From the NCBI GenBank assembly GCA_000827325.1, contig KN832884.1:346953-410952 (forward strand): DNA of 64,000 bases, in the 5' to 3' direction. The notes beneath the pieces were generated by a model that was not told where the DNA came from, ran no database searches, and saw nothing but the letters and a program-made list of their open reading frames with translations. Position numbers and translations under genes: made by a program. The stretch is from Oidiodendron maius Zn (lineage: Eukaryota; Ascomycota; Leotiomycetes; Myxotrichaceae). Numbering within the stretch: the first letter of the stretch is position 1; every line of letters starts with the position of its first letter. Shown one piece after another: positions 1-64,000 of the stretch.

Positions 1-2341
1 GATCTGGCTCTCCAAAACCTTTTGGATTATAGGGCGAAGAAATCTCAACATTGCTCGCTTGAAAAGGCGGAACAAGACGCTATGCCTAGACTTCTTGAGC
101 TTAATGTTAAGGTTCTTGATGCTAACATCGACTTTATCAACTTTGAAGAAGTTCTGACGATCGGGCGTCTGTGCGTTGGATAACTTCATCCTGAAGCTAA
201 ATCCGCTTCCTCCAAGGAGTATGTCCATGACACCCAGATCAGTCAACTTTGGCGTGCCTTGCTTCCTCTTCACGTAATAAGAAACATCTCTCAAGTCCAT
301 CTGAATACCTGAGGCGTGGATCTCAACTGAATTGGCGCTCTTATTTGCGATATTCCTGCGTCCAAAGCGGAAGTAGTTATCTGAAAGAGCATTAGGCATC
401 TCTACTATCATGGATTGGAAAGGCCGTACCATTGGCAATTTCAATAATGTTAGGCATCAAGTTATCACTCTCAATGACCAAATTCTCGACTACCGCATCA
501 ATCATGGGGTCGCTATACTCGATTCTCGGGATGGGTACGTAATGGAGGCTTCGGAGTGCACTAGGAATTATGACCTCTGTGATATCCTTGACCAGGACTG
601 GTTTAAATGTTGCTTTTCCAAACTCGTCGGTACCCAGATCCTTGAATAGTTTCTGGAGTGACTGGTTAAAGCGTTGGTTCATTGGATCCTTGTCGAACTG
701 ATCCGCAAAGAACTTGACTTCATCAACAATGCGGTCGGTATGATTGCGGTATCTCTCGCGAAGCAGATAATCTCCATGGTCATGTATTTCGTTCCACTCC
801 TCCGTTGCACGATCTTCCATAATATAACCTTGATTCTTAAGACATCTTCTGATATAGTCATTAACCTGTCGGAACCATGACTTCAGTTCGGAATCTCGAT
901 CAGCGTCTCTGTAGAGAGTATTTATGGCGTCAAACAGATCGTCTGATGACGTGCCATTGGCAAAGCGCTCTAGGAGCAACTTGACTTTATCAGCAGTGCT
1001 ATTTTCCGACAGTAGCGAATATCACATACCTTCAAATCGGCCTCGGCATGCTGCAGTGTAGAGTCGGTGTGCGCTTCACGCACAACGCCTCTAGATTGTT
1101 GACTCGTTGTGCCAAGATGGCCAACGTAAGTCTCAGCAAGGCCAAGAAGAGTATCGATGGCTATTTGATCTTGATTATGGTCAGTAAGCCGCGTCTGGAC
1201 TAGACACGAGTGCAACTCACAATCTGATTGGCCCTGGATCTCAATAACCATCTTTCTCAACCTCCAAATAGTTTGCTCGCGACGCTCTGGCGGCATTTTT
1301 GTGGATAAATAGTGTCTGGCACGATCCTTGTTGCGCTGGGTGCTTTCTTTAGTCCCTTCAGGGACATTCTGAGCGGTACGCTGCTGCAGTGTGGCAGCCC
1401 CTGCCTGCATGCCATCTCCAACATCGACAGCTGAGTCTCTTCCACGCTGCTTATCCTCTCTGATACGTGAAGCGGTATCACCGGGATCACGGGAGCCCTC
1501 AGGGTGGGCCACAGCACTAGCATCGCCAGCCGCGTCACTGGCGGCATCTCCTGCTGTCGACTTGGTCAACTTGATTTTGTTCTTGAGTTGAGAGGCGGAG
1601 ATGTCTGGGGCATCGAGCCACGTATTGTCAGCAGCTGGTTGGTCAATTTGTGTTAGTTGCTGATCCGATGGCTTGACTTTCGTGGCGGTCTTCACAGCAA
1701 CATCGCCAGCTATGTCTCGCAAGAGAATCGTGGCATCACTCACTGTAGTTGTTAGGAAACGAATTTTTCGCGGTCTCATCACTTACAAAGCTTGCGGAAT
1801 TGCCCATTCGTGACTAGAAGTGTCCCAAGGGTACGAAGCCCATCTAATGCTTGATTTCCATGGGACTTTGCTGCGGTACTGTCGACAGGCGCAGTTAGGC
1901 GAGTAGCATCTCCGCCTTGAATATGTTGTGCCTGCCATATGAAATCCTGCAGCAGATTTCCCTCATTTTTGGTCAAGAAAAGATGTTTCCAATCATCAAG
2001 AACCTGTTTGAAATCATGTACCAGTTCCCGCCCTTCAACAGAGAGCCTCGTCGACGGGGTAGATATTGGGCCCCATTGAATGAAGCTGCTCAGCGCGATA
2101 TCAATTTGCTCATTCTGTCCAGATGTTAGTATCCCTTCAATTCAGATACAGAACTCAGTTGCAGGACATACGGATGGGACCTTTCCATTCTTAAAGGCTG
2201 GATTACGATTTCGTCAGCCTTACGTCACTTACGTTCCCCTTGGAGCTTACCAGTAGCAATCCCATAGAGTTGAAGCTTTTTATTGATTTCAGAATCCCTC
2301 TCCTGGACATTAGTGGGCCGGTTGACTGGTGCGGAAGACAT
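1..2341 (-). CDS. HAM1-like fungal protein (N-terminal part; runs off the window)
   Basis: This is a multi-exon gene read right to left; its 3' end lies beyond base 1. The ATG at 2341-2339 opens a protein beginning MSSAPVNRPTNVQERD, the usual start of the fungal HAM1-like family (DUF5923/HAM1_N with a later HAM1_C domain). That family is not the inosine triphosphatase Ham1. I read exons 2341-2251, 2197-2172, 2114-1787 and 1742 onward. Further introns lie near 1218-1170, 1029-981 and 395-350, all with GTAAG/GTGAG/GTATG-type donors. Between 970 and 1742 there is a hydrophilic Ala/Asp-rich stretch. The piece from about 350 to 1 (YYVKRKQGTPKLTDLG) carries the lipid-binding-like core of the family. 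Remote similarity to BPI/TULIP lipid-transfer folds is recalled, not tested. Function is unproven. Confidence 0.8.
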
Positions 2342-3727
2342 ATTTGGAACGATAACTTGGGGTATCAAAAAGGGTTCAAGGAAAGGTTGTCTTAGAGTTG
2401 CGAAGGGTAAACTCCGTGAGGAGCTTTTTGACGGTTACAAATGTGCGCAAAGATACTTCGGTTTTCGGCTATAATTGAGAGCAGTCGTATGGTGTTTGCA
2501 GAAGGAGTGCGCGAAAGATTGTTTGATATCAATTGGGGGCTGATGGGAAACAGGAGCCGAGAGGAGGAAGACCTTTGTTTATACATGCTCAGACGTACTT
2601 GCCTCCTAGAGCAAGACTTCGGACAAAACAATCCGTTTTACCAATAAGGAAGAGCGAGGCTTGACCTACCTAGCCTACTTTTGCCGTGGGCAGTGACAAT
2701 CATTGACCGGCATTGGAAGTATGATGTTTGTCCCTGACGGTGTTCTTGGAACCGCTCCTGCACCTTGCGTCATATGCGAAAAGCCTACCGATTCTTATTG
2801 GATAAAATTTACGCCTCATACTTTGCCACAGCCCTACTTGCATACTTCGGTTTCCTATATTCTTTACGTTCCCTATCAACGAAACAGTACACTTCGCAAT
2901 CTGTTATTCAGCTAAGGGGGGAGAAGTAGAAACGGATGGCTATAGACTCTGTAGGTATTTAAAAGATTGAGGCGTGTGATAGTAATAGTCCATATCCTAC
3001 GTCATGGCCACCATTCGCCGTCAAGCGATAGGACCACTCTGACGCAGCCGATCTATCCTATTTCTACCCCTCCTACAATCGATCTTGCATCATATGGTTC
3101 TAGGTCCGCCAAAGCTCTCGTTCTACGTGGAGCAATCCATTCCCTGTATAGTGTCTCAGGGCGATGACTTCATTCCCGCTCCGTATAGAGTGCGACCCCT
3201 TGGCTCTTACAGAGAGCCGAGGACAAATTGCTGACTCTACGCCGGAGTCCGTTTCATGCTGGGATTTAATGCCCTCTCTTAATGAGATCTTCGAATTGAA
3301 GGCAATGTGTATTATTCTCTATGCGTTGAAGTGACTATACTTTGCCTTTGGAGCTTTATCCTTACTTTATTTTCTTCGCCCGGGAACAGCTCTCCTCCCT
3401 CCGCCTTTTCTGACAACACCAACGAAGCACGCCCTTTGCCTAGCACAATAGACCTTTTAAGGATTCGCACCAAACAGTTATGTAAATTGTAGTATGGCAG
3501 GACGCTGTATGCGCTTGTTAACGTGGGCTGAAGCCAGATTCCTTGTTGCCTGTTGTCCCTAATATTTCCTCTCTGACAAATAGCCTAGTACGGAATCAAT
3601 GGTATAGCCACTCTCGCCTTAGTCTTATCACATGCATATCTTTTCACTTTGGTCGAATGACATAGATATCAAGAGTAGAGGCACAATCTATTTTTTGAAT
3701 ATGCAATCTGCAACTCAGAGTCTAAGC
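2342..3727. other. intergenic, no gene seen
   Basis: This 1.4-kb stretch holds the 5' flank of the HAM1-like gene and the 3' flank of the next gene. It contains only short open frames without splice-linked continuity or recognisable motifs. I see no RNA gene or repeat in it. Confidence 0.5.
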
Positions 3728-5200
3728 TTAATAGCAGCTCCATCCGTCCTGAATCAGCCTATCTAGTCTCGAAGAGAAACAGTAACCGTTGTTACTAATC
3801 CAACGAAAGAATCCGCCCACACCATTAGCGGTCTCTTGTATGATTGCTGCACCACAGATCCCTTCTCTAACCTCTGAAGCGCCAGTTGCTGGACCAATCG
3901 CATAATATATAGTCGACGGTGTCCATTGCGAAGCCCAGGTCATCTCACAATCCGACTCTGCAGACTCTACATAGCGACAGCCGCTATACAGCAATGCTAC
4001 CTTGCCCGTTGTCATCCCATCACACATGTACCACTCACGACCCTTCATTTCATTACTTGAGAGCAACCTCTGTGGCGTAGGCGAATCAAATATCTGAGAA
4101 TTATTGAATGCAACAGAGGGAGTTAGCTCTGCCAAAGCCCAGTCTTCATCCACATAGCGTTCTTTGATCTCGGCAATGAGGTCGCCGCTATCGCCGTTTG
4201 GGTGAAATACCCGTGTGCATCCTTCGAAGCTATGGGCTGCCAATGTGATCCTAACCTTGGTCCCGTTTCGGACTCTCACACCTGCTGTTGATGCCAGTCT
4301 AGATCCCTCCACTCGAACCCCTGGGCCTAACATTCGATTACCAGTAACTAGGTAATTGGTGTCATCGCCTTTACCAGTATTGTTGGCAGCAGACGTCTCC
4401 CGATTACGTCCTATGGACACTGTCGATTCCCAGTATGGTGTACCACTCAGCTGATAGTGGTATTCTACATGCCACCCCGCGACGCGACTTGGCAAAGACC
4501 TATCTTTGTACTCTCGACCATTGTTGGCTAGTTCTATAACTAGTTTTGGGAATACAAAGTTCATAGCGTAAACGGCGCAATATTTCCGTAACTCGTCCAA
4601 GATCATTTGAGCTTCTTCGGCTGTAGGCTCGTTATATGGACATGACCGAAAAACTTGGAGAAGTGAATCATTGAGGTGCGGATTGCAAAGTCTCAGAGCG
4701 TTACACCACGGAGGGCCGGCATGGAACCCGTCTTGTTCTGTCTGCTTAGATATAAATATGGCTGGGGCGCAGGCGACGGTGAGTGTAACCAACCCATTGT
4801 GTTCAGGAAGTGCTGCGTGCTCTGTTGTAATGACGATGAAAGGAGCGATAAACTCGATTACTCTTGATTTGTAGGTCGTCGAGATCCATTTGGCCTCCGT
4901 TAGTGATGGCTCTCGGTAGTCTTTGGCATCCATATCCCACAGCGAAAATGGGGCCAAATCTAATCGATGCCTTGATCCTCGCGCCTCTTCGCTGATCCAG
5001 GTTCGCTCTTGTTCAATGCGCAGCGGTGAAATTAGAGGATCTCGCGGGGTTGGATGAGAATGAAGGTTGGTCCAACAACTTCCATTATGGAAAAAACTAA
5101 CATATGGTGTAGTCAGACGCAGATCCCGGATCCAGGGTGAAGAACGAGTCCGTCCTACGATATTTGACATGTTTTCAGTTCTTTGGAGGGTATTTGTCAT
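3728..5200 (-). CDS. Unknown protein with chymotrypsin-like fold and GxCG motif
   Basis: A single uninterrupted frame of 490 residues starts with ATG at 5200; a second ATG at residue 11 is possible. I know no named family for it. The first 280 residues show no motif I recognise. The last 200 resemble a trypsin-type domain: VRITLAAHSF (His323) looks like the TAAHC block, DEDWALAEL (Asp353) like the DxAL block, and REGICGAAI (Cys449) sits where GDSGGP normally lies, followed by GVGGFFRW. The nucleophile position is therefore Cys, as in 3C-like proteases, rather than Ser. There is no signal peptide. Neighbours are decayed sequence and a sulfatase, which says nothing about its role. Whether it is an active protease is inference; it could be a non-catalytic relative. 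Confidence 0.6.
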   Translation of the reverse strand: MTNTLQRTENMSNIVGRTRSSPWIRDLRLTTPYVSFFHNGSCWTNLHSHPTPRDPLISPLRIEQERTWISEEARGSRHRLDLAPFSLWDMDAKDYREPSLTEAKWISTTYKSRVIEFIAPFIVITTEHAALPEHNGLVTLTVACAPAIFISKQTEQDGFHAGPPWCNALRLCNPHLNDSLLQVFRSCPYNEPTAEEAQMILDELRKYCAVYAMNFVFPKLVIELANNGREYKDRSLPSRVAGWHVEYHYQLSGTPYWESTVSIGRNRETSAANNTGKGDDTNYLVTGNRMLGPGVRVEGSRLASTAGVRVRNGTKVRITLAAHSFEGCTRVFHPNGDSGDLIAEIKERYVDEDWALAELTPSVAFNNSQIFDSPTPQRLLSSNEMKGREWYMCDGMTTGKVALLYSGCRYVESAESDCEMTWASQWTPSTIYYAIGPATGASEVREGICGAAIIQETANGVGGFFRWISNNGYCFSSRLDRLIQDGWSCY

Positions 5201-5836
5201 TTTTCTTCAAACGCTCTGAAAAAGGATGGCGGGCGTGTTGCAGAAGAGACTGAAGTATTCGATGACGCGCTCAATAGATGGACGGCGTCAATCAGCGACC
5301 CCGCGCGTCATAGGTGCTTCCTTCTTCTTGATGGATATCAGCTCGCCATGGATTCCCCTTTCGACACTCTTTCAATAGCAAATCTTATTGAATATAATGA
5401 TTTTACCTCGCTAAGCTTCACGCACACACTCTCTCTCTTTCATCGATACCTTTCCTTCCTTCCCTCTACGATACTGTTGCCAAACTTCTTGTACTATCAT
5501 CGAGGATCCTGTGATAGAAGAGTCACATAACAGGCCTCCAACTTCCCTAGTTAAATCTTGATTGTCACGCCAACTTTACCTTGAAGAACCTTCTGCTACT
5601 CAAGCAAGAGTCAGCTCCTCTCCAAACCAGATCGACGATGCCAATTCTAACGATAAATAGAATTGATAGAGTGAGGAAAGTCTCAGTACTTTCCTCAATC
5701 TTAGCTCTCCGGCTGATCTTCATCATCTAGCTTATCCAGCTCTATTAACAGACTTCCACCTCAAGCAACCTCTCACCAGGTGAGAGTCATGTCCTTCTAG
5801 TGACACAATCAGCGGGGTCGATTCTAACAATGCATA
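5201..5836. other. intergenic, no gene seen
   Basis: This is the 5' flank of the protease-like gene. It is CT-rich around 5400-5480. I see no coding sequence with family resemblance and no repeat. Confidence 0.4.
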
Positions 5837-6250
5837 ACATCATGGCAGACCTGGATCACGACTTTAACTCATCCGATATTGAGTTTAAACCGGCACCAAG
5901 TAAGGGCCGCAACAACTTAGGCAAACGAACCATTGAAGATATCATCGCCCATGCAACAGAAGATCTAATCTCATCTAAGAAGTCGATCAAGACATTGCAG
6001 TTTGGGCCCAGAGCTCCAGGCACCATTTAGACAGCACATCGCTAGGTAGAGCGGTTGAACGCTTTTCATTAATATACTCTATATCAAAACATCGACCAGC
6101 CATTTACCGGTGATGATCTCATCCGCTTCTTCGATAGCATCATTGGCAAGTTAAAGCCTTCAATCAAAACAAAGCCAGCACCTTCCGTGGAGGTCATTAA
6201 AAATGGCTTGGCGAGTCTCTCCTCCTATGGGACTTTTACATATCCATAAG
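5837..6250 (+). pseudogene. Decayed remnant, possibly of a DUF3435-type gene
   Basis: The first frame reads MADLDHDFNSSDIEFKPAP up to a stop at 6028. A second frame from about 6097 reads FTGDDLIRFFDSIIGKLKP and ends LASLSSYGTFTYP. This layout, with 'GDDL.RFFD' followed by a 'YGTFTYP' ending, reminds me of the N-terminal part of fungal DUF3435 proteins, which are relatives of tyrosine recombinases. The match is from memory only. Stops and a frame change separate the two parts and nothing of the recombinase core follows, so it is a broken fragment if the identity holds. Confidence 0.3.
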
Positions 6251-6626
6251 CTTCGGGGTACAAACTCACCGCAAGAGATGGAAGCAGACTACAGGCCTAG
6301 GTGGATGATGCAGTAAAGTCAAAGTAGCCCGTGCATTTCAACCATAATTAAAACCGGCGTGGCTTCCCCTTACGCAATATTAAGCTAAATGAGAAGAAGA
6401 AGAGGAGAGCTTGCACAAAGGTGCACACGCATATAAATACAGGCCCCGGCCAATCCCTAGCTAAATCCCTAACTTGCCCGATATACCAGGCGGAAGTTTT
6501 TGGCATTTACCACAACCTAGACCTAGACAGATCTTCCGGTAGGAGCGTAATGGGGCAGATTCTTCCTTGGGAATTTTAATGGGCGAGACGCACGCCAAGC
6601 CTATTTCTGATGCTCGTACCGAAATC

Positions 6627-6985
6627 TCAACCTCCTGCAGCATCCCCGCCCTCTAGTTTAACCGTCGAGCACTTCAATTTGGCTAGAGTGCCGATAACAT
6701 CGTCAACTATGGTAGCTACCGTAGCTTCGAAAATGTAGTAGTGAGCAGAGCGTTCTGATCGGTAGGGGAAATAGACGGCGTCCATTCTGAGGCGCCCATC
6801 ACCTGAGTAACTGTCGCTAGCGTCGAGACAACCATCTCCTGTAGGCTTTTGGGTTGCTTGAAATTGTTCACGGACATACGCTAGCAGCCTTTCCGCAAAT
6901 AAACGGCCTAATGGGGTTGTACTCGAGGTCAGCCTCCGCAAGCCCCGGACCCCTCTTCAGCTCCATGATAGACTTGTCTGTAACA
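6627..6985 (-). pseudogene. Unrecognised coding remnant
   Basis: A 104-codon frame contains LLAYVREQFQATQ and then a low-identity stretch. Just upstream, in another frame, the sequence reads MELKRGPGLAEADLEYNP. Codon-like texture spread over two frames suggests a decayed gene fragment rather than a live gene. The layout vaguely resembles the region ahead of fungal FunK1-type kinase domains, but no kinase motif is present. I do not assign a function. Confidence 0.2.
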
Positions 6986-7312
6986 TGGGGGACGTCTAGT
7001 CAGTTGATCTTGAAATCCTCCACGACTGACTCTTGTTGCTTGCTCTGCAGGAAATTCCCAACATCCGCAAACCACTGTTCTCAGGCAGCGGCCGATGGTT
7101 CAGGTCGTCGTCAATCTCCTTGAGGAACAGAAACGTTCTCGTCGTCAAGGAGGAGAGTGGACATTACCTGCCCTGCGATTAGCGAAGCGACCCTCATTTG
7201 CGAGCGAGTGAGACGTTTGGATTAATTAAAGAAGACCAACTTGACGCTGTCTGTCTGTCCCTGTCGGTCATGCTACCCAGATCGGACTTCAGGCTAAGAA
7301 CATATATGTATC

Positions 7313-9766
<2,454 letters not shown>

Positions 9767-9932
9767 GTCAGACTACAGCAACTTAGACATTAAGAAAGTT
9801 GTGGTATTTGGTAGGACTGGAGCACAAGGCTCGTCAATTGTCAGAGGTAGTGCCGAAAAAGATAACGATGAATCATCCAGCAAAGAGACTGATTCCGTTA
9901 CGGACGACGTGTGGGACAAGATAGATGATTAA
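9767..9932 (+). pseudogene. N-terminal piece of an NmrA-like gene
   Basis: From the ATG at 9767 the frame reads MSDYSNLDIKKVVVFGRTGA and then QGSSIVRG, the Rossmann GxTGxQG dinucleotide-binding start of NmrA-like proteins. After that it becomes a short acidic, Ser-rich tail and stops at 9932. A functional NmrA-like protein has about 300 residues, so this is only the first beta-alpha unit. The missing remainder of such a gene, in the same direction, is found at 12640-13450; see the findings. Confidence 0.5.
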
Positions 9933-10093
9933 GATGAAGCACGAAAATGGAGCAATAGAAGACGGTAGCAAAAATCGAGCGAAATTACTGCTGATATAGG
10001 AGACGATGATCAAGTACTTTTAGAGGAGCTGAAAACACGCTTAGATGAAGTCCTACCACGATCGTGCATTTGATCGATGTGTTCCAAGGGTGG

Positions 10094-10421
10094 TGTGACG
10101 ACCCAGCCAGCCTAACCGAGCCCGAAGCAATTGCTACAGGCTCGCTTAGGCCTAATCAGGTGACCAGGTGTGGTTCTGCTGGGCGGGTTTAGGGCTGGGA
10201 TCCAGGCGTGGTGGTTGAGGAGGATTCGTGACGAATTAGGACTAGCGTCCCAGTGTAAGGGCTAGTGATTCGCTACGTCCCTTCGGAACTAGGCTTAATC
10301 CGGCCCGTGGGGTATTTATATGGCTGCACACGCTGTACTGAGTCCTTTTCTCCTTAGCTTAATTGTCTTCGTTAATACAGCACCCTTTTACTGGCCGCTG
10401 CCTCCCTTCGTGTGGCTTACA
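10094..10421. mobile_element. Probable solo LTR (Ty3/Gypsy-like), fossil
   Basis: The stretch begins TGTGACGACCC, a start common in fungal Gypsy-type LTRs, and can be ended at GTGGCTTACA, giving TG...CA ends and about 330 bases. A TATTTATATGG box near 10313 and a CT-rich 3' part fit an LTR promoter/leader layout. No internal element genes lie beside it, so it would be a solo copy. I could not find a clear target-site duplication, so the ends and the identity remain tentative. It looks old. Confidence 0.35.
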
Positions 10422-11019
10422 GCAGCTCGCCTATAAATGTTAAATTGTGCCCAATAATTTAGGATAATTCTCGACCTTTGGCCCCCCAAGAGCCATGCTT
10501 CTATCACATCTTCATCCCAACTCAGGATAATGGAAATATTAGAAAACGCATTTTCTTTCCACTGACATCGATACAAAGCCTCTATTTCTTCGGACAGAGC
10601 CATGACCGTCGTTGAGAGCTGCTGTAGAAGCTTCGAATGGTGGTGCGGACGTAAGAATTATTCGAGCCCGGAATTGCAGTAGTATATAGGTGGTCGCGAC
10701 TCGATCTGCGGCTTCCTAGGCATTGTAGAAGCTTTCCCTAAGATACTCTGTCCTACTAACTTATCTATATAGTACAATAATATGTTATGTTAATTAGCAA
10801 TATCTAGACCCGGTGCGAATATATCCCCACTCAATACCCACATTCATAATAGGGCACATGGAGTACATGCCCATTTCGCCTTCAATAGGCGCTGGAGAAG
10901 GCATTTACAGGACGTACGAGTATCATAGATACTAAATGTTAAGTAATATCATCTGTCAAGTGAAAATATCGCATTTTCAGGTGCATTTGCTACGACTCTT
11001 AAGTTACGTTTGTTCATTC
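10422..11019. other. intergenic, no gene seen
   Basis: This is AT-rich sequence with no recognisable coding region between the presumed LTR and the 3' end of the small spliced gene. Confidence 0.4.
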
Positions 11020-11666
11020 TCATCTGCCTCTTTTCGGCCCATACATCTCCCATGCCCATTCAGGATACCAGGTTGACCCATCAGCTCTATCGTCACGCAC
11101 CACGCTGCCATCCTCCATAAGTGCTATTTTGAAACGAGGATCTGACTTTGGAGGTACTAAAACATAGCAGTCAGTAATCAACCCTTTGCAAGAAACGGCC
11201 GTAATTTACACTCAAGTTTCCCATAGTTCATCATCAGGCTTCTTTCGATGGCCCTCTTCTCTCGCGCCAAAATCTCCTCGTCCGACATTTCTTCAAGATT
11301 TATAACCCACGACGATGTAGTTGTCTTGCTTTGGTCATCACATGGACGAGGTGTAGCGGGCTCGGAGGACGTTTGCGGCAATTGGACTTGTTGCGAAGTA
11401 TTCACACTCTCGCTCGGACCCAGGGATGTTGACGGCGCAGGGGAAGGCATCGTGGGAGGCGTTGGTAGCTGGACTTTATAAAGGTTGGAAGGGAAAACCA
11501 CAAGGATTGCAAAACTTACTTCGCTTTCATTGGTGTGTAACATGCTTTGCATCATCGCTCGATAAACTCGACTCCGTTGAGGATCCAGAGATAACACGTC
11601 CCTTATCCATCTTTGAAAAGCACGGGATTGTATTAAGAATAGGCCAGGGTGTAGAAGCATTGACAT
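11020..11666 (-). CDS. Small spliced gene of unknown function
   Basis: I do not recognise this protein. The ATG at 11666 (MSMLLHPGLF) and three exons, 11666-11520, 11468-11210 and 11156-11020, keep one frame and give 180 residues. Intron 1 has a perfect GTAAGT donor; intron 2 has GTAAAT with a CTGAC branch site and a TTTTAG acceptor. The middle part is Pro/Ser/Thr-rich, followed by an acidic and charged stretch (EEMSDEEILAREKRAIERS). The last exon ends WYPEWAWEMYGPKRGR. Reading through intron 1 would also stay open, so the first junction is less certain. It lies between the presumed LTR and the 200-bp inverted-repeat element, inside the interval that separates the two NmrA pieces. Confidence 0.5.
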
Positions 11667-11844
11667 GTTCGCCTCCTTAGTCAGCTAGTCCGCTTTAATA
11701 ATATATGGCACAGGAGTGAGATAGATTCGCACCAGGTGCGAATCTTTAATCAACATCACTGTAGCAGCCTTCCCAAGGCTCGTGTTACATCCGCACCACC
11801 CTGGGTAAGCTATATCCGCACCACCGATGATCAATTACGTAGTA

Positions 11845-12044
11845 CGGAGGTCGCCGCAAAAGGTCCTGGCAGCCAGGGTGTATTGCCGGTAAAATTAGTG
11901 GTCTATAGGCTTGAGATCCCTAATTTTACAAAAATGCGCAGCCTGTAGCAATCACTAACAGACTTCATCCGGGCACTGTAACTGTTGCACTGCTAGACCT
12001 TAGTTGATACCCCCTGCTGTCAGGACTTTTTGCGGCAACCTCCG
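11845..12044. mobile_element. 200-bp MITE-like element with TIRs and TA target site
   Basis: The ends are inverted copies. The left arm starts CGGAGGTCGCCGCAAAAGG, and the reverse complement of the right arm starts CGGAGGTTGCCGCAAAAAG. Over 28 bases, 25 agree. A TA dinucleotide flanks each side (11843-11844 and 12045-12046), as expected for the Tc1/mariner target site. No coding capacity is visible in the 200 bases, so it would be a non-autonomous element. Confidence 0.6.
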
Positions 12045-12639
12045 TATAAGCGTGGTTATCGAGTTGGGGCTGTGGTGGGAGGAGGGGGCAAATTGCGCAG
12101 CCCAGCTACGAAGACTTAAGCATCATGATCAAGCTCATCGACCCGTGTGGATACCGACCGCTGGCTGCACTCTCACATTTATCGACACTTATCGACATGC
12201 CTGGAATGGACGATTTGATAGATCTAGATGGAACGTGATATACCTAATTCTACTGAGGCTTGAAATAATGGCCCTGGATCCTTCCCATGCAGCCACTACC
12301 TGCCTATATCAAGAGAAGCGTGACCCTTGGCCCCTCCTGTCATCGTAAATTATCGGATGGAACCGACGGCCAGCGCCAATCATGAGGGCCAAAAGCTTGA
12401 AGTGGCAGCGGACGCGGCACGGCGCGTCTATCAAATAAACAGCGCCGCATCGCAACCCAAGACCGATCGACAAAGGATCAGTTCCTCGCCGCCCACTACC
12501 CTCCAGCCTGGCATGGCCCACTCAAATGATAGTCAGCACCATCCTCGCCTTTGCCTATCCGGAGCCACAGTTGCAAAGTGCCAGCCAATCTCCCCCTGAG
12601 TCCGGCACGCCCTCCCCAGCAAGGAAAGCCATTCTACTC

Positions 12640-13450
12640 GTTTACTACCACCTCTCTGATACTATAAAAGAGCTTTCGGAGGCAGAAAAATATATAATAA
12701 CGATACCCACACGAGATACTGAAAGCACTTCGGCAGCACGGCTTGCAAAATTGAAAGGTGTTGGACTCCTTGAGGCAGATTATGAGAGCGAGGAAGGGTT
12801 GAGGAAGGCGTTTGCGGGCCAGGATGCCTGCTATTTCAATATTAGCTCGTTTACCGTTGGTGAACCATATGAGTACTTCTTAACCTTTCGTGCTTATGAA
12901 ATCGCTGTACAGAGCAAGCTAAAGTGGTTTGTTCTCTCTGGTGGGCCTGATAGACTGAAACAATATGGCTATAAATAAGTACCGCAACAGTCACGGCACG
13001 GTGAAGGCGCAAATATCAGACTGGCTTTCGCACCAGCCACTGGACATCCTACCCTGGACGATTTTGTACGGAGGAGTCTACGCACAGATGCTATCTAGTC
13101 TGCTGCTACCGAAGAAGGGCCTGGATGGAGTGTATCATTTCATTGCGCCTATCGCGAATGGTAGTATTCCGTTTGTGGATCTGGATGACTATGGAGTTCG
13201 AACTCGATACGTATTTGAAAACCCTGGCGAGTGTGTAGGCAAAAGTATCGGGTGGGGAGCGTGGTACACCTCCTATCCTGAGCTAATCAGGGCATTCAAA
13301 ACCGCAACAGGCAATGAAGCGGTCTTCCACGATCTCACTCAGGAGGAGTGGTTCGAGAAATAACGCCCGTATGTGGATACAGAATCGAGGCTACCTAAAG
13401 GAGTGTCACTTGATGACAGGACTGTGTTCACCTTTAGGAGGACTTTTGGA
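12640..13450 (+). pseudogene. C-terminal part of an NmrA-like gene, broken
   Basis: The frame from about 12680 reads the second strand of an NmrA-like Rossmann fold (YIITIPTRDTES), then LLEADYESEEGLRKAFAGQD and WFVLSGGPD. A one-base shift near 12976 moves the reading to KYRNSHGTVKAQISDWLSHQ, LPWTILYGGVYAQM and later QEEWFEK. Stops then interrupt the conserved end: TAA at 13361, after which YVDTESRLPKGVSLDD and FTFRRTFGSW still follow in frame, then TGA. At least one frameshift and two stops make it a pseudogene. The first beta-alpha unit with GxTGxQG is missing here and sits 2.8 kb upstream. Confidence 0.8.
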
Positions 13451-14599
13451 TCCTGGTGAACCTCTGGAGGAATGGCGATAACATACGTGATAAAGAGCAA
13501 GAGAAGCGTAACTGTGATTGGTCTGACAAGGTGTATCCTGGAAGGTGTCAGAATATAGAGGAATGGATGATAAAGTCGAAATATACGGGTAAGTGGGAAA
13601 TATTAATGTTCTTCGGAAAACACCAGCTGACAGTTGCACTATACAGGAGACTTCAAGGAAGTGCAAAAGAATAGATCTGAAAGCCAGGAGGGAATAATGG
13701 GATACTAGGGATTGGCCAGCTGAACGATCAATAGGGATGTCCAAGTAACGACGTTGGCTCTAAGATTAGCTTTATCCATGCAAGATCAACTTGACAGGTA
13801 TATTGCAAAATTACAACCTTGGCATGAATTTCTAGTTTATGGTAAAAATCGAATCAAGTATCCGTTACATGCAAGTTATAAGCTTGAAATGAGACTGGGA
13901 GCAAATGGAACATATCGGTATTCTAGATCCATCCTTGAATGCTAGTTTTACGCGAAATTGGTCGTCGAAGTTCATGTTATACCCTACATAGATTGAATGT
14001 AGAATATAAATAGTGGAGTACTTAAACTCTCTGAAGAATTCCTGTGCGAAAATTAATTTCAGTGGGAGGTATTCTCTGCTAGAGTCTATGGATGAATTTT
14101 CTGCGAAATAATTTATATCTTATATATTCTTACGAGATAATGTGAAATACAGGAGAAATCCTCCTGCTAAATTGTAGATATTGATTTGAACCATGAGGGG
14201 CAAAGATCCAGTGCCTAACTGTTGTGCTGTAAAACTGTTATCACCCTACATTTGGGGCAATACTTTTTGGTATATAGCCCCGAGCAGAAGCTAGGTAGAG
14301 CGAAAGTACCTAATCACGGGTCGACATTCTCTGTGAATAGTACGACGGTGAAAGCCGATCCACAAAGTCGCGAAACTTTGAGATAGCCAAGATAAGCCAG
14401 CCATGCAGCCCAACGGACACGACACAGCAGGGGATGCTTGCATCTCGGATCCCTGCCTACTTGCGTAACCCTTCGCGTGGCACAATATTCTGGAAACGAC
14501 AAACCACCAGGCTGGTCAGCAAACACTCAATCTTAAGGGAAAGGATACGACTGGCAATTGCACGAGATACAATCGAGCTGCGTATGGCGCCCACTTGCA
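13451..14599. other. intergenic, no gene seen
   Basis: This is AT-rich sequence with only short, featureless frames. It includes the 5' flank of the mannosyltransferase gene. Confidence 0.4.
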
Positions 14600-16090
14600 A
14601 TGCCACCTAGGTTTCGTGCAAGGCGTGCGATTGCCTTGATTATCCCTCTATGCGTCGTCCTCTATTTCTTCGCGCCGTATAAACTCTTATTTGGGGCGAC
14701 AAAACATATCCCTTCGTCCAAAATCAAATATGAGAGAACGGACTATGGCCAGTTGACGTTGGAGCCAGTCGATCCAAACCTCATTAACGGAATCCAGTCC
14801 TTCTGGGGTCGCTGGAGCCAGGTCATCCACCAAAATCGTCCGTCTCCGAAGCGCATTCTCCTGGACAGCAATGCACCGAATATCCCCATTTCGCCTGACG
14901 AGTACGGCACTCGTAAGCTTCCGGTAAATCGCGTACGAAATTCTGAAGCTGATGTTGAATCGATGAGGGTATCACATGCTGCACTGTTATCAACTCTGAA
15001 TGCAGAAGACCCCAAAGGTGACCTGTTCAATGGCACAGGAATAGTGACAGTTGGAGGTGGAGAGTATTATGGGCCTGCAATCATTGGCCTGCTCATGCTT
15101 CGAAAAACCGGATGTACTCTTCCAGTCGAAATTTTTGTTGCTAACGACGAGGAATATGAGCCAGCTCTTTGCGAAGATTATCTTCCAAGCTATGGAGCTC
15201 GTTGCCATGTGCTTGCAAAATCTCTTCAAAGCGGAAAGACATCGCTCAGTTTTGATATAACACATTATCAACTCAAGTCCCTTGCAATACTCTTCTCCTC
15301 GTTTGCCGAAGTCCTCTATCTCGACAGTGATAGTATCCCTCTGCTTGATCCTACAATTGAATTATTTGGTTCCGAACCCTACAAGTCCAGCGGCATGGTT
15401 ATCTGGCCAGATTTCTGGATCTCAACGGAATCACCACATTTCTACACTATCGCCGGATTATCTGAGTTCCCCTCGAACCTTCCGAAGACATCAAGCGAGA
15501 CTGGCCAACTGCTGGTGAATAAAAGAACTCACCTCAAGGCCCTTTTGCTCGCGGTCTACTATAATATCTACGGCCCAGATTGGTATTATCCTCTACTGAG
15601 CCAGGGTGCACTGGGCCAGGGAGACAAAGAAACTTTTATGGCCGCTGCTCTAGTAACTGAAGCACCATTCTACCGCGTCAAAACAGATGTCCGATCCGTC
15701 AGTCGTCATAACGGAAAGGAAATAAAATGGAGCGGTATGATCCAACACAATCCAACCGATGACTTAGAACATGGTAGAACACCATACGATAGCAGTGAAA
15801 ATATCGCAGACGTTCTCGTGCGGCCAGCATTTCTTCATGCAAACACACCAAAGATGAATGCGGGACACTTGGTTGACGAGGGGGATCTTTTCACCACCAA
15901 TGGTAAGAAACGGCTGAGATTGTGGGGGTCCAAGGCAGACCAGGAGAAGCGATTTGGATATGATGTAGAGCGAAAAGTTTGGGAGTTGCTGCTACAGACT
16001 GGTTGTGAGCTAGAGGAGATTGTTTTGGAGTGGAAACGGCGCAAGAATATGTGCTCTCGACTCGAGGCGCACTGGGAAGCCCTTTTCTGA
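14600..16090 (+). CDS. GT71 alpha-mannosyltransferase (MNN2/MNN5-like)
   Basis: The frame is open upstream of this point, but the first ATG is at 14600 (MPPRFRARRAIALII), giving 496 residues without introns. A short basic cytoplasmic tail is followed by one membrane anchor (about residues 10-26), the type II topology of Golgi glycosyltransferases. YLDSDSIPL (DSD at 242-244) is the metal-binding DxD motif of the Mnn1/Mnn2 family. FVANDEEYEP, QLKSLAILFSSFAEVL and QGDKETFMAAAL also fit GT71. Family members add alpha-1,2- or alpha-1,3-mannose to cell-wall and secreted glycoproteins; which linkage applies cannot be told. It is intact although it lies among pseudogenes. Confidence 0.88.
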   Translation: MPPRFRARRAIALIIPLCVVLYFFAPYKLLFGATKHIPSSKIKYERTDYGQLTLEPVDPNLINGIQSFWGRWSQVIHQNRPSPKRILLDSNAPNIPISPDEYGTRKLPVNRVRNSEADVESMRVSHAALLSTLNAEDPKGDLFNGTGIVTVGGGEYYGPAIIGLLMLRKTGCTLPVEIFVANDEEYEPALCEDYLPSYGARCHVLAKSLQSGKTSLSFDITHYQLKSLAILFSSFAEVLYLDSDSIPLLDPTIELFGSEPYKSSGMVIWPDFWISTESPHFYTIAGLSEFPSNLPKTSSETGQLLVNKRTHLKALLLAVYYNIYGPDWYYPLLSQGALGQGDKETFMAAALVTEAPFYRVKTDVRSVSRHNGKEIKWSGMIQHNPTDDLEHGRTPYDSSENIADVLVRPAFLHANTPKMNAGHLVDEGDLFTTNGKKRLRLWGSKADQEKRFGYDVERKVWELLLQTGCELEEIVLEWKRRKNMCSRLEAHWEALF

Positions 16091-17239
16091 CCCGGACCAT
16101 GTGCAAAACGTTATTGGCTGACACATTGTAAGACCTAAAAGAATGGGTATACGCGCCGTACAGTACATAGATGAGTGAAACTTGTAGAGATATAGCACAT
16201 GGCTTTTACTAAAAGACATCTGCACACGTACAAGTAATTCATTCCTTAGTTTTGGGTGACCTACGTAATCGTGGATAGAGAACACTGCGAAGTTCACTCG
16301 CTCATTCCTCTAGGAACTCTCTCTGGAGATACATCCTGCCGACGTTGGCCAAAAACAGCAGATAATTTCTGAAAGGTGAAATTTTAATAAGCTTTTCACT
16401 TTGCTAACTTGTCCCTCATGCAGTCTTATAGAAAGTCTAGAGTGTTGATCATTTCTATTTTATATATTGTACCGAGCATATCGAAGTATAAAAGTCTAAT
16501 ATACAGTTTCCAACCGGACACCGCTCTGGCGTAAATATAAATGACAAAAAGGTATGCATTATGGCTATGGATATAACAATAAAATATAAAGATGGTTATA
16601 TGGAAGAATTTAAACCCGACTGTGGAAGCTAACTGCGTCTATCTTCGGACGTGAAGGCGGTTGGACCAGTAAATGGCATCCACAGCATTAAAGCGGACGG
16701 ACAGCGCCGCTTTGGTGACAACATCTCGCCCTGGCTAGTCGGGCTTGGTTAATGTCAGGTACGAAGGTTGGTTTTTGGTACGCAATTACAACAGTACGCC
16801 TCCAGCACAATCACATACAACCCTCTACCTCCCTGTCTAGCCGTGCCTGGCGTGCCTCATAGGGCTTTCTTCGGCGCGGAGGCCAATGTACGGAGAAGAT
16901 CTGGGCACAGTTGGCGGAACAGAATCCAGAACTATACTTAAGGTACGAAAGTACAAGGCAGACGGAACCTCCTGCTTCCATATATGGGATGCCGATATTT
17001 ATATATTTAGCTGCCAAGTCCCGCGATTCATGCCCTCTGAAGGCAATTACAAATCTCATGTGGATATACCAGACACATGTAGATGTTCGGTTTCGCGACC
17101 AGTAATCATCTATTTCCAAAGATGTGCTTTACAACATACCATTTTAAGTTCCACACTAAATCGAGTTAGGAATTCTCTTATCTTTCCCACTTATAGATTT
17201 CCTTCCACGGTGTTTGAGGTTTGGCAGCTAAGTGGCATC
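16091..17239. other. intergenic, no gene seen
   Basis: This holds the 3' flank of the mannosyltransferase and the 5' flank of the decayed transporter. Open frames around 16886-17326 lack family resemblance and overlap the transporter start in another frame. Confidence 0.4.
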
Positions 17240-17805
17240 ATGGAAAAACTCAACCTTGGGCAAGTTACGAGCGTACTTGCTGGGATGTGTGGTGTGTATG
17301 GGGGGCTTCCTCTTCGGGTACGATAGTGGGATGTAAGTGAAGTTCTCCCCTTATTTTGTCAGGCTGAAGCTCGGGGCTGAAAATTACTTGCAGCGTCGGT
17401 ATGTGGAACTCGTGCTATGATTATAATGTCCTCCTAACACCTAACAGGAGGCGTTCTCACCCTCTCCTCTTTCGCACATGACTTCCGATTCCAACCTGAC
17501 AATGCTACCCGAGTCAACTCTCTTGCCGTCGGTCTGCAACAGGCTGGCGCATTTGCAGCATGCTTTGCTATATGGCCAGTAACGGAGCGCCTTGGTCGGA
17601 GGAAGTCCCTCATGATCTCCTCGGTGGTCTTTTGTATCGGGTGCTATCATTGAGACCATCAATACCCACTCCATGGCTTCATTCTACGTGGGCAGAGTTA
17701 TTGCAGGCGTAGGACTTGGCGTTGCGTCGGTAGTAGTTCCTAGTGAAATGGCCCCGAAGCAGACGAGGGGGCAGATTGGAAGCTCTGCAGCGAACCGTAA
17801 CGCGT
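17240..17805 (+). pseudogene. Truncated MFS sugar-type transporter
   Basis: The ATG at 17240 starts MEKLNLGQVTSVLAGMCGVY, then GGFLFGYDSG in a frame shifted by one extra G in a G run (about 17300-17306). Two introns follow, with a 5-base exon between them (17394-17398), and rejoin to give GIVGGVLTLSSFAHDF. Next come GLQQAGAFAACF, ERLGRRKSLMIS (the MFS motif-A region) and, after another one-base shift near 17640, GRVIAGVGLGVAS and VVVPSEMAPKQTRGQIGSS. Homology then ends near 17800. Only about four of twelve membrane segments are left, so the gene is dead. Sugar or quinate transport was the likely ancestral role. Confidence 0.8.
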
Positions 17806-18447
17806 AAAAAATCGGCGGGCAATGAGAATGCTCACTTCTGATAGGGAGTGCTGAGATGGAGATGGTATAAATGACAGATAAACAGTAAATCTGAGTGAAA
17901 AGTCAATGAATGTCATTGATTTTCCGAGTTGGGTTGCCGAATGAGTGACATATCAAAAGCCCCTTTCCTTGGCTCGCTTATATACCCAACATGGGTATTA
18001 TGATATTACGAGTGCACAACCTCAAGGCAATGCTCCCAAACTTATAAACATTTTCTTGTGCCGGTTCCGTTTTAGTCTCTGAACGTGAAAAGTGGTTGCG
18101 TTTTACTGAACTAAGGGTGAGCAAACCAGAGCAGGGCCTGAACAAAGCTTGGGTCAGTAGGCATGTCCGATTTTGGCGCCCGCTTAACAAAGGGGGGTGG
18201 CGCCAAGGACTAAGGACAAGCGAGGTTGCTTCGCAAGACATAATTATGATATATCCTTCTTCCACCATGGCGGGTCGCGGGTGTTTTTCAGTTTCTGTAC
18301 ACGTTCCGGGACCTAGGTATTTGCACTTTTATCCATATACTGTACGCCTAGCTCTCAAGTGATTTATTGTCTAGATGGGCTCTTGTGTCAGAAATCTTTG
18401 AAAACTTACCAGCGTCCACTGAGATCATATTGAGATAGACTGCATAA
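17806..18447. other. intergenic, no gene seen
   Basis: The stretch lies between the breakpoint of the truncated transporter and the 3' end of the HET gene. I see no coding sequence or clear terminal repeats that would explain the truncation. Confidence 0.4.
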
Positions 18448-20580
18448 TCACGCTATTAGAATTTGGGTGACCGGGCCCGCAGGCTTCCAATCGCTTCTCG
18501 GCTTCCCCGTGCAAAACCGAAGCCAACCAATACGTTCATAAATCGCGGTTCCACCCAGCTCTCTATCACAGGATCTAAGGATCAAGCCGGCAGCCCAACA
18601 GAAATCGGGCCTTTCGTAGCCATGAGGTACAAAATCGTTCTCGATCCCGAGGTCGAGAAAGATGACGTCATTGAGTGTATGCCAAAGCTTCTCCTCGTCG
18701 GACCAAAACTTATAATCAGTCCAGAACTGGCCACGGTTTTGCTGAGCTTCTATCACTTTCACGCCTGGCGGCCAAGCGATGGGCGACAAAATTCGTCTGC
18801 GGCCTGACGGGAGCGTATTTTCGAATGTCGAACTGGTCCTAGAGGTTCCCAGCATCGACTCCGAGGTCGTGCCAGGGTGATCATCAGATATTGTCCATTT
18901 ATTTACCGAGCAACCTCGATATCCTTGATATACTTCCATGCCGTTGACGACGTCCTCTCTATGGAGGCAGATATGCGTCACAGGGCCACGAAGGTGAAGT
19001 AATACCCGGCTGGCTCCATCGATCTGATCATCGTCACGGGCCTCACCCATCAGACTGATCACCTCCATTGACGAGACTTGTAAATTTCCTTCCCACTCGA
19101 TGCCACCATCAGCAGCAGATACCCAGGACCAAGACGGAGCTTTTCGAGGACGAAACTCATTATTGCTATAACCATGGTTTTGCCACAACATATCCTTCTC
19201 GATGCAGTCAACCCACATGCCATGAGCATAGTCACCGGCGTTTGCGGCCTGAAAATTTCTGGCCAGACCAGCAAGCGCCGGTAACTTGTCGTCAGGATAG
19301 CTAAGCTCGCGCCTCGTATACTGAGTCACCAGCTCTCGCCATAGCGACCAAAGTTCCTCCCGCGGCAGGCCCTCTATCTTTGCATACTCAAATTTACTTG
19401 GGGAACAATTTAAAAAGCCTGGGTTTTCTGATTGTCCATGTTGCTTAAAACCGTCTACAGTTGTCGAACATGAACAGGCCACGTCTTCAAGACATTCCCA
19501 TAGTACCTCGTTGGCCGCAAAACACAAGAATCTCCTCGATAACAGCCGTTCCTGAAACACCCAGCCGCGGCTCATAAGCGGCATTTCTGGACCTGCGGGC
19601 CAATTCTCGTCTGGATGTGGCAAACATTGCCGAATATATATTTTATATTCCATTTTCCCGTCAAGCAGTTTGAAGGACGATGGTGAGCTAAATGGCAGCG
19701 TAGTTTGTTGGAAAAAGCCTCCAGCATCGTCCCTACTGGTACCTGCGGCTAGCGTCAAATACGCATTATGATAGATCTGTGCCATCTTATTGACATGTGA
19801 CCTCCAATCGGCGTGGTCATCTTGAACAATACACAGCGAGTCGATCCAGAGATACCGGATAGATAGGGCGCGCGATATCGCGATCGCATCACGGAATGTC
19901 TGAGGAAGTCCCGAGATTGGTATACCTTTGCAGTTAGCTGCCAGATTTGATCCCCTGGTCAGGTGCTTGAATCGCGTTTTCCCCCAGCAATGGCTCAGGC
20001 ACGCATAACGCAAGTCGAATTTAATGCCCACTTTATTTCTAGAGCTCATTTGGAGCTGCTCAAGCTCGACAAGGCGGACAACATTCGGAGAGCCGCTTTC
20101 CAAATCAAGAAGGCGTGGCGGGACGTGATCAGTGGGTGCGCTGCAGGTTCCATGCCGTTGCTCGCATGCCCCAAGCCATTGCAGAATTGTTGGCAGATTT
20201 TCTGCTAAGCTGGTGCTGAAGGGAATCAGAGCTGCAAGCCGTATATGCTTGAAGCGGGGCATGTGTGAGACCGTAAACACATCGATATTCAGTACTCTGC
20301 GAGAACCCTTGAACAGATGCACGTAAAGATTTCCTGAGCACCTGTTGAACGTGATGTACTCCTTCGTGCGCTCGTCCGCTGCCGGCGTGCCATATTCCCA
20401 TGCCTGTACTAGCACGGCACAACCAAGACAGCTGGCGGCAGAGGAGAGCCGAAGGTCATCGAAGTTAGAGCACACCAGTTCGTATTTCTCATCCTCATCA
20501 CCAGGAACTTCTGTCCAGGAGGGATACCAGCAGATGCGGCATGGATCTCGGGCTAGGACCCTGGACGACGGTTGGCTCAT
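18448..20580 (-). CDS. HET-domain protein
   Basis: This intronless gene encodes 710 residues from an ATG at 20580. The HET domain (PF06985) starts near residue 192 with YACLSHCWG and continues with GLPQTFRDAI, IRYLWIDSLCIVQDD (about 242-255) and MAQIYHNAYLTLAAG, all hallmark blocks. The N-terminal 190 residues contain paired cysteines (CRICW, CLGCAVL), typical of the region ahead of HET in many fungal proteins. HET proteins act in allorecognition and programmed cell death at heterokaryon formation, usually with a partner. No partner gene is evident nearby, so its specific trigger is unknown. Confidence 0.92.
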   Translation of the reverse strand: MSQPSSRVLARDPCRICWYPSWTEVPGDEDEKYELVCSNFDDLRLSSAASCLGCAVLVQAWEYGTPAADERTKEYITFNRCSGNLYVHLFKGSRRVLNIDVFTVSHMPRFKHIRLAALIPFSTSLAENLPTILQWLGACEQRHGTCSAPTDHVPPRLLDLESGSPNVVRLVELEQLQMSSRNKVGIKFDLRYACLSHCWGKTRFKHLTRGSNLAANCKGIPISGLPQTFRDAIAISRALSIRYLWIDSLCIVQDDHADWRSHVNKMAQIYHNAYLTLAAGTSRDDAGGFFQQTTLPFSSPSSFKLLDGKMEYKIYIRQCLPHPDENWPAGPEMPLMSRGWVFQERLLSRRFLCFAANEVLWECLEDVACSCSTTVDGFKQHGQSENPGFLNCSPSKFEYAKIEGLPREELWSLWRELVTQYTRRELSYPDDKLPALAGLARNFQAANAGDYAHGMWVDCIEKDMLWQNHGYSNNEFRPRKAPSWSWVSAADGGIEWEGNLQVSSMEVISLMGEARDDDQIDGASRVLLHLRGPVTHICLHREDVVNGMEVYQGYRGCSVNKWTISDDHPGTTSESMLGTSRTSSTFENTLPSGRRRILSPIAWPPGVKVIEAQQNRGQFWTDYKFWSDEEKLWHTLNDVIFLDLGIENDFVPHGYERPDFCWAAGLILRSCDRELGGTAIYERIGWLRFCTGKPRSDWKPAGPVTQILIA

Positions 20581-21022
20581 TGCCGCTCATCTGCTGCCTA
20601 TTGGCAAGCAGAAAATGTTTTGTCCAGTTTGCGTTTCCATTTCTGAGAATCTGTAAGCCGTCACGGATGGCTACTGTCGTGGCCTGAGCTAGCAACTACA
20701 CCAGGGGTGTGACGAGGCTGATTGGTGCCCGAGCAAGAGCCACAAACTTATTCACCACATGCGAAGTATAAGAGAGAAAGACTTGGTTGATAATACCCAC
20801 ACGTCCAATTCCATTTTCACAAATCAATCACATAACATATCATTCGTTCATGAATGCATACAATACGTACATGCGATACACCCAACCTTCCTCACACATC
20901 TCCGTATACAGCCGCAGCTACATAATCCATCAATCACACATAGGTTTCATATCGTTCAGAAAACGCACTTCGTTACACTACACACGGTAGACGCCATCCT
21001 CATCGCCCAGATCTCGGCGATC
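20581..21022. other. intergenic between HET and ptc1
   Basis: This is AC-rich sequence with many CACA/ATCAC runs around 20790-20990. It serves as 5' flank of the HET gene and 3' flank of the phosphatase gene. No gene is seen. Confidence 0.4.
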
Positions 21023-22985
21023 CTAGGTAGCTGGTTTCGATGACAACGACCCCTCTCCTTCTTTAGTGTCCTCAATGCTAGCAATAACCTTTGCCCCATT
21101 GACATCCCCGCCCTTCTCCTCCTCATCCACTTCGTCGTCGTCGTCCTCCTCCTCCTCGTCAGCCTCCTCCTCAACAACCTTCTCCATCTCCATATCATTC
21201 CTGAGTGGCAAATCGCTCTCCCCGGCAAACTGGGGATCGTGCCCCTTTCCACTATTACTGCCACTAACTCCGATCCCCGGAATGCCGTCCACGTGCGCTT
21301 TGCGCTTAGCGTGCGCGACGAGCTTGTCGGCTTCGCTGATGCGTGCCGGGTGCGCTGGGTTATCGCCCTCGACGCCGATGGCAGCAGCGACATCTTTGGT
21401 AGAGTTGAGGAGGGCGATCTTGTCGAAGCGAACGATCATTGCTGAGAGGTTGTCGGTACTGAAGCGGGCAAGGGCGTGGTCTACGAGCTGCTTAGCGGCG
21501 ACATTCGGATCGAGTTGGTTGCGGACAAGGTCAACTGCTTCTTGGTCGGAACAGACGTCCCAGAGCTGTGATTTTGTTAGTTCCAGTATGAGAATAGGAG
21601 AAGTGACTTACCCCATCGCAGGCAAGAATTATAAACTCATCCGCATCGGGCTGTATGACAGTTTCCGTGGTATAAGGGTGACCAGTGACCAGGTCCTTTA
21701 TGTATGCATCTCCCAAAGCTCGCGTCACTGCTAGAACTCCATTGACGCGGTTGTTGAGAATCAGACCACCTGCATTGGCGATGCGCTTCCCTTCGTTCTC
21801 ATCGCTTCCTTTGTGATCGTAGGATAATCTCAGCGCCTTGCCATTCCTACATAGAACGATACGTGCATCTCCCACGTTCGCTGTGTACAGAACTCTCTGT
21901 CTCGTAGCAGTGGTTTTGAGCTTTGCATGTGTTGCTTCTGTTGATTGATGGGTACCAGTTGTTGCGACAGTGACGTTAGATTGCTGAGATATCTCTTTGC
22001 TGAGATCAATCCCGCTGTCTCCAGACTTCTGCTCATTCTTTAGAGCCTCTTCCGACGCCTTGACAGCAGCTGCAGTCGCAGGTGCAATTGGCGTTGACCC
22101 AGTCGCAGACTGGGCGTTTGGTATCCTGTCTTCCCAGCGCAGGACTGCAGCAACAGCAGTGCAACCGCTGTTCTTCAAAGGCAGCTTCTCGAGCTGGGCA
22201 TCAACACTGGTGAATGTCTGATCGAGGAGTTCGGGGATAGGCGAGTTCGGATTCTTTCGTATTATCTCTTCTAAGACAATGTGGAGTTTCTTTCCGCACC
22301 AGTCAGCTGCAAACGTGCCTGCATGACCGTCGAAGATGGCAAAGTAACCATTGTCCGTTTCCATCATCTCGGCCAAGGGAACCGAAGGGGAGAGATTGGC
22401 ATCATCGGTGGAGGCCTCCTCGGCGGCTTTCTGCCCCTTCGTGCTGGGCGATATCGAGGCTAATGCCGGGGCGGGCGTCTGGAGGAAATTGTAGAGGAAG
22501 GCATGAGTGTCTTCCATGGTCCTGCGACACTTCTTATTCTTGTCTTCCCAGACGCCGACTTTGAACGTCGACCTAGGACCTGGATGCGACTCGCCGGCCG
22601 AGTTGTTATGCTGACCTTGAGGAACACTTAAAGCCGGGTCTTGCTTCCCAAGCTTCTGTAATGGAGTCTGCATACTTTGAGCTTGTTCAGCATTGCGGAA
22701 TGCAGCAGAGTTGGGGTTTGGGCTGAAGTGCAACGAGTTCTTCGCGCTGGCCAGTAGTGAGCTTGCCTTCCCCCCAACCCCGCTACTCCTGCGCTTCTTC
22801 TCGCCCGATCCACTCTCTGCGGTAGCTCGCCCTGGTGGACTGCCGTTCCCACTGCGCTTCTCCCCTGCGGCCGTACCATCTGTCGACTTCGAGGACGTGT
22901 CGCTAGTTGCTTTCGATAGTTCTTTGGACCCTCCTCCAGCATCAGGACCCGTGTCCTTCGGGGAGGACCCAGAGCCGCCAAACAT
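21023..22985 (-). CDS. ptc1: Ptc1-type protein phosphatase 2C
   Basis: The gene has two exons, 22985-21612 and 21565-21023, joined in phase 0 at ACDG|LWDV; the product has 638 residues. The frame is open further upstream, but it has no ATG there, so I chose the ATG at 22985. PP2C motifs are present in order: [20 protein letters not shown] (about 215-223), [45 protein letters not shown] and [12 protein letters not shown]. They match yeast Ptc1 closely. A Ser/Gly-rich disordered N-terminus, a linker insertion before the LYTANVGD block and a strongly acidic C-terminal tail are additions. Ptc1 dephosphorylates stress MAP kinases of the HOG pathway and depends on Mg/Mn ions. Confidence 0.9.
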
Positions 22986-24100
22986 TCTGTTTAGCAGGCC
23001 TCCCTGGGAGGATAGACTCCTCCGCTTGCTTCCTGCCACTTTGCTGACGTCGCCGCGCTGCGTGCGTCAAAGAGACCTGGACCAGGTAGAGAGAGTTGGG
23101 AGCAGAAGAATGATTGGGGGTAAAGGCACTGCGCAGGTGGGCGGCGGGATATCTTAACCCAGCTGTAAAGTAATCCCACGCTCCACGGCGAGCGGCGATG
23201 TTTGTAGGAGGCGGTGGTTCTGCGTCGTCAGGTAGGCTAGTTGGCTCGGGGTTAGCACGTCACGGTCAACTGATGACGGTATACGTGGGGTTATCGATCG
23301 CCCTCACTGCCTCTGGCAACAAAGGAACGCGCCCCTGGGAAGCTACATACCTCTACACAGTGGCAACGACAGGACCAAGCACCGCGCAAGCAACTGCACG
23401 AGGGAATCTGCGAGTAACAGTTGCGACGTGCGATCTGTTCGTCCGAGGCGCTGACGAGGATAGTGGGTGGGCAAAGGAGGCTTGGACGTGTGTGAATGCG
23501 CGGGGGCCTCGGCAGGCCTGAGACGTTGGGCGCGCGGGCGCTGTTCTATTGTTCTATAGTCACAAAGGACGGAGATATCGCAAGAAGAAGAGTCAAAGAC
23601 GACAATGTCTAGGATCGCAGGATTTGGTGAGAACAGGACAAGGGTTGGTGGTGGAGAAGGAGCGTGCTGGGATTCCTTTTGAGGGTTCTGGGCTTGTCTG
23701 GGGAAGCCGGACGGCCATGGAACATCTCCACACCCCGGAATAAAACTACAAATTCCCGGGCCGGTAATGGCGAGACATTTTACATTCTGCGTAGGTCCTT
23801 ATGCACTGTATACGATAGAAGTATCCGTTTCGTGTAACCACAGTAGATGTCAATTGCCTACCGGTTTTGTAAGGCGGACGGAGCGTCTCGGATTGCTCGG
23901 GGAAACAAACCCCCGGTTTGGCTTATCGATTTATAAGAAGACTATAGCGATACCAACCCGGGCGTATATTATCCCGGGTTTCAGTTATCAGGTAATAGGA
24001 CTGGCTAGAGTCTCATAAAGCGTCTAATAAACGTAGAGTTTGCACTGCATCCTAATATCAAAGTATAAGCCTCTCCCTCCACAGTCGAGTCAATCTCATA
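22986..24100. other. intergenic, ptc1 5' flank; one palindrome
   Basis: This 1.1-kb stretch lies upstream of ptc1 and beyond the 3' end of vps2. The frames around 23198-23743 carry no recognisable family. A perfect inverted repeat, AACCCGGG and CCCGGGTT separated by ten bases, is at 23955-23980. Confidence 0.4.
23955..23980. repeat. Perfect 8-bp inverted repeat, 10-bp spacer
   Basis: AACCCGGG at 23955-23962 is mirrored by CCCGGGTT at 23973-23980 around an AT-rich spacer. The shape fits a dimeric binding site for a GC-recognising factor, but this is only suggestive. Confidence 0.5.
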
Positions 24101-24935
24101 TCATCGTCTCAAGCTGTCAAGCCGGGCTTGGAGATCATCATCTTCTCCCCCTCCACTCCCCCCTCCAATAGCTTGGGCCACTCTTCCTTCTCCAACAGCC
24201 GTGCTCTGGAGGCCGGATGGAGTCTCCCCCATCTATTTGATCCGAATCAGTACTGTACGTGATACAATTATGTCAAAGGGACTTACAGCTTGCCTGAGAT
24301 CAACCCCAATCTCCTCCAACACCTGCTCTACTACTTCTTCGCCTTCAGCCTCATCCTCCAAACCCGTAACGTCATCAATGGCATCGTCCATCATCTCCTG
24401 CCTCTGATCCATAATATCGTTCTCTTTCTCGAACTCCATCGCTATCCTCTGTAAGGCAGGGAGGTTCATACTGCGATTCATGCTGCCAAGCACACCAGTT
24501 GCGCCCTTCATAGCCTGCATCATCTGCTCATTCGTCCGTACAGTCTACCGACCAGCTTAGCTCAAAGGCTCTACAAAAATCCATAATTCCTAAAACGTAC
24601 CTGTATACGTAGCGAGATAGCCTGCAATTGTGTTCTCATTGAATAGAATTTCTCAATATACCGTCTCGTCCTCACTAGATCCTTCGCCTGGACCTTGCAT
24701 GCTCCCATCTGACCGTTCTTGGCGCTCTTCTTAATCTCCTGTATAAGTTTCTTTTCTTGGTTTTCGAGCTTCACCCGCTCTCGATCCAGTTCCCGTTGTG
24801 TCTTCTCTAAGGACCGCTGATGCTTGCGTAGGCGCTCGGCCGGCGTCATGCGCTTGCCAAAGGCCCATTCCACGATCTGGGAAGTCGATATCAGAGTGGA
24901 ATAAACTTGAGAATGGGATGCAAACTTACATTCAT
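24101..24935 (-). CDS. vps2: ESCRT-III subunit Vps2/CHMP2
   Basis: Four exons (24935-24930, 24876-24601, 24544-24287, 24232-24101) give 223 residues, the normal length for Vps2 (CHMP2A/Did4). The first exon is only six bases (Met-Asn); splicing gives MNIVEWAFGKRMTPAERLRK, the usual fungal start. The basic helical N-terminal half contains KSAKNGQMGACKVQAKDLVR and QAISLRIQTVRTNEQMM across an intron. The acidic second half includes QRQEMMDDAIDDV, and the C-terminus DDDLQARLDSLRR is a MIT-interacting motif of MIM1 type that recruits Vps4. The protein acts in endosomal multivesicular-body sorting and membrane scission. All introns are 50-60 bases with good consensus ends. Confidence 0.94.
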
Positions 24936-25513
24936 GCTGCTCTCTATTTGATCTGCTTAGATGGGTATCGAATCTGCCACCTACGCTCTAGCCACTTCTG
25001 AAGTAGACCGTCAAGGAATGAGTATTTCTTTCCAAATAGCGTTGACAGATATGAAGTTGCACCTAGGTTCGAGAACTGGGAAACCAATTGCTTTTGCTGC
25101 TAGAAAACGGAAATACTGCCTGATGTAGGTTGCGCTTTGTCTCAACAGCGTCATCTCACAGCGGATGCCTTGTCCTGCAGGGTATTGGTGCCTCAGTTAC
25201 AAGGCCAAAATTGGCATATGATTCGACCAGTATTTACGTCTTCAAAGTGAAAGGACCGGAGTTTCTCTTTATTTGAGAGCTTCTCGTCACGTTGGAAATC
25301 AGGCAAAATATATTGTACTTATTTAATAATAATCGTCCACTTACATTGGGGGTGAATTTTGCAAACACGTACAATCTTTTGCTTCCGCGCGCTAAGACTA
25401 CCATATATCACGGCTATTAATCGCCCCCATCGCGAATTCTTCATACAGTAACACCATCGACGCCACGCCCAAGCTTTATCGTCGGACTGGCAACAGATGA
25501 CCCAACTATCACG
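24936..25513. promoter_or_regulatory. Divergent 5' region between vps2 and fzo1
   Basis: The two genes are head to head, so these 578 bases must hold both promoters. I see no strong TATA box or palindromic site. Confidence 0.45.
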
Positions 25514-28309
25514 ATGAGCCAGGAACACAAAGCCAAGGGGAGGACTCCGGGGGAGAGGCGGGACAATGTGCCGCGCGCATCCAACCGGCCACAGTACATG
25601 ACCGTGGGATCCGGCTCGACATCAGAGAGCGCCGCTCGGCTTCAGGCATTGTTGGACAACGACTCTGGGTATGGAGGGAGCGTCGCGGGCGATAGCAACT
25701 GGAATCCGACATTGACGGAAGACAGGCCGACGCCTGTGCATTCACCCATGATCCGAGGAGAGAGCAGTGAAGCTGCAGAAAACGAGAGGCGTATGCAGGC
25801 CAGTGCAATACATCAATTATGGTATAATCAGCATCGGGTCGCCCTTGCAAGGTCGATAAACAGAGTGGTAGATCTGCTGAAAGGATTGCAAGAGGAGAAT
25901 GCGGTTTGGCCGGCAACATATCCCTCAGTGCAACGCGCTGAAGCATCAAGCCCGACTGTATCGTCCCCGCGACGAAGCTTGACACATACACAATCGACGA
26001 CAGAGGTATTACCTAGAGAAGCATCACCTCGACCTTCGCTGCTCCAACGCGCCCAGACCTCGGTTGGAGAAGGGACGAGTGGCGAGGCAGAATCGAGTAA
26101 GGTTGCAGAAGAGAGGCCAGCCCCAGAACCGCGATTAGTATCTCCACAAATCGCACAAGAGTTCTCAATCTTGAAACTGGACCTTAAGTTAGGGGCACTG
26201 CACCAAACAGAACTCGTGCACTCCCTCGAGAAAAACTCGATAGCTTCGCTTCTGGATGGAAAGATCAGTTCAAGTATACGGCATCTGCTCTCACTCCGGG
26301 AAAGAATAGAGGATACGTCTAGCAAGGTGCTTGTTACAGGAGATCTGAACGCTGGCAAGTCAACATTCTGCAATGCTCTCCTGAGGAGGAAGATTTTGCC
26401 AGAAGACCAGCAGCCGTGCACGAGCATATTCTGCGAAGTTCTCGACGCGCGAGAGAATGCCGGGGTGGAGGAGGTACATGCAGTGCATAAAGATGCTGTT
26501 TATAACAGACATGACGAGAGCACGTATGATGTGCTTGCGCTGGAGGATTTGGAAAAGTTGGTCACCGATAACGAGCATTATAATCAGTGCAAGGTTTACG
26601 TCAGAGATGTGCGCTCGATTGACGAGTCTTTACTTAACAATGGAGTCGTGGATATCTCGATAATTGATGCTCCTGGTCTGAATTATGACACGACGAAGAC
26701 AACTGCAGTGTTTGCTCGCCAGGAGGAGATTGATGTTGTAGTCTTCGTTGTTTCAGCCGCTAATCACTTTACCATGACTGCCAGAGAGTTTATTTGGGCA
26801 GCTGCCGCGGAGAAGGCATATATCTTCATCGTTGTCAATGGCTACGACACTATTAAGGACAAGGAGCGATGTCAGAAGATGATCTTGGAGCAAGTGTCTG
26901 GTCTCAGTCCTCAAACATCCAAGGAGTCATCGGAACTTGTCCATTTCGTTTCGAGCAATGCTATTCCGACAGGACCTAGTCCACCTCCTGGCGGGAACGG
27001 TGGCAGCGGAAGCGCCAGTGGTGGTGGTGGAGATGGTCCCGATTTCGATGGCCATTCAGATCCAAAAGGTAAAGGAAAAGATAAGGAGAAGATCCGAGAT
27101 TTCGAAAACTTAGAGCAGTCGCTAAGACGATTCGTTCTGGAGAAACGTGCTCGTTCAAAGCTGGCACCCGCTAAAACATACCTGCTGAACGTTCTCGGGG
27201 ATGTGCACACCCTCGCACAGGTAAACCAAGAGGTTGCTCAGTCAGAGCTAGACCGTGTGACAAAAGAGCTCGCAGAGTTGGAACCTGCACTGGAGGCGTC
27301 GAAGAAGGCAAAGGCCGAAGTGAGTGATGATATCGACAAGACAATTGAAGATACCTGCAAGGAAATCTACAGTCATACCCGACAAACCCTCACAACAACG
27401 ATAGCTGATGCAGCAGGCGCAGACCTCGGTGTACCTTACCCTGGCCTCCTAAGTGCCTTCCAATACGCAGAGGACATAAAAGAAGCAATTCTATCACAGG
27501 TCTCTACCTCTGTTGCCAATTGTGAAGAACACGCCCGCACTAAGACCATACATGGTGTGAACTCCATCAAGCAGCTAGGCATTTTACATCTGGGGGACGA
27601 GTACACAGAGCTGAGTTTCAGAAGCGATATGATGTTCAGAAGGAAACGGGATATTCTAGCAAAGCAGATTGAGGTCGAGACGGAATTATGGGATTTCTTT
27701 GACTTCTCAACTCTCCTACAAAAGCAGGAAAAGATGGCTGGCACAGGCATGGCCATGACGGTAGCTACGGTTGTAGGTGGTCGAATGATGGGTGGATTTG
27801 GCTGGGTCGATGGAGCTTTGGGAATAGCAAAGATCGCTGGCAGCCATAATTTGCGCAAGCTGGCTGTCCCAGGAGCTTTCCTATGCGGTAAGTCATAATA
27901 TTGTCATTTATACCATGTTCATAAATTAAGCCACTAACACCGCCCAGCTATCGCCGCAGTATACTATATCCTGGACCAGATACCAAATTCCCTCCCGCAA
28001 CGCCTCTCTACCAAAATCTCCTCTCAGCTCCATTCCATCGACTACGTTCATTCCAACAGTGATCGCATCTCCTCCTCTGTTCGCAAGATTCTGCGCACAC
28101 CCGCCAACAACCTGCGCGTTGGTCTGCAGCGCTCCGTCGAGCAGCTAGGCTCCAAACGTGAAGACACTCGAAAGATCAAGGGCGAGAGCGAGATCGCCCG
28201 CAAGTACTTCGGCAACCTCGTCGTTCAAAGCAGGGAAATTCGCGGCGCTGTCGAGGCTGTCGATCTGGAAGGTCCTGCTCCGGGCGTCGCCGCTGCTTAT
28301 GATTCATGA
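25514..28309 (+). CDS. fzo1: Mitofusin Fzo1, outer-membrane fusion GTPase
   Basis: Exons 25514-27887 and 27948-28309 join within a codon (LC-A-IAAVYY) to give 911 residues. A disordered N-terminal 200 residues leads to a first heptad region, then the dynamin-type GTPase: P-loop GDLNAGKS (276-283), PCTSIF switch I (Thr303) and DAPG (385-388). A Gly/Ser-rich linker (about 487-505) follows before the helical bundle. Near the C-terminus two hydrophobic stretches (AMTVATVVGGRMM and the AVPGAFLCAIAAVYYIL segment) form the membrane anchor; the intron cuts the second. A last helical region ends the protein. Fzo1 drives mitochondrial outer-membrane fusion. Confidence 0.94.
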
Positions 28310-29102
28310 TTTGATTTCGACTTGATTTGATACGTTTCTCCTATACCCTTAGCCCGAAGCCACTTCTTCCATTCTCATATTTGTTTTATCCCCGCGTAAG
28401 CCAGACGCGAGTCACACGAGTTTTTTTGGGGGTTTTTTTTCAAAGGCGTTTGAAAAGCGGGATATACAATATGATGGGTGGAAAGAAGGGCATCTGTCAC
28501 AAACATGCATTGGTGGCTAGGAGATGCTTGCTCGGTTGCCTAACTCCTTCTCCGGGCAATGAACTTAATTTGAGTCGAGGAATGTTCTGAATTACTCCCC
28601 GCTTCTTCTTTTCAAGTTGAAAAATTCTTATTGATTCAACCCCTAGAGTGTAGATAAATACATAAAACTGTAATACCACGTAACCAGCCTTACCTTCTTT
28701 GCAAAGCGTTTGAGTTACCTCTTTTGGCTATCTTTCGGAAGGAATGTCGACGTGGGCACGTATATATATGTATGTGTATGTACAGGACGTATATTAATGT
28801 ACTTATATACCACAATCCTACATCCCCTTTCTTCAATTCATGGTCTCATTACTTATCTTCCTATCTCCCTGTTGTTGGTATAGCGTCGTATCGTATCATC
28901 TCATATCGTAAGTATGCAAAATCCCCAGTACTGGAAAGAGTAAGGAAGAAAATACAAAAAAAAGCATTGTCCCTCGCCCGCCATCGTACAATCTGTCTGT
29001 CGGTCTGTCAAATGATATTCCACCATCGTTATTATGATCATCATCATTGATTTTCCTCATGTTCAGCAAAACCAAGTATATCCCCCGAAGGAGCTCCTTG
29101 TA
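28310..29102. other. Convergent intergenic region
   Basis: This lies between the 3' ends of fzo1 and the disordered-protein gene. It contains T-rich runs near 28418-28440 and TATATATG/TATGTG alternations near 28760-28785. No gene is recognised. Confidence 0.4.
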
Positions 29103-31421
29103 TTAAATCCCCTGTGCAGCCTCCGTCAACACAGTCAAAAGACTCATCGCTGCGCCTCCTATGCCAGCGGCAGTGACATCTCGATGCCCTATTTTAAAAC
29201 CCTTCTTCCTGTCTTTCTCCTTGTCTTTCTCCTTGTCCTTCTCTTTTTCCTTGTCCCTCTCTCGTTCCCTTTCTCGGTCACGTTCTCGACGGTCCTTCTT
29301 CCTCGCCTCGCGCTCTCTCTCCCTTTCCCTTTCCTCCCTTTCTCTAGCCCTCTCGCGCTCGCGCTCGCGATGATCTCGATCATATTCCCGGTCATAATCA
29401 CGGTCATACTCGTCGCTGTGGTAGAACCCGTCTCGAGAAGACCGCCCGAAGTCGTGCCTACTCCGGCCCTCAGACGCCCAACCTGGTGACTGGACAGTAG
29501 ATTGGGGCGTTTGGGAGTGCGTGTAGTTAGGAGCTTTGGCGTTTTTCAAGATGGAGCGGGGTGGTTTGACGTCTTTGTGATGCGGTTGACGGGGGTGCTC
29601 GGATTCGGAAGACGTGTGCCCCTGGTCTGAGTCGGACGCGCTGTGGCGAGGAGTCGGGATGGACCGCGGGAAGGTAGAGGGGCGGGGGCGTTGGGGAGAC
29701 TGAGGCTGACTGTGAGGAGTGGGAGCGGGATGGTGATGGTGAGGATGGTAGGGAGGATGATGAGCGTGGGAATGGTCTGAATGAGGGCGACGGGCGGATC
29801 GGAGAGCAGCAGAGCGGGCCGCGAGGGAGCGGATCTCAGACCCGGGGAGGACGCCTAGGACAGCGACGAATTCCGGGCGACTGGATATATTAGTTTTGTT
29901 GCTAGCATGTTCAGACGTGTTTGAAACTTACGCTTCGTACCGTCGCCCATCTTGAGCGAGTACTTCGGGAGAGACTAGACGCCTATCGATCTTCGTCCAC
30001 AGAGCATCTGGCTTAATAGTGTTCCCCTTCTCATCAGGCGCAAGCTGTGTGGCACCTGGCCTAGGGCTTGTACTGAGACGATCTTGAAGGGGTGCGTTTG
30101 GCAGAGGGCTTGTACTAAGGTAGATATTCGGTTGTGGGTTTGGTGCAGGAATGGGCATCTCCCCCGGATGAGAGTGTACAGCTCCATTCTCGAGCATCCT
30201 TGGTCGATGTACGATTGGTGGCCCTGCTTGGTTATCCACGATAGAACCGGCATTGAAGCTTCCAGGTGCTCCCGGTGGTCGAATCGTTAGGGCCTGACTA
30301 AGAGCGATCAGTTCTTCAGTATTAATAACCTCGCCGTCGGTGGGAAATTTCGGACGCTCCAAAGAGCAGTCAGAATCGTCCTCCTCGTCTGAAGTGCCAT
30401 CTGTATTAACGTAATAGCGGTCTTTTGCGTCTGATGGAGGAGCCTTTGGCATTTGGGTAATTTCGGCCCTAGGCTGAGCAGTGCCTTCCGTCCTTGACTC
30501 TGGTTTTCGACGCTCAAATTTCATCGAAGGTGGGAACTTCATATTATCCTCTCTAGCGAGCATTTCCTTCGTCCCAGTATCCTCCCTTTGAATTTGCTGG
30601 AGTGGAAAGGAAGCTGGTCTCGCTTCCGGTGGTGGCAGTTGTGCAGCCTCTGGCCATCGGTTCGTTGGTGGGCCTGCTGGATGAGGTGGGATGATATCTT
30701 CTGATGGAGGGCAATCAAGGAGTCCTTCCTGGTCCATTTCTCGAATGTAGGCTCGAAGTACATCCTGAAATTATGACGGATTAGTATAGCTCGACATCTT
30801 GTTTTGAGAAGTGTCATATCGTACCTCATTTTGCTGCAACACTTCGCTCGAGAACCCTTCTGCGATCAACTCTCGCCTGAATTGTTTCCATGCTTCTTTA
30901 TTACCATCTTCATGTCTCTGTCCTAATCTTGCAGCAATCGCATCCACCTTATCCAGTAATATATCCAGCTGACCATCCGTATTATCCAAGTTCGAGGTCA
31001 TTGTCGACGGAGGTAGTTGAATCGAATCTAGGAACGCTGTCAAGCTCCTCTTCTGACTGATCAACTTTACTCTAATCGCGCCCAACTGATCCATCTCATT
31101 ACTTCCTATCTTAGGCTTTCCTGAGCCGCTGGCACCGCGCTTACTCCCATATTTCAGCACCAGTGCGTCCAGCTGTTGGAGTGTTGAGTCGCAGTCCGCT
31201 ATCGTAGGAGCCAGCCGGTGCGTCCACATCGAGCGATCGCGATTCAGAGGCGACTTGGGCGCCTCAACCTCATATTTGAGGTGGCGTAGGACTGTGTGCA
31301 AACTTCGTACCTCGTGGGAGATCTCATCATATTCCCCGCCCGCGGCGCGGCACTCGCGATAGAGGGTTTTGCAGAGGGTAACAACAGCGATAATATCTGC
31401 GGGCGATGCGCCGAAACTCAT
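29103..31421 (-). CDS. Large disordered protein with fungal N-terminal helical domain
   Basis: Exons 31421-30825, 30764-29932 and 29880-29103 give 735 residues. The N-terminus (MSFGASPADIIAVVTLCKTL, then YDEISHEVRSLHTVLRHL) is the helical domain seen at the start of many fungal STAND-like or signalling proteins; no NACHT or kinase motif follows here. The middle is Pro-rich and disordered with an acidic patch (GTSDEEDDSD). A short ordered block includes LWTKIDRRLVSPEVLAQDG and RPEFVAVLGVLP. A His/Pro-rich region follows, then a long RE/RD/KEKD mixed-charge stretch. The protein ends with a hydrophobic segment (AAGIGGAAMSLLTVLTEAA) that could be a membrane or helical tail. I do not assign a function. 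Confidence 0.75.
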
Positions 31422-31881
31422 TTGGATGTAGTCGATGCGGATTTCAAGTTCTGAGGGTTATGCTGAACTCATGGTCTGTTGTCGAGGGATGAAGAAAGGC
31501 TCGCGACGTTAGAGTTCCCAGATTCTATCACCAGCGAAGGTGATGACGGCACAGCCTTGGGCGATATAATCTTGCCCTAAAGCAGCAAGTTACAAGTGCC
31601 AAGAAGGAGGGGAGCGATTCACCGAGCAGCGAGTAAGAAGGCTGCGACAGGGGAGCTGAAAAACAGGTAGCACTTTAAGAGCCAATCAAGCCCGGCTAGA
31701 AACCTTCTGGCACATCCACAGGGCTGTCTAGTGGCCGAGTATGATTCGGAGAAGGCAAAGCGGCGCAGCTCACGAATAATTTGGTACTGTATCGACAAAT
31801 TGGTTATTTTATGCATATCCGGCGGCAACATTCCCGGTCTCAGCCTCAACCCAACACTGTGAGGCGGAAGCTGGAGTACTA
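31422..31881. other. intergenic, no gene seen
   Basis: This is the 5' flank of the disordered-protein gene, up to the transposon insertion site at the TA of 31880-31881. Nothing else is recognised. Confidence 0.4.
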
Positions 31882-32018
31882 TCCCCCCCCTTGAATAATT
31901 GTACATACTCCACTTAATTTGCCACTGAATCCCCCTTATTTTGAGTGTATTTCATGGTGTTTTATGGATATTTCAGGTTCACCGCCTTCTAAATTCAGTA
32001 ATATTATTAAGAACTAGT

Positions 32019-33364
32019 CTAGTATCGAGTCGGCCCTCCATTTGCATCAATAACTGCTCTGCATCGCGCCCTCCAGGAGTCATAAAGGCTCTTAATATAA
32101 GAGTCTGGTACTGCATTCCAGGCGTCTAGTATTATTTGCCTTAATTGAGCCAGCGATATCTTAGACGGGTTATATCTAGCGCGCCAGTAATGCTCCTGGA
32201 TCCAATTCTTTATCCAATTCCAGACATGCTCAATAAGGTTCAAGTCGGGAGAGTATGTTGGCCATCGAATCCAGCGTATTCGACGCTCAAGTAAATGAAT
32301 CCNNNNNNNNNNNNNNNNNNNNNNNNNNNNNNNNNNNNNNNNNNNNNNNNNNNNNNNNNNNNNNNNNNNNNNNNNNNNNNNNNNNNNNNNNNNNNNNNNN
32401 NNNNNNNNNNNNNNNNNNNNNNNNNNNNNNNNNNNNNNNNNNNNNNNNNNNNNNNNNNNNNNNNNNNNNNNNNNNNNNNNNNNNNNNNNNNNNNNNNNNN
32501 NNNNNNNNNNNNNNNNNNNNNNNNNNNNNNNNNNNNNNNNNNNNNNNNNNNNNNNNNNNNNNNNNNNNNNNNNNNNNNNNNNNNNNNNNNNNNNNNNNNN
32601 NNNNNNNNNNNNNNNNNNNNNNNNNNNNNNNNNNNNNNNNNNNNNNNNNNNNNNNNNNNNNNNNNNNNNNNNNNNNNNNNNNNNNNNNNNNNNNNNNNNN
32701 NNNNNNNNNNNNNNNNNNNNNNNNNNNNNNNNNNNNNNNNNNNNNNNNNNNNNNNNNNNNNNNNNNNNNNNNNNNNNNNNNNNNNNNNNNNNNNNNNNNN
32801 NNNNNNNNNNNNNNNNNNNNNNNNNNNNNNNNNNNNNNNNNNNNNNNNNNNNNNNNNNNNNNNNNNNNNNNNNNNNNNNNNNNNNNNNNNNNNNNNNNNN
32901 NNNNNNNNNNNNNNNNNNNNNNNNNNNNNNNNNNNNNNNNNNNNNNNNNNNNNNNNNNNNNNNNNNNNNNNNNNNNNNNNNNNNNNNNNNNNNNNNNNNN
33001 NNNNNNNNNNNNNNNNNNNNNNNNNNNNNNNNNNNNNNNNNNNNNNNNNNNNNNNNNNNNNNNNNNNNNNNNNNNNNNNNNNNNNNNNNNNNNNNNNNNN
33101 NNNNNNNNNNNCATCTCTTCTTCTTTGAGGAGTAGCCCTATGACGATTGGCGTACTGTATTTGTCGATTTGTAACATGAAGCTCTTGCCTGATTTTGCTC
33201 CAAGGGACCTTGAATAAGAGTGCAGTCTTAATCGCAATGCGCTGATCGCGTGTTGTATCTAGAGAGTCAGTCGGTATCTCGGATAATTCTTCTAGTTCAG
33301 ATTCAGTCGGAATTTCAGACTCAGGAAGGGACTCGCACGTAGTGTTTGATTCTTGAGAAGCCAT
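32019..33364 (-). CDS. Tc1-type (DDE_3) transposase, middle unknown
   Basis: The enzyme would cut and paste the surrounding element. About 84 N-terminal residues (33364-33112) and about 94 C-terminal residues (32302-32019, ending DANGGPTRY) are readable. The rest falls in the N run, so the first two catalytic aspartates cannot be seen. The declared gap length puts the two visible parts in different frames, but N-run lengths are usually estimates. Activity cannot be judged. Confidence 0.7.
32303..33111. other. Assembly gap (809 N)
   Basis: This is an unsequenced stretch inside the transposon. Open frames across it are artefacts. The usual cause is collapse of a multicopy repeat in assembly, which fits the transposon having other near-identical copies. 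Confidence 0.99.
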
Positions 33365-33530
33365 AATTGAGACGATTAAACTGTATACACTGTATACTAG
33401 GTGTGTGGTGTTGCTTAAATTCTGCCAAAACACCGGTATTCTAGAGGGTTCTAAGGTAAATAAGCAGGGGGTTGATAAAAAGTGGGGAATGTACAATTAT
33501 TCAAGGGGGGGGATAGTAGTTACATGGTGG

Positions 33531-33730
33531 CATCCCGTCTATTTCGTACAGGCCCGAATAATCCAAGCTTTGAAGTCCGAGCTTCTAAGAGCTTTCTAAC
33601 CAAGTAGAGCAAGAACTTGGCAATTCTCAGGTATACATTGGCTAACATCCCTTGTTTTTGTGGAATCTTCGAGAGGTGCACGGACGGAAAAGGTTGGATT
33701 ATTTGGGCCTGTACGAAGTAGATGGGTCGG
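33531..33730. mobile_element. 200-bp inverted-repeat (MITE-like) element
   Basis: The left arm 33531-33570 and right arm 33691-33730 are inverted copies with about 34 of 40 bases alike. The best shared block is TTCGTACAGGCCC followed by an AATAATCCAA block. The inner 120 bases have no coding capacity. The arms differ from the neighbouring Tc1 TIRs, so it is another family. Exact outer ends and target duplication are unclear. Confidence 0.55.
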
Positions 33731-33860
33731 TTAATAATAAGGGGTTGGACGTGGTACGAGGAAAAAGAAAAGAAAAAAGCTGCGGCCTTTGGCACTTTGG
33801 CATGCAAGGGAGAGTAGAATATTCATTTGTGACAGGTAAAGGCGTTATAGGTAACAGCGA

Positions 33861-36644
33861 TTACACGACGATTCTCTCAAGAGAATATTTCCCGATCTTG
33901 TGACTCTTCAGTCGCCCGATATCTCTGAGGCTACGCTCGTGTACTTCTCCTCCAGCACCGACGCGAAACTTGGATATTGGCTGCTCGGCCTTCAGCCCCA
34001 GAGGCAAGAGCTTGCCTTCATGTTCCGAAGTGGAAATAATGTGAGACCCAAGAGTGGGCTTCGACTTTCGCCACTCCGCTTGCGGCCCATCCCCTCCTGA
34101 TTGTCCCTTCCGTACCATATCGCCATATCGAACCATTTCCGAGGTCAGCCCTCTTAGGTATACGGCTTCCTCCAGGCCCTCTAGCGCAGCACTTACTTCG
34201 AGCTTCAGACTCGCAATGAGTTCCTCGGCTTCGAAACGGTTGCTACTCACTAGTCGAGCATGGCCAGCTAGCCAGCCTCCAGCTCCTACTGCATCGATGC
34301 AGCTGCTAAGGAGACTAGAGATGAGAAGAATAGTGCTGTCCGGGACTCCTGTTTCGTCATCACTCACATCCAATTCGTCGCCGTCCAGATATCTCGACGT
34401 CCATGCTCCCCTAGCCATCTCAAACCTGAGCAGGTATATCAGGGAAACAATTTCCTGACTCGAGTATGTTGTTTGAAGAGCATGCACGATCGAATTCGTC
34501 GGGCATGAATAGAGTTTAGAAAGTGCTAAACTCAGCGCCTCACCCCTGATACCGGATCCTGGACCCAATTGATACTCGGCCAAGGCCAAATCAGCTTCTG
34601 CCTCAGCCTCTAGTTCGGCAACTTGATCCTCGATATTGCCGCTCTCCAAGTTGGAGTCTTCCTCATTCATCAACATCAGTTGTCTTGTCGCTGCGTCCTC
34701 TCCGAACAACTCTAAGCTCTCCATCAGACGTCTAATTGCAGCGAGGAGCTCAGCTGCGCCTAGGTAGTTCACTGATACAAGTGCAAAAAGCAGATCCATT
34801 TGCGGGTCTATTTCGACGATGGCATCTACGAGTTCTCCAGAGGGAATGGATTCCAAGCCTGATTCATGTATCCGATCCCTTAGAGCTAACTCGATATTTT
34901 CCAGGGTCATATTTCCCGTCCTTAACAACCAAGTGAACGTATTTGGTGAGAAGAACGACACGGTAAGGCTCGCGTCAGAGTTGTCTGTTGTCGACAAGGC
35001 AAAAACTTTGCTTAAGGTATATATTACCCATCGTCGATCGACCTCTGATGTAGACTGACTGCTCTCTGCACCTCCCTTTCCACTAGCGTTATTTAATATA
35101 GGCAGCTTTCTCCCGACAAGTTCTTCAAATTGGAGCACATCGCCAGAGGTCACTGCCTCGTCTATGGCCTTGAGATCTGATTTGGATGGCCCTTCATACT
35201 GAATCATCGAGCCCGGAAGGTATGAGAGTATTGTTGTTAACTCGACACCAGCAGATCCCTTAAGACTCTGAGGCCTCTGTTGGCCGCGGGCTGAGCAACC
35301 AAGCGAGTCTATGAGCAGGCCGTCGATACGTGACTTGCCCTGTATTTGAAGTGCGATTAACCCAGTATTGGCAATTGCAATAGCTATTCCAAGCTTAGGA
35401 GAGTAAGACACAAGGGCACACGGGCATCGTTGAGTGCCATTCGCGAGGATGGATGCATTCTTGCTGAGGAACTCTGGCGGAAGCGGGATCGACGCCAACA
35501 TGGATCCGAATTTAGAATTATAAATGGCTAGGGAGGATGCCGTAGATACTATAACAGAAGTTCTCGAGAGCCGCAGAAAGGATGTGGATCCTTTCAGTCT
35601 AAGTTTCGATATTATCTTGGGGGAAACACCCGTTATATCATATGTGAACAGGTAATCTCCACACAGCCGCTGTAAGGTTCCGGACGAGACGTGGATGCTG
35701 AAAGATTCATTGATATGGCCGTGGCTAGTTGTGGAAAGGGTTGTAGTGAGCAAAGGTTCAACTGCGTGCTTTAGTTCGGTCGATTTTGTTGCAGATCTTC
35801 TTGGTAGGGCAACTACGTGAATATTTCGAGCCAAGGTGGGAGTATCAGATCTCGTGATTATAACAAGAACATCTGGGTTGAAACCGTCCTGGGATATTTC
35901 CTGTTGGAAGGTATTAAGAATTCCTTGGCGGCTTTTCAGTATGCCTTGACTTGCAGTATAGGCGTTTGTTAACTGCACGTATTCGACCTGTCCGCTCGAA
36001 ATTGGTGGAGTAGCATCTCTCCCCAAAGCATTAGCAGGAGAAGTCCATTTATCCTCTAGTTTATCCCCGTCAAGGCATTGTATTTCTCCATCCCGTTTTA
36101 CCACAAGGAGGTCAAAAGTAGAATCACTGATCCCGGAATCTCTGGTCGCAGTAACTGTTCCCATGTACACAATCGGCTCTTCCGAGTGTTCCAACTTTCG
36201 AGATACAGTAGATGACTGCGTACTAGATCCAAGTGCGACATCATGAAATAATGTCAGTTGTGCTTGTGTCCTTGCTTCAGATTGTGTTGTAGAAACATAT
36301 GTTCTTCTTTCGACTTGCTTTTTAGAAATTCGAGTTCTCGTCGAACATGGTGCGCAGGTGAAGGTTGTTTGAGGGGGAAGAGCATATGCAGTGACCAATC
36401 TCGCTGCCGATACCTGAGTTCCAATTAGACTACTATGATAATGAGGATATATGGGAAGTCTTACGTCGTACAGGTTGACTCCTTCTCCGTCAATTCCCAC
36501 AACCAGCTCTGCTCTCTTCCTCTTTTTCGATCCTGCTGTACCGCCATACACATCGCTAACCATATAACGCCCAGTTAAGCGGTCGATCGGCTGAGGAAGG
36601 GGTGCCACAGTATATGGATTCTGTAGAGAGATCCTGGACGACAT
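33861..36644 (-). CDS. utp8: Utp8-like U3 snoRNP (t-UTP) subunit
   Basis: The frame is open to 37058, but I take the ATG at 36644: MSSRISLQNPYTVAPLPQPI opens as fungal Utp8 proteins do, and the upstream extension is poor in family features. The product has 927 residues without introns. The N-terminal half looks like a beta-propeller (GRYMVSDVYGG, KKRKRAELVVGIDGEGVNLY, AYALPPQTTFTCAPC). The C-terminal half is helical, with an acidic patch and a basic end (RLKSHKIGKYSLERIVV). Utp8 belongs to the t-UTP subcomplex of the small-subunit processome, which acts on early pre-rRNA in the nucleolus. The assignment is from remembered family blocks. Confidence 0.7.
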   Translation of the reverse strand: MSSRISLQNPYTVAPLPQPIDRLTGRYMVSDVYGGTAGSKKRKRAELVVGIDGEGVNLYDVRLPIYPHYHSSLIGTQVSAARLVTAYALPPQTTFTCAPCSTRTRISKKQVERRTYVSTTQSEARTQAQLTLFHDVALGSSTQSSTVSRKLEHSEEPIVYMGTVTATRDSGISDSTFDLLVVKRDGEIQCLDGDKLEDKWTSPANALGRDATPPISSGQVEYVQLTNAYTASQGILKSRQGILNTFQQEISQDGFNPDVLVIITRSDTPTLARNIHVVALPRRSATKSTELKHAVEPLLTTTLSTTSHGHINESFSIHVSSGTLQRLCGDYLFTYDITGVSPKIISKLRLKGSTSFLRLSRTSVIVSTASSLAIYNSKFGSMLASIPLPPEFLSKNASILANGTQRCPCALVSYSPKLGIAIAIANTGLIALQIQGKSRIDGLLIDSLGCSARGQQRPQSLKGSAGVELTTILSYLPGSMIQYEGPSKSDLKAIDEAVTSGDVLQFEELVGRKLPILNNASGKGGAESSQSTSEVDRRWVIYTLSKVFALSTTDNSDASLTVSFFSPNTFTWLLRTGNMTLENIELALRDRIHESGLESIPSGELVDAIVEIDPQMDLLFALVSVNYLGAAELLAAIRRLMESLELFGEDAATRQLMLMNEEDSNLESGNIEDQVAELEAEAEADLALAEYQLGPGSGIRGEALSLALSKLYSCPTNSIVHALQTTYSSQEIVSLIYLLRFEMARGAWTSRYLDGDELDVSDDETGVPDSTILLISSLLSSCIDAVGAGGWLAGHARLVSSNRFEAEELIASLKLEVSAALEGLEEAVYLRGLTSEMVRYGDMVRKGQSGGDGPQAEWRKSKPTLGSHIISTSEHEGKLLPLGLKAEQPISKFRVGAGGEVHERSLRDIGRLKSHKIGKYSLERIVV

Positions 36645-37148
36645 CGTGGCGGGGTTGCTGCAAATTATCGATAACACTCTGGGTTCTCTAAGCTGTCTAT
36701 CAAAAAATGTTCGGCTCGAGGAAAAGTTCCGTCGAAGGTTACAGGGTTCACGGCACTTGCTACGGCGGGTCACAGACGCCATTAATGCCATATGAACGCG
36801 AACTCCAACGTCACGACCTTCAACGAACTTGAGAAGCCCTCTTGGCTTTGTACCCTGAATATTGTTGTTCTTCGTTGCATACCTTTCGAGACCAATATAT
36901 AATCTATTTACCATAACCCATGTCACGATTGATCCACAATATATTGTTCTAGGCATGATTCTCTTGCTGCAGGGCGCGTGATTCTCGCGTTCTATATCTA
37001 AACCGCGAATGGCTGCGCTGGTCGACAAAACTATGGGAGCGTTGAACCAGGCGCGCAAGCCTATGTATCCTCTCTTTGAAAAGCCTCAGAGTGTGTTTCA
37101 CCCTTGTTATTTTCTACCACGCTGCTCAAGGCAACAGAGCGCTTGCTG
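36645..37148. promoter_or_regulatory. Bidirectional promoter region, utp8/elg1
   Basis: These 504 bases separate two start codons that face away from each other. No strong TATA box is seen. If utp8 used an upstream ATG in its open frame, this spacer would shrink markedly. Confidence 0.5.
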
Positions 37149-40100
37149 ATGAGCTCAGGATCAAACCAGGCAAAGAACGAAACTTCAGCAGACCAACCCT
37201 CTCCGAGCAATACCGCCCCAGTTCCTTCTTCCCTCGAACATGGCACCAGTAGACAACAAGAGACAGAGATGGGACATACATGTCTGCAGCCCCTAGGTTC
37301 TCAGACAGAATCCGGGCCGAGCAAGCCGGACGGAGAGCGTCTCGAAGTCGATCTAAATCTTGACCGTCGGAAACGACGAAGAACCTCTTCACCGAAAAGC
37401 AATGAATCTCCAGGTCGCGACCAAGTCCATGCGTCTTTCGAACGACCAAACACGCCAAACACGTCAGACTCTCAGAAAGGGATTGACGGGCCGGTAAATG
37501 AAACGACGCCTTTGACGATGACGACACGTTTAGCTGCCGAAGAACCTCGAGGGCAGCCATTAGATACCAACAACAGTCTACCCTCCCATGTGAATGTACC
37601 AATGGATGAAAAGCAATACAAAGCTCTTGGAAATGATTCAAATGATCTACCAAAAGTGTCTTCTGCATCGGCATCGACGAGAGAAACAAAAAGTAATACC
37701 GTTCTTCATGGTTGGGCCAATACCCCTCAGGGTGACTTGGTTGTTACAGAAGCCGTTGGAGACGAAGCTAAGCCAAAGAAAATCCTACGGCTTAATCCCA
37801 AGACTGGCACTATCGGCTCTCCACCAGCCAAGACAAGAGCCGCCCATCCCGAAGTTGTTCAGAAAACAATGCGAGCCAGCCGACAAAAACAGCCTGCTTC
37901 TAAATTAGTCATTGTTCGCTACGGACAGGAGACGGGCTTGCCCTCTGAAACTGGGCAAAAGATTGACCAGATACTTGGCGGTAGTGCAACAGCAACTTCT
38001 CTCATTTCAAGTGCCTCCCTTAAACGCAAGCCAATAAGCAGAAAGGTCGCTGGTGCCAATCCAGGCGCAACCCCACACCCATTTTTCCTGGCAAAGACTA
38101 CCGTAAATGCATCAGCTATACAGAAGCCCTCATCGTCAACTTCGGAAGAAAAAACTATCCCGCGACGACAGGATTCGTCCATCACCTACCTCACGGCACC
38201 TAAGTTTCCGAAAAGGCCGTTGGATAAGGCCCCTGCATCTGCGTTTTCGGCATTTGGAGGCTTTGGAGCAAAGAATCCCAAAATATTGAAGTTTCCGGGG
38301 GCAGTTGAGCCAGCTTGGCCATGGAAAGGAATGACCCATATCCATGATGAGAATGAGATACAGGCTGCCGTCAAATTCCCTACCAATTCATTGCCTACCA
38401 TCCCGCCTAAGACCAGAAAATCCAAACACCAGGCCGTGGAGGTCCTAGCTGGCGAAGACGTGATTGATATCTTGGCTGCAGAGCTGTGCATTTCTAGTAT
38501 AGTACAAAGTACCAGGGAAATCAATGCAGACGAATACCCTGCACTTCCTGAGTGTCTCCGAGTTCCAACCAGACACGTTACGACAGGACTACGCGTCCAA
38601 AATCTAGTACAAAAGGAACTGTCTGCATCATTTTCCCCATATAACGTCAACAAAGAAGACAGCTCCAGCGAAGACGAGTCTCAGGCGTCAAGTCCCAAGA
38701 AGAAACCAGTTCATCCTGCTATAGCGAACCTTTACAGTTCTTTGGCAACATCTTTGTCAGCGTTTGATCAATCTCGATGCGAAACCCAATCATGGACTCA
38801 AAAGTATTCACCAAAGGCCGCTGCAGAGGTTTTACAGACAGGCCGTGAGGCTATGATCCTTAAGGAGTGGCTGCAGGCTTTGACCGTACAGTCTGTTGAA
38901 ACAGGCGCTCGAGATCGTTCTGGTAGCCGTGCTTCCTCTGTCTCGCGACACTCTGCGGTCCCAGGCAAAAGAAAACAGCGGTCAAAGAAGCTCGAAGGCT
39001 TCATAGTGTCGAGTGATGAGGATGAAGGTGACATGGATGAAATCTCAGAGCTGGAAGATGACGCATTACTTCACGGGAGCCAGGGAACCAAGAGAACTGT
39101 CGTCAGGTCAAATAATGCCAATGCCAAGGGCTCGGGACGCCTCACTAACGCCATTGTGATCAGTGGGTCTCACGGGTGTGGCAAGACAGCAGCTGTATAT
39201 GCTGTGGCAAATGAGCTTGGGTTCGAAATTTTCGAAATAAACTCAAGCAGCAGGAGAAGCGGAAAAGATATACTCGAGAAAGTTGGTGACATGACACATA
39301 ACCATCTTGTTCAGAGCACCCAAAAGGAAGCCCCAGCGGAACCAATCGATGAAGACGCCCAGCGCATTGCAGACGCCTTAGAGAGCGATATCAAAAGCGG
39401 TCGTCAGGGGACAGTGAACTCGTTCTTTAAGCCCAAAGTGGCTGCAAAAGCCAAGGATAAATCCAAAAAGCCAGAATCAGCAGTTATCGAAATCGATGCT
39501 ATCAAGACCAAAGTTGGTCCTAAAGCTCCTCCTAAACAGCAAAAGCAGTCATTAATCCTATTTGAAGAGGCTGATATACTGTATGAGGAGGATAAACAGT
39601 TCTGGGCCACAGTTATGGCTATGATTATTCAATCTAAGCGGCCGATCATCATAACTTGCACCGATGAGTCTGTCATACCTCTTGACTGCATGTCTCTACA
39701 CGCCATTATACGTTTCCCGCAGCCACCTATAGATCTTGCTATAGACTACATGCTATTGGTTGCAGCAAACGAGGGACACCTCCTACGCCGTGATGCCGTA
39801 AAGTCTTTGTATGAGAGTCGAGGCTTGGACCTCAGATCCTCGATGACGGAGCTTAATTTCTGGTGCCAGTTCGCCGTAGGGGATGTGAAAGGAGGGCTCG
39901 AATGGCTCTATACTCGTTGGCCACCCGGTAGTGACATAGATGAACTAGGCCATATAATTCGTGTCATGAGCGAAGGCACCTATGAGACAGGTATGGGCTG
40001 GCTCTCTCAGGATTTCTTGAAGAGTGGCCTACAATATCTGGCCGTTGAAGATGAGATTTCGCATGAGGTTTGGGATGGATGGCATCTCGATCTCGGGGAT

Positions 40101-41039
40101 TATGATAAGAGCCTTGGTATAGCTGGGTGGGCAACAGAAATGCAATCCCAAGCGAAGGGAAGGATTCGTGACGCGGCGGCCGTAAACATTTACGGTGATT
40201 ATTTGGATGCAATGAGTGCCGCTGACATGTGTGCCAGCGGGGCATTTGCGCCAGATAACAAGGTAAGCACATACGGCTCCTGATCATGCAATATAATGTC
40301 TAAGTAATCCCAGATCCGCCTTGACCACAGTCTCCCAGAGCTGACCTCGAAAGCTCGAGAGGATTACGTCCTCGCTTATGAACTTCTGGAGGCCACTCCA
40401 CTAGTTAGCTTTGATGCCGTCGGAGCTGATATTTCGATGTGGATGACGTCCCAAGCACGAAAGTATTTGCAAATGGATCAGCATAGGAGACATAATTTCG
40501 ACACTCCGCTAGAGCTCGATCGACCATCAGAAGCACAAATAATTGACCTTATCAGGCACCACTCCAGCTCCTCCGAATCTTCTCTCAGTCGGCGAGATTT
40601 CAGCCTGGCTTTTGATCCCATTTCCGAGCCAGAAAAGACTTCTTTATACAACACTGGCTCACTAGAAGCCTCCTCCTTCGATCGTAATCTCTCGCTCATC
40701 GTCCTCGACATCGCACCCTTTGTCAGATCAATCGTGGCATATGATTCTCGCCTACAGCAGGATCGTTCTCGCCTGAGTAATTTGATGAGCGAAGGTGGAC
40801 GGAGAGGAAAGAGGATGAGGACAACTCGCTCTGCGATGTCGGCACTTGAAGGTGGAGCTCGAAGTACGACACGAAGGGATCGATACTTTGGACCAGGGTT
40901 GAACCCGTATTTTGTGCTCCGGACGGGAGTGCAGAGTTGGCTCGACGCCATGATTGCTAAGACGGAGGATATGGGCAAAGATAAGATCGAGAGCGGGGCT
41001 AAGGACATCACTGAAGAGAAAATAGCCAGTGACAGCTAG
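37149..41039 (+). CDS. elg1: Elg1/ATAD5-like clamp-unloader AAA+ protein
   Basis: Exons 37149-40262 and 40314-41039 join as PDNK|IRLDHS, giving 1279 residues. The open frame begins earlier, but the first ATG is at 37149 (MSSGSNQAKNETSADQ). A long disordered N-terminus, rich in Ser/Pro and with basic clusters (DRRKRRRTSSPKS), precedes the AAA+ module. The Walker A is GSHGCGKTA (about 673-681) and Walker B is LILFEEADIL (about 802-811). Between them lies QGTVNSFFKPK (Gln753), a good PCNA-interacting (PIP) box. A helical C-terminal region follows. Elg1 forms an RFC-like complex that unloads PCNA after replication. WTQKYSPKAAAEVLQ just ahead of the ATPase also fits the RFC family. Confidence 0.88.
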
Positions 41040-43959
41040 GATGTGCGTGGCATTGAGGGCTGCTTCTGGAGAAGATATTCTTCCCCGCCCCGCAACTCTG
41101 GAGGATAACGAAGTGTTGGCACGGCGTGGGTGGACTACGGTTGAATAAAACGCATGGATTACATTGCATTGGGCACGCGGGTGGAATACATATTGGTGTT
41201 GCATCTAGAACACGTCCATAGAAGGCTAGGGCCAGCATAAGGGCAGGTAGAATCAAATCAATCGAGTCCAGGCACAGCAGTCACAATTCAAATTATGTTA
41301 GGGCTTTGATCCCACATCTACAAGTTTCTTCTTATTTCAGACTATACATTAGTTCAAGTCTCTTTGCAAACAATATTCTCATAATTCTCATCCATAATGT
41401 GACTTTCATTATAATGCTCCCCAACTCCCAACCATTCATAATCCCTTCCTCCTTACGAGCTCCCCAGCCCCTGCAACACAACTCTGCACATCCCAATCCC
41501 AATCCCAATCCCAGTCCCAGTCCCAGTCCCAGTCCCAGTCCCAGTCCCAACCCTGTCCTGCACCGACCATCCCGCTCCCCCACGCGGGGGTAAGTTCCAG
41601 GTATTTTTCACCGCCATGCCATGCATGCAGGGAGATTCCAGGAATACCAGTATGTCTGTTGTCGCGTGATCGGGATCTCGAAACACGGCCATACCAGGAA
41701 TCGGGACGGGAGGTCACAGAATCGGTAGAGTTTGCGAATTTAGGTCGGGAGCCAAGAAATGAGAGTCCCGAATATATCACATCTCAGCAGGGCAGTTGTA
41801 TGACAGGTATAGACCGGGGAGGTCCCGAGTGGCTGGCGAGTTTGGCTGGACCGTCGGAAGTCGGAACATTTTAGGTTATTTCTTCGGGGCATTGGAAGGG
41901 AGAGAAGTCTGTACTGACTCAGGACATGCAGATAGGAGGGCTTGGCATGTAAGAATGCTTTGCCATTTGGACGAGATGGCAATTAGTCACGTATTGTGTA
42001 GATGTACTGCTAGGAATGCGTGGAGAAATCGGTCGAGTATAGCTGGAGCAAGAGAAGAAGATTCTCTCCTGCCCAAATTGCGAAACTAGAAGCCGAAATT
42101 GGGCATCCAGATGAAAATTTTGACGGAGTATTTGATCCGCTGGTTATACCAACATCAAATTGACATCGCTCTCACATTGGCGTTCATACTCTCCCTCAGA
42201 GCATCTCATGAAGTAGAGGCCGGAGTGCTTATGATCATATCCATGACCAAGGACAATGGCAGTGGCCTAAGATGCTACTCCTCTGGCATGCTAAATCTCA
42301 CGAGAGAACAAGTTTTCATGCATAGTTGTGTGACTGTAAGCAAATGCAACCCAAGCCTGCCCGAATCCGACTTCGCACAGGAACAGGGGCTTCATATTCT
42401 TTATGATTGTTAAGCTGCATTATGTCCTGATGTGTTGGTCGAATTTCTGCAGAGATTTTTGAGTTTCACAGTTAGTGATCCCCGTGTTGAGATACATTTC
42501 TGTCATCAACTACACTGATCATTGGCTTCACCGCTTCTACGAGAATTGGTCCCGGATATGTCCCGTGTCTGGTTTTTGCATATCATGGAATTTTTTGCCA
42601 CACAAGAGAAGTAGACAACGGAGGATTTAATGCTGTTGAAGCATGCAATATAATTGAGAAGTGATAACAGGACATCTTACTACATCCTCCTATGTTTGAT
42701 GCACGACAAAATTACTCTGACTCGATCACATTGATGCTCAATAATAGTCGGCAGTATCGAAAGAGTTTTCTAAGTCCCCAAGGTTGTATTCAACCCCAGG
42801 CCAAGGATGTGAGCCTCATGGCCTCGTGACTGATGAACTCCTGCACTGGTCACCCACGTAGCCCTTGCCCAGCCAGGATTGGAATACCCAATTGCTATAT
42901 TGCAGACTAGCTGGTCACGATACCCCACCCTCACCCTCTCGGGCGCTTTGGGGAGATCGACAGGAACCCAGACGATGCATATACGCTGCACTGGCAGCTC
43001 AATCAGGCCTCTGGATCCGACAGTGAGGAATAATGTAGCGTTTCACGGGAGCCCGTAGAGAAAACAGCAGGGCCATTCCTTGCTCTTGAGAGACAGGCCA
43101 GAAAGCTGAATAGCCCTTGACCGTGCATTGAAGCAAGACACTTTGTCTATGGGTAACGTGGGAGATGTGTCAATAGAACACAGTGGATATATGCGTAAGA
43201 AGTGGGGGAAAAGGCGTTCTGTAAGTCAATGCCTGTTCAAGCCACTGAATATTTTCTTTTGCCTTCTTTTTTGGGGCTTCCTCATTGACATGCGACAGGC
43301 CATCAACCCAGAACCCAGATCAGCATCCGCGTCAATGCGCTTCGAAGTGTCCTCTTGGCACGAAAATCTTTCGCTGGCGGAAAGTCTTGGGTGTGGTGCC
43401 GGACCCTAGGGGATAGTGCAACTTGGTGAATATAAAGATGACCTAAGATCCCGCCGCCAAGATAAAAGCTACTAGAAACTACATCCTGCCCATTCAATGA
43501 TCGTCTGCCCCAGACAAGACAATAAAACGCATGACATACTGGACTAACAGCGATCGGCCACTAGATAAGCTCTATCTGGCAATTAACTGGTCGGGGGGTT
43601 TTTTTCGGGCCGTCGCTGTCACCACTTATTCCGTCTGGTCTTGTCCTTGGTCGTCTTCGTCTCGTCCGCCATTCCCGGCCTCCACCTTTTCCATACCTAT
43701 AATCATACAAACCTTCTTTGGACGGTTGGAGCGGCGACTGGGCGCGACCAGCTTCTGAATGCTCCGACGACACGCGATTTTGCTGACGGAGGCGACTGAT
43801 TGGGGGATTGACAAAAGAGCAGGGAACGAAATTCAACAAAAACGAACCACCCCTTCGATAAGCTTTTATACTGCTTCTCTGCCTCGACCAGAGTACAGAT
43901 TTCCTCCCTGCACCATATGAATTGCATTGCAACCGTGCAGCATATATAACTCCCTGACT
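41040..43959. other. Long intergenic region with a hexamer microsatellite
   Basis: Apart from a TCCCAR hexamer run at 41491-41550, I see no gene in these 2.9 kb. Frames near 42099-42413 and 43128-43409 have no family resemblance or credible splice links. The last 450 bases are CT-rich and serve as the nha1 5' region. Confidence 0.4.
41491..41550. repeat. Hexanucleotide microsatellite (TCCCAR)10
   Basis: There are ten tandem hexamers: three TCCCAA, six TCCCAG and one TCCCAA. The run lies in intergenic DNA, so the long Gly-Thr and Pro-Ser/Asn frames across it are artefacts of the repeat. Confidence 0.9.
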
Positions 43960-46900
43960 ATGGCGTGGGAGCACCTATCAGTCAACCGACCGCACTTGGT
44001 CTACATCATCCTCGGCGGCTTTACCTCCCTCTTCATGCTGTGCTCTTCCTTCATCAAGGAGCGTTTATACATTGGCGAAGCCACCGTGGCCACGATCTGC
44101 GGCGTCATCTTTGGTCCCCACGCTGCCAATTTGATCGACCCTGGAACATGGGGCAATACCGATCAAATCACGCTCGAATTCTCCCGTATCGTCCTTGTCG
44201 TGCAATGCTTTGCCGTAGGGGTCGAATTGCCGAAATACTACATGGAGAAGCATTGGCGGAGCGTGGTATTCTTGCTGATACCTGTCATGACGTTTGGTTG
44301 GCTGATTACTAGCCTGTTCATATGGTGGATGGTTCCTCCCTTGAACTGGCTTGAGAGTTTGTGTTGCGCGGCATGTGTAACAGCAACAGATCCTGTCCTG
44401 GCGAGTTCCGTGGTGGGAAAGGGAAAGTTTGCCAAACGGGTTCCCAAGCACTTGAGAGATATTCTGTCTGCCGAGTCAGGATGTAACGACGGCATGGCAT
44501 TCCCGTTCATCTACCTAGCGTTGTATATCATCGAGTTCCGACATGAACCAAATGAGGTTGCTAAAAACTGGCTAGTCATCACTATTCTCTACGAATGCGT
44601 GTTTGGAGCTTTTTATGGCTTTATCATTGGGTACATTGGCCGGCATGGCATCAAGTATGCTGAGGCTCACGACTTAGTTGACAGAGAAAGTTTTCTCGTG
44701 TTCTATTTTGTTCTAGCTTTGTTTTGTGCTGGCTCAGGCAGTATCCTTGGGGTCGATGATCTCCTTGTCGGCTTTTCCGCAGGTGTTGGCTTCTCAAATG
44801 ACGGGTGGTTCACCCAGAAAACCGAAGAGTCGCACGTCTCTAACGTCATCGATTTACTTCTTAACTTAGCTTATTTTGTTTATCTCGGAACTATCATCCC
44901 TTGGGAGCAGTATAATTCTCCTACTATTGGAACAACTCCGTGGAGACTAGTTGTAATTGCTATCTTTGTCATATTCTTCCGCCGAATTCCCATTATGATG
45001 GCTCTCAAACCAGTCATACCAGATATCAAAACATGGCGAGAAGCACTATTTGCAGGCCATTTTGGACCCATTGGAGTCGGAGCCATTTTTGTTGCCATCT
45101 TGGCAAGGGCAGAACTCGAAACAGAAAGCACCACTCCTCTTGCCTCATACCCACCTGTCGGTGCTAAAAACTCATCTCTCGTCGCTCTCATCTGGCCAAT
45201 TACAACCTTCCTTGTTATTTCGTCAATCATTGTGCATGGCTCTTCAATTGCGGTGTTCACGCTAGGAAAGCGTATCAACACTTTGTCACTAACGATGTCC
45301 TATACCGCAGCTGGTGACGAGGGTCCGGGGTGGCTTAATAGGCTCCCCCGAATCTCCTCTGTCTCGAGATCGCAAGCTAAGTCTGTTGGGTCAGAGAGCG
45401 AAGCTGAAGGACCAAAGCTAGAAGACCTTCCTCCGGGCATCTTACCACCCATCGGAATTAAAGGCCAACTTCTTCGCAGACAGAAAGAAGAAGATGCACC
45501 GAGTCGACATGGCAGCCGTGCCTCGTCTCTCATTGCGCGGCGGAGAAAGAAGAAGAAGGACGACGGCGCTGGTGGTCCGATAAGCCAGTCAGCCATCTAC
45601 CCGCAGCACAGAGCTCAGACTGAGCGTTTCAATGAACAAACATCTGACACCTTAACTCCCGGTGAAACGCCTGAAAACGAGAAAGATGAAGATGCTGACG
45701 ACGAGATGGCGCTTGAGAAATCTGACGGTCCTCTGGAAAAGGAGGGAGCGGAAGAGAAACTTGAGGGAGAGCTTCGCGATATCCAACGCCAGGCGGAAAT
45801 GCAGGAAACTGTTCATAGGGCATCTACTGATTCAGAGATAGACGAGCATACATCCAGAGCTGAACGTCACCCGGGTCGTAGGAACGTGTACCAAGAGGGC
45901 GATCATCTTATCGTTGAGGATGAGGATGGTGAGGTGTTGGAGACGCGATCAATATCACCCACTGGCAAGGCAGAGGAAGGCATTCCGGAGAAAGCAAAGA
46001 AAAAGTTTGAGGAAGAAATTGAACACCAATCCCGCGGATACAAAGATCTGAGGAAGAAATTTGGCATCTTGCCTCAAAGGGATGGGGCGGATGGCGAAGA
46101 CGAGGTCAGATTAAAGCTCAAGCACAAAGATCACAAAGAGCAGAAAGAGAAACGTGGACCCGCTCTAGCGTATCAATTCGGCAGCCATGTAAGCACATTA
46201 ATATCCTCCCGGGAACTATTCTAACAAGCAGCATAGATCATTGTAGAAGATGAAGATGGAGAAGTTGTGAAGACTTACGAGCTGCCACCAAAACAAAAGC
46301 CACAATCCGAACAACCCTCGGGGCCCATGATGCAAAGCTTGAAACGCATGGCAGGCATGGGAGCCCTGGGAGGTCTTGGAGGCAAACCTCAAGCTTCCGT
46401 TGGCGAGTCTAGTAAAGCAGGTGTTGAATCCGGTACAGTAGGAACTGTCCGCCAGTCACTTAACCGTATGGGCACCTGGGGCTTTGGAGGCAGAGGCACT
46501 GAGACCGCTGCTGAAATTGCAGAAGAAGATGACGATAGGCGCATTCGCTTTACTATCGGTGGGGCTGGCCGCAGATTGACAAAAGAAGACTTCCTCAGAG
46601 AGATGCAAGGACTTGATCCCAAAACTAGATCCGATGTCATCACAGAGAGCAATGCGCCGCAAGCAATGAAGACTTTAGCCAAGAAGGATGCCAGCCCGGA
46701 GGTTCCTGGCAGTAATCGACTATTCTCAGCGATCAACACTTACATCGCACCTGAGAGAGAGACTGCCACGGCTGTAGGCGCAGAGATGGCCCGGCAGCAG
46801 GGTGCAAGAGTTGATGAGAGCGGTGAGGAAGACGCGGGCCACAAAACCACGAGAGCAGGACCTGGCGTGAAGAGAGGCAAGTCGAGTTCGGAGACGGAAT

Positions 46901-47211
46901 TTGGCGAGAGTGCTGTCGAGAGAAGACGAAGGGAACAGGCCCTGAGAGGCACTAGTATACAAGAATCTACACGTGGCCGCCCAGTTATGCGCGATGATGA
47001 GCAGGGCAGGGGCGGCAGCGGTAGTACCGTCAAGAGAGACCCAGACGACGAAATCGAGACTGCAGCTGAAAAGAGGAGGAGAGAGGCAGCGCTGGGATTT
47101 GGTGGCAGCAACGCTGATGATAGTGACGACGATGATACCCCGCGTGTCCCACCGCCTGTTGCTCGATCAAGGGGAATTCGTTTTGCACAGAGTCCCGTCC
47201 GAGGAAAGTGA
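43960..47211 (+). CDS. nha1: Plasma-membrane Na+(K+)/H+ antiporter Nha1
   Basis: Exons 43960-46188 and 46237-47211 give 1067 residues; the ATG at 43960 (MAWEHLSVNRPHLVYIILGG) is the first in the frame. About twelve membrane segments fill the first 440 residues. TATDPVLASSVV and AESGCNDGMAFPF carry the acidic residues of the CPA1/Nha1 ion path. The region just after the last membrane segment (ITTFLVISSIIVHGSSIAVF) and the long charged cytoplasmic tail match fungal Nha1. The tail has the conserved YQEGDHLIVEDEDGEV and, after the intron, IIVEDEDGEVVKTYELP blocks. It exports Na+, Li+ and K+ in exchange for protons and helps in salt and pH tolerance. It is followed 385 bases later by sda1 in the same direction. 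Confidence 0.93.
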
Positions 47212-47595
47212 TGATTTCAATCAGGCTAGAAATACATTTGCTGTGATATATGATACAAATTGACTTAATTACATATTTCGAACTTGATGGAGGAAGAATT
47301 TTCATAAACCACAAATAATGACGCGCGGGTTACTCTAGGATTAGCCTACAAGATTGGCTACAATTAACTAACATATTACTCTAAATATCTGTTCGTAGTT
47401 GCTCTTATCGAAAAAATCTTTGGAACTTTGGAAAAAAAAAAGAAATTAAAATAAGTCACGTGCGGGGCATGGTATGTCACACGGCGCTAGCGGGGTACTT
47501 CCGCATTTTTTATCGCTATCAGAAAATAAATCCAGCAAACCTTGAGAATACTGCCAAAATAACTTCCAGCTCCCCCCAACACCCACCGCGTCGCA
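47212..47595. promoter_or_regulatory. Spacer between nha1 and sda1
   Basis: AT-rich sequence with A-runs (47429-47442) precedes the sda1 start. A CACGTG box lies at 47457-47462. No gene is present. Confidence 0.4.
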
Positions 47596-49940
47596 ATGGT
47601 AAAAAAAAGAGTTGCCGCACTAGACAAGGTGGATGCAGATCTGTTTGTTACCCATATTATCTTACGGAAGTCGAATTAACAACATTCTAGTGCCAACCTT
47701 CAGTATAAGATACGCCGAGATCCTAAGTATGAACATGCACTACCCCCAGGCGATTAATTTCTCACAGCTTATGCAGATCATATGCGGATGACTTTCAAAG
47801 TCAATATCAACAATATTCAAGCCAGCGCGACATCTTTCTAGCATCTCCGAATACGGCGAGCTCTGGAAGTATAGTTTCGTTTCGCGACCTCATCGATCTC
47901 GTAGCACACGTTGCCGACTGCTATCCCGAATTCACAACCACATTCCCCGATGACCTCAAGAGCATCCTCACATTGCATCATGCAACACTCGAGAGTGAGC
48001 TCCGCGAAAAAATCGTCGGGTCGTTGGTCTTGCTGCGGAGGAAAGAGATCATCGACTCCACGGATTTGCTGAACATTTTGTTTCCGATCCTGGTGGCTAC
48101 GCCGAGTAAAACACTGAGGACGCTTTTATATCAGAAGATCTTAAGCGATTTGAGAATGAGCAATTCGAAAGCTACGAATCATAAATTAAATAAGGCGGTG
48201 CAAGCACAGCTGTTTAATCTGTTGATGGCCGACCGTGCAAGTCCGAAGGGATTATGGGCTGTTAAAATCACGAGGGACTTATGGAAACGACAGATATGGA
48301 CAGATGCAAAAGCTGTCGAGATTATGAAGGAGGCGAGCCTGGCTGATAATGAGAAGGTTATTGGTGGTGGTGTGAGGTTCTTCCTGGGAGGAGATAAAGA
48401 GAGAGAGGAGCTGGAGGACGAGAGCAGCGATGATGATGGCGCTATTGATATTGGCAAGTTGAAACACCAAGTTGGAATAAATAAGAAGACGAAAAAGAAG
48501 GCTAAGGCCTTGGAAAAGGCTGTCGAAAAGGTCAAGAAGATCGAGAAGAAGAAGAAGCAACCCCACCCTCTCAACTTTTCCGCCCTCCATCTCCTTCACG
48601 ATCCTCAGGGGTTTGCCGAGCAACTGTTCTCCAAGCACTTGCAAAGTTCAAAATCAAAACTCAACCTCGAGCAGAAGCTGCTAGTCCTACAACTAGTATC
48701 ACGACTAGTCGGCCTCCACCAGCTCACCATAATATCCCTCTATTCCTATTTTATCAAATACCTCACCCCGCGCCAACCGTCCGTCACGTCCTTCCTCGCC
48801 TCCCTTGCTCAGGCAACGCACAAATTGGTGCCTCCAGATGCCCTAGAACCGCTTATACATAAGATTGCCAACGAGTTCGTCTCAGAAGCGTCAGCGTCGG
48901 AGGTCGCGTCTGCTGGCTTGAATGCTATTCGAGAGATTTGTATGCGACAGCCGATGGCGATGAATGACACTTTACTTCAAGATCTTGTTATGTATAGGAA
49001 AAGTAAGGATAAAGGTACCATGATGGCAGCAAAAGGCCTATTAAGTTTGTATCGGGAAGCAAATCCTGATCTATTGAAGAAGAGGGATCGGGGTAAAGCG
49101 GCAATCATGGGAATTAAGAGTGGAGTAATGAAAGAGAGGAGATTTGGAGAAGAAGAAGTTGGAGGGATTGAAGGTCTTGAACTCCTTGAGCAATGGAAGG
49201 AGCAGGAGCGAAAGCGGAAGAGGATAGAGAGAGGGCTGCCCGAAGATCTCGCTACAGATGAGGAAGAAGAAGAGGACGAGGGAGAATATTGGGCAGCTTG
49301 GGATGTAGAGTCAGATGCTAGCAGTGATTCTGGGGGTTGGATTAACGTGGACAGTGATGCGGAGATCGAAATCAGCGACAGCGAGGACGAAAAGCCTGCA
49401 TCTAAGAAAGTAAAATTAGATGCAGGTAAAGAGGGAGAAAAGGAAAAACCCCCCGCAGAGGAAGTCAAACCAACTGTCTCGAAGCTTGCAACGACCAAGA
49501 TCCTCACCCCCGCTGACTTGGCCAAGCTGCAAGAACTTCGGCTGGAAGCCTCTGTGAATAAAGCCATGGGTAACCGAGCACAATCTGCCCGCTTGAAAGA
49601 GCTCGCAGCACGGCACATAGACGACGAGCTCACAGCCGAGCAAATAGAAGGCTTCGCGCGCCTACGCAAGAGCACCAAGGAGGAGCGAATAGCAATGGCG
49701 CGCGAGGGTAAGGGTGACCGGCGTGAGCATAGAAGCACGCAGGCGCTGAGACGAGAGAAGAAAGACGCAGAAGGCAAGAGTACGACAAATAGGGAGAAGG
49801 CTAGAAAAAAGAACTTCCTAATGACGTTAGGCAAGGCGAAGGGGAAGGGGAAGAGGAGTCTTACGGAAACGAGGAGGGTATTGAAGGGGCATATTGAGAG
49901 AAGTAAAAGAGGTGGCAAAAGAGGAAATATCGGCAAGTAG
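47596..49940 (+). CDS. sda1: Sda1, 60S ribosome biogenesis factor
   Basis: Three exons are needed: 47596-47642, 47691-47726 and 47777-49940, giving 748 residues. The start reads MVKKRVAALDKVDADL, then ANLQYKIRRDPKSYADDFQ across two short introns, as in Sda1 of yeast. A HEAT-like helical body follows (SELREKIVGSLVLLRRKEII, DLWKRQIWTDAKAVEIM, FFLGG). A charged insertion and an acidic stretch (TDEEEEEDEGEYWAAWDVES) come next. The C-terminus is basic, with LTETRRVLKGHIERSKRGGK. Sda1 is an essential nuclear protein for 60S maturation and export and for cell-cycle progress in yeast. The 36-base second exon is easily missed by gene finders. Confidence 0.93.
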
Positions 49941-50600
49941 ATACGTTATAAGACGGAGCTTCTCGTAACCGGCGTACTGTGATGTAAATGAAAAGCTTGT
50001 CTCCATATATATTTCCCGACTCTTCACATACTCAGTGCCAGAATCTGAGCACTGAATAAGCCAAATAAAATTGAAGGGGAATGGCGCCAAAATCATTCCT
50101 GGTGATGAAAGAAGAAAGAGGCAACAAAACTAAATGGTCTCGTTATGACCATATCAAGACAAAATATTCAGGAACCGAAGAGATTGAGCTGGATTGAGCT
50201 GGATATTGGTTGGTTGATCCACAGACGTGGTTAATGCATGTCCTAGAGCTGAGGTTCCTCGGGATCAAAGTCTTCTATTTAAGAGATTGGCCAAAATACA
50301 TCGATGTGTGAGATTTCCAAGATCAAGGAACTGGTTGGCCTTGAAGTAGGCATTAGTCACGCCTTGTGATTGCAGCGCGTGCGATCATACCAAGGAAAGC
50401 TACATGAAATAACTACGACAACAAGAGCAGTGCATAGGCCGTCGTGGAGTAAAGTATAGATCCCTTGACATCTACTTTACACGTCTGCCGCAATGTGTCT
50501 AAAGAAATGACTCAATCATCATACATATTGGCACACTAAAGTAATTTTACAACCTGTGTTCTATCCACCCTGAATAATGCTATCACGTGAATTGTTATCC
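49941..50600. other. 3' flank of sda1, no gene seen
   Basis: This AT-rich sequence leads into the repeat array. No conserved core of the array was found here. Confidence 0.4.
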
Positions 50601-50601
50601 C

Positions 50602-51953
50602 TTTGATGCAGATCGCAAAAAAAAACTCCACGGGCATCATGGTAACGTACTCGCACCATTTGATCCCTTTGGTTCCTAGTATCATGTGTAGCGTCACATT
50701 CCTGACGCAGGTTGCATATTACAGAGCCATAGAACGCAACATTGGCATTTTCGTGATAGTCTGACAACACTTAGGTAGTTTTATATGTCAAAATAACTGC
50801 TCGCTCGCGTATCAACTTGAGTCTTTGACGCACATCGCATCGAAAACTGCCAATGGCCACGGCGGGGAGTCTGGAGGCATAGAGACGTCAGTATCCTAGC
50901 AGGTGGACGTTATGAATCTTTATATCCCAGAACTCCAATCTTTGACGCAGGTCGCACTAACGATCTTTATTTTTCCTCGGGTATCTGCATTTCCCTTGAC
51001 TCATCACATGTGTCTCCGCTTCTATATCCGTACTTTTGACTCAGGTTGTAGAAACTCAGCTGCTTCAACTTCAATACGGCACAAAGTGTCTACCGTGACT
51101 GGCGGTGCTATATGTTCACGCTCGAATATGATATTTGACGCATATCGCAGAAACTCAGCCTTTGGGCTTCCAATAAGGCGCACAGAGACATCCTGGGCTT
51201 GTGTTTCTGTCTGATGCGTCACATGTATTCATATTTGAAGTGGAATTTGACGCACATCGCAGAGTACGAAGTTTTGAGATGCCAATACGGCGCTGCGTGT
51301 GAATGCAGCGGAATAATCGGATCTAAGCTTTGGAGCATTAAAGGAATTACTCAAGTTTTGAGGTATATCGCAAAGAAGAGGTTTGTAAGCACCAGGTGCA
51401 TCTGTTCCACCCATCACGTGCGTACGGGTATATTTGGAGCTTCCATATTTTGACGCATGTCGTGGAAATCCAAAAGTTCAAAGCCCAATACAGCGCAGTT
51501 TGGCAATGCAATGACACGCCAATTGGCTTGCCCTTCCTGAATTCTCACGTGCCATAACATTCAAGCGTAATATTTTGACGCACATCGCAGATGCAACAGT
51601 TTGTCAGCATCTTGCATGTGAGGCTGTCGTTGGGCATCACGTGTAGTCTCAAATAGGAATCTTAGGCCTTTTTGACGCGCATCGCAAAAACGTCTTGGAG
51701 ACGAGTCCGATACAGGGCATAATGCACCGTTTTATTGAGCCTTCACGTGCACTGGCACGTGAATATCTTATGCTTTGACGCACATCGCATGGAAGACTAT
51801 GTGACAATATCATCCACGGGGTAATTCTTAAACTCATCACGGTCAATGCCACGTGCTTTAAGAGAGGAAAGTTTTGACGCACATCGCACGATGATTTCAG
51901 CGAGCAGATGCCTCTGCGAGAGGTGCAGCCCGCTCTCTGCTGTTGGTCACGTG
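50602..51953 (+). repeat. Array of 13 diverged direct repeats, ~106-bp period
   Basis: A 16-base core, best form TTTGACGCACATCGCA, recurs on one strand at 50602, 50701, 50824, 50941, 51035, 51134, 51246, 51357, 51449, 51574, 51671, 51774 and 51873. The spacing is 92-125 bases, mean 106. Five units also carry a CCAATA-like second box exactly 36 bases after the core start (51071, 51170, 51282, 51485, 51707), often followed by CGGCGC. Most later units contain TCACGTG or TCACATG. The sequence between boxes is diverged. Both flanking genes end towards the array, so it is not in a promoter. No protein or RNA gene is recognised. Confidence 0.9.
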
Positions 51954-52376
51954 GTACACAGCATATTTCATCGCTGGGTATTTCTGAGTGGAGATTATTT
52001 TCGGTTTGAAATGACACCTTACTCCTCCTGTTCCGAAGTAGACAGGACTTCCTTTTAGTCTGAAAGCGCCTGGATGACCCTTTCTTCTATATGCAATATC
52101 TCCATATAACCTGTGATATTCCTCATTATTAACATAGCTCGGGCCCGGCCCGGTTGTGAGTATCGGCGTTATATTAGCCTTGAGTAGATTGGTTGTTGTT
52201 TCCCCCAGTGGAAGGCCGACTTCTTCAGGAATTATTTCCCATCTGCGGAGTTAAGACGATGTTAGGAGAAACCCCGAAATCGGTAGAAACAAACGCCGAT
52301 ATTTGACGATGCGAGATTCGATTGAGTGGTTGAGTGGTGAGCACCTCCTTACGGAGATAATATATTAAGTCCAGAA
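51954..52376. other. Distal flank of the repeat array
   Basis: No gene is seen. A partial match to the array core (TTTGACGATGCGAG) sits at 52302 and may be a stray or chance copy. Confidence 0.35.
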
Positions 52377-54719
52377 CTAGCTTATCCAGCCTTGGGAAGG
52401 GTCGACGGGAATACTTGGATCACCAGTGTAGGCGGGAAGATCCCCATCCATCAGGGTCTGCCAATACTCCCAATCCACGGGTGTTATCTCCGGTATCGTC
52501 ATGTTCAGTCCTATTCCAGCCTTATTCCACAGATCATTCGTAGTATTGTACGAATTATATCCGGGAATAACGTTGGCGTATTGAGCCATTTGATTCGAGT
52601 CTATGGACGAATTATCATGTCTATTCAGGCTTTCTGGCGTTGGCTGCTGTGATTGGATTTGAGGCGGTGTAGGTGTAGGCGGCTCGGGAATTTTCCTCTG
52701 CATTCGCAATTTTGATATGTAACGTGGAATTGGTACTAGCTGAGTTCCTTTATACCTGCCACCAGCTTCTTCGTATTTTGTCCATGCCTTGAGGCAGAGG
52801 CTTCCCATAGCGAAGTATAAAGTGTTTTTATTCTCCGTAAGCATCTCCGGCCGATGTTCATAAGCAATCTCAACTTGGCGCCATGCGCGTTCGACGAGTT
52901 CTCCGGTCGTCCGGTTACGGAGCTCGCTCAGCACATATATAAACGCGTCAAGATGAAATTGGACGTGAGTGTGCCAGAGGAAGCCTTGCATAGCTTTGTC
53001 CAAGTGGCAAGCAGCTGCAATCTCTAACTCCTTCAGACTCTCAGCCCAGAGCATATCCTTTTCTTGTTGTGGCATACTGGCCCCCTTGTCTGGATATTGG
53101 CGAGGATGATGGGCCAGCATTCTCATCATGCAAATGACAGACTTGGCCATATATATGCAAATCATATGTAATGGTATCGATGGGTCGCAGTACTGGATGT
53201 AATATTTATGAAATCGATCCTCAAGTTCATCAATCGCTTTATCTTTGCCAGGGATGCATTCCGATCCAGTGGTAAGGTGCCACATGCCGTCACTGTCCAG
53301 CGTTCCAGTCTTTCTAAAGGCGCCACCCACCTCGGCCCGGAGACGACAAAACATCATCTCCGTTGCCCCTTCTTTCTCAACAGGAGTCTCCTTCATTGTT
53401 GGGCTCAGGTCGCTGTCGCTCACATTCAGCGGGAGTTTGGTATCGAATTTCCCCAGCCAGGTAGGAAAGCCGGTACCGGCAAGTTTTGACGCTTGTCCAT
53501 CTAAGAAGACTACTTGCCACCACGTTCGCCTTCTGATCTCAGCTTCAAATGGAGGGATTTTATGCGTAATGCCGTCGTGTTGTATTCCGAGTCGCACTGC
53601 GATCCGCACAGCGCAGCCAGTAAGAACCCACTGAGATTGGTGATCAAGAGATCTTCGAAGAGAAAGCTAGTACAATCAGCACCAGCACTAGAAGCGTAGC
53701 ACTCAAGAAGGAGAGCTACTATGAGGAAAAGAAATTATACGTTGGTAATGGGATATGATTTTAATGGGACAACCTCAGCATTTGGTTTAGGGCAACTCAC
53801 AAGATATATGCAGAATGCTTGCAATGTTGAGAGACTAAGTGACTTAAGGAACCTTGCATTAACCAAAGATTGCTGTGTGGCGTGAGAGTACTTGGTCAGG
53901 AGAGCGCTCCTTTGCTCATTAAACATACTCTCGCATTCCTCGTCAGACAACGAAGTAACGGCCAGGAGATAGATAGAAAACATCAAAGCTTCGGTATGTC
54001 TTGGAATATTTTGTAGATCGCTACTTGCATCCAAGATAACCTGTTGCATGGTAGGTGCATGAAAAAATTTAGTCAAAGGATTGCAATTAGTGAGATATGT
54101 TTGCCACAACCTGAAGATTTGGACTGGTTGTGGATGCAGGAAGCTCAAGTCTTTTGGCGCAGAATCAGGGTCAATGAGAAAAGCCTCATGGTGAGGATAA
54201 ATCTCATGCTCGTGAGTCTCCTCGTCCGATGACGCCTGAAGGGCATCTTTTGGGTCTTCGATGATCTCATCTCTCAAATGCTCCCATAATGTACTACAGC
54301 CGTCAGTACAATGTTATCGCAGCATGTCGTTGGATATACTTCTCAACATAACGCGAGTGCTGGCTATCAGCAAGCATTAATCCCTTTGATCCTTTTGAGG
54401 CTGGATACCAGTCTCTCTCTTTTGACATTTGACCTCCATCGCTTGGTTCCTCGTCTTCCACCTTGATTCCGTGCTTCTTCAGCAGAAACTCATATCTCCG
54501 GAGCTTCGTAGCCAGGTCCTGCTCAGAAAACTTTCTCTTCCTCCTACGCGGTAGTGTTGGCACGCTTGGGATGCATTCTGCTCGCGCCTTCACGCAATTT
54601 GAACATGGCTTCTGCCTATCACACTTGACCTTCCGCTGCTGGCATAACACGCAGGAATGGGCCCGGACAATCTTGGGAGAGCTAGAGGCCTCGGGCGTCT
54701 GAGATGGTGAGGCAAGCAT
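52377..54719 (-). CDS. Zn2Cys6 transcription factor with fungal_trans domain
   Basis: Exons 54719-54340, 54293-53801 and 53630-52377 give about 708 residues. The Zn2Cys6 cluster is complete: Cys23, 26, 33, 39, 42 and 49 in CVLCQQRKVKC...CSNCVKARAEC, followed by a basic RRRKRKF linker and a short coiled coil. The first junction gives SRYVENTLWEHLRDE, a block common in this class. PF04082-type motifs follow (GCAVRIAVRLGIQHDG, EIRRRTWWQVVFLDGQASKL). The second intron would be 170 bases and may hide a small exon, so that join is less sure. It is divergent from an MFS exporter gene, which is a natural candidate target. Confidence 0.85.
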
Positions 54720-55332
54720 CCTTGACGCGAGTGGAGCAGGGGAGGTAGATGAGATTGATCGCGAAAGTAAGACGGGTTGACGATGGCGATATATGAAGAG
54801 AGGTTGAGACCATATTAGGCATAGCATCGGACTCCGGGACTCGCGGGGTTTAATCGGTCCCGAAATCCCGAGGTCCCGACTACGGTGTAACAATCACGTG
54901 ACTGACCTCTTTTGAAATCTGGACTGGCTGAATCGGAATAGAATTTAGATAGTGGTAGAGAGCGCGAGTGAGCCAGCTGTGGTTATAAACGTATACTTCT
55001 CAGATAGAGAATAATACTCCGGTTTCTACGTCAAGATCATAGTCCCATATTTCTGTGACTTGCGACTGGTCAGGTTGTCTCTCAACCCCCTGTAGACTGC
55101 TTCGGATCCGAAGGACAGCTACATTTCCGGTAACACCACCAAAGCTCCCGCCTCAAACCAGCTTCCACGGCGCCTTAGATTTTTCCGACCAACACACAAT
55201 ACACTAAAATGCTGCCTGTCAAAGCCCACGCGGCGTCAATCTGGTTAAATTTGCTTCGTATATAACAAACTTGGATACCCCCATCTCTCAACGACCTCCA
55301 GCCACCACTTCAAAACACGGTACAGCGCAAAA
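54720..55332. promoter_or_regulatory. Divergent promoter, regulator and MFS exporter
   Basis: The 613 bases lie between two divergent start codons. A TCACGTGA palindrome lies at 54894-54901, of the same type as the boxes in the repeat array. Open frame on the regulator side extends to 54893 but without a better start. Confidence 0.5.
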
Positions 55333-57308
55333 ATGACAGCCAGCTCGGAGCCAACTCCAGAGGCCGCTCGAAACTCGACGTCCATGGACGTCGAGAAGGC
55401 TCCGCCTATAGCACCAGTCAAGTCAAACGACGAAGATGAATTTCCGACATTCAAAAAACTCGTCGTCATCCTCATAGCAATCTACCTCTGCATGTTTATC
55501 GTCGCTCTCGTAAGTATCCCCCCGCATTCCTAAAATCTCCAGGGTGACCTTAACTCGTGATCAGGATCGAACTATTCTCGGCACCGCCATTCCAAAGATT
55601 ACTGATGATTTCCATGACATCACCGACGTAGGATGGTATGGTAGTGCTTATCTCTTGACGGCTTGTGCTTTTCAACTTATATATGGCCGCATCTACACTT
55701 TCTACTCGGCCAAAAATGTACTGCTCGGAGCGATCATTATTTTCGAAGTGGGAGTAAGTTCGTCGATCCCAAAAAAAGATGCATGTGCTAACTGTGTCAA
55801 AGTCTGCCGTTTGTGGCGCGGCTCCCAATTCCAATGCTTTCATTGTTGGAAGAGCAATTGGTAAGTTTAAGCTTTCGCCCGTTTTTAATAGATATTAACA
55901 CCTGATAGCTGGCCTTGGCTCTGCCGGGATATTTGCAGGATGTGTCATCATCATGGTCCTCTCCATACCTCTCCACAAGCGACCCATGTATCAAGGGCTC
56001 TTTGGGGCAATCTTTGGTGTTGCTTCAGTTGCTGGGCCCCTCGTTGGTGGAGCATTTACGACAAAGGTATCTTGGAGGTGGTGCTTCTACATCAATCTTC
56101 CCATTGGCGGCGTCGTCTTCGTGGTTCTCCTATTCATTCTGTCGACCCCCCCAAGCAAGAACACCGATACTCTGAAGGAGCAAATTATGAAACTTGACCC
56201 TCTCGGAACAATTGTCTTCCTCCCAGGTATCGTCTGCCTGCTCCTAGCTCTACAGTGGGGTGGTACGACATACTCATGGGATAACGCTCGCATCATCGTC
56301 CTCTTTATTCTCGGTGGTATTCTCATCGGCATCTTCATATATATCCAATTTCGCATGGGTGAACTGGCGACGGTGCCTATCCGCATTATATCACAGAGAT
56401 CTGTTGCATCAGGAGCGTTCTTTTCAGGTATCCTTCCCGGATCCATGATGGTTATCATCTATTACCTCCCTATTTGGTTCCAGGCTATTAAGGGAGTTTC
56501 AGCTGTTAAATCGGGTATCAATACTATCCCGCTCGTTCTATCTCTTGTCGCCGCATCCATCATTGCTGGTCAGCTCACGGGTCGCACTGGATACTACGTC
56601 CCACAGCTCCTTGTCTGCTCAGTAATAATTTCAATCGGCGCTGGCCTCCTTACAACTTTCCAAGTTGACACTGATCACCAGAAGTACATTGGCTACCAAG
56701 TTCTCTATGGCCTTGGCCTTGGATGCGGAATGCAACAGCCAAGCATGGCTGCTCAAACATGTCTGTCCAAGAAAGATGTTATGACAGGCGTTGCCCTAAT
56801 GTTTTTCTTTCAAGGCCTTGGTGGGTCGATCTGGCTCTCTGTCGGCGAGGTAGTGTTCACGAATTCTCTTGTCAAATATCTCCAAGGCGTCCCAGGTGTT
56901 ACGGCAGAGGAAATCGTTCATACAGGAGCTACGGACCTGCGAAGCATTGTGGAGCCGCAATTTTTAGACGCTGTTCTGGTAGCGTATAACAAGGCTATCA
57001 GAAATACCCTCTACATAGCCGCTGCAACGGCCGCGGTTACCATCTTTTCAGGCTTGACAATGGAGTGGAAGAATCTCAAGGGCTTGAAACAGGGTGGCCC
57101 GAGTGGAGGGGAAAAGGACGTGCAAGTTCAGGAAAATGGTGTTGTATCGTCGAATGTGGCTGAAAACCCAGCAACTGTCATGACGGATTCGAAAACTGTC
57201 GCCCCAGATCTCACAGAGGCAGAATCTGTAGAGAGGAAGTCTGCAGACACGGCTGTGGCACAAGATTCCAAAGCGGGTAACTTACCGGGAAGTGCAACAA
57301 AGGAGTGA
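55333..57308 (+). CDS. MFS drug/toxin exporter (DHA2, 14-TM type)
   Basis: Exons 55333-55509, 55565-55753, 55803-55860 and 55909-57308 give 607 residues. After a polar N-terminus the first membrane segment runs into [18 protein letters not shown], the motif D1-type start of DHA2 proteins (LDxTIxxxALP). [20 protein letters not shown] and [17 protein letters not shown] follow. Motif C of the antiporters is [20 protein letters not shown], with [13 protein letters not shown] directly after. The C-terminal tail is hydrophilic. Members export toxins, azoles or the host's own secondary metabolites by proton antiport. No biosynthetic gene is next to it, so the substrate is open. The divergent Zn2Cys6 gene suggests local control. 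Confidence 0.92.
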
Positions 57309-57861
57309 ATGAGTGAATGAGAGGATGCGTTCATTATATTTTCTTTAATTGTGAGCCATTGAAAATACCAGGCATTTAATGGAGTTAATGGGTAGGCTGG
57401 GAAAGCCCTCACATGGATAAGTTACATTTGGGTCTGGGTTGGATTTGAGATCTGTGTAATAAGGCACCACTCAGCTCGTCCTAGCGCATCAACACGTCTA
57501 AAAATTTAAGCATATAATAGACCATTCTCATCTGCCAAAGCCCTACTTGATTTTTCCTTATTTAACCTTAAATTTTAGATAGGTACGCTAATTTCACACG
57601 TCAACCTTTTCCTCTTTTCAATCTGAGATTGCGATTTGGGGATCATGGTGTCTAATATTTAATACAGTTGTTCCACTACGATCTAATACCAGTATGCAAT
57701 GGAAACTTTGGAATAGATATAGCTTTAAATAAAATAGAGTTATCAAAAAATTGATCTCGAATAATCTTAGCTGTGTAGATTTATCTCACACAATTCTCGC
57801 ATCCAATATATATGGCCATTATCTATTATATTTTCCCTAGTCTGTAGACAAAGAGATAGAA
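57309..57861. other. Convergent intergenic region
   Basis: This is very AT-rich sequence between two gene 3' ends. Nothing else is recognised. Confidence 0.4.
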
Positions 57862-59049
57862 CTAACTTAAAAACTCAGCAGACTTTCCAGCGGAACTGTT
57901 TATCAAATCCGTTACAACTCTGCAGATCATGCCAAGCATCATTTGATCAGCATCAGTAACCTGGAACGCCGAAAGGAAACGGTTGATCATATCAGGATGC
58001 CACTTTTGGCACTCTTTCCGCATAAGCCTTGACATATTCCCCTCCGTTTCTCCTGACCTCTGCAAGAATTCCTTGACACTCGAGGAAGTCACGTCACGAT
58101 ATAAACCTGACTTGACCGGCCATGGAATATCGTCTCGGATACTCTTCCCCCGGTGTCCTGAAGCCCTAAACTGTGTCCATCGCTCCTCATATTTCTTCCA
58201 TGACTGATTCCATTCCTTCTGCTCCTTCTGTTCCCGTTCACGCTTCTCACGTTCTCTTTCTTCACGCAATTTTTTGGCTCTTTGGCGGATGCGCTCGTTC
58301 TGAGCTGCGTGCTCGCGTTCGCGCCGTTCTTTCTCTTCCTTTTCTTTCCTCTCTTTTTCCAGTCGCTTTTTCTCTTGGCATTCTTTCTCAAGTCGTTCCT
58401 TCTCTAGGCGTTCCTTCTCTAGGCGTTCCTTCTCAAGCCGTTCCTTTTCCTGCTTCTTTGCTTCCCTGTCTTTTTCCTGGCGTTTGCGTTCCTCTTCATT
58501 TCTGTTTTTTGTAGCTCGCTCTTCTCCTTGTTTTGACTCCTCGTCTTGGCATTGCCGGCTCTTGGCCGCTTGAACCTCAGCCAGAAATTCCCTTATTTCA
58601 CGTAGTTGTGCACGGAGATCCTCTATACATTCGTCCTTTATGACTACCTTTGTCCCGCCGCTTTGGATACTCTTGGCAGTCTTTGGTTCTCGTAACTGGG
58701 GCTTTAGCTGTTGAAGCGTACTCTGCCAGCGGGCAATAACTGTGTCGGCTTGGTTCTGGTGGTATCTGACACAGAGCGCTGGCCCAACAATTTCCCGGAG
58801 CCGAGATAAGACAGCTGGGCTGTCAGGATGAAGGTATGCAATGTCACTTAATGTTTGCATAATGAATTCTCTGTTGTCTTTCCGGATTGGATTTTGACAA
58901 CGTCGTCGTTTTGAGGGCGCATGGCCGATGCAGGTAATGCATTCATATCCAGGGGCCATATTGATGATTTCGAGGGTCTTTGAAGGATCCCATAGCTTTT
59001 TTCTTTCGGACGATGCCGTATCGCGAGAAAATTGGGTATAATAAACCAT
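57862..59049 (-). CDS. Coiled-coil protein with CIG...CxNPI head and J-like tail
   Basis: The intronless frame has 395 residues from an ATG at 59049; a second ATG at residue 31 (MAPGYECITCIGHAPSKRRR) may be the true start. The head has CITCIGHAPSKRRRCQNPI and GPALCVRYHQNQ, a pattern I have seen in fungal hypothetical proteins. A long charged coiled coil (about 160-290) contains repeated KERLE pentads (about 203-226). The tail reads IPWPVKSGLYRDV, VKEFLQR and LMRKECQKWHPDMINRF; the KWHPD block resembles the HPD turn of DnaJ-like domains. I assign no function. DNA repeats in the pentad region (TTCTCTAGGCGTTCC) could vary in number. Confidence 0.65.
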   Translation of the reverse strand: MVYYTQFSRDTASSERKKLWDPSKTLEIINMAPGYECITCIGHAPSKRRRCQNPIRKDNREFIMQTLSDIAYLHPDSPAVLSRLREIVGPALCVRYHQNQADTVIARWQSTLQQLKPQLREPKTAKSIQSGGTKVVIKDECIEDLRAQLREIREFLAEVQAAKSRQCQDEESKQGEERATKNRNEEERKRQEKDREAKKQEKERLEKERLEKERLEKERLEKECQEKKRLEKERKEKEEKERREREHAAQNERIRQRAKKLREEREREKREREQKEQKEWNQSWKKYEERWTQFRASGHRGKSIRDDIPWPVKSGLYRDVTSSSVKEFLQRSGETEGNMSRLMRKECQKWHPDMINRFLSAFQVTDADQMMLGMICRVVTDLINSSAGKSAEFLS

Positions 59050-60286
59050 TGTTAATTAATTGTTTGTTTTGCTTCTCGAACAAATTATACACCGAGCAAT
59101 GTAGAATTGCAGACCGACTGCCTGGAGATAAGGAATAGATCTTGAAGGTTCCCAGGAACTGCACTTGAAGATATATAGACTAAAGTTGATAGATACGGAG
59201 CATGAACTGCGCACAGCCATCGATTCGGGGAGTATCAGCCACATAGCTTTCGCTGCGCGATAAATGGTGTGCGCCAGGTACAAGATGTGACCAACGCCAG
59301 TCGTGGAGGCTGTAACGTTCGGTTCCAGCATCTCAGCCACAACGGACGGGGATGTTATTGGGCAACCTCCACACAGCAAAAGTGCCTGAAGCACGCAATG
59401 CGCCACGGCACATCAGGTGCGTTAATGCCAACGAAGTGACGTGCAGTGGATTGGCCAATTCCGTTCTGGTTCTCGTCAGGTGCACACTCGAACCCACAGC
59501 TAAGCCCTTAAGTGCGGCCCGAAGCGTTCGGTCAAAGCCGAATCAATGCTATTCAGTCCCTAACATGGAACTTGTCGTGCAGCCAGGCAGTCTTCTTCAG
59601 TGTCTTCTGCTGCTCAGCACGCGATGCAACACGTTTCTCTAAACCCTGTCCCCGCAACATATCTGTTGCATCCCCCAGTCCAGTATCTCGCTATTAGTGT
59701 CAGACACTACCATACCACCAAATGCGGCACGCTCATCTGTGCTATCTGGCCAATATGTTTAAGTGGTTCTCTCCCCCGCCCCCCCTTGATACAAATGTGC
59801 GATGCTGCAGATGAGAGAGAGAGGTTATATACGTTCTAGCGCCATACATATATGTTAGGTCAACCGCTAGTTAAAGCGAGGAACCATACAAGTGTGGAGT
59901 ATTGGATACCTTCCAGGTGATCTTCATAGAGGCTGCCGTAGGAGAGAATCCGGCAGAATACAGTCACGTGATATTAATACGGTGACCGAGTTCATATTTG
60001 AAAGTATGTTCATTCGATGAAACTTCGGATGCGGTTTTCAGTGTAGTATCCTATGGGATTTTTTATCCCAAAGACGACTCTAGATGGTTGTTTCAGGATA
60101 TTGCGACTGAATTGCAACTGGTCACCTGATCTATTTTGCCTGACTCATTCCTGAGGCCCCAATATGATCCAATATCTTACCGCTGAGTCAGACATATCCG
60201 AAGACGGGCATATATGTTCTAGAAATATTTTGCAACGAAGATTGACACAATTACTAGACAGATAATTGCCAATCTCCAAGTGTGCC
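59050..60286. other. intergenic, no gene seen
   Basis: This holds the 5' flanks of the coiled-coil gene and of the aspartokinase, which are divergent. A TCACGTGA box lies at 59965-59972, and a short hairpin (TGGGAT...ATCCCA) is near 60055-60070. Short frames here show no family resemblance. Confidence 0.4.
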
Positions 60287-61997
60287 ATGTCCACGTTGGG
60301 CCTAGAAGAATGCCGAGGTTGGATTATCCAAAAGTACGGAGGGACAAGTCTAGGAAAATTCCCGAAAAACATTGTAGACATCATCATGTAGGAACGAAGG
60401 CGTCTCTATGTCTTTAACTTATTCCCCTGGCCAGCCGTTGACGAATTTCAGATCTACATCAAAGCCCCAAAGGGTTGCCATCATCTGCTCTGCCCGAAGT
60501 AGCCGAACCAAGAACGAAGGCACAACGACTAGGCTTTTACGTGCGGCACAAGCAGCCGCAAGCAACTCTGGATCCGAATTAACCTTCCAGACTATCGTGG
60601 ATGAAATCAAAGACGACCATCTTCAAGCCGCCACCGACATCAACTCTCCACCACTTCGGAAGCACTTTGAAGAAGCCGTATATGCCGAATGCCAATCCCT
60701 TAGTAGAATCTTAGAATCAGTTAGAGAGATCGAAGAGGTCAGTCCAAAGACAGAAAACAGGATTATTAGTAAAGGCGAGAAGCTGGCTTGCCAGTATCTT
60801 GCAGCCTTGCTTGAGGATCGAGGAGTATTTGCCCAATATATCGATCTCTCCGATATTATTGGACGATACGACATTTCCGCCGACGTATCTGAGCACCATC
60901 TATTAATAGCGCTGGCAAAGGCACTCGGTCAGGAAATTTTGTCGTGTGGAGGCAAAATTCCCATCATTACTGGTTATTTCGGGAATCTGACTGGCGGACT
61001 TTTGAAAACTTTTGGGAGAGGGTATTAATGCTCGACGTATAAACGAATGAGCTGACGATTATAGATACTCAGATCTTGCGGCGGCTCTCGTTACAATCGG
61101 TATCGCCGCCCGCGAACTTCAGATCTGGAAAGAAGTGGACGGCATCTTCACAGCTGATCCACGACAAGTTCCCACTGCTCGGGTTATACCTTTTATATCA
61201 CCTTCAGAAGCTGCCGAACTCACATTCTATGGCTCAGAGGTAATAAACCCCCACACGATGGCTCAGGTAATCAACGCCAAAATCCCAATCCGGATAAAGA
61301 ATGTCATGAACCCGTCTCTACAGGGCACATATATTCTTCCAGATCCGGTAAATGCCATCCCATCACCGGAGATGACTAGTTTCCTTCCTAGCGAGCCCTT
61401 AGCAGTAGATAGTGGTTCACAGGTACCGAAAATGCCAACCGCAGTTACGATCAAGCGCCCAGTCATTGTGCTAAATCTCTGCTCAAACCGCAAGACCCGA
61501 GCACATGGATTTCTTGCTAAAGTGTTCCAAATACTGGACCGAAATTACCTCTTGATTGATCTCATTGCGTCTTCCGAAGTTCACATATCTCTAGCTCTTC
61601 ACTCTGAACATACCATGGTTTCTGGCCCAGACGACGATCTGGGCGGCGAAGACATGACTATTGATGACAAACGACTAAAGAAGGCGTATGATGAGCTTGG
61701 AGAGCTTGGAAGCGTGGATATCGTCACGGGTATGACCATCATCAGCCTAGTCGGCAAGGGGTTGAAGAGAATGACGGGCATTGCGGGCAGATTCTTTGGG
61801 GTTTTGGGAGATGCCGGGGTGAACATTGAAATGATAAGCCAAGGTGGTTATAGCCCATCAACTGAGGATTGACATAGATGCTGACTTGTTGGTGTTCAGG
61901 GGCAAGTGAGATTGCCATTTCGTGCTTGATCGCAGACCGGGATGCAGAGAAGGCGTTGAACTTGGTGCACACACATTTGTTCAATTTTGTAGAATGA
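60287..61997 (+). CDS. hom3: Aspartokinase (Hom3-like)
   Basis: Four exons (60287-60387, 60452-61021, 61065-61843, 61900-61997) give 515 residues. The start MSTLGLEECRGWIIQKYGGT contains the lysine-bearing KYGGTS substrate loop (16-21). VAIICSARSSRTKNEGTTTR, ITGYFGNLTGGLLKTFGRGY with SDLAAALV, WKEVDGIFTADPR and SEAAELTFYGSEVINPHTM are the kinase blocks. Two ACT-type regulatory blocks follow (NRKTRAHGFLAKVFQILDRN and FFGVLGDAGVNIEMISQG). The enzyme makes aspartyl phosphate, the first step to threonine, methionine and homoserine. Some blocks deviate from usual fungal Hom3 (KYGGTSLGK for KFGGTSVGK), so it may be a second, specialised copy rather than the housekeeping one. Confidence 0.9.
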
Positions 61998-62870
61998 GCG
62001 CCACACTAGTCAGCTCTATAATCTAGGTTCAGAGATATCGAGGTGATAACCAAAAGTAAACAGCTATAAGCATCGTGTACAAAGAGTAGGGTGGAAAAAA
62101 CATGGGCGACAATTATTGGAGGAACACAGGCAATCTCGCTATTCTCGGGTTGGGCTCCAACGACCCCACGCTCCGGCACCCGACCGTAAAATGGTAGCCA
62201 GCCAACCAGATTGCAAAGTCTTATTGACAACTCATGTTAAAAATGCACGAACATACACTTGAAGTATCCTTGGCGGATTCTGGTGGTTGATACGCTCCTA
62301 GAGCGTGGAAAAGTAGCCTTATCTTTGGGCAGCTTGTGGAAGGTTCAGGATTTGATAAAGCCCAGAAAAGTCAAGGCAACCCTTTCTTTATCTTATACCC
62401 TAATTGATTTCATTTGTTACATGAGGATGTATCCTGGTTATGGAAGTCTCAATTGTGTTGAGAGATATCACAAGTCCCGGGCAAATCAATTATCTGGCAA
62501 GAGATATGACACGAATGCAAGTAAATGCAAGGGGCTCGAAATTATTCCGAACGGCGTAAAGAAGCTAGACTTGATAAAACTTCAAAGACCCCGCTGTGCC
62601 ACAAAACAGAATGCCGTTTCTCTTTCCCTATCCCCTCTGCCAGCAAATCACGCGTCTCACTCTTCCCCACACATTCAACTCAAGCTCACCATGAGCAGTA
62701 AGACATAACATCCAATCAATCAATACGAGGCTGAGACATCTCATCTCCTTTAAACTATCAGATAGATATCAACAGCTATTCTCACCACCCAACTTGAGAA
62801 TACGCGATTTAGACCTCTTAATCTCGTATAACCTCATCATGTCAAACCTCACAATTTGTAATCCATATCT
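61998..62870. other. intergenic, no gene seen
   Basis: This is the 3' flank of the aspartokinase gene and the 5' flank of the membrane-protein gene. The frame at 62259-62708 has no family resemblance. Confidence 0.4.
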
Positions 62871-63574
62871 ATGCCACCCATTCCGCCGATACGTAAGATC
62901 TCACGCCTTTCCAACGCCCTCCTCTCTTCTCCAGTCGCCGAGGGGAAATTATTCAATGGATCAACGGAAGAATCAAGTACAGCAACGTTTCACGAACCAC
63001 CCGACATAAAAGTCGTTTCTCCGTCCTCCACAACGTACATAACCCTCACAATTTCCCTCCCAGGTACCACATATGCTACTATTGTGCCATTAGGCGATTC
63101 CTTCCCGACATCCGTACACATCTCTCCTTCTCCTTCTCCAAACTCGGGTCCATCTTTAGGAGAAAAGGAGCAGAGCACCCCAGACGGCTCATCCTCTAAC
63201 TCAACTGTGGGAATCGTGATAGGATGTATCGCGGCATTTGTCCTACTACTAGGTTTCGGGTATGTATGGTTCCTAAGGGGGAAGTCGACAAAGGGGAGGA
63301 AGAAGAAAAGAAAGACGAAAAAGAGGAAGAAGAAGAAGCCAAACAAGGAGAAACCAGGAAAGAAAAAGGGTAAGAGGAGAAGAAGGGTTTTCCGGACAAG
63401 GAAGAGGAAGAGGAGAATGTCGAAGTCGGGATCGGTAAGAGCCTCTATTTACTTTCAAACGAATCTCAAAGCTAACAAATATCACAGTCTACTCAAGGAG
63501 ATACGCCGCCGTCACCTCCACCGCCACCTGCACCTCCGCCAGATCCAGCACCAGACGCTCCTGCTGCTGCGTGA
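62871..63574 (+). CDS. Single-pass membrane protein with basic and Pro-rich tail
   Basis: Exons 62871-63434 and 63488-63574 give 216 residues; the intron has a GTAAGA donor and CACAG acceptor. I do not recognise the protein. A Ser/Thr/Pro-rich outer part (VSPSSTTYITLTISLPGTT) is followed by one membrane segment (VGIVIGCIAAFVLLLGFGYV), a long Lys/Arg-rich stretch, and then, in exon 2, STQGDTPPSPPPPP and an Ala end. The layout (Ser/Thr-rich ectodomain, one TM, basic cytoplasmic part) is like that of fungal cell-wall sensor-type proteins. No signal peptide is visible from this ATG, so an upstream exon may be missing. The correct frame for exon 2 supports the intron. Confidence 0.6.
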
Positions 63575-64000
63575 TAAGACAGGCGGTTGTGAAACCCGGA
63601 GTTGGAGAGAGGAATTTAATAAGAGAACTTACAATCTTTGGTCGTGTAATATGCAAGTAAAATTAAGTCAAGGGCATCAATGGCAGGTTTATATGACGGG
63701 ATATCCGGGATCTGGCCTTAATAGTCATGCGTACAAACTTGTGTAGACAGTGCATGCTACGATGGTCGCCTTCGAAAGCGCTTTAACCAAATCACGTATA
63801 TCCAATGCGCAAGAACCCTGCTGTGTATATCAATCGGGTGTAGGGCAGAGAATCTTAATTTTTAGGCCGTAATGGAAGCAACGGTGAAGTCCAATCCAGT
63901 TCTATCGGTTTATAAGATGGCTTGATCATTCAACGCCACAAGCACTATCAGCAACTATTTTTTAACATTAAGCCTTAGTATAGTTTCCTTATCAACCTAT
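63575..64000. other. Right edge, no gene seen
   Basis: This is AT-rich sequence after the membrane-protein gene. I see no coding region or repeat before the window ends. Confidence 0.4.

Follow-up and report, generated by a model that had tools for sequence, protein, structure and literature searches.

The window analyzed here is a stretch of 64,000 nucleotides (C15:346953-410952) from the 45.9-Mb genome of Oidiodendron maius Zn, an ericoid mycorrhizal fungus of the Leotiomycetes whose assembly comprises 58 contigs. A 5.8S rRNA search of that assembly gave no match among 39 scored of 1307 candidates, so ribosomal DNA may be missing from it. Within the window, an array of 13 copies of a 16-bp sequence, box A, is flanked by two genes (Table 1) that converge on it, as the sequence-only reading of this DNA had proposed. 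The upstream gene encodes SDA1, and its product matches one from Oidiodendron maius Zn at 100% identity; because the public SDA1 has 748 aa and the open reading frame here 655 aa, the gene starts farther upstream than the frame. The gene on the other side was called a Zn2Cys6-type transcription factor from a cysteine pattern read by eye in the open reading frame at 54303-54893, and a Pfam scan of the part of this gene at 52386-53552 returned no hit. Elsewhere in the window, an imperfect 15-bp and 30-bp tandem repeat occupies positions 58352-58446, within a predicted minus-strand coding sequence (57925-59027).

Table 1. Positions of the boxes, genes and repeat units discussed in the text (window coordinates unless a locus, L, or contig, C, is given)
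Feature	Position	Strand	Remarks
SDA1 open reading frame	47973..49940	+	3′ end toward array
Palindromic TCACGTGA	50583..50590	none	TCACGTG 19 bp ahead of first box A
Box A array, 13 copies, AC form TTTGACGCACATCGCA	50602..51888	+	16 bp each
Box A starts	50602, 50701, 50824, 50941, 51035, 51134, 51246, 51357, 51449, 51574, 51671, 51774, 51873	+	
Box B, TCACGTG	51414, 51545, 51637, 51743, 51947	+	span 51414..51953
Zn2Cys6-type transcription factor gene	52377..54893	-	apparently several exons; 3′ end toward array
Other AC-form cluster	L009:4378-5271 (contig C12)	both	several CACGTG; adjoins DUF3818 gene
MAT alpha-box gene	L049, C1:2547950-2548354		single match to alpha-box family in genome
Family A repeat unit, ~107 bp, box included	L011:4557-5001, L014:4463-4586, L015:5373-5496; C1:2670690, C1:2787431		
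Family B repeat unit, ~100-115 bp, box included	L013:4118-5099, L022:4209		
NDC10_II + GCR1_C gene, Crypton-like	L019:4900-7470, C1 ~1470900-1473470		Pfam scan

All 13 copies of box A lie on the plus strand at a mean spacing of 105.9 bp, in agreement with the earlier description of same-strand 16-base cores with a period of about 106. At up to three mismatches, TTTGACGCACATCGCA is found at 10 of the 13 copies, when shuffled sequence gives 0.56 matches per whole window, and the sole further match in the window at this threshold (18775) lies outside the array. Five of the 13 copies are exact, and those at 50701, 51035 and 51449 are weaker. Mean pairwise identity among the boxes is 0.82 (ungapped). 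The spacers reach a gapped identity of 0.73 versus 0.71 when shuffled, with a mean score of -3.1 versus -7.0 (sd 4.0), so little above the shuffled level that spacer kinship survives only as faint relics. These values bear out the earlier claim that the core was kept while the spacers diverged. Fragments such as CAATACGGCGCA are common to a few spacers, which suggests that the array was derived from an old tandem duplication. Tandem Repeats Finder called no array at 50602-51888, and the GC content of the array is 0.46.

A second box, absent from the sequence-only reading, accompanies the first. CACGTG, a classic bHLH site, is present in 6 of the 13 units. The first four copies of box B precede the following box A by 35, 29, 34 and 31 bp, counted between starts. 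Additional CACGTG sequences are present at 51756 and 51850.

A genome-wide family of boxes

The box recurs throughout the Oidiodendron maius genome, and the window array is a single locus of this wider element. Its most frequent form, TTTGTTGCAYRTCGCA, has 116 exact sites in the genome (69 forward and 47 reverse), and a reversed-pattern control has none. Allowing one mismatch gives 188 sites versus 6 for the control, so that 72 sites carry a mismatch; under neutral decay, this ratio of exact to one-mismatch copies would correspond to about 4% divergence per base. With the boxes masked, however, 37 of the 46 clusters sampled had unrelated flanks. The flanks of the remaining nine were similar to those of another cluster and link L011, L014 and L015, L013 and L022, more weakly L018, L037 and L038, and, by a 26-bp match only, L027 and L011. 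The box looks constrained because one-mismatch copies are fewer than exact ones even though the flanks are mostly unrelated, and the selection on the boxes postulated in the sequence-only reading is supported, on evidence from this single fungal genome and from loci that were picked by box matches rather than at random. A position profile of 87 dereplicated sites out of 99 carries high information at 16 positions and falls near background 1-4 bases beyond the box on either side; the bases immediately before the box show a T and a slight leaning toward purines. The sites in this profile were gathered by motif, which biases conservation within the box, whereas the exact-to-mismatch ratio is free of that bias.

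Forms without T at the first variable position account for 18 exact sites in the genome. Ten have the letters AC, seven of them in the window array, two on contig 12 (L009) and a single one on contig 6; the other eight have different letter pairs, and one of these eight also lies inside the window array. The AC form with one mismatch allowed has 31 genome sites versus 3 for the control, and these divide into nine in the window array, four on contig 12 at or near the center of L009 and 18 scattered sites (a fifth match on contig 12 is weak and belongs with the scattered ones). The AC form of the window array is therefore rare in the rest of the genome. CACGTG lies within 120 bp of the box at 7 of 12 AC-form sites versus 11 of 93 TT-form sites (p 0.0007), although the AC-form cases are not independent, as 11 of the 12 come from two loci. 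No further motif common to the box flanks stood out after correction for the number of words tried. The box may resemble forkhead FHL (GACGC) and RFX sites. As expected, neither viral contigs (searched with the TT form) nor prokaryote contigs (both forms) contained box pairs 91-121 bp apart. A sequence-string search of the open-access literature gave no fungal genomic element among the matches listed.

Arrangement of the boxes and the mating-type region

Polarity is not confined to the window. Across 41 stretches including it, 61 of 74 pairs of neighboring boxes up to 700 bp apart are on the same strand, an excess with p 7e-9 assuming independent pairs; some same-strand pairs stem from recognizable tandem units. 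Spacings of 91-159 bp account for 38 of these 61 pairs, and a single pair is closer than 67 bp. Opposite-strand boxes are present within some clusters, and since many loci have a single box, arrays are not essential. In four other arrays, box identity is 0.85-0.90 (ungapped) versus 0.69-0.77 (gapped) for the downstream DNA and 0.68-0.72 for shuffled sequence; the upstream DNA spans 0.68-0.84, and in L011 it is level with the box (0.84 versus 0.85).

None of 68 boxes falls inside a predicted coding sequence, against an expected coding share of about 38%; coding regions were predicted by a home-made gene finder, and the gene calls are approximate. The 24 box intervals comprise 9 convergent, 12 tandem and 3 divergent ones, and the 40 box-free intervals, from the window and the fetched loci, comprise 8, 19 and 13, with L011, L027 and five of eight later loci left out of these classes as unclassifiable. 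A bias of box intervals toward convergent genes is a hint only. It looked significant when 21 intervals had been classified (p 0.014 by count and 0.004 by length, with divergent depletion at 0.002), but none of the three classifiable loci added later was convergent, and the direct Fisher tests gave p 0.15 (the convergent counts above) and 0.08.

Exact sites crowd at C1:2.35-3.05 Mb, for which a mating-type locus and a centromere were the candidates named ahead of the alpha-box result. With those less than 5 kb apart merged, the exact sites form 86 loci, of which 13 are no more than 500 kb from the MAT alpha-box gene when 1.87 are expected (about sevenfold, p 5e-8), and the enrichment has p 2e-7 conditional on the sites of C1 itself. 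These counts rest on 105 placed sites of the 116; the other 11 lie past the stretch of C15 covered by the listing, and each was counted as a locus of its own. Part of the enrichment reflects local copying, given that two families of repeat units are confined to C1:2.52-3.02 Mb: family A has at least nine matches, all in that interval, and family B at least seven, all at C1:2.63 and 2.73 Mb. The ~11 kb around the MAT gene contain weak box matches only. Among the listed sites, C1 is the only contig with a dense region, and no 500-kb window elsewhere contains more than 4 loci. An AT-rich control pattern for regional density gave 29 matches, none of them in C1:2.05-3.05 Mb, and has little power.

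A putative docking platform and its alternatives

The array is probably a platform on which a single sequence-specific DNA-binding protein docks, and among the candidate natures named in the sequence-only reading a protein-binding platform is the best fit to the sequence evidence. The putative protein would read a 16-17 bp asymmetric site, T-TTTG(TT/AC)GCAYRTCGCA, and its molecules would load at intervals in one orientation, giving the DNA between genes a polar structure. In the window array, a CACGTG-binding factor (bHLH, Cbf1-like) probably binds beside box A. With less confidence, we suggest that a ~106-bp unit underwent ancient tandem duplication and that mainly the protein contacts were kept thereafter. 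As for what such a platform would do, a chromosome-level role (an RTS1-like polar fork barrier, a boundary or recombination control) is a possibility short of an even one, and so is ordinary promoter activation. We lean slightly to the chromosome-level role because the boxes lie between genes, the arrays are polar and the sites are concentrated in the MAT region.

Promoter activation would make the boxes conventional, enhancer-like sites of a fungal regulator, with the arrays acting as strong homotypic enhancers of one or both neighbors, and we regard this as a tentative alternative. It accords with the intergenic positions, with the CACGTG beside AC-form boxes and with boxes upstream of some genes, for example the two at L019:4136 and 4315, ~575-755 bp before a possible start of an NDC10/GCR1_C gene (an intron is needed). 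It accords less well with the scarcity of divergent genes among the classified box intervals and with the window itself, where both genes end toward the array. Additionally, a Pfam scan of 40 open reading frames, mostly beside boxes, found no evident common function, and 11 of them had no hit.

Somewhat more doubtful is an RTS1-like polar replication fork barrier or terminator. Same-strand boxes that lie between convergent genes and around MAT would then halt forks, or transcription, arriving from one direction. The box is asymmetric and the arrays are same-strand, convergent genes are found at the window and at 8 other intervals, and RTS1 is likewise repeated, polar and near the mating-type locus (PMC10473836). 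On the other side, the convergent bias is weak and the orientation of the boxes relative to the genes is inconsistent.

The two boxes at L019 also point to a weak candidate for the binder. The NDC10/GCR1_C gene there has a GC content of 0.63-0.68 (over 5001-7500) versus 0.48-0.58 in the rest of the locus, and among the scanned open reading frames it is the one that combines a recognized DNA-binding family with boxes located 5′ of it, a lead found after scanning many neighbors. A genome search gave two matches to NDC10_II and five to GCR1_C, and the 4 kb around the other NDC10_II gene contain no box. The tyrosine recombinase of fungal Cryptons carries GCR1_C, and Cryptons are the source of yeast Cbf2/Ndc10 and Gcr1 (PMC3212892). 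It is unlikely, though conceivable, that one protein, which might be a Crypton recombinase (NDC10/GCR1_C) that has been domesticated, binds polar arrays of the 16-bp box at intervals of ~100-150 bp and so marks intergenic barriers, concentrated over a 0.7-Mb region in which the mating-type gene lies, where it would shape replication or recombination.

The boxes could instead be terminal or subterminal recognition sequences of a transposon, perhaps Crypton-like, with the arrays as leftovers, a reading that we judge decidedly improbable. One of the two NDC10_II genes has two upstream boxes, and the family A and family B units are found in several places. Terminal repeats around a shared interior, as in CryptonF or another transposon, are at odds with the mostly unrelated flanks of the clusters, however, and the lack of boxes at the second NDC10_II gene and the excess of exact over one-mismatch copies also speak against mobility. 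The inverted box pairs at L010, L012 and L018 resembled terminal repeats, but by eye the flanks of all three lack target-site duplications. Less credible still is a noncoding RNA locus with repeated modules, another nature named in the sequence-only reading, which is not supported. The strand bias within arrays would suit it, but there is no Rfam match at E<=1, folding is weak (mean z ~ -0.7 on either strand, with single plus-strand units from -2.8 to 0.3), boxes occur on both strands in some clusters and the spacers are nearly unalignable. A series of coding exons or a protein repeat, which the sequence-only reading had set against a functional array, is excluded by 13-26 stops in each of the six frames and by spacings that vary modulo 3 with no constant phase.

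Comparison with known systems

We know of no filamentous fungus in which constrained sites of such length and with such sharp limits form spaced polar arrays. Being short and abundant, the box is an obvious bait for protein pulldown, and the concentration in the MAT region would tie the boxes to the question of how replication and recombination are controlled near the mating-type loci of fungi.

Several known systems share individual features with the putative docking platform. Homotypic transcription-factor clusters are repeated near-identical sites in noncoding DNA, as are the boxes, which differ from them in their common ~100-150 bp spacing and strong strand bias. The budding-yeast point centromere contains CDEI and CDEIII with Cbf1 and Cbf2/Ndc10, and Oidiodendron maius likewise has CACGTG beside a longer box (in the window and contig 12 arrays) and an NDC10-like gene. 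In contrast to one CDEI-CDEII-CDEIII unit per chromosome, however, there are many boxes on single contigs, so a point centromere is rejected; the very AT-rich spacer is also lacking (array GC content 0.46). The CENP-B box is a 16-17 bp sequence kept in alphoid monomers whose other sequence diverges, much as the 16-bp box is kept here amid diverged units, although the arrays, as far as seen, are short and lie between genes rather than in large satellite blocks. The pairing centers of C. elegans, bound by the HIM-8/ZIM zinc fingers, consist of a short motif that is clustered and denser in one chromosome region (PMC7140621). The box too is a short motif in clusters that is denser in one region, but a dense region on C1 only, among the 105 of 116 sites placed, differs from one per chromosome, and this identity was rejected. 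The last system is RTS1 of S. pombe, close to the mating-type locus, where the Myb protein Rtf1 binds four repeated motifs in ~450 bp and forks arriving from one direction are stopped (PMC10473836). Oidiodendron maius has more than 100 sites, known from their sequence, in place of one element. The likeness would lie in the repetition of motifs in one orientation, which is found at the sequence level both in the 13 same-strand copies of the window and in the pairs of neighboring boxes at large, in a spacing that works out by division at ~110 bp for RTS1, and in polar arrays that are dense in the MAT region.
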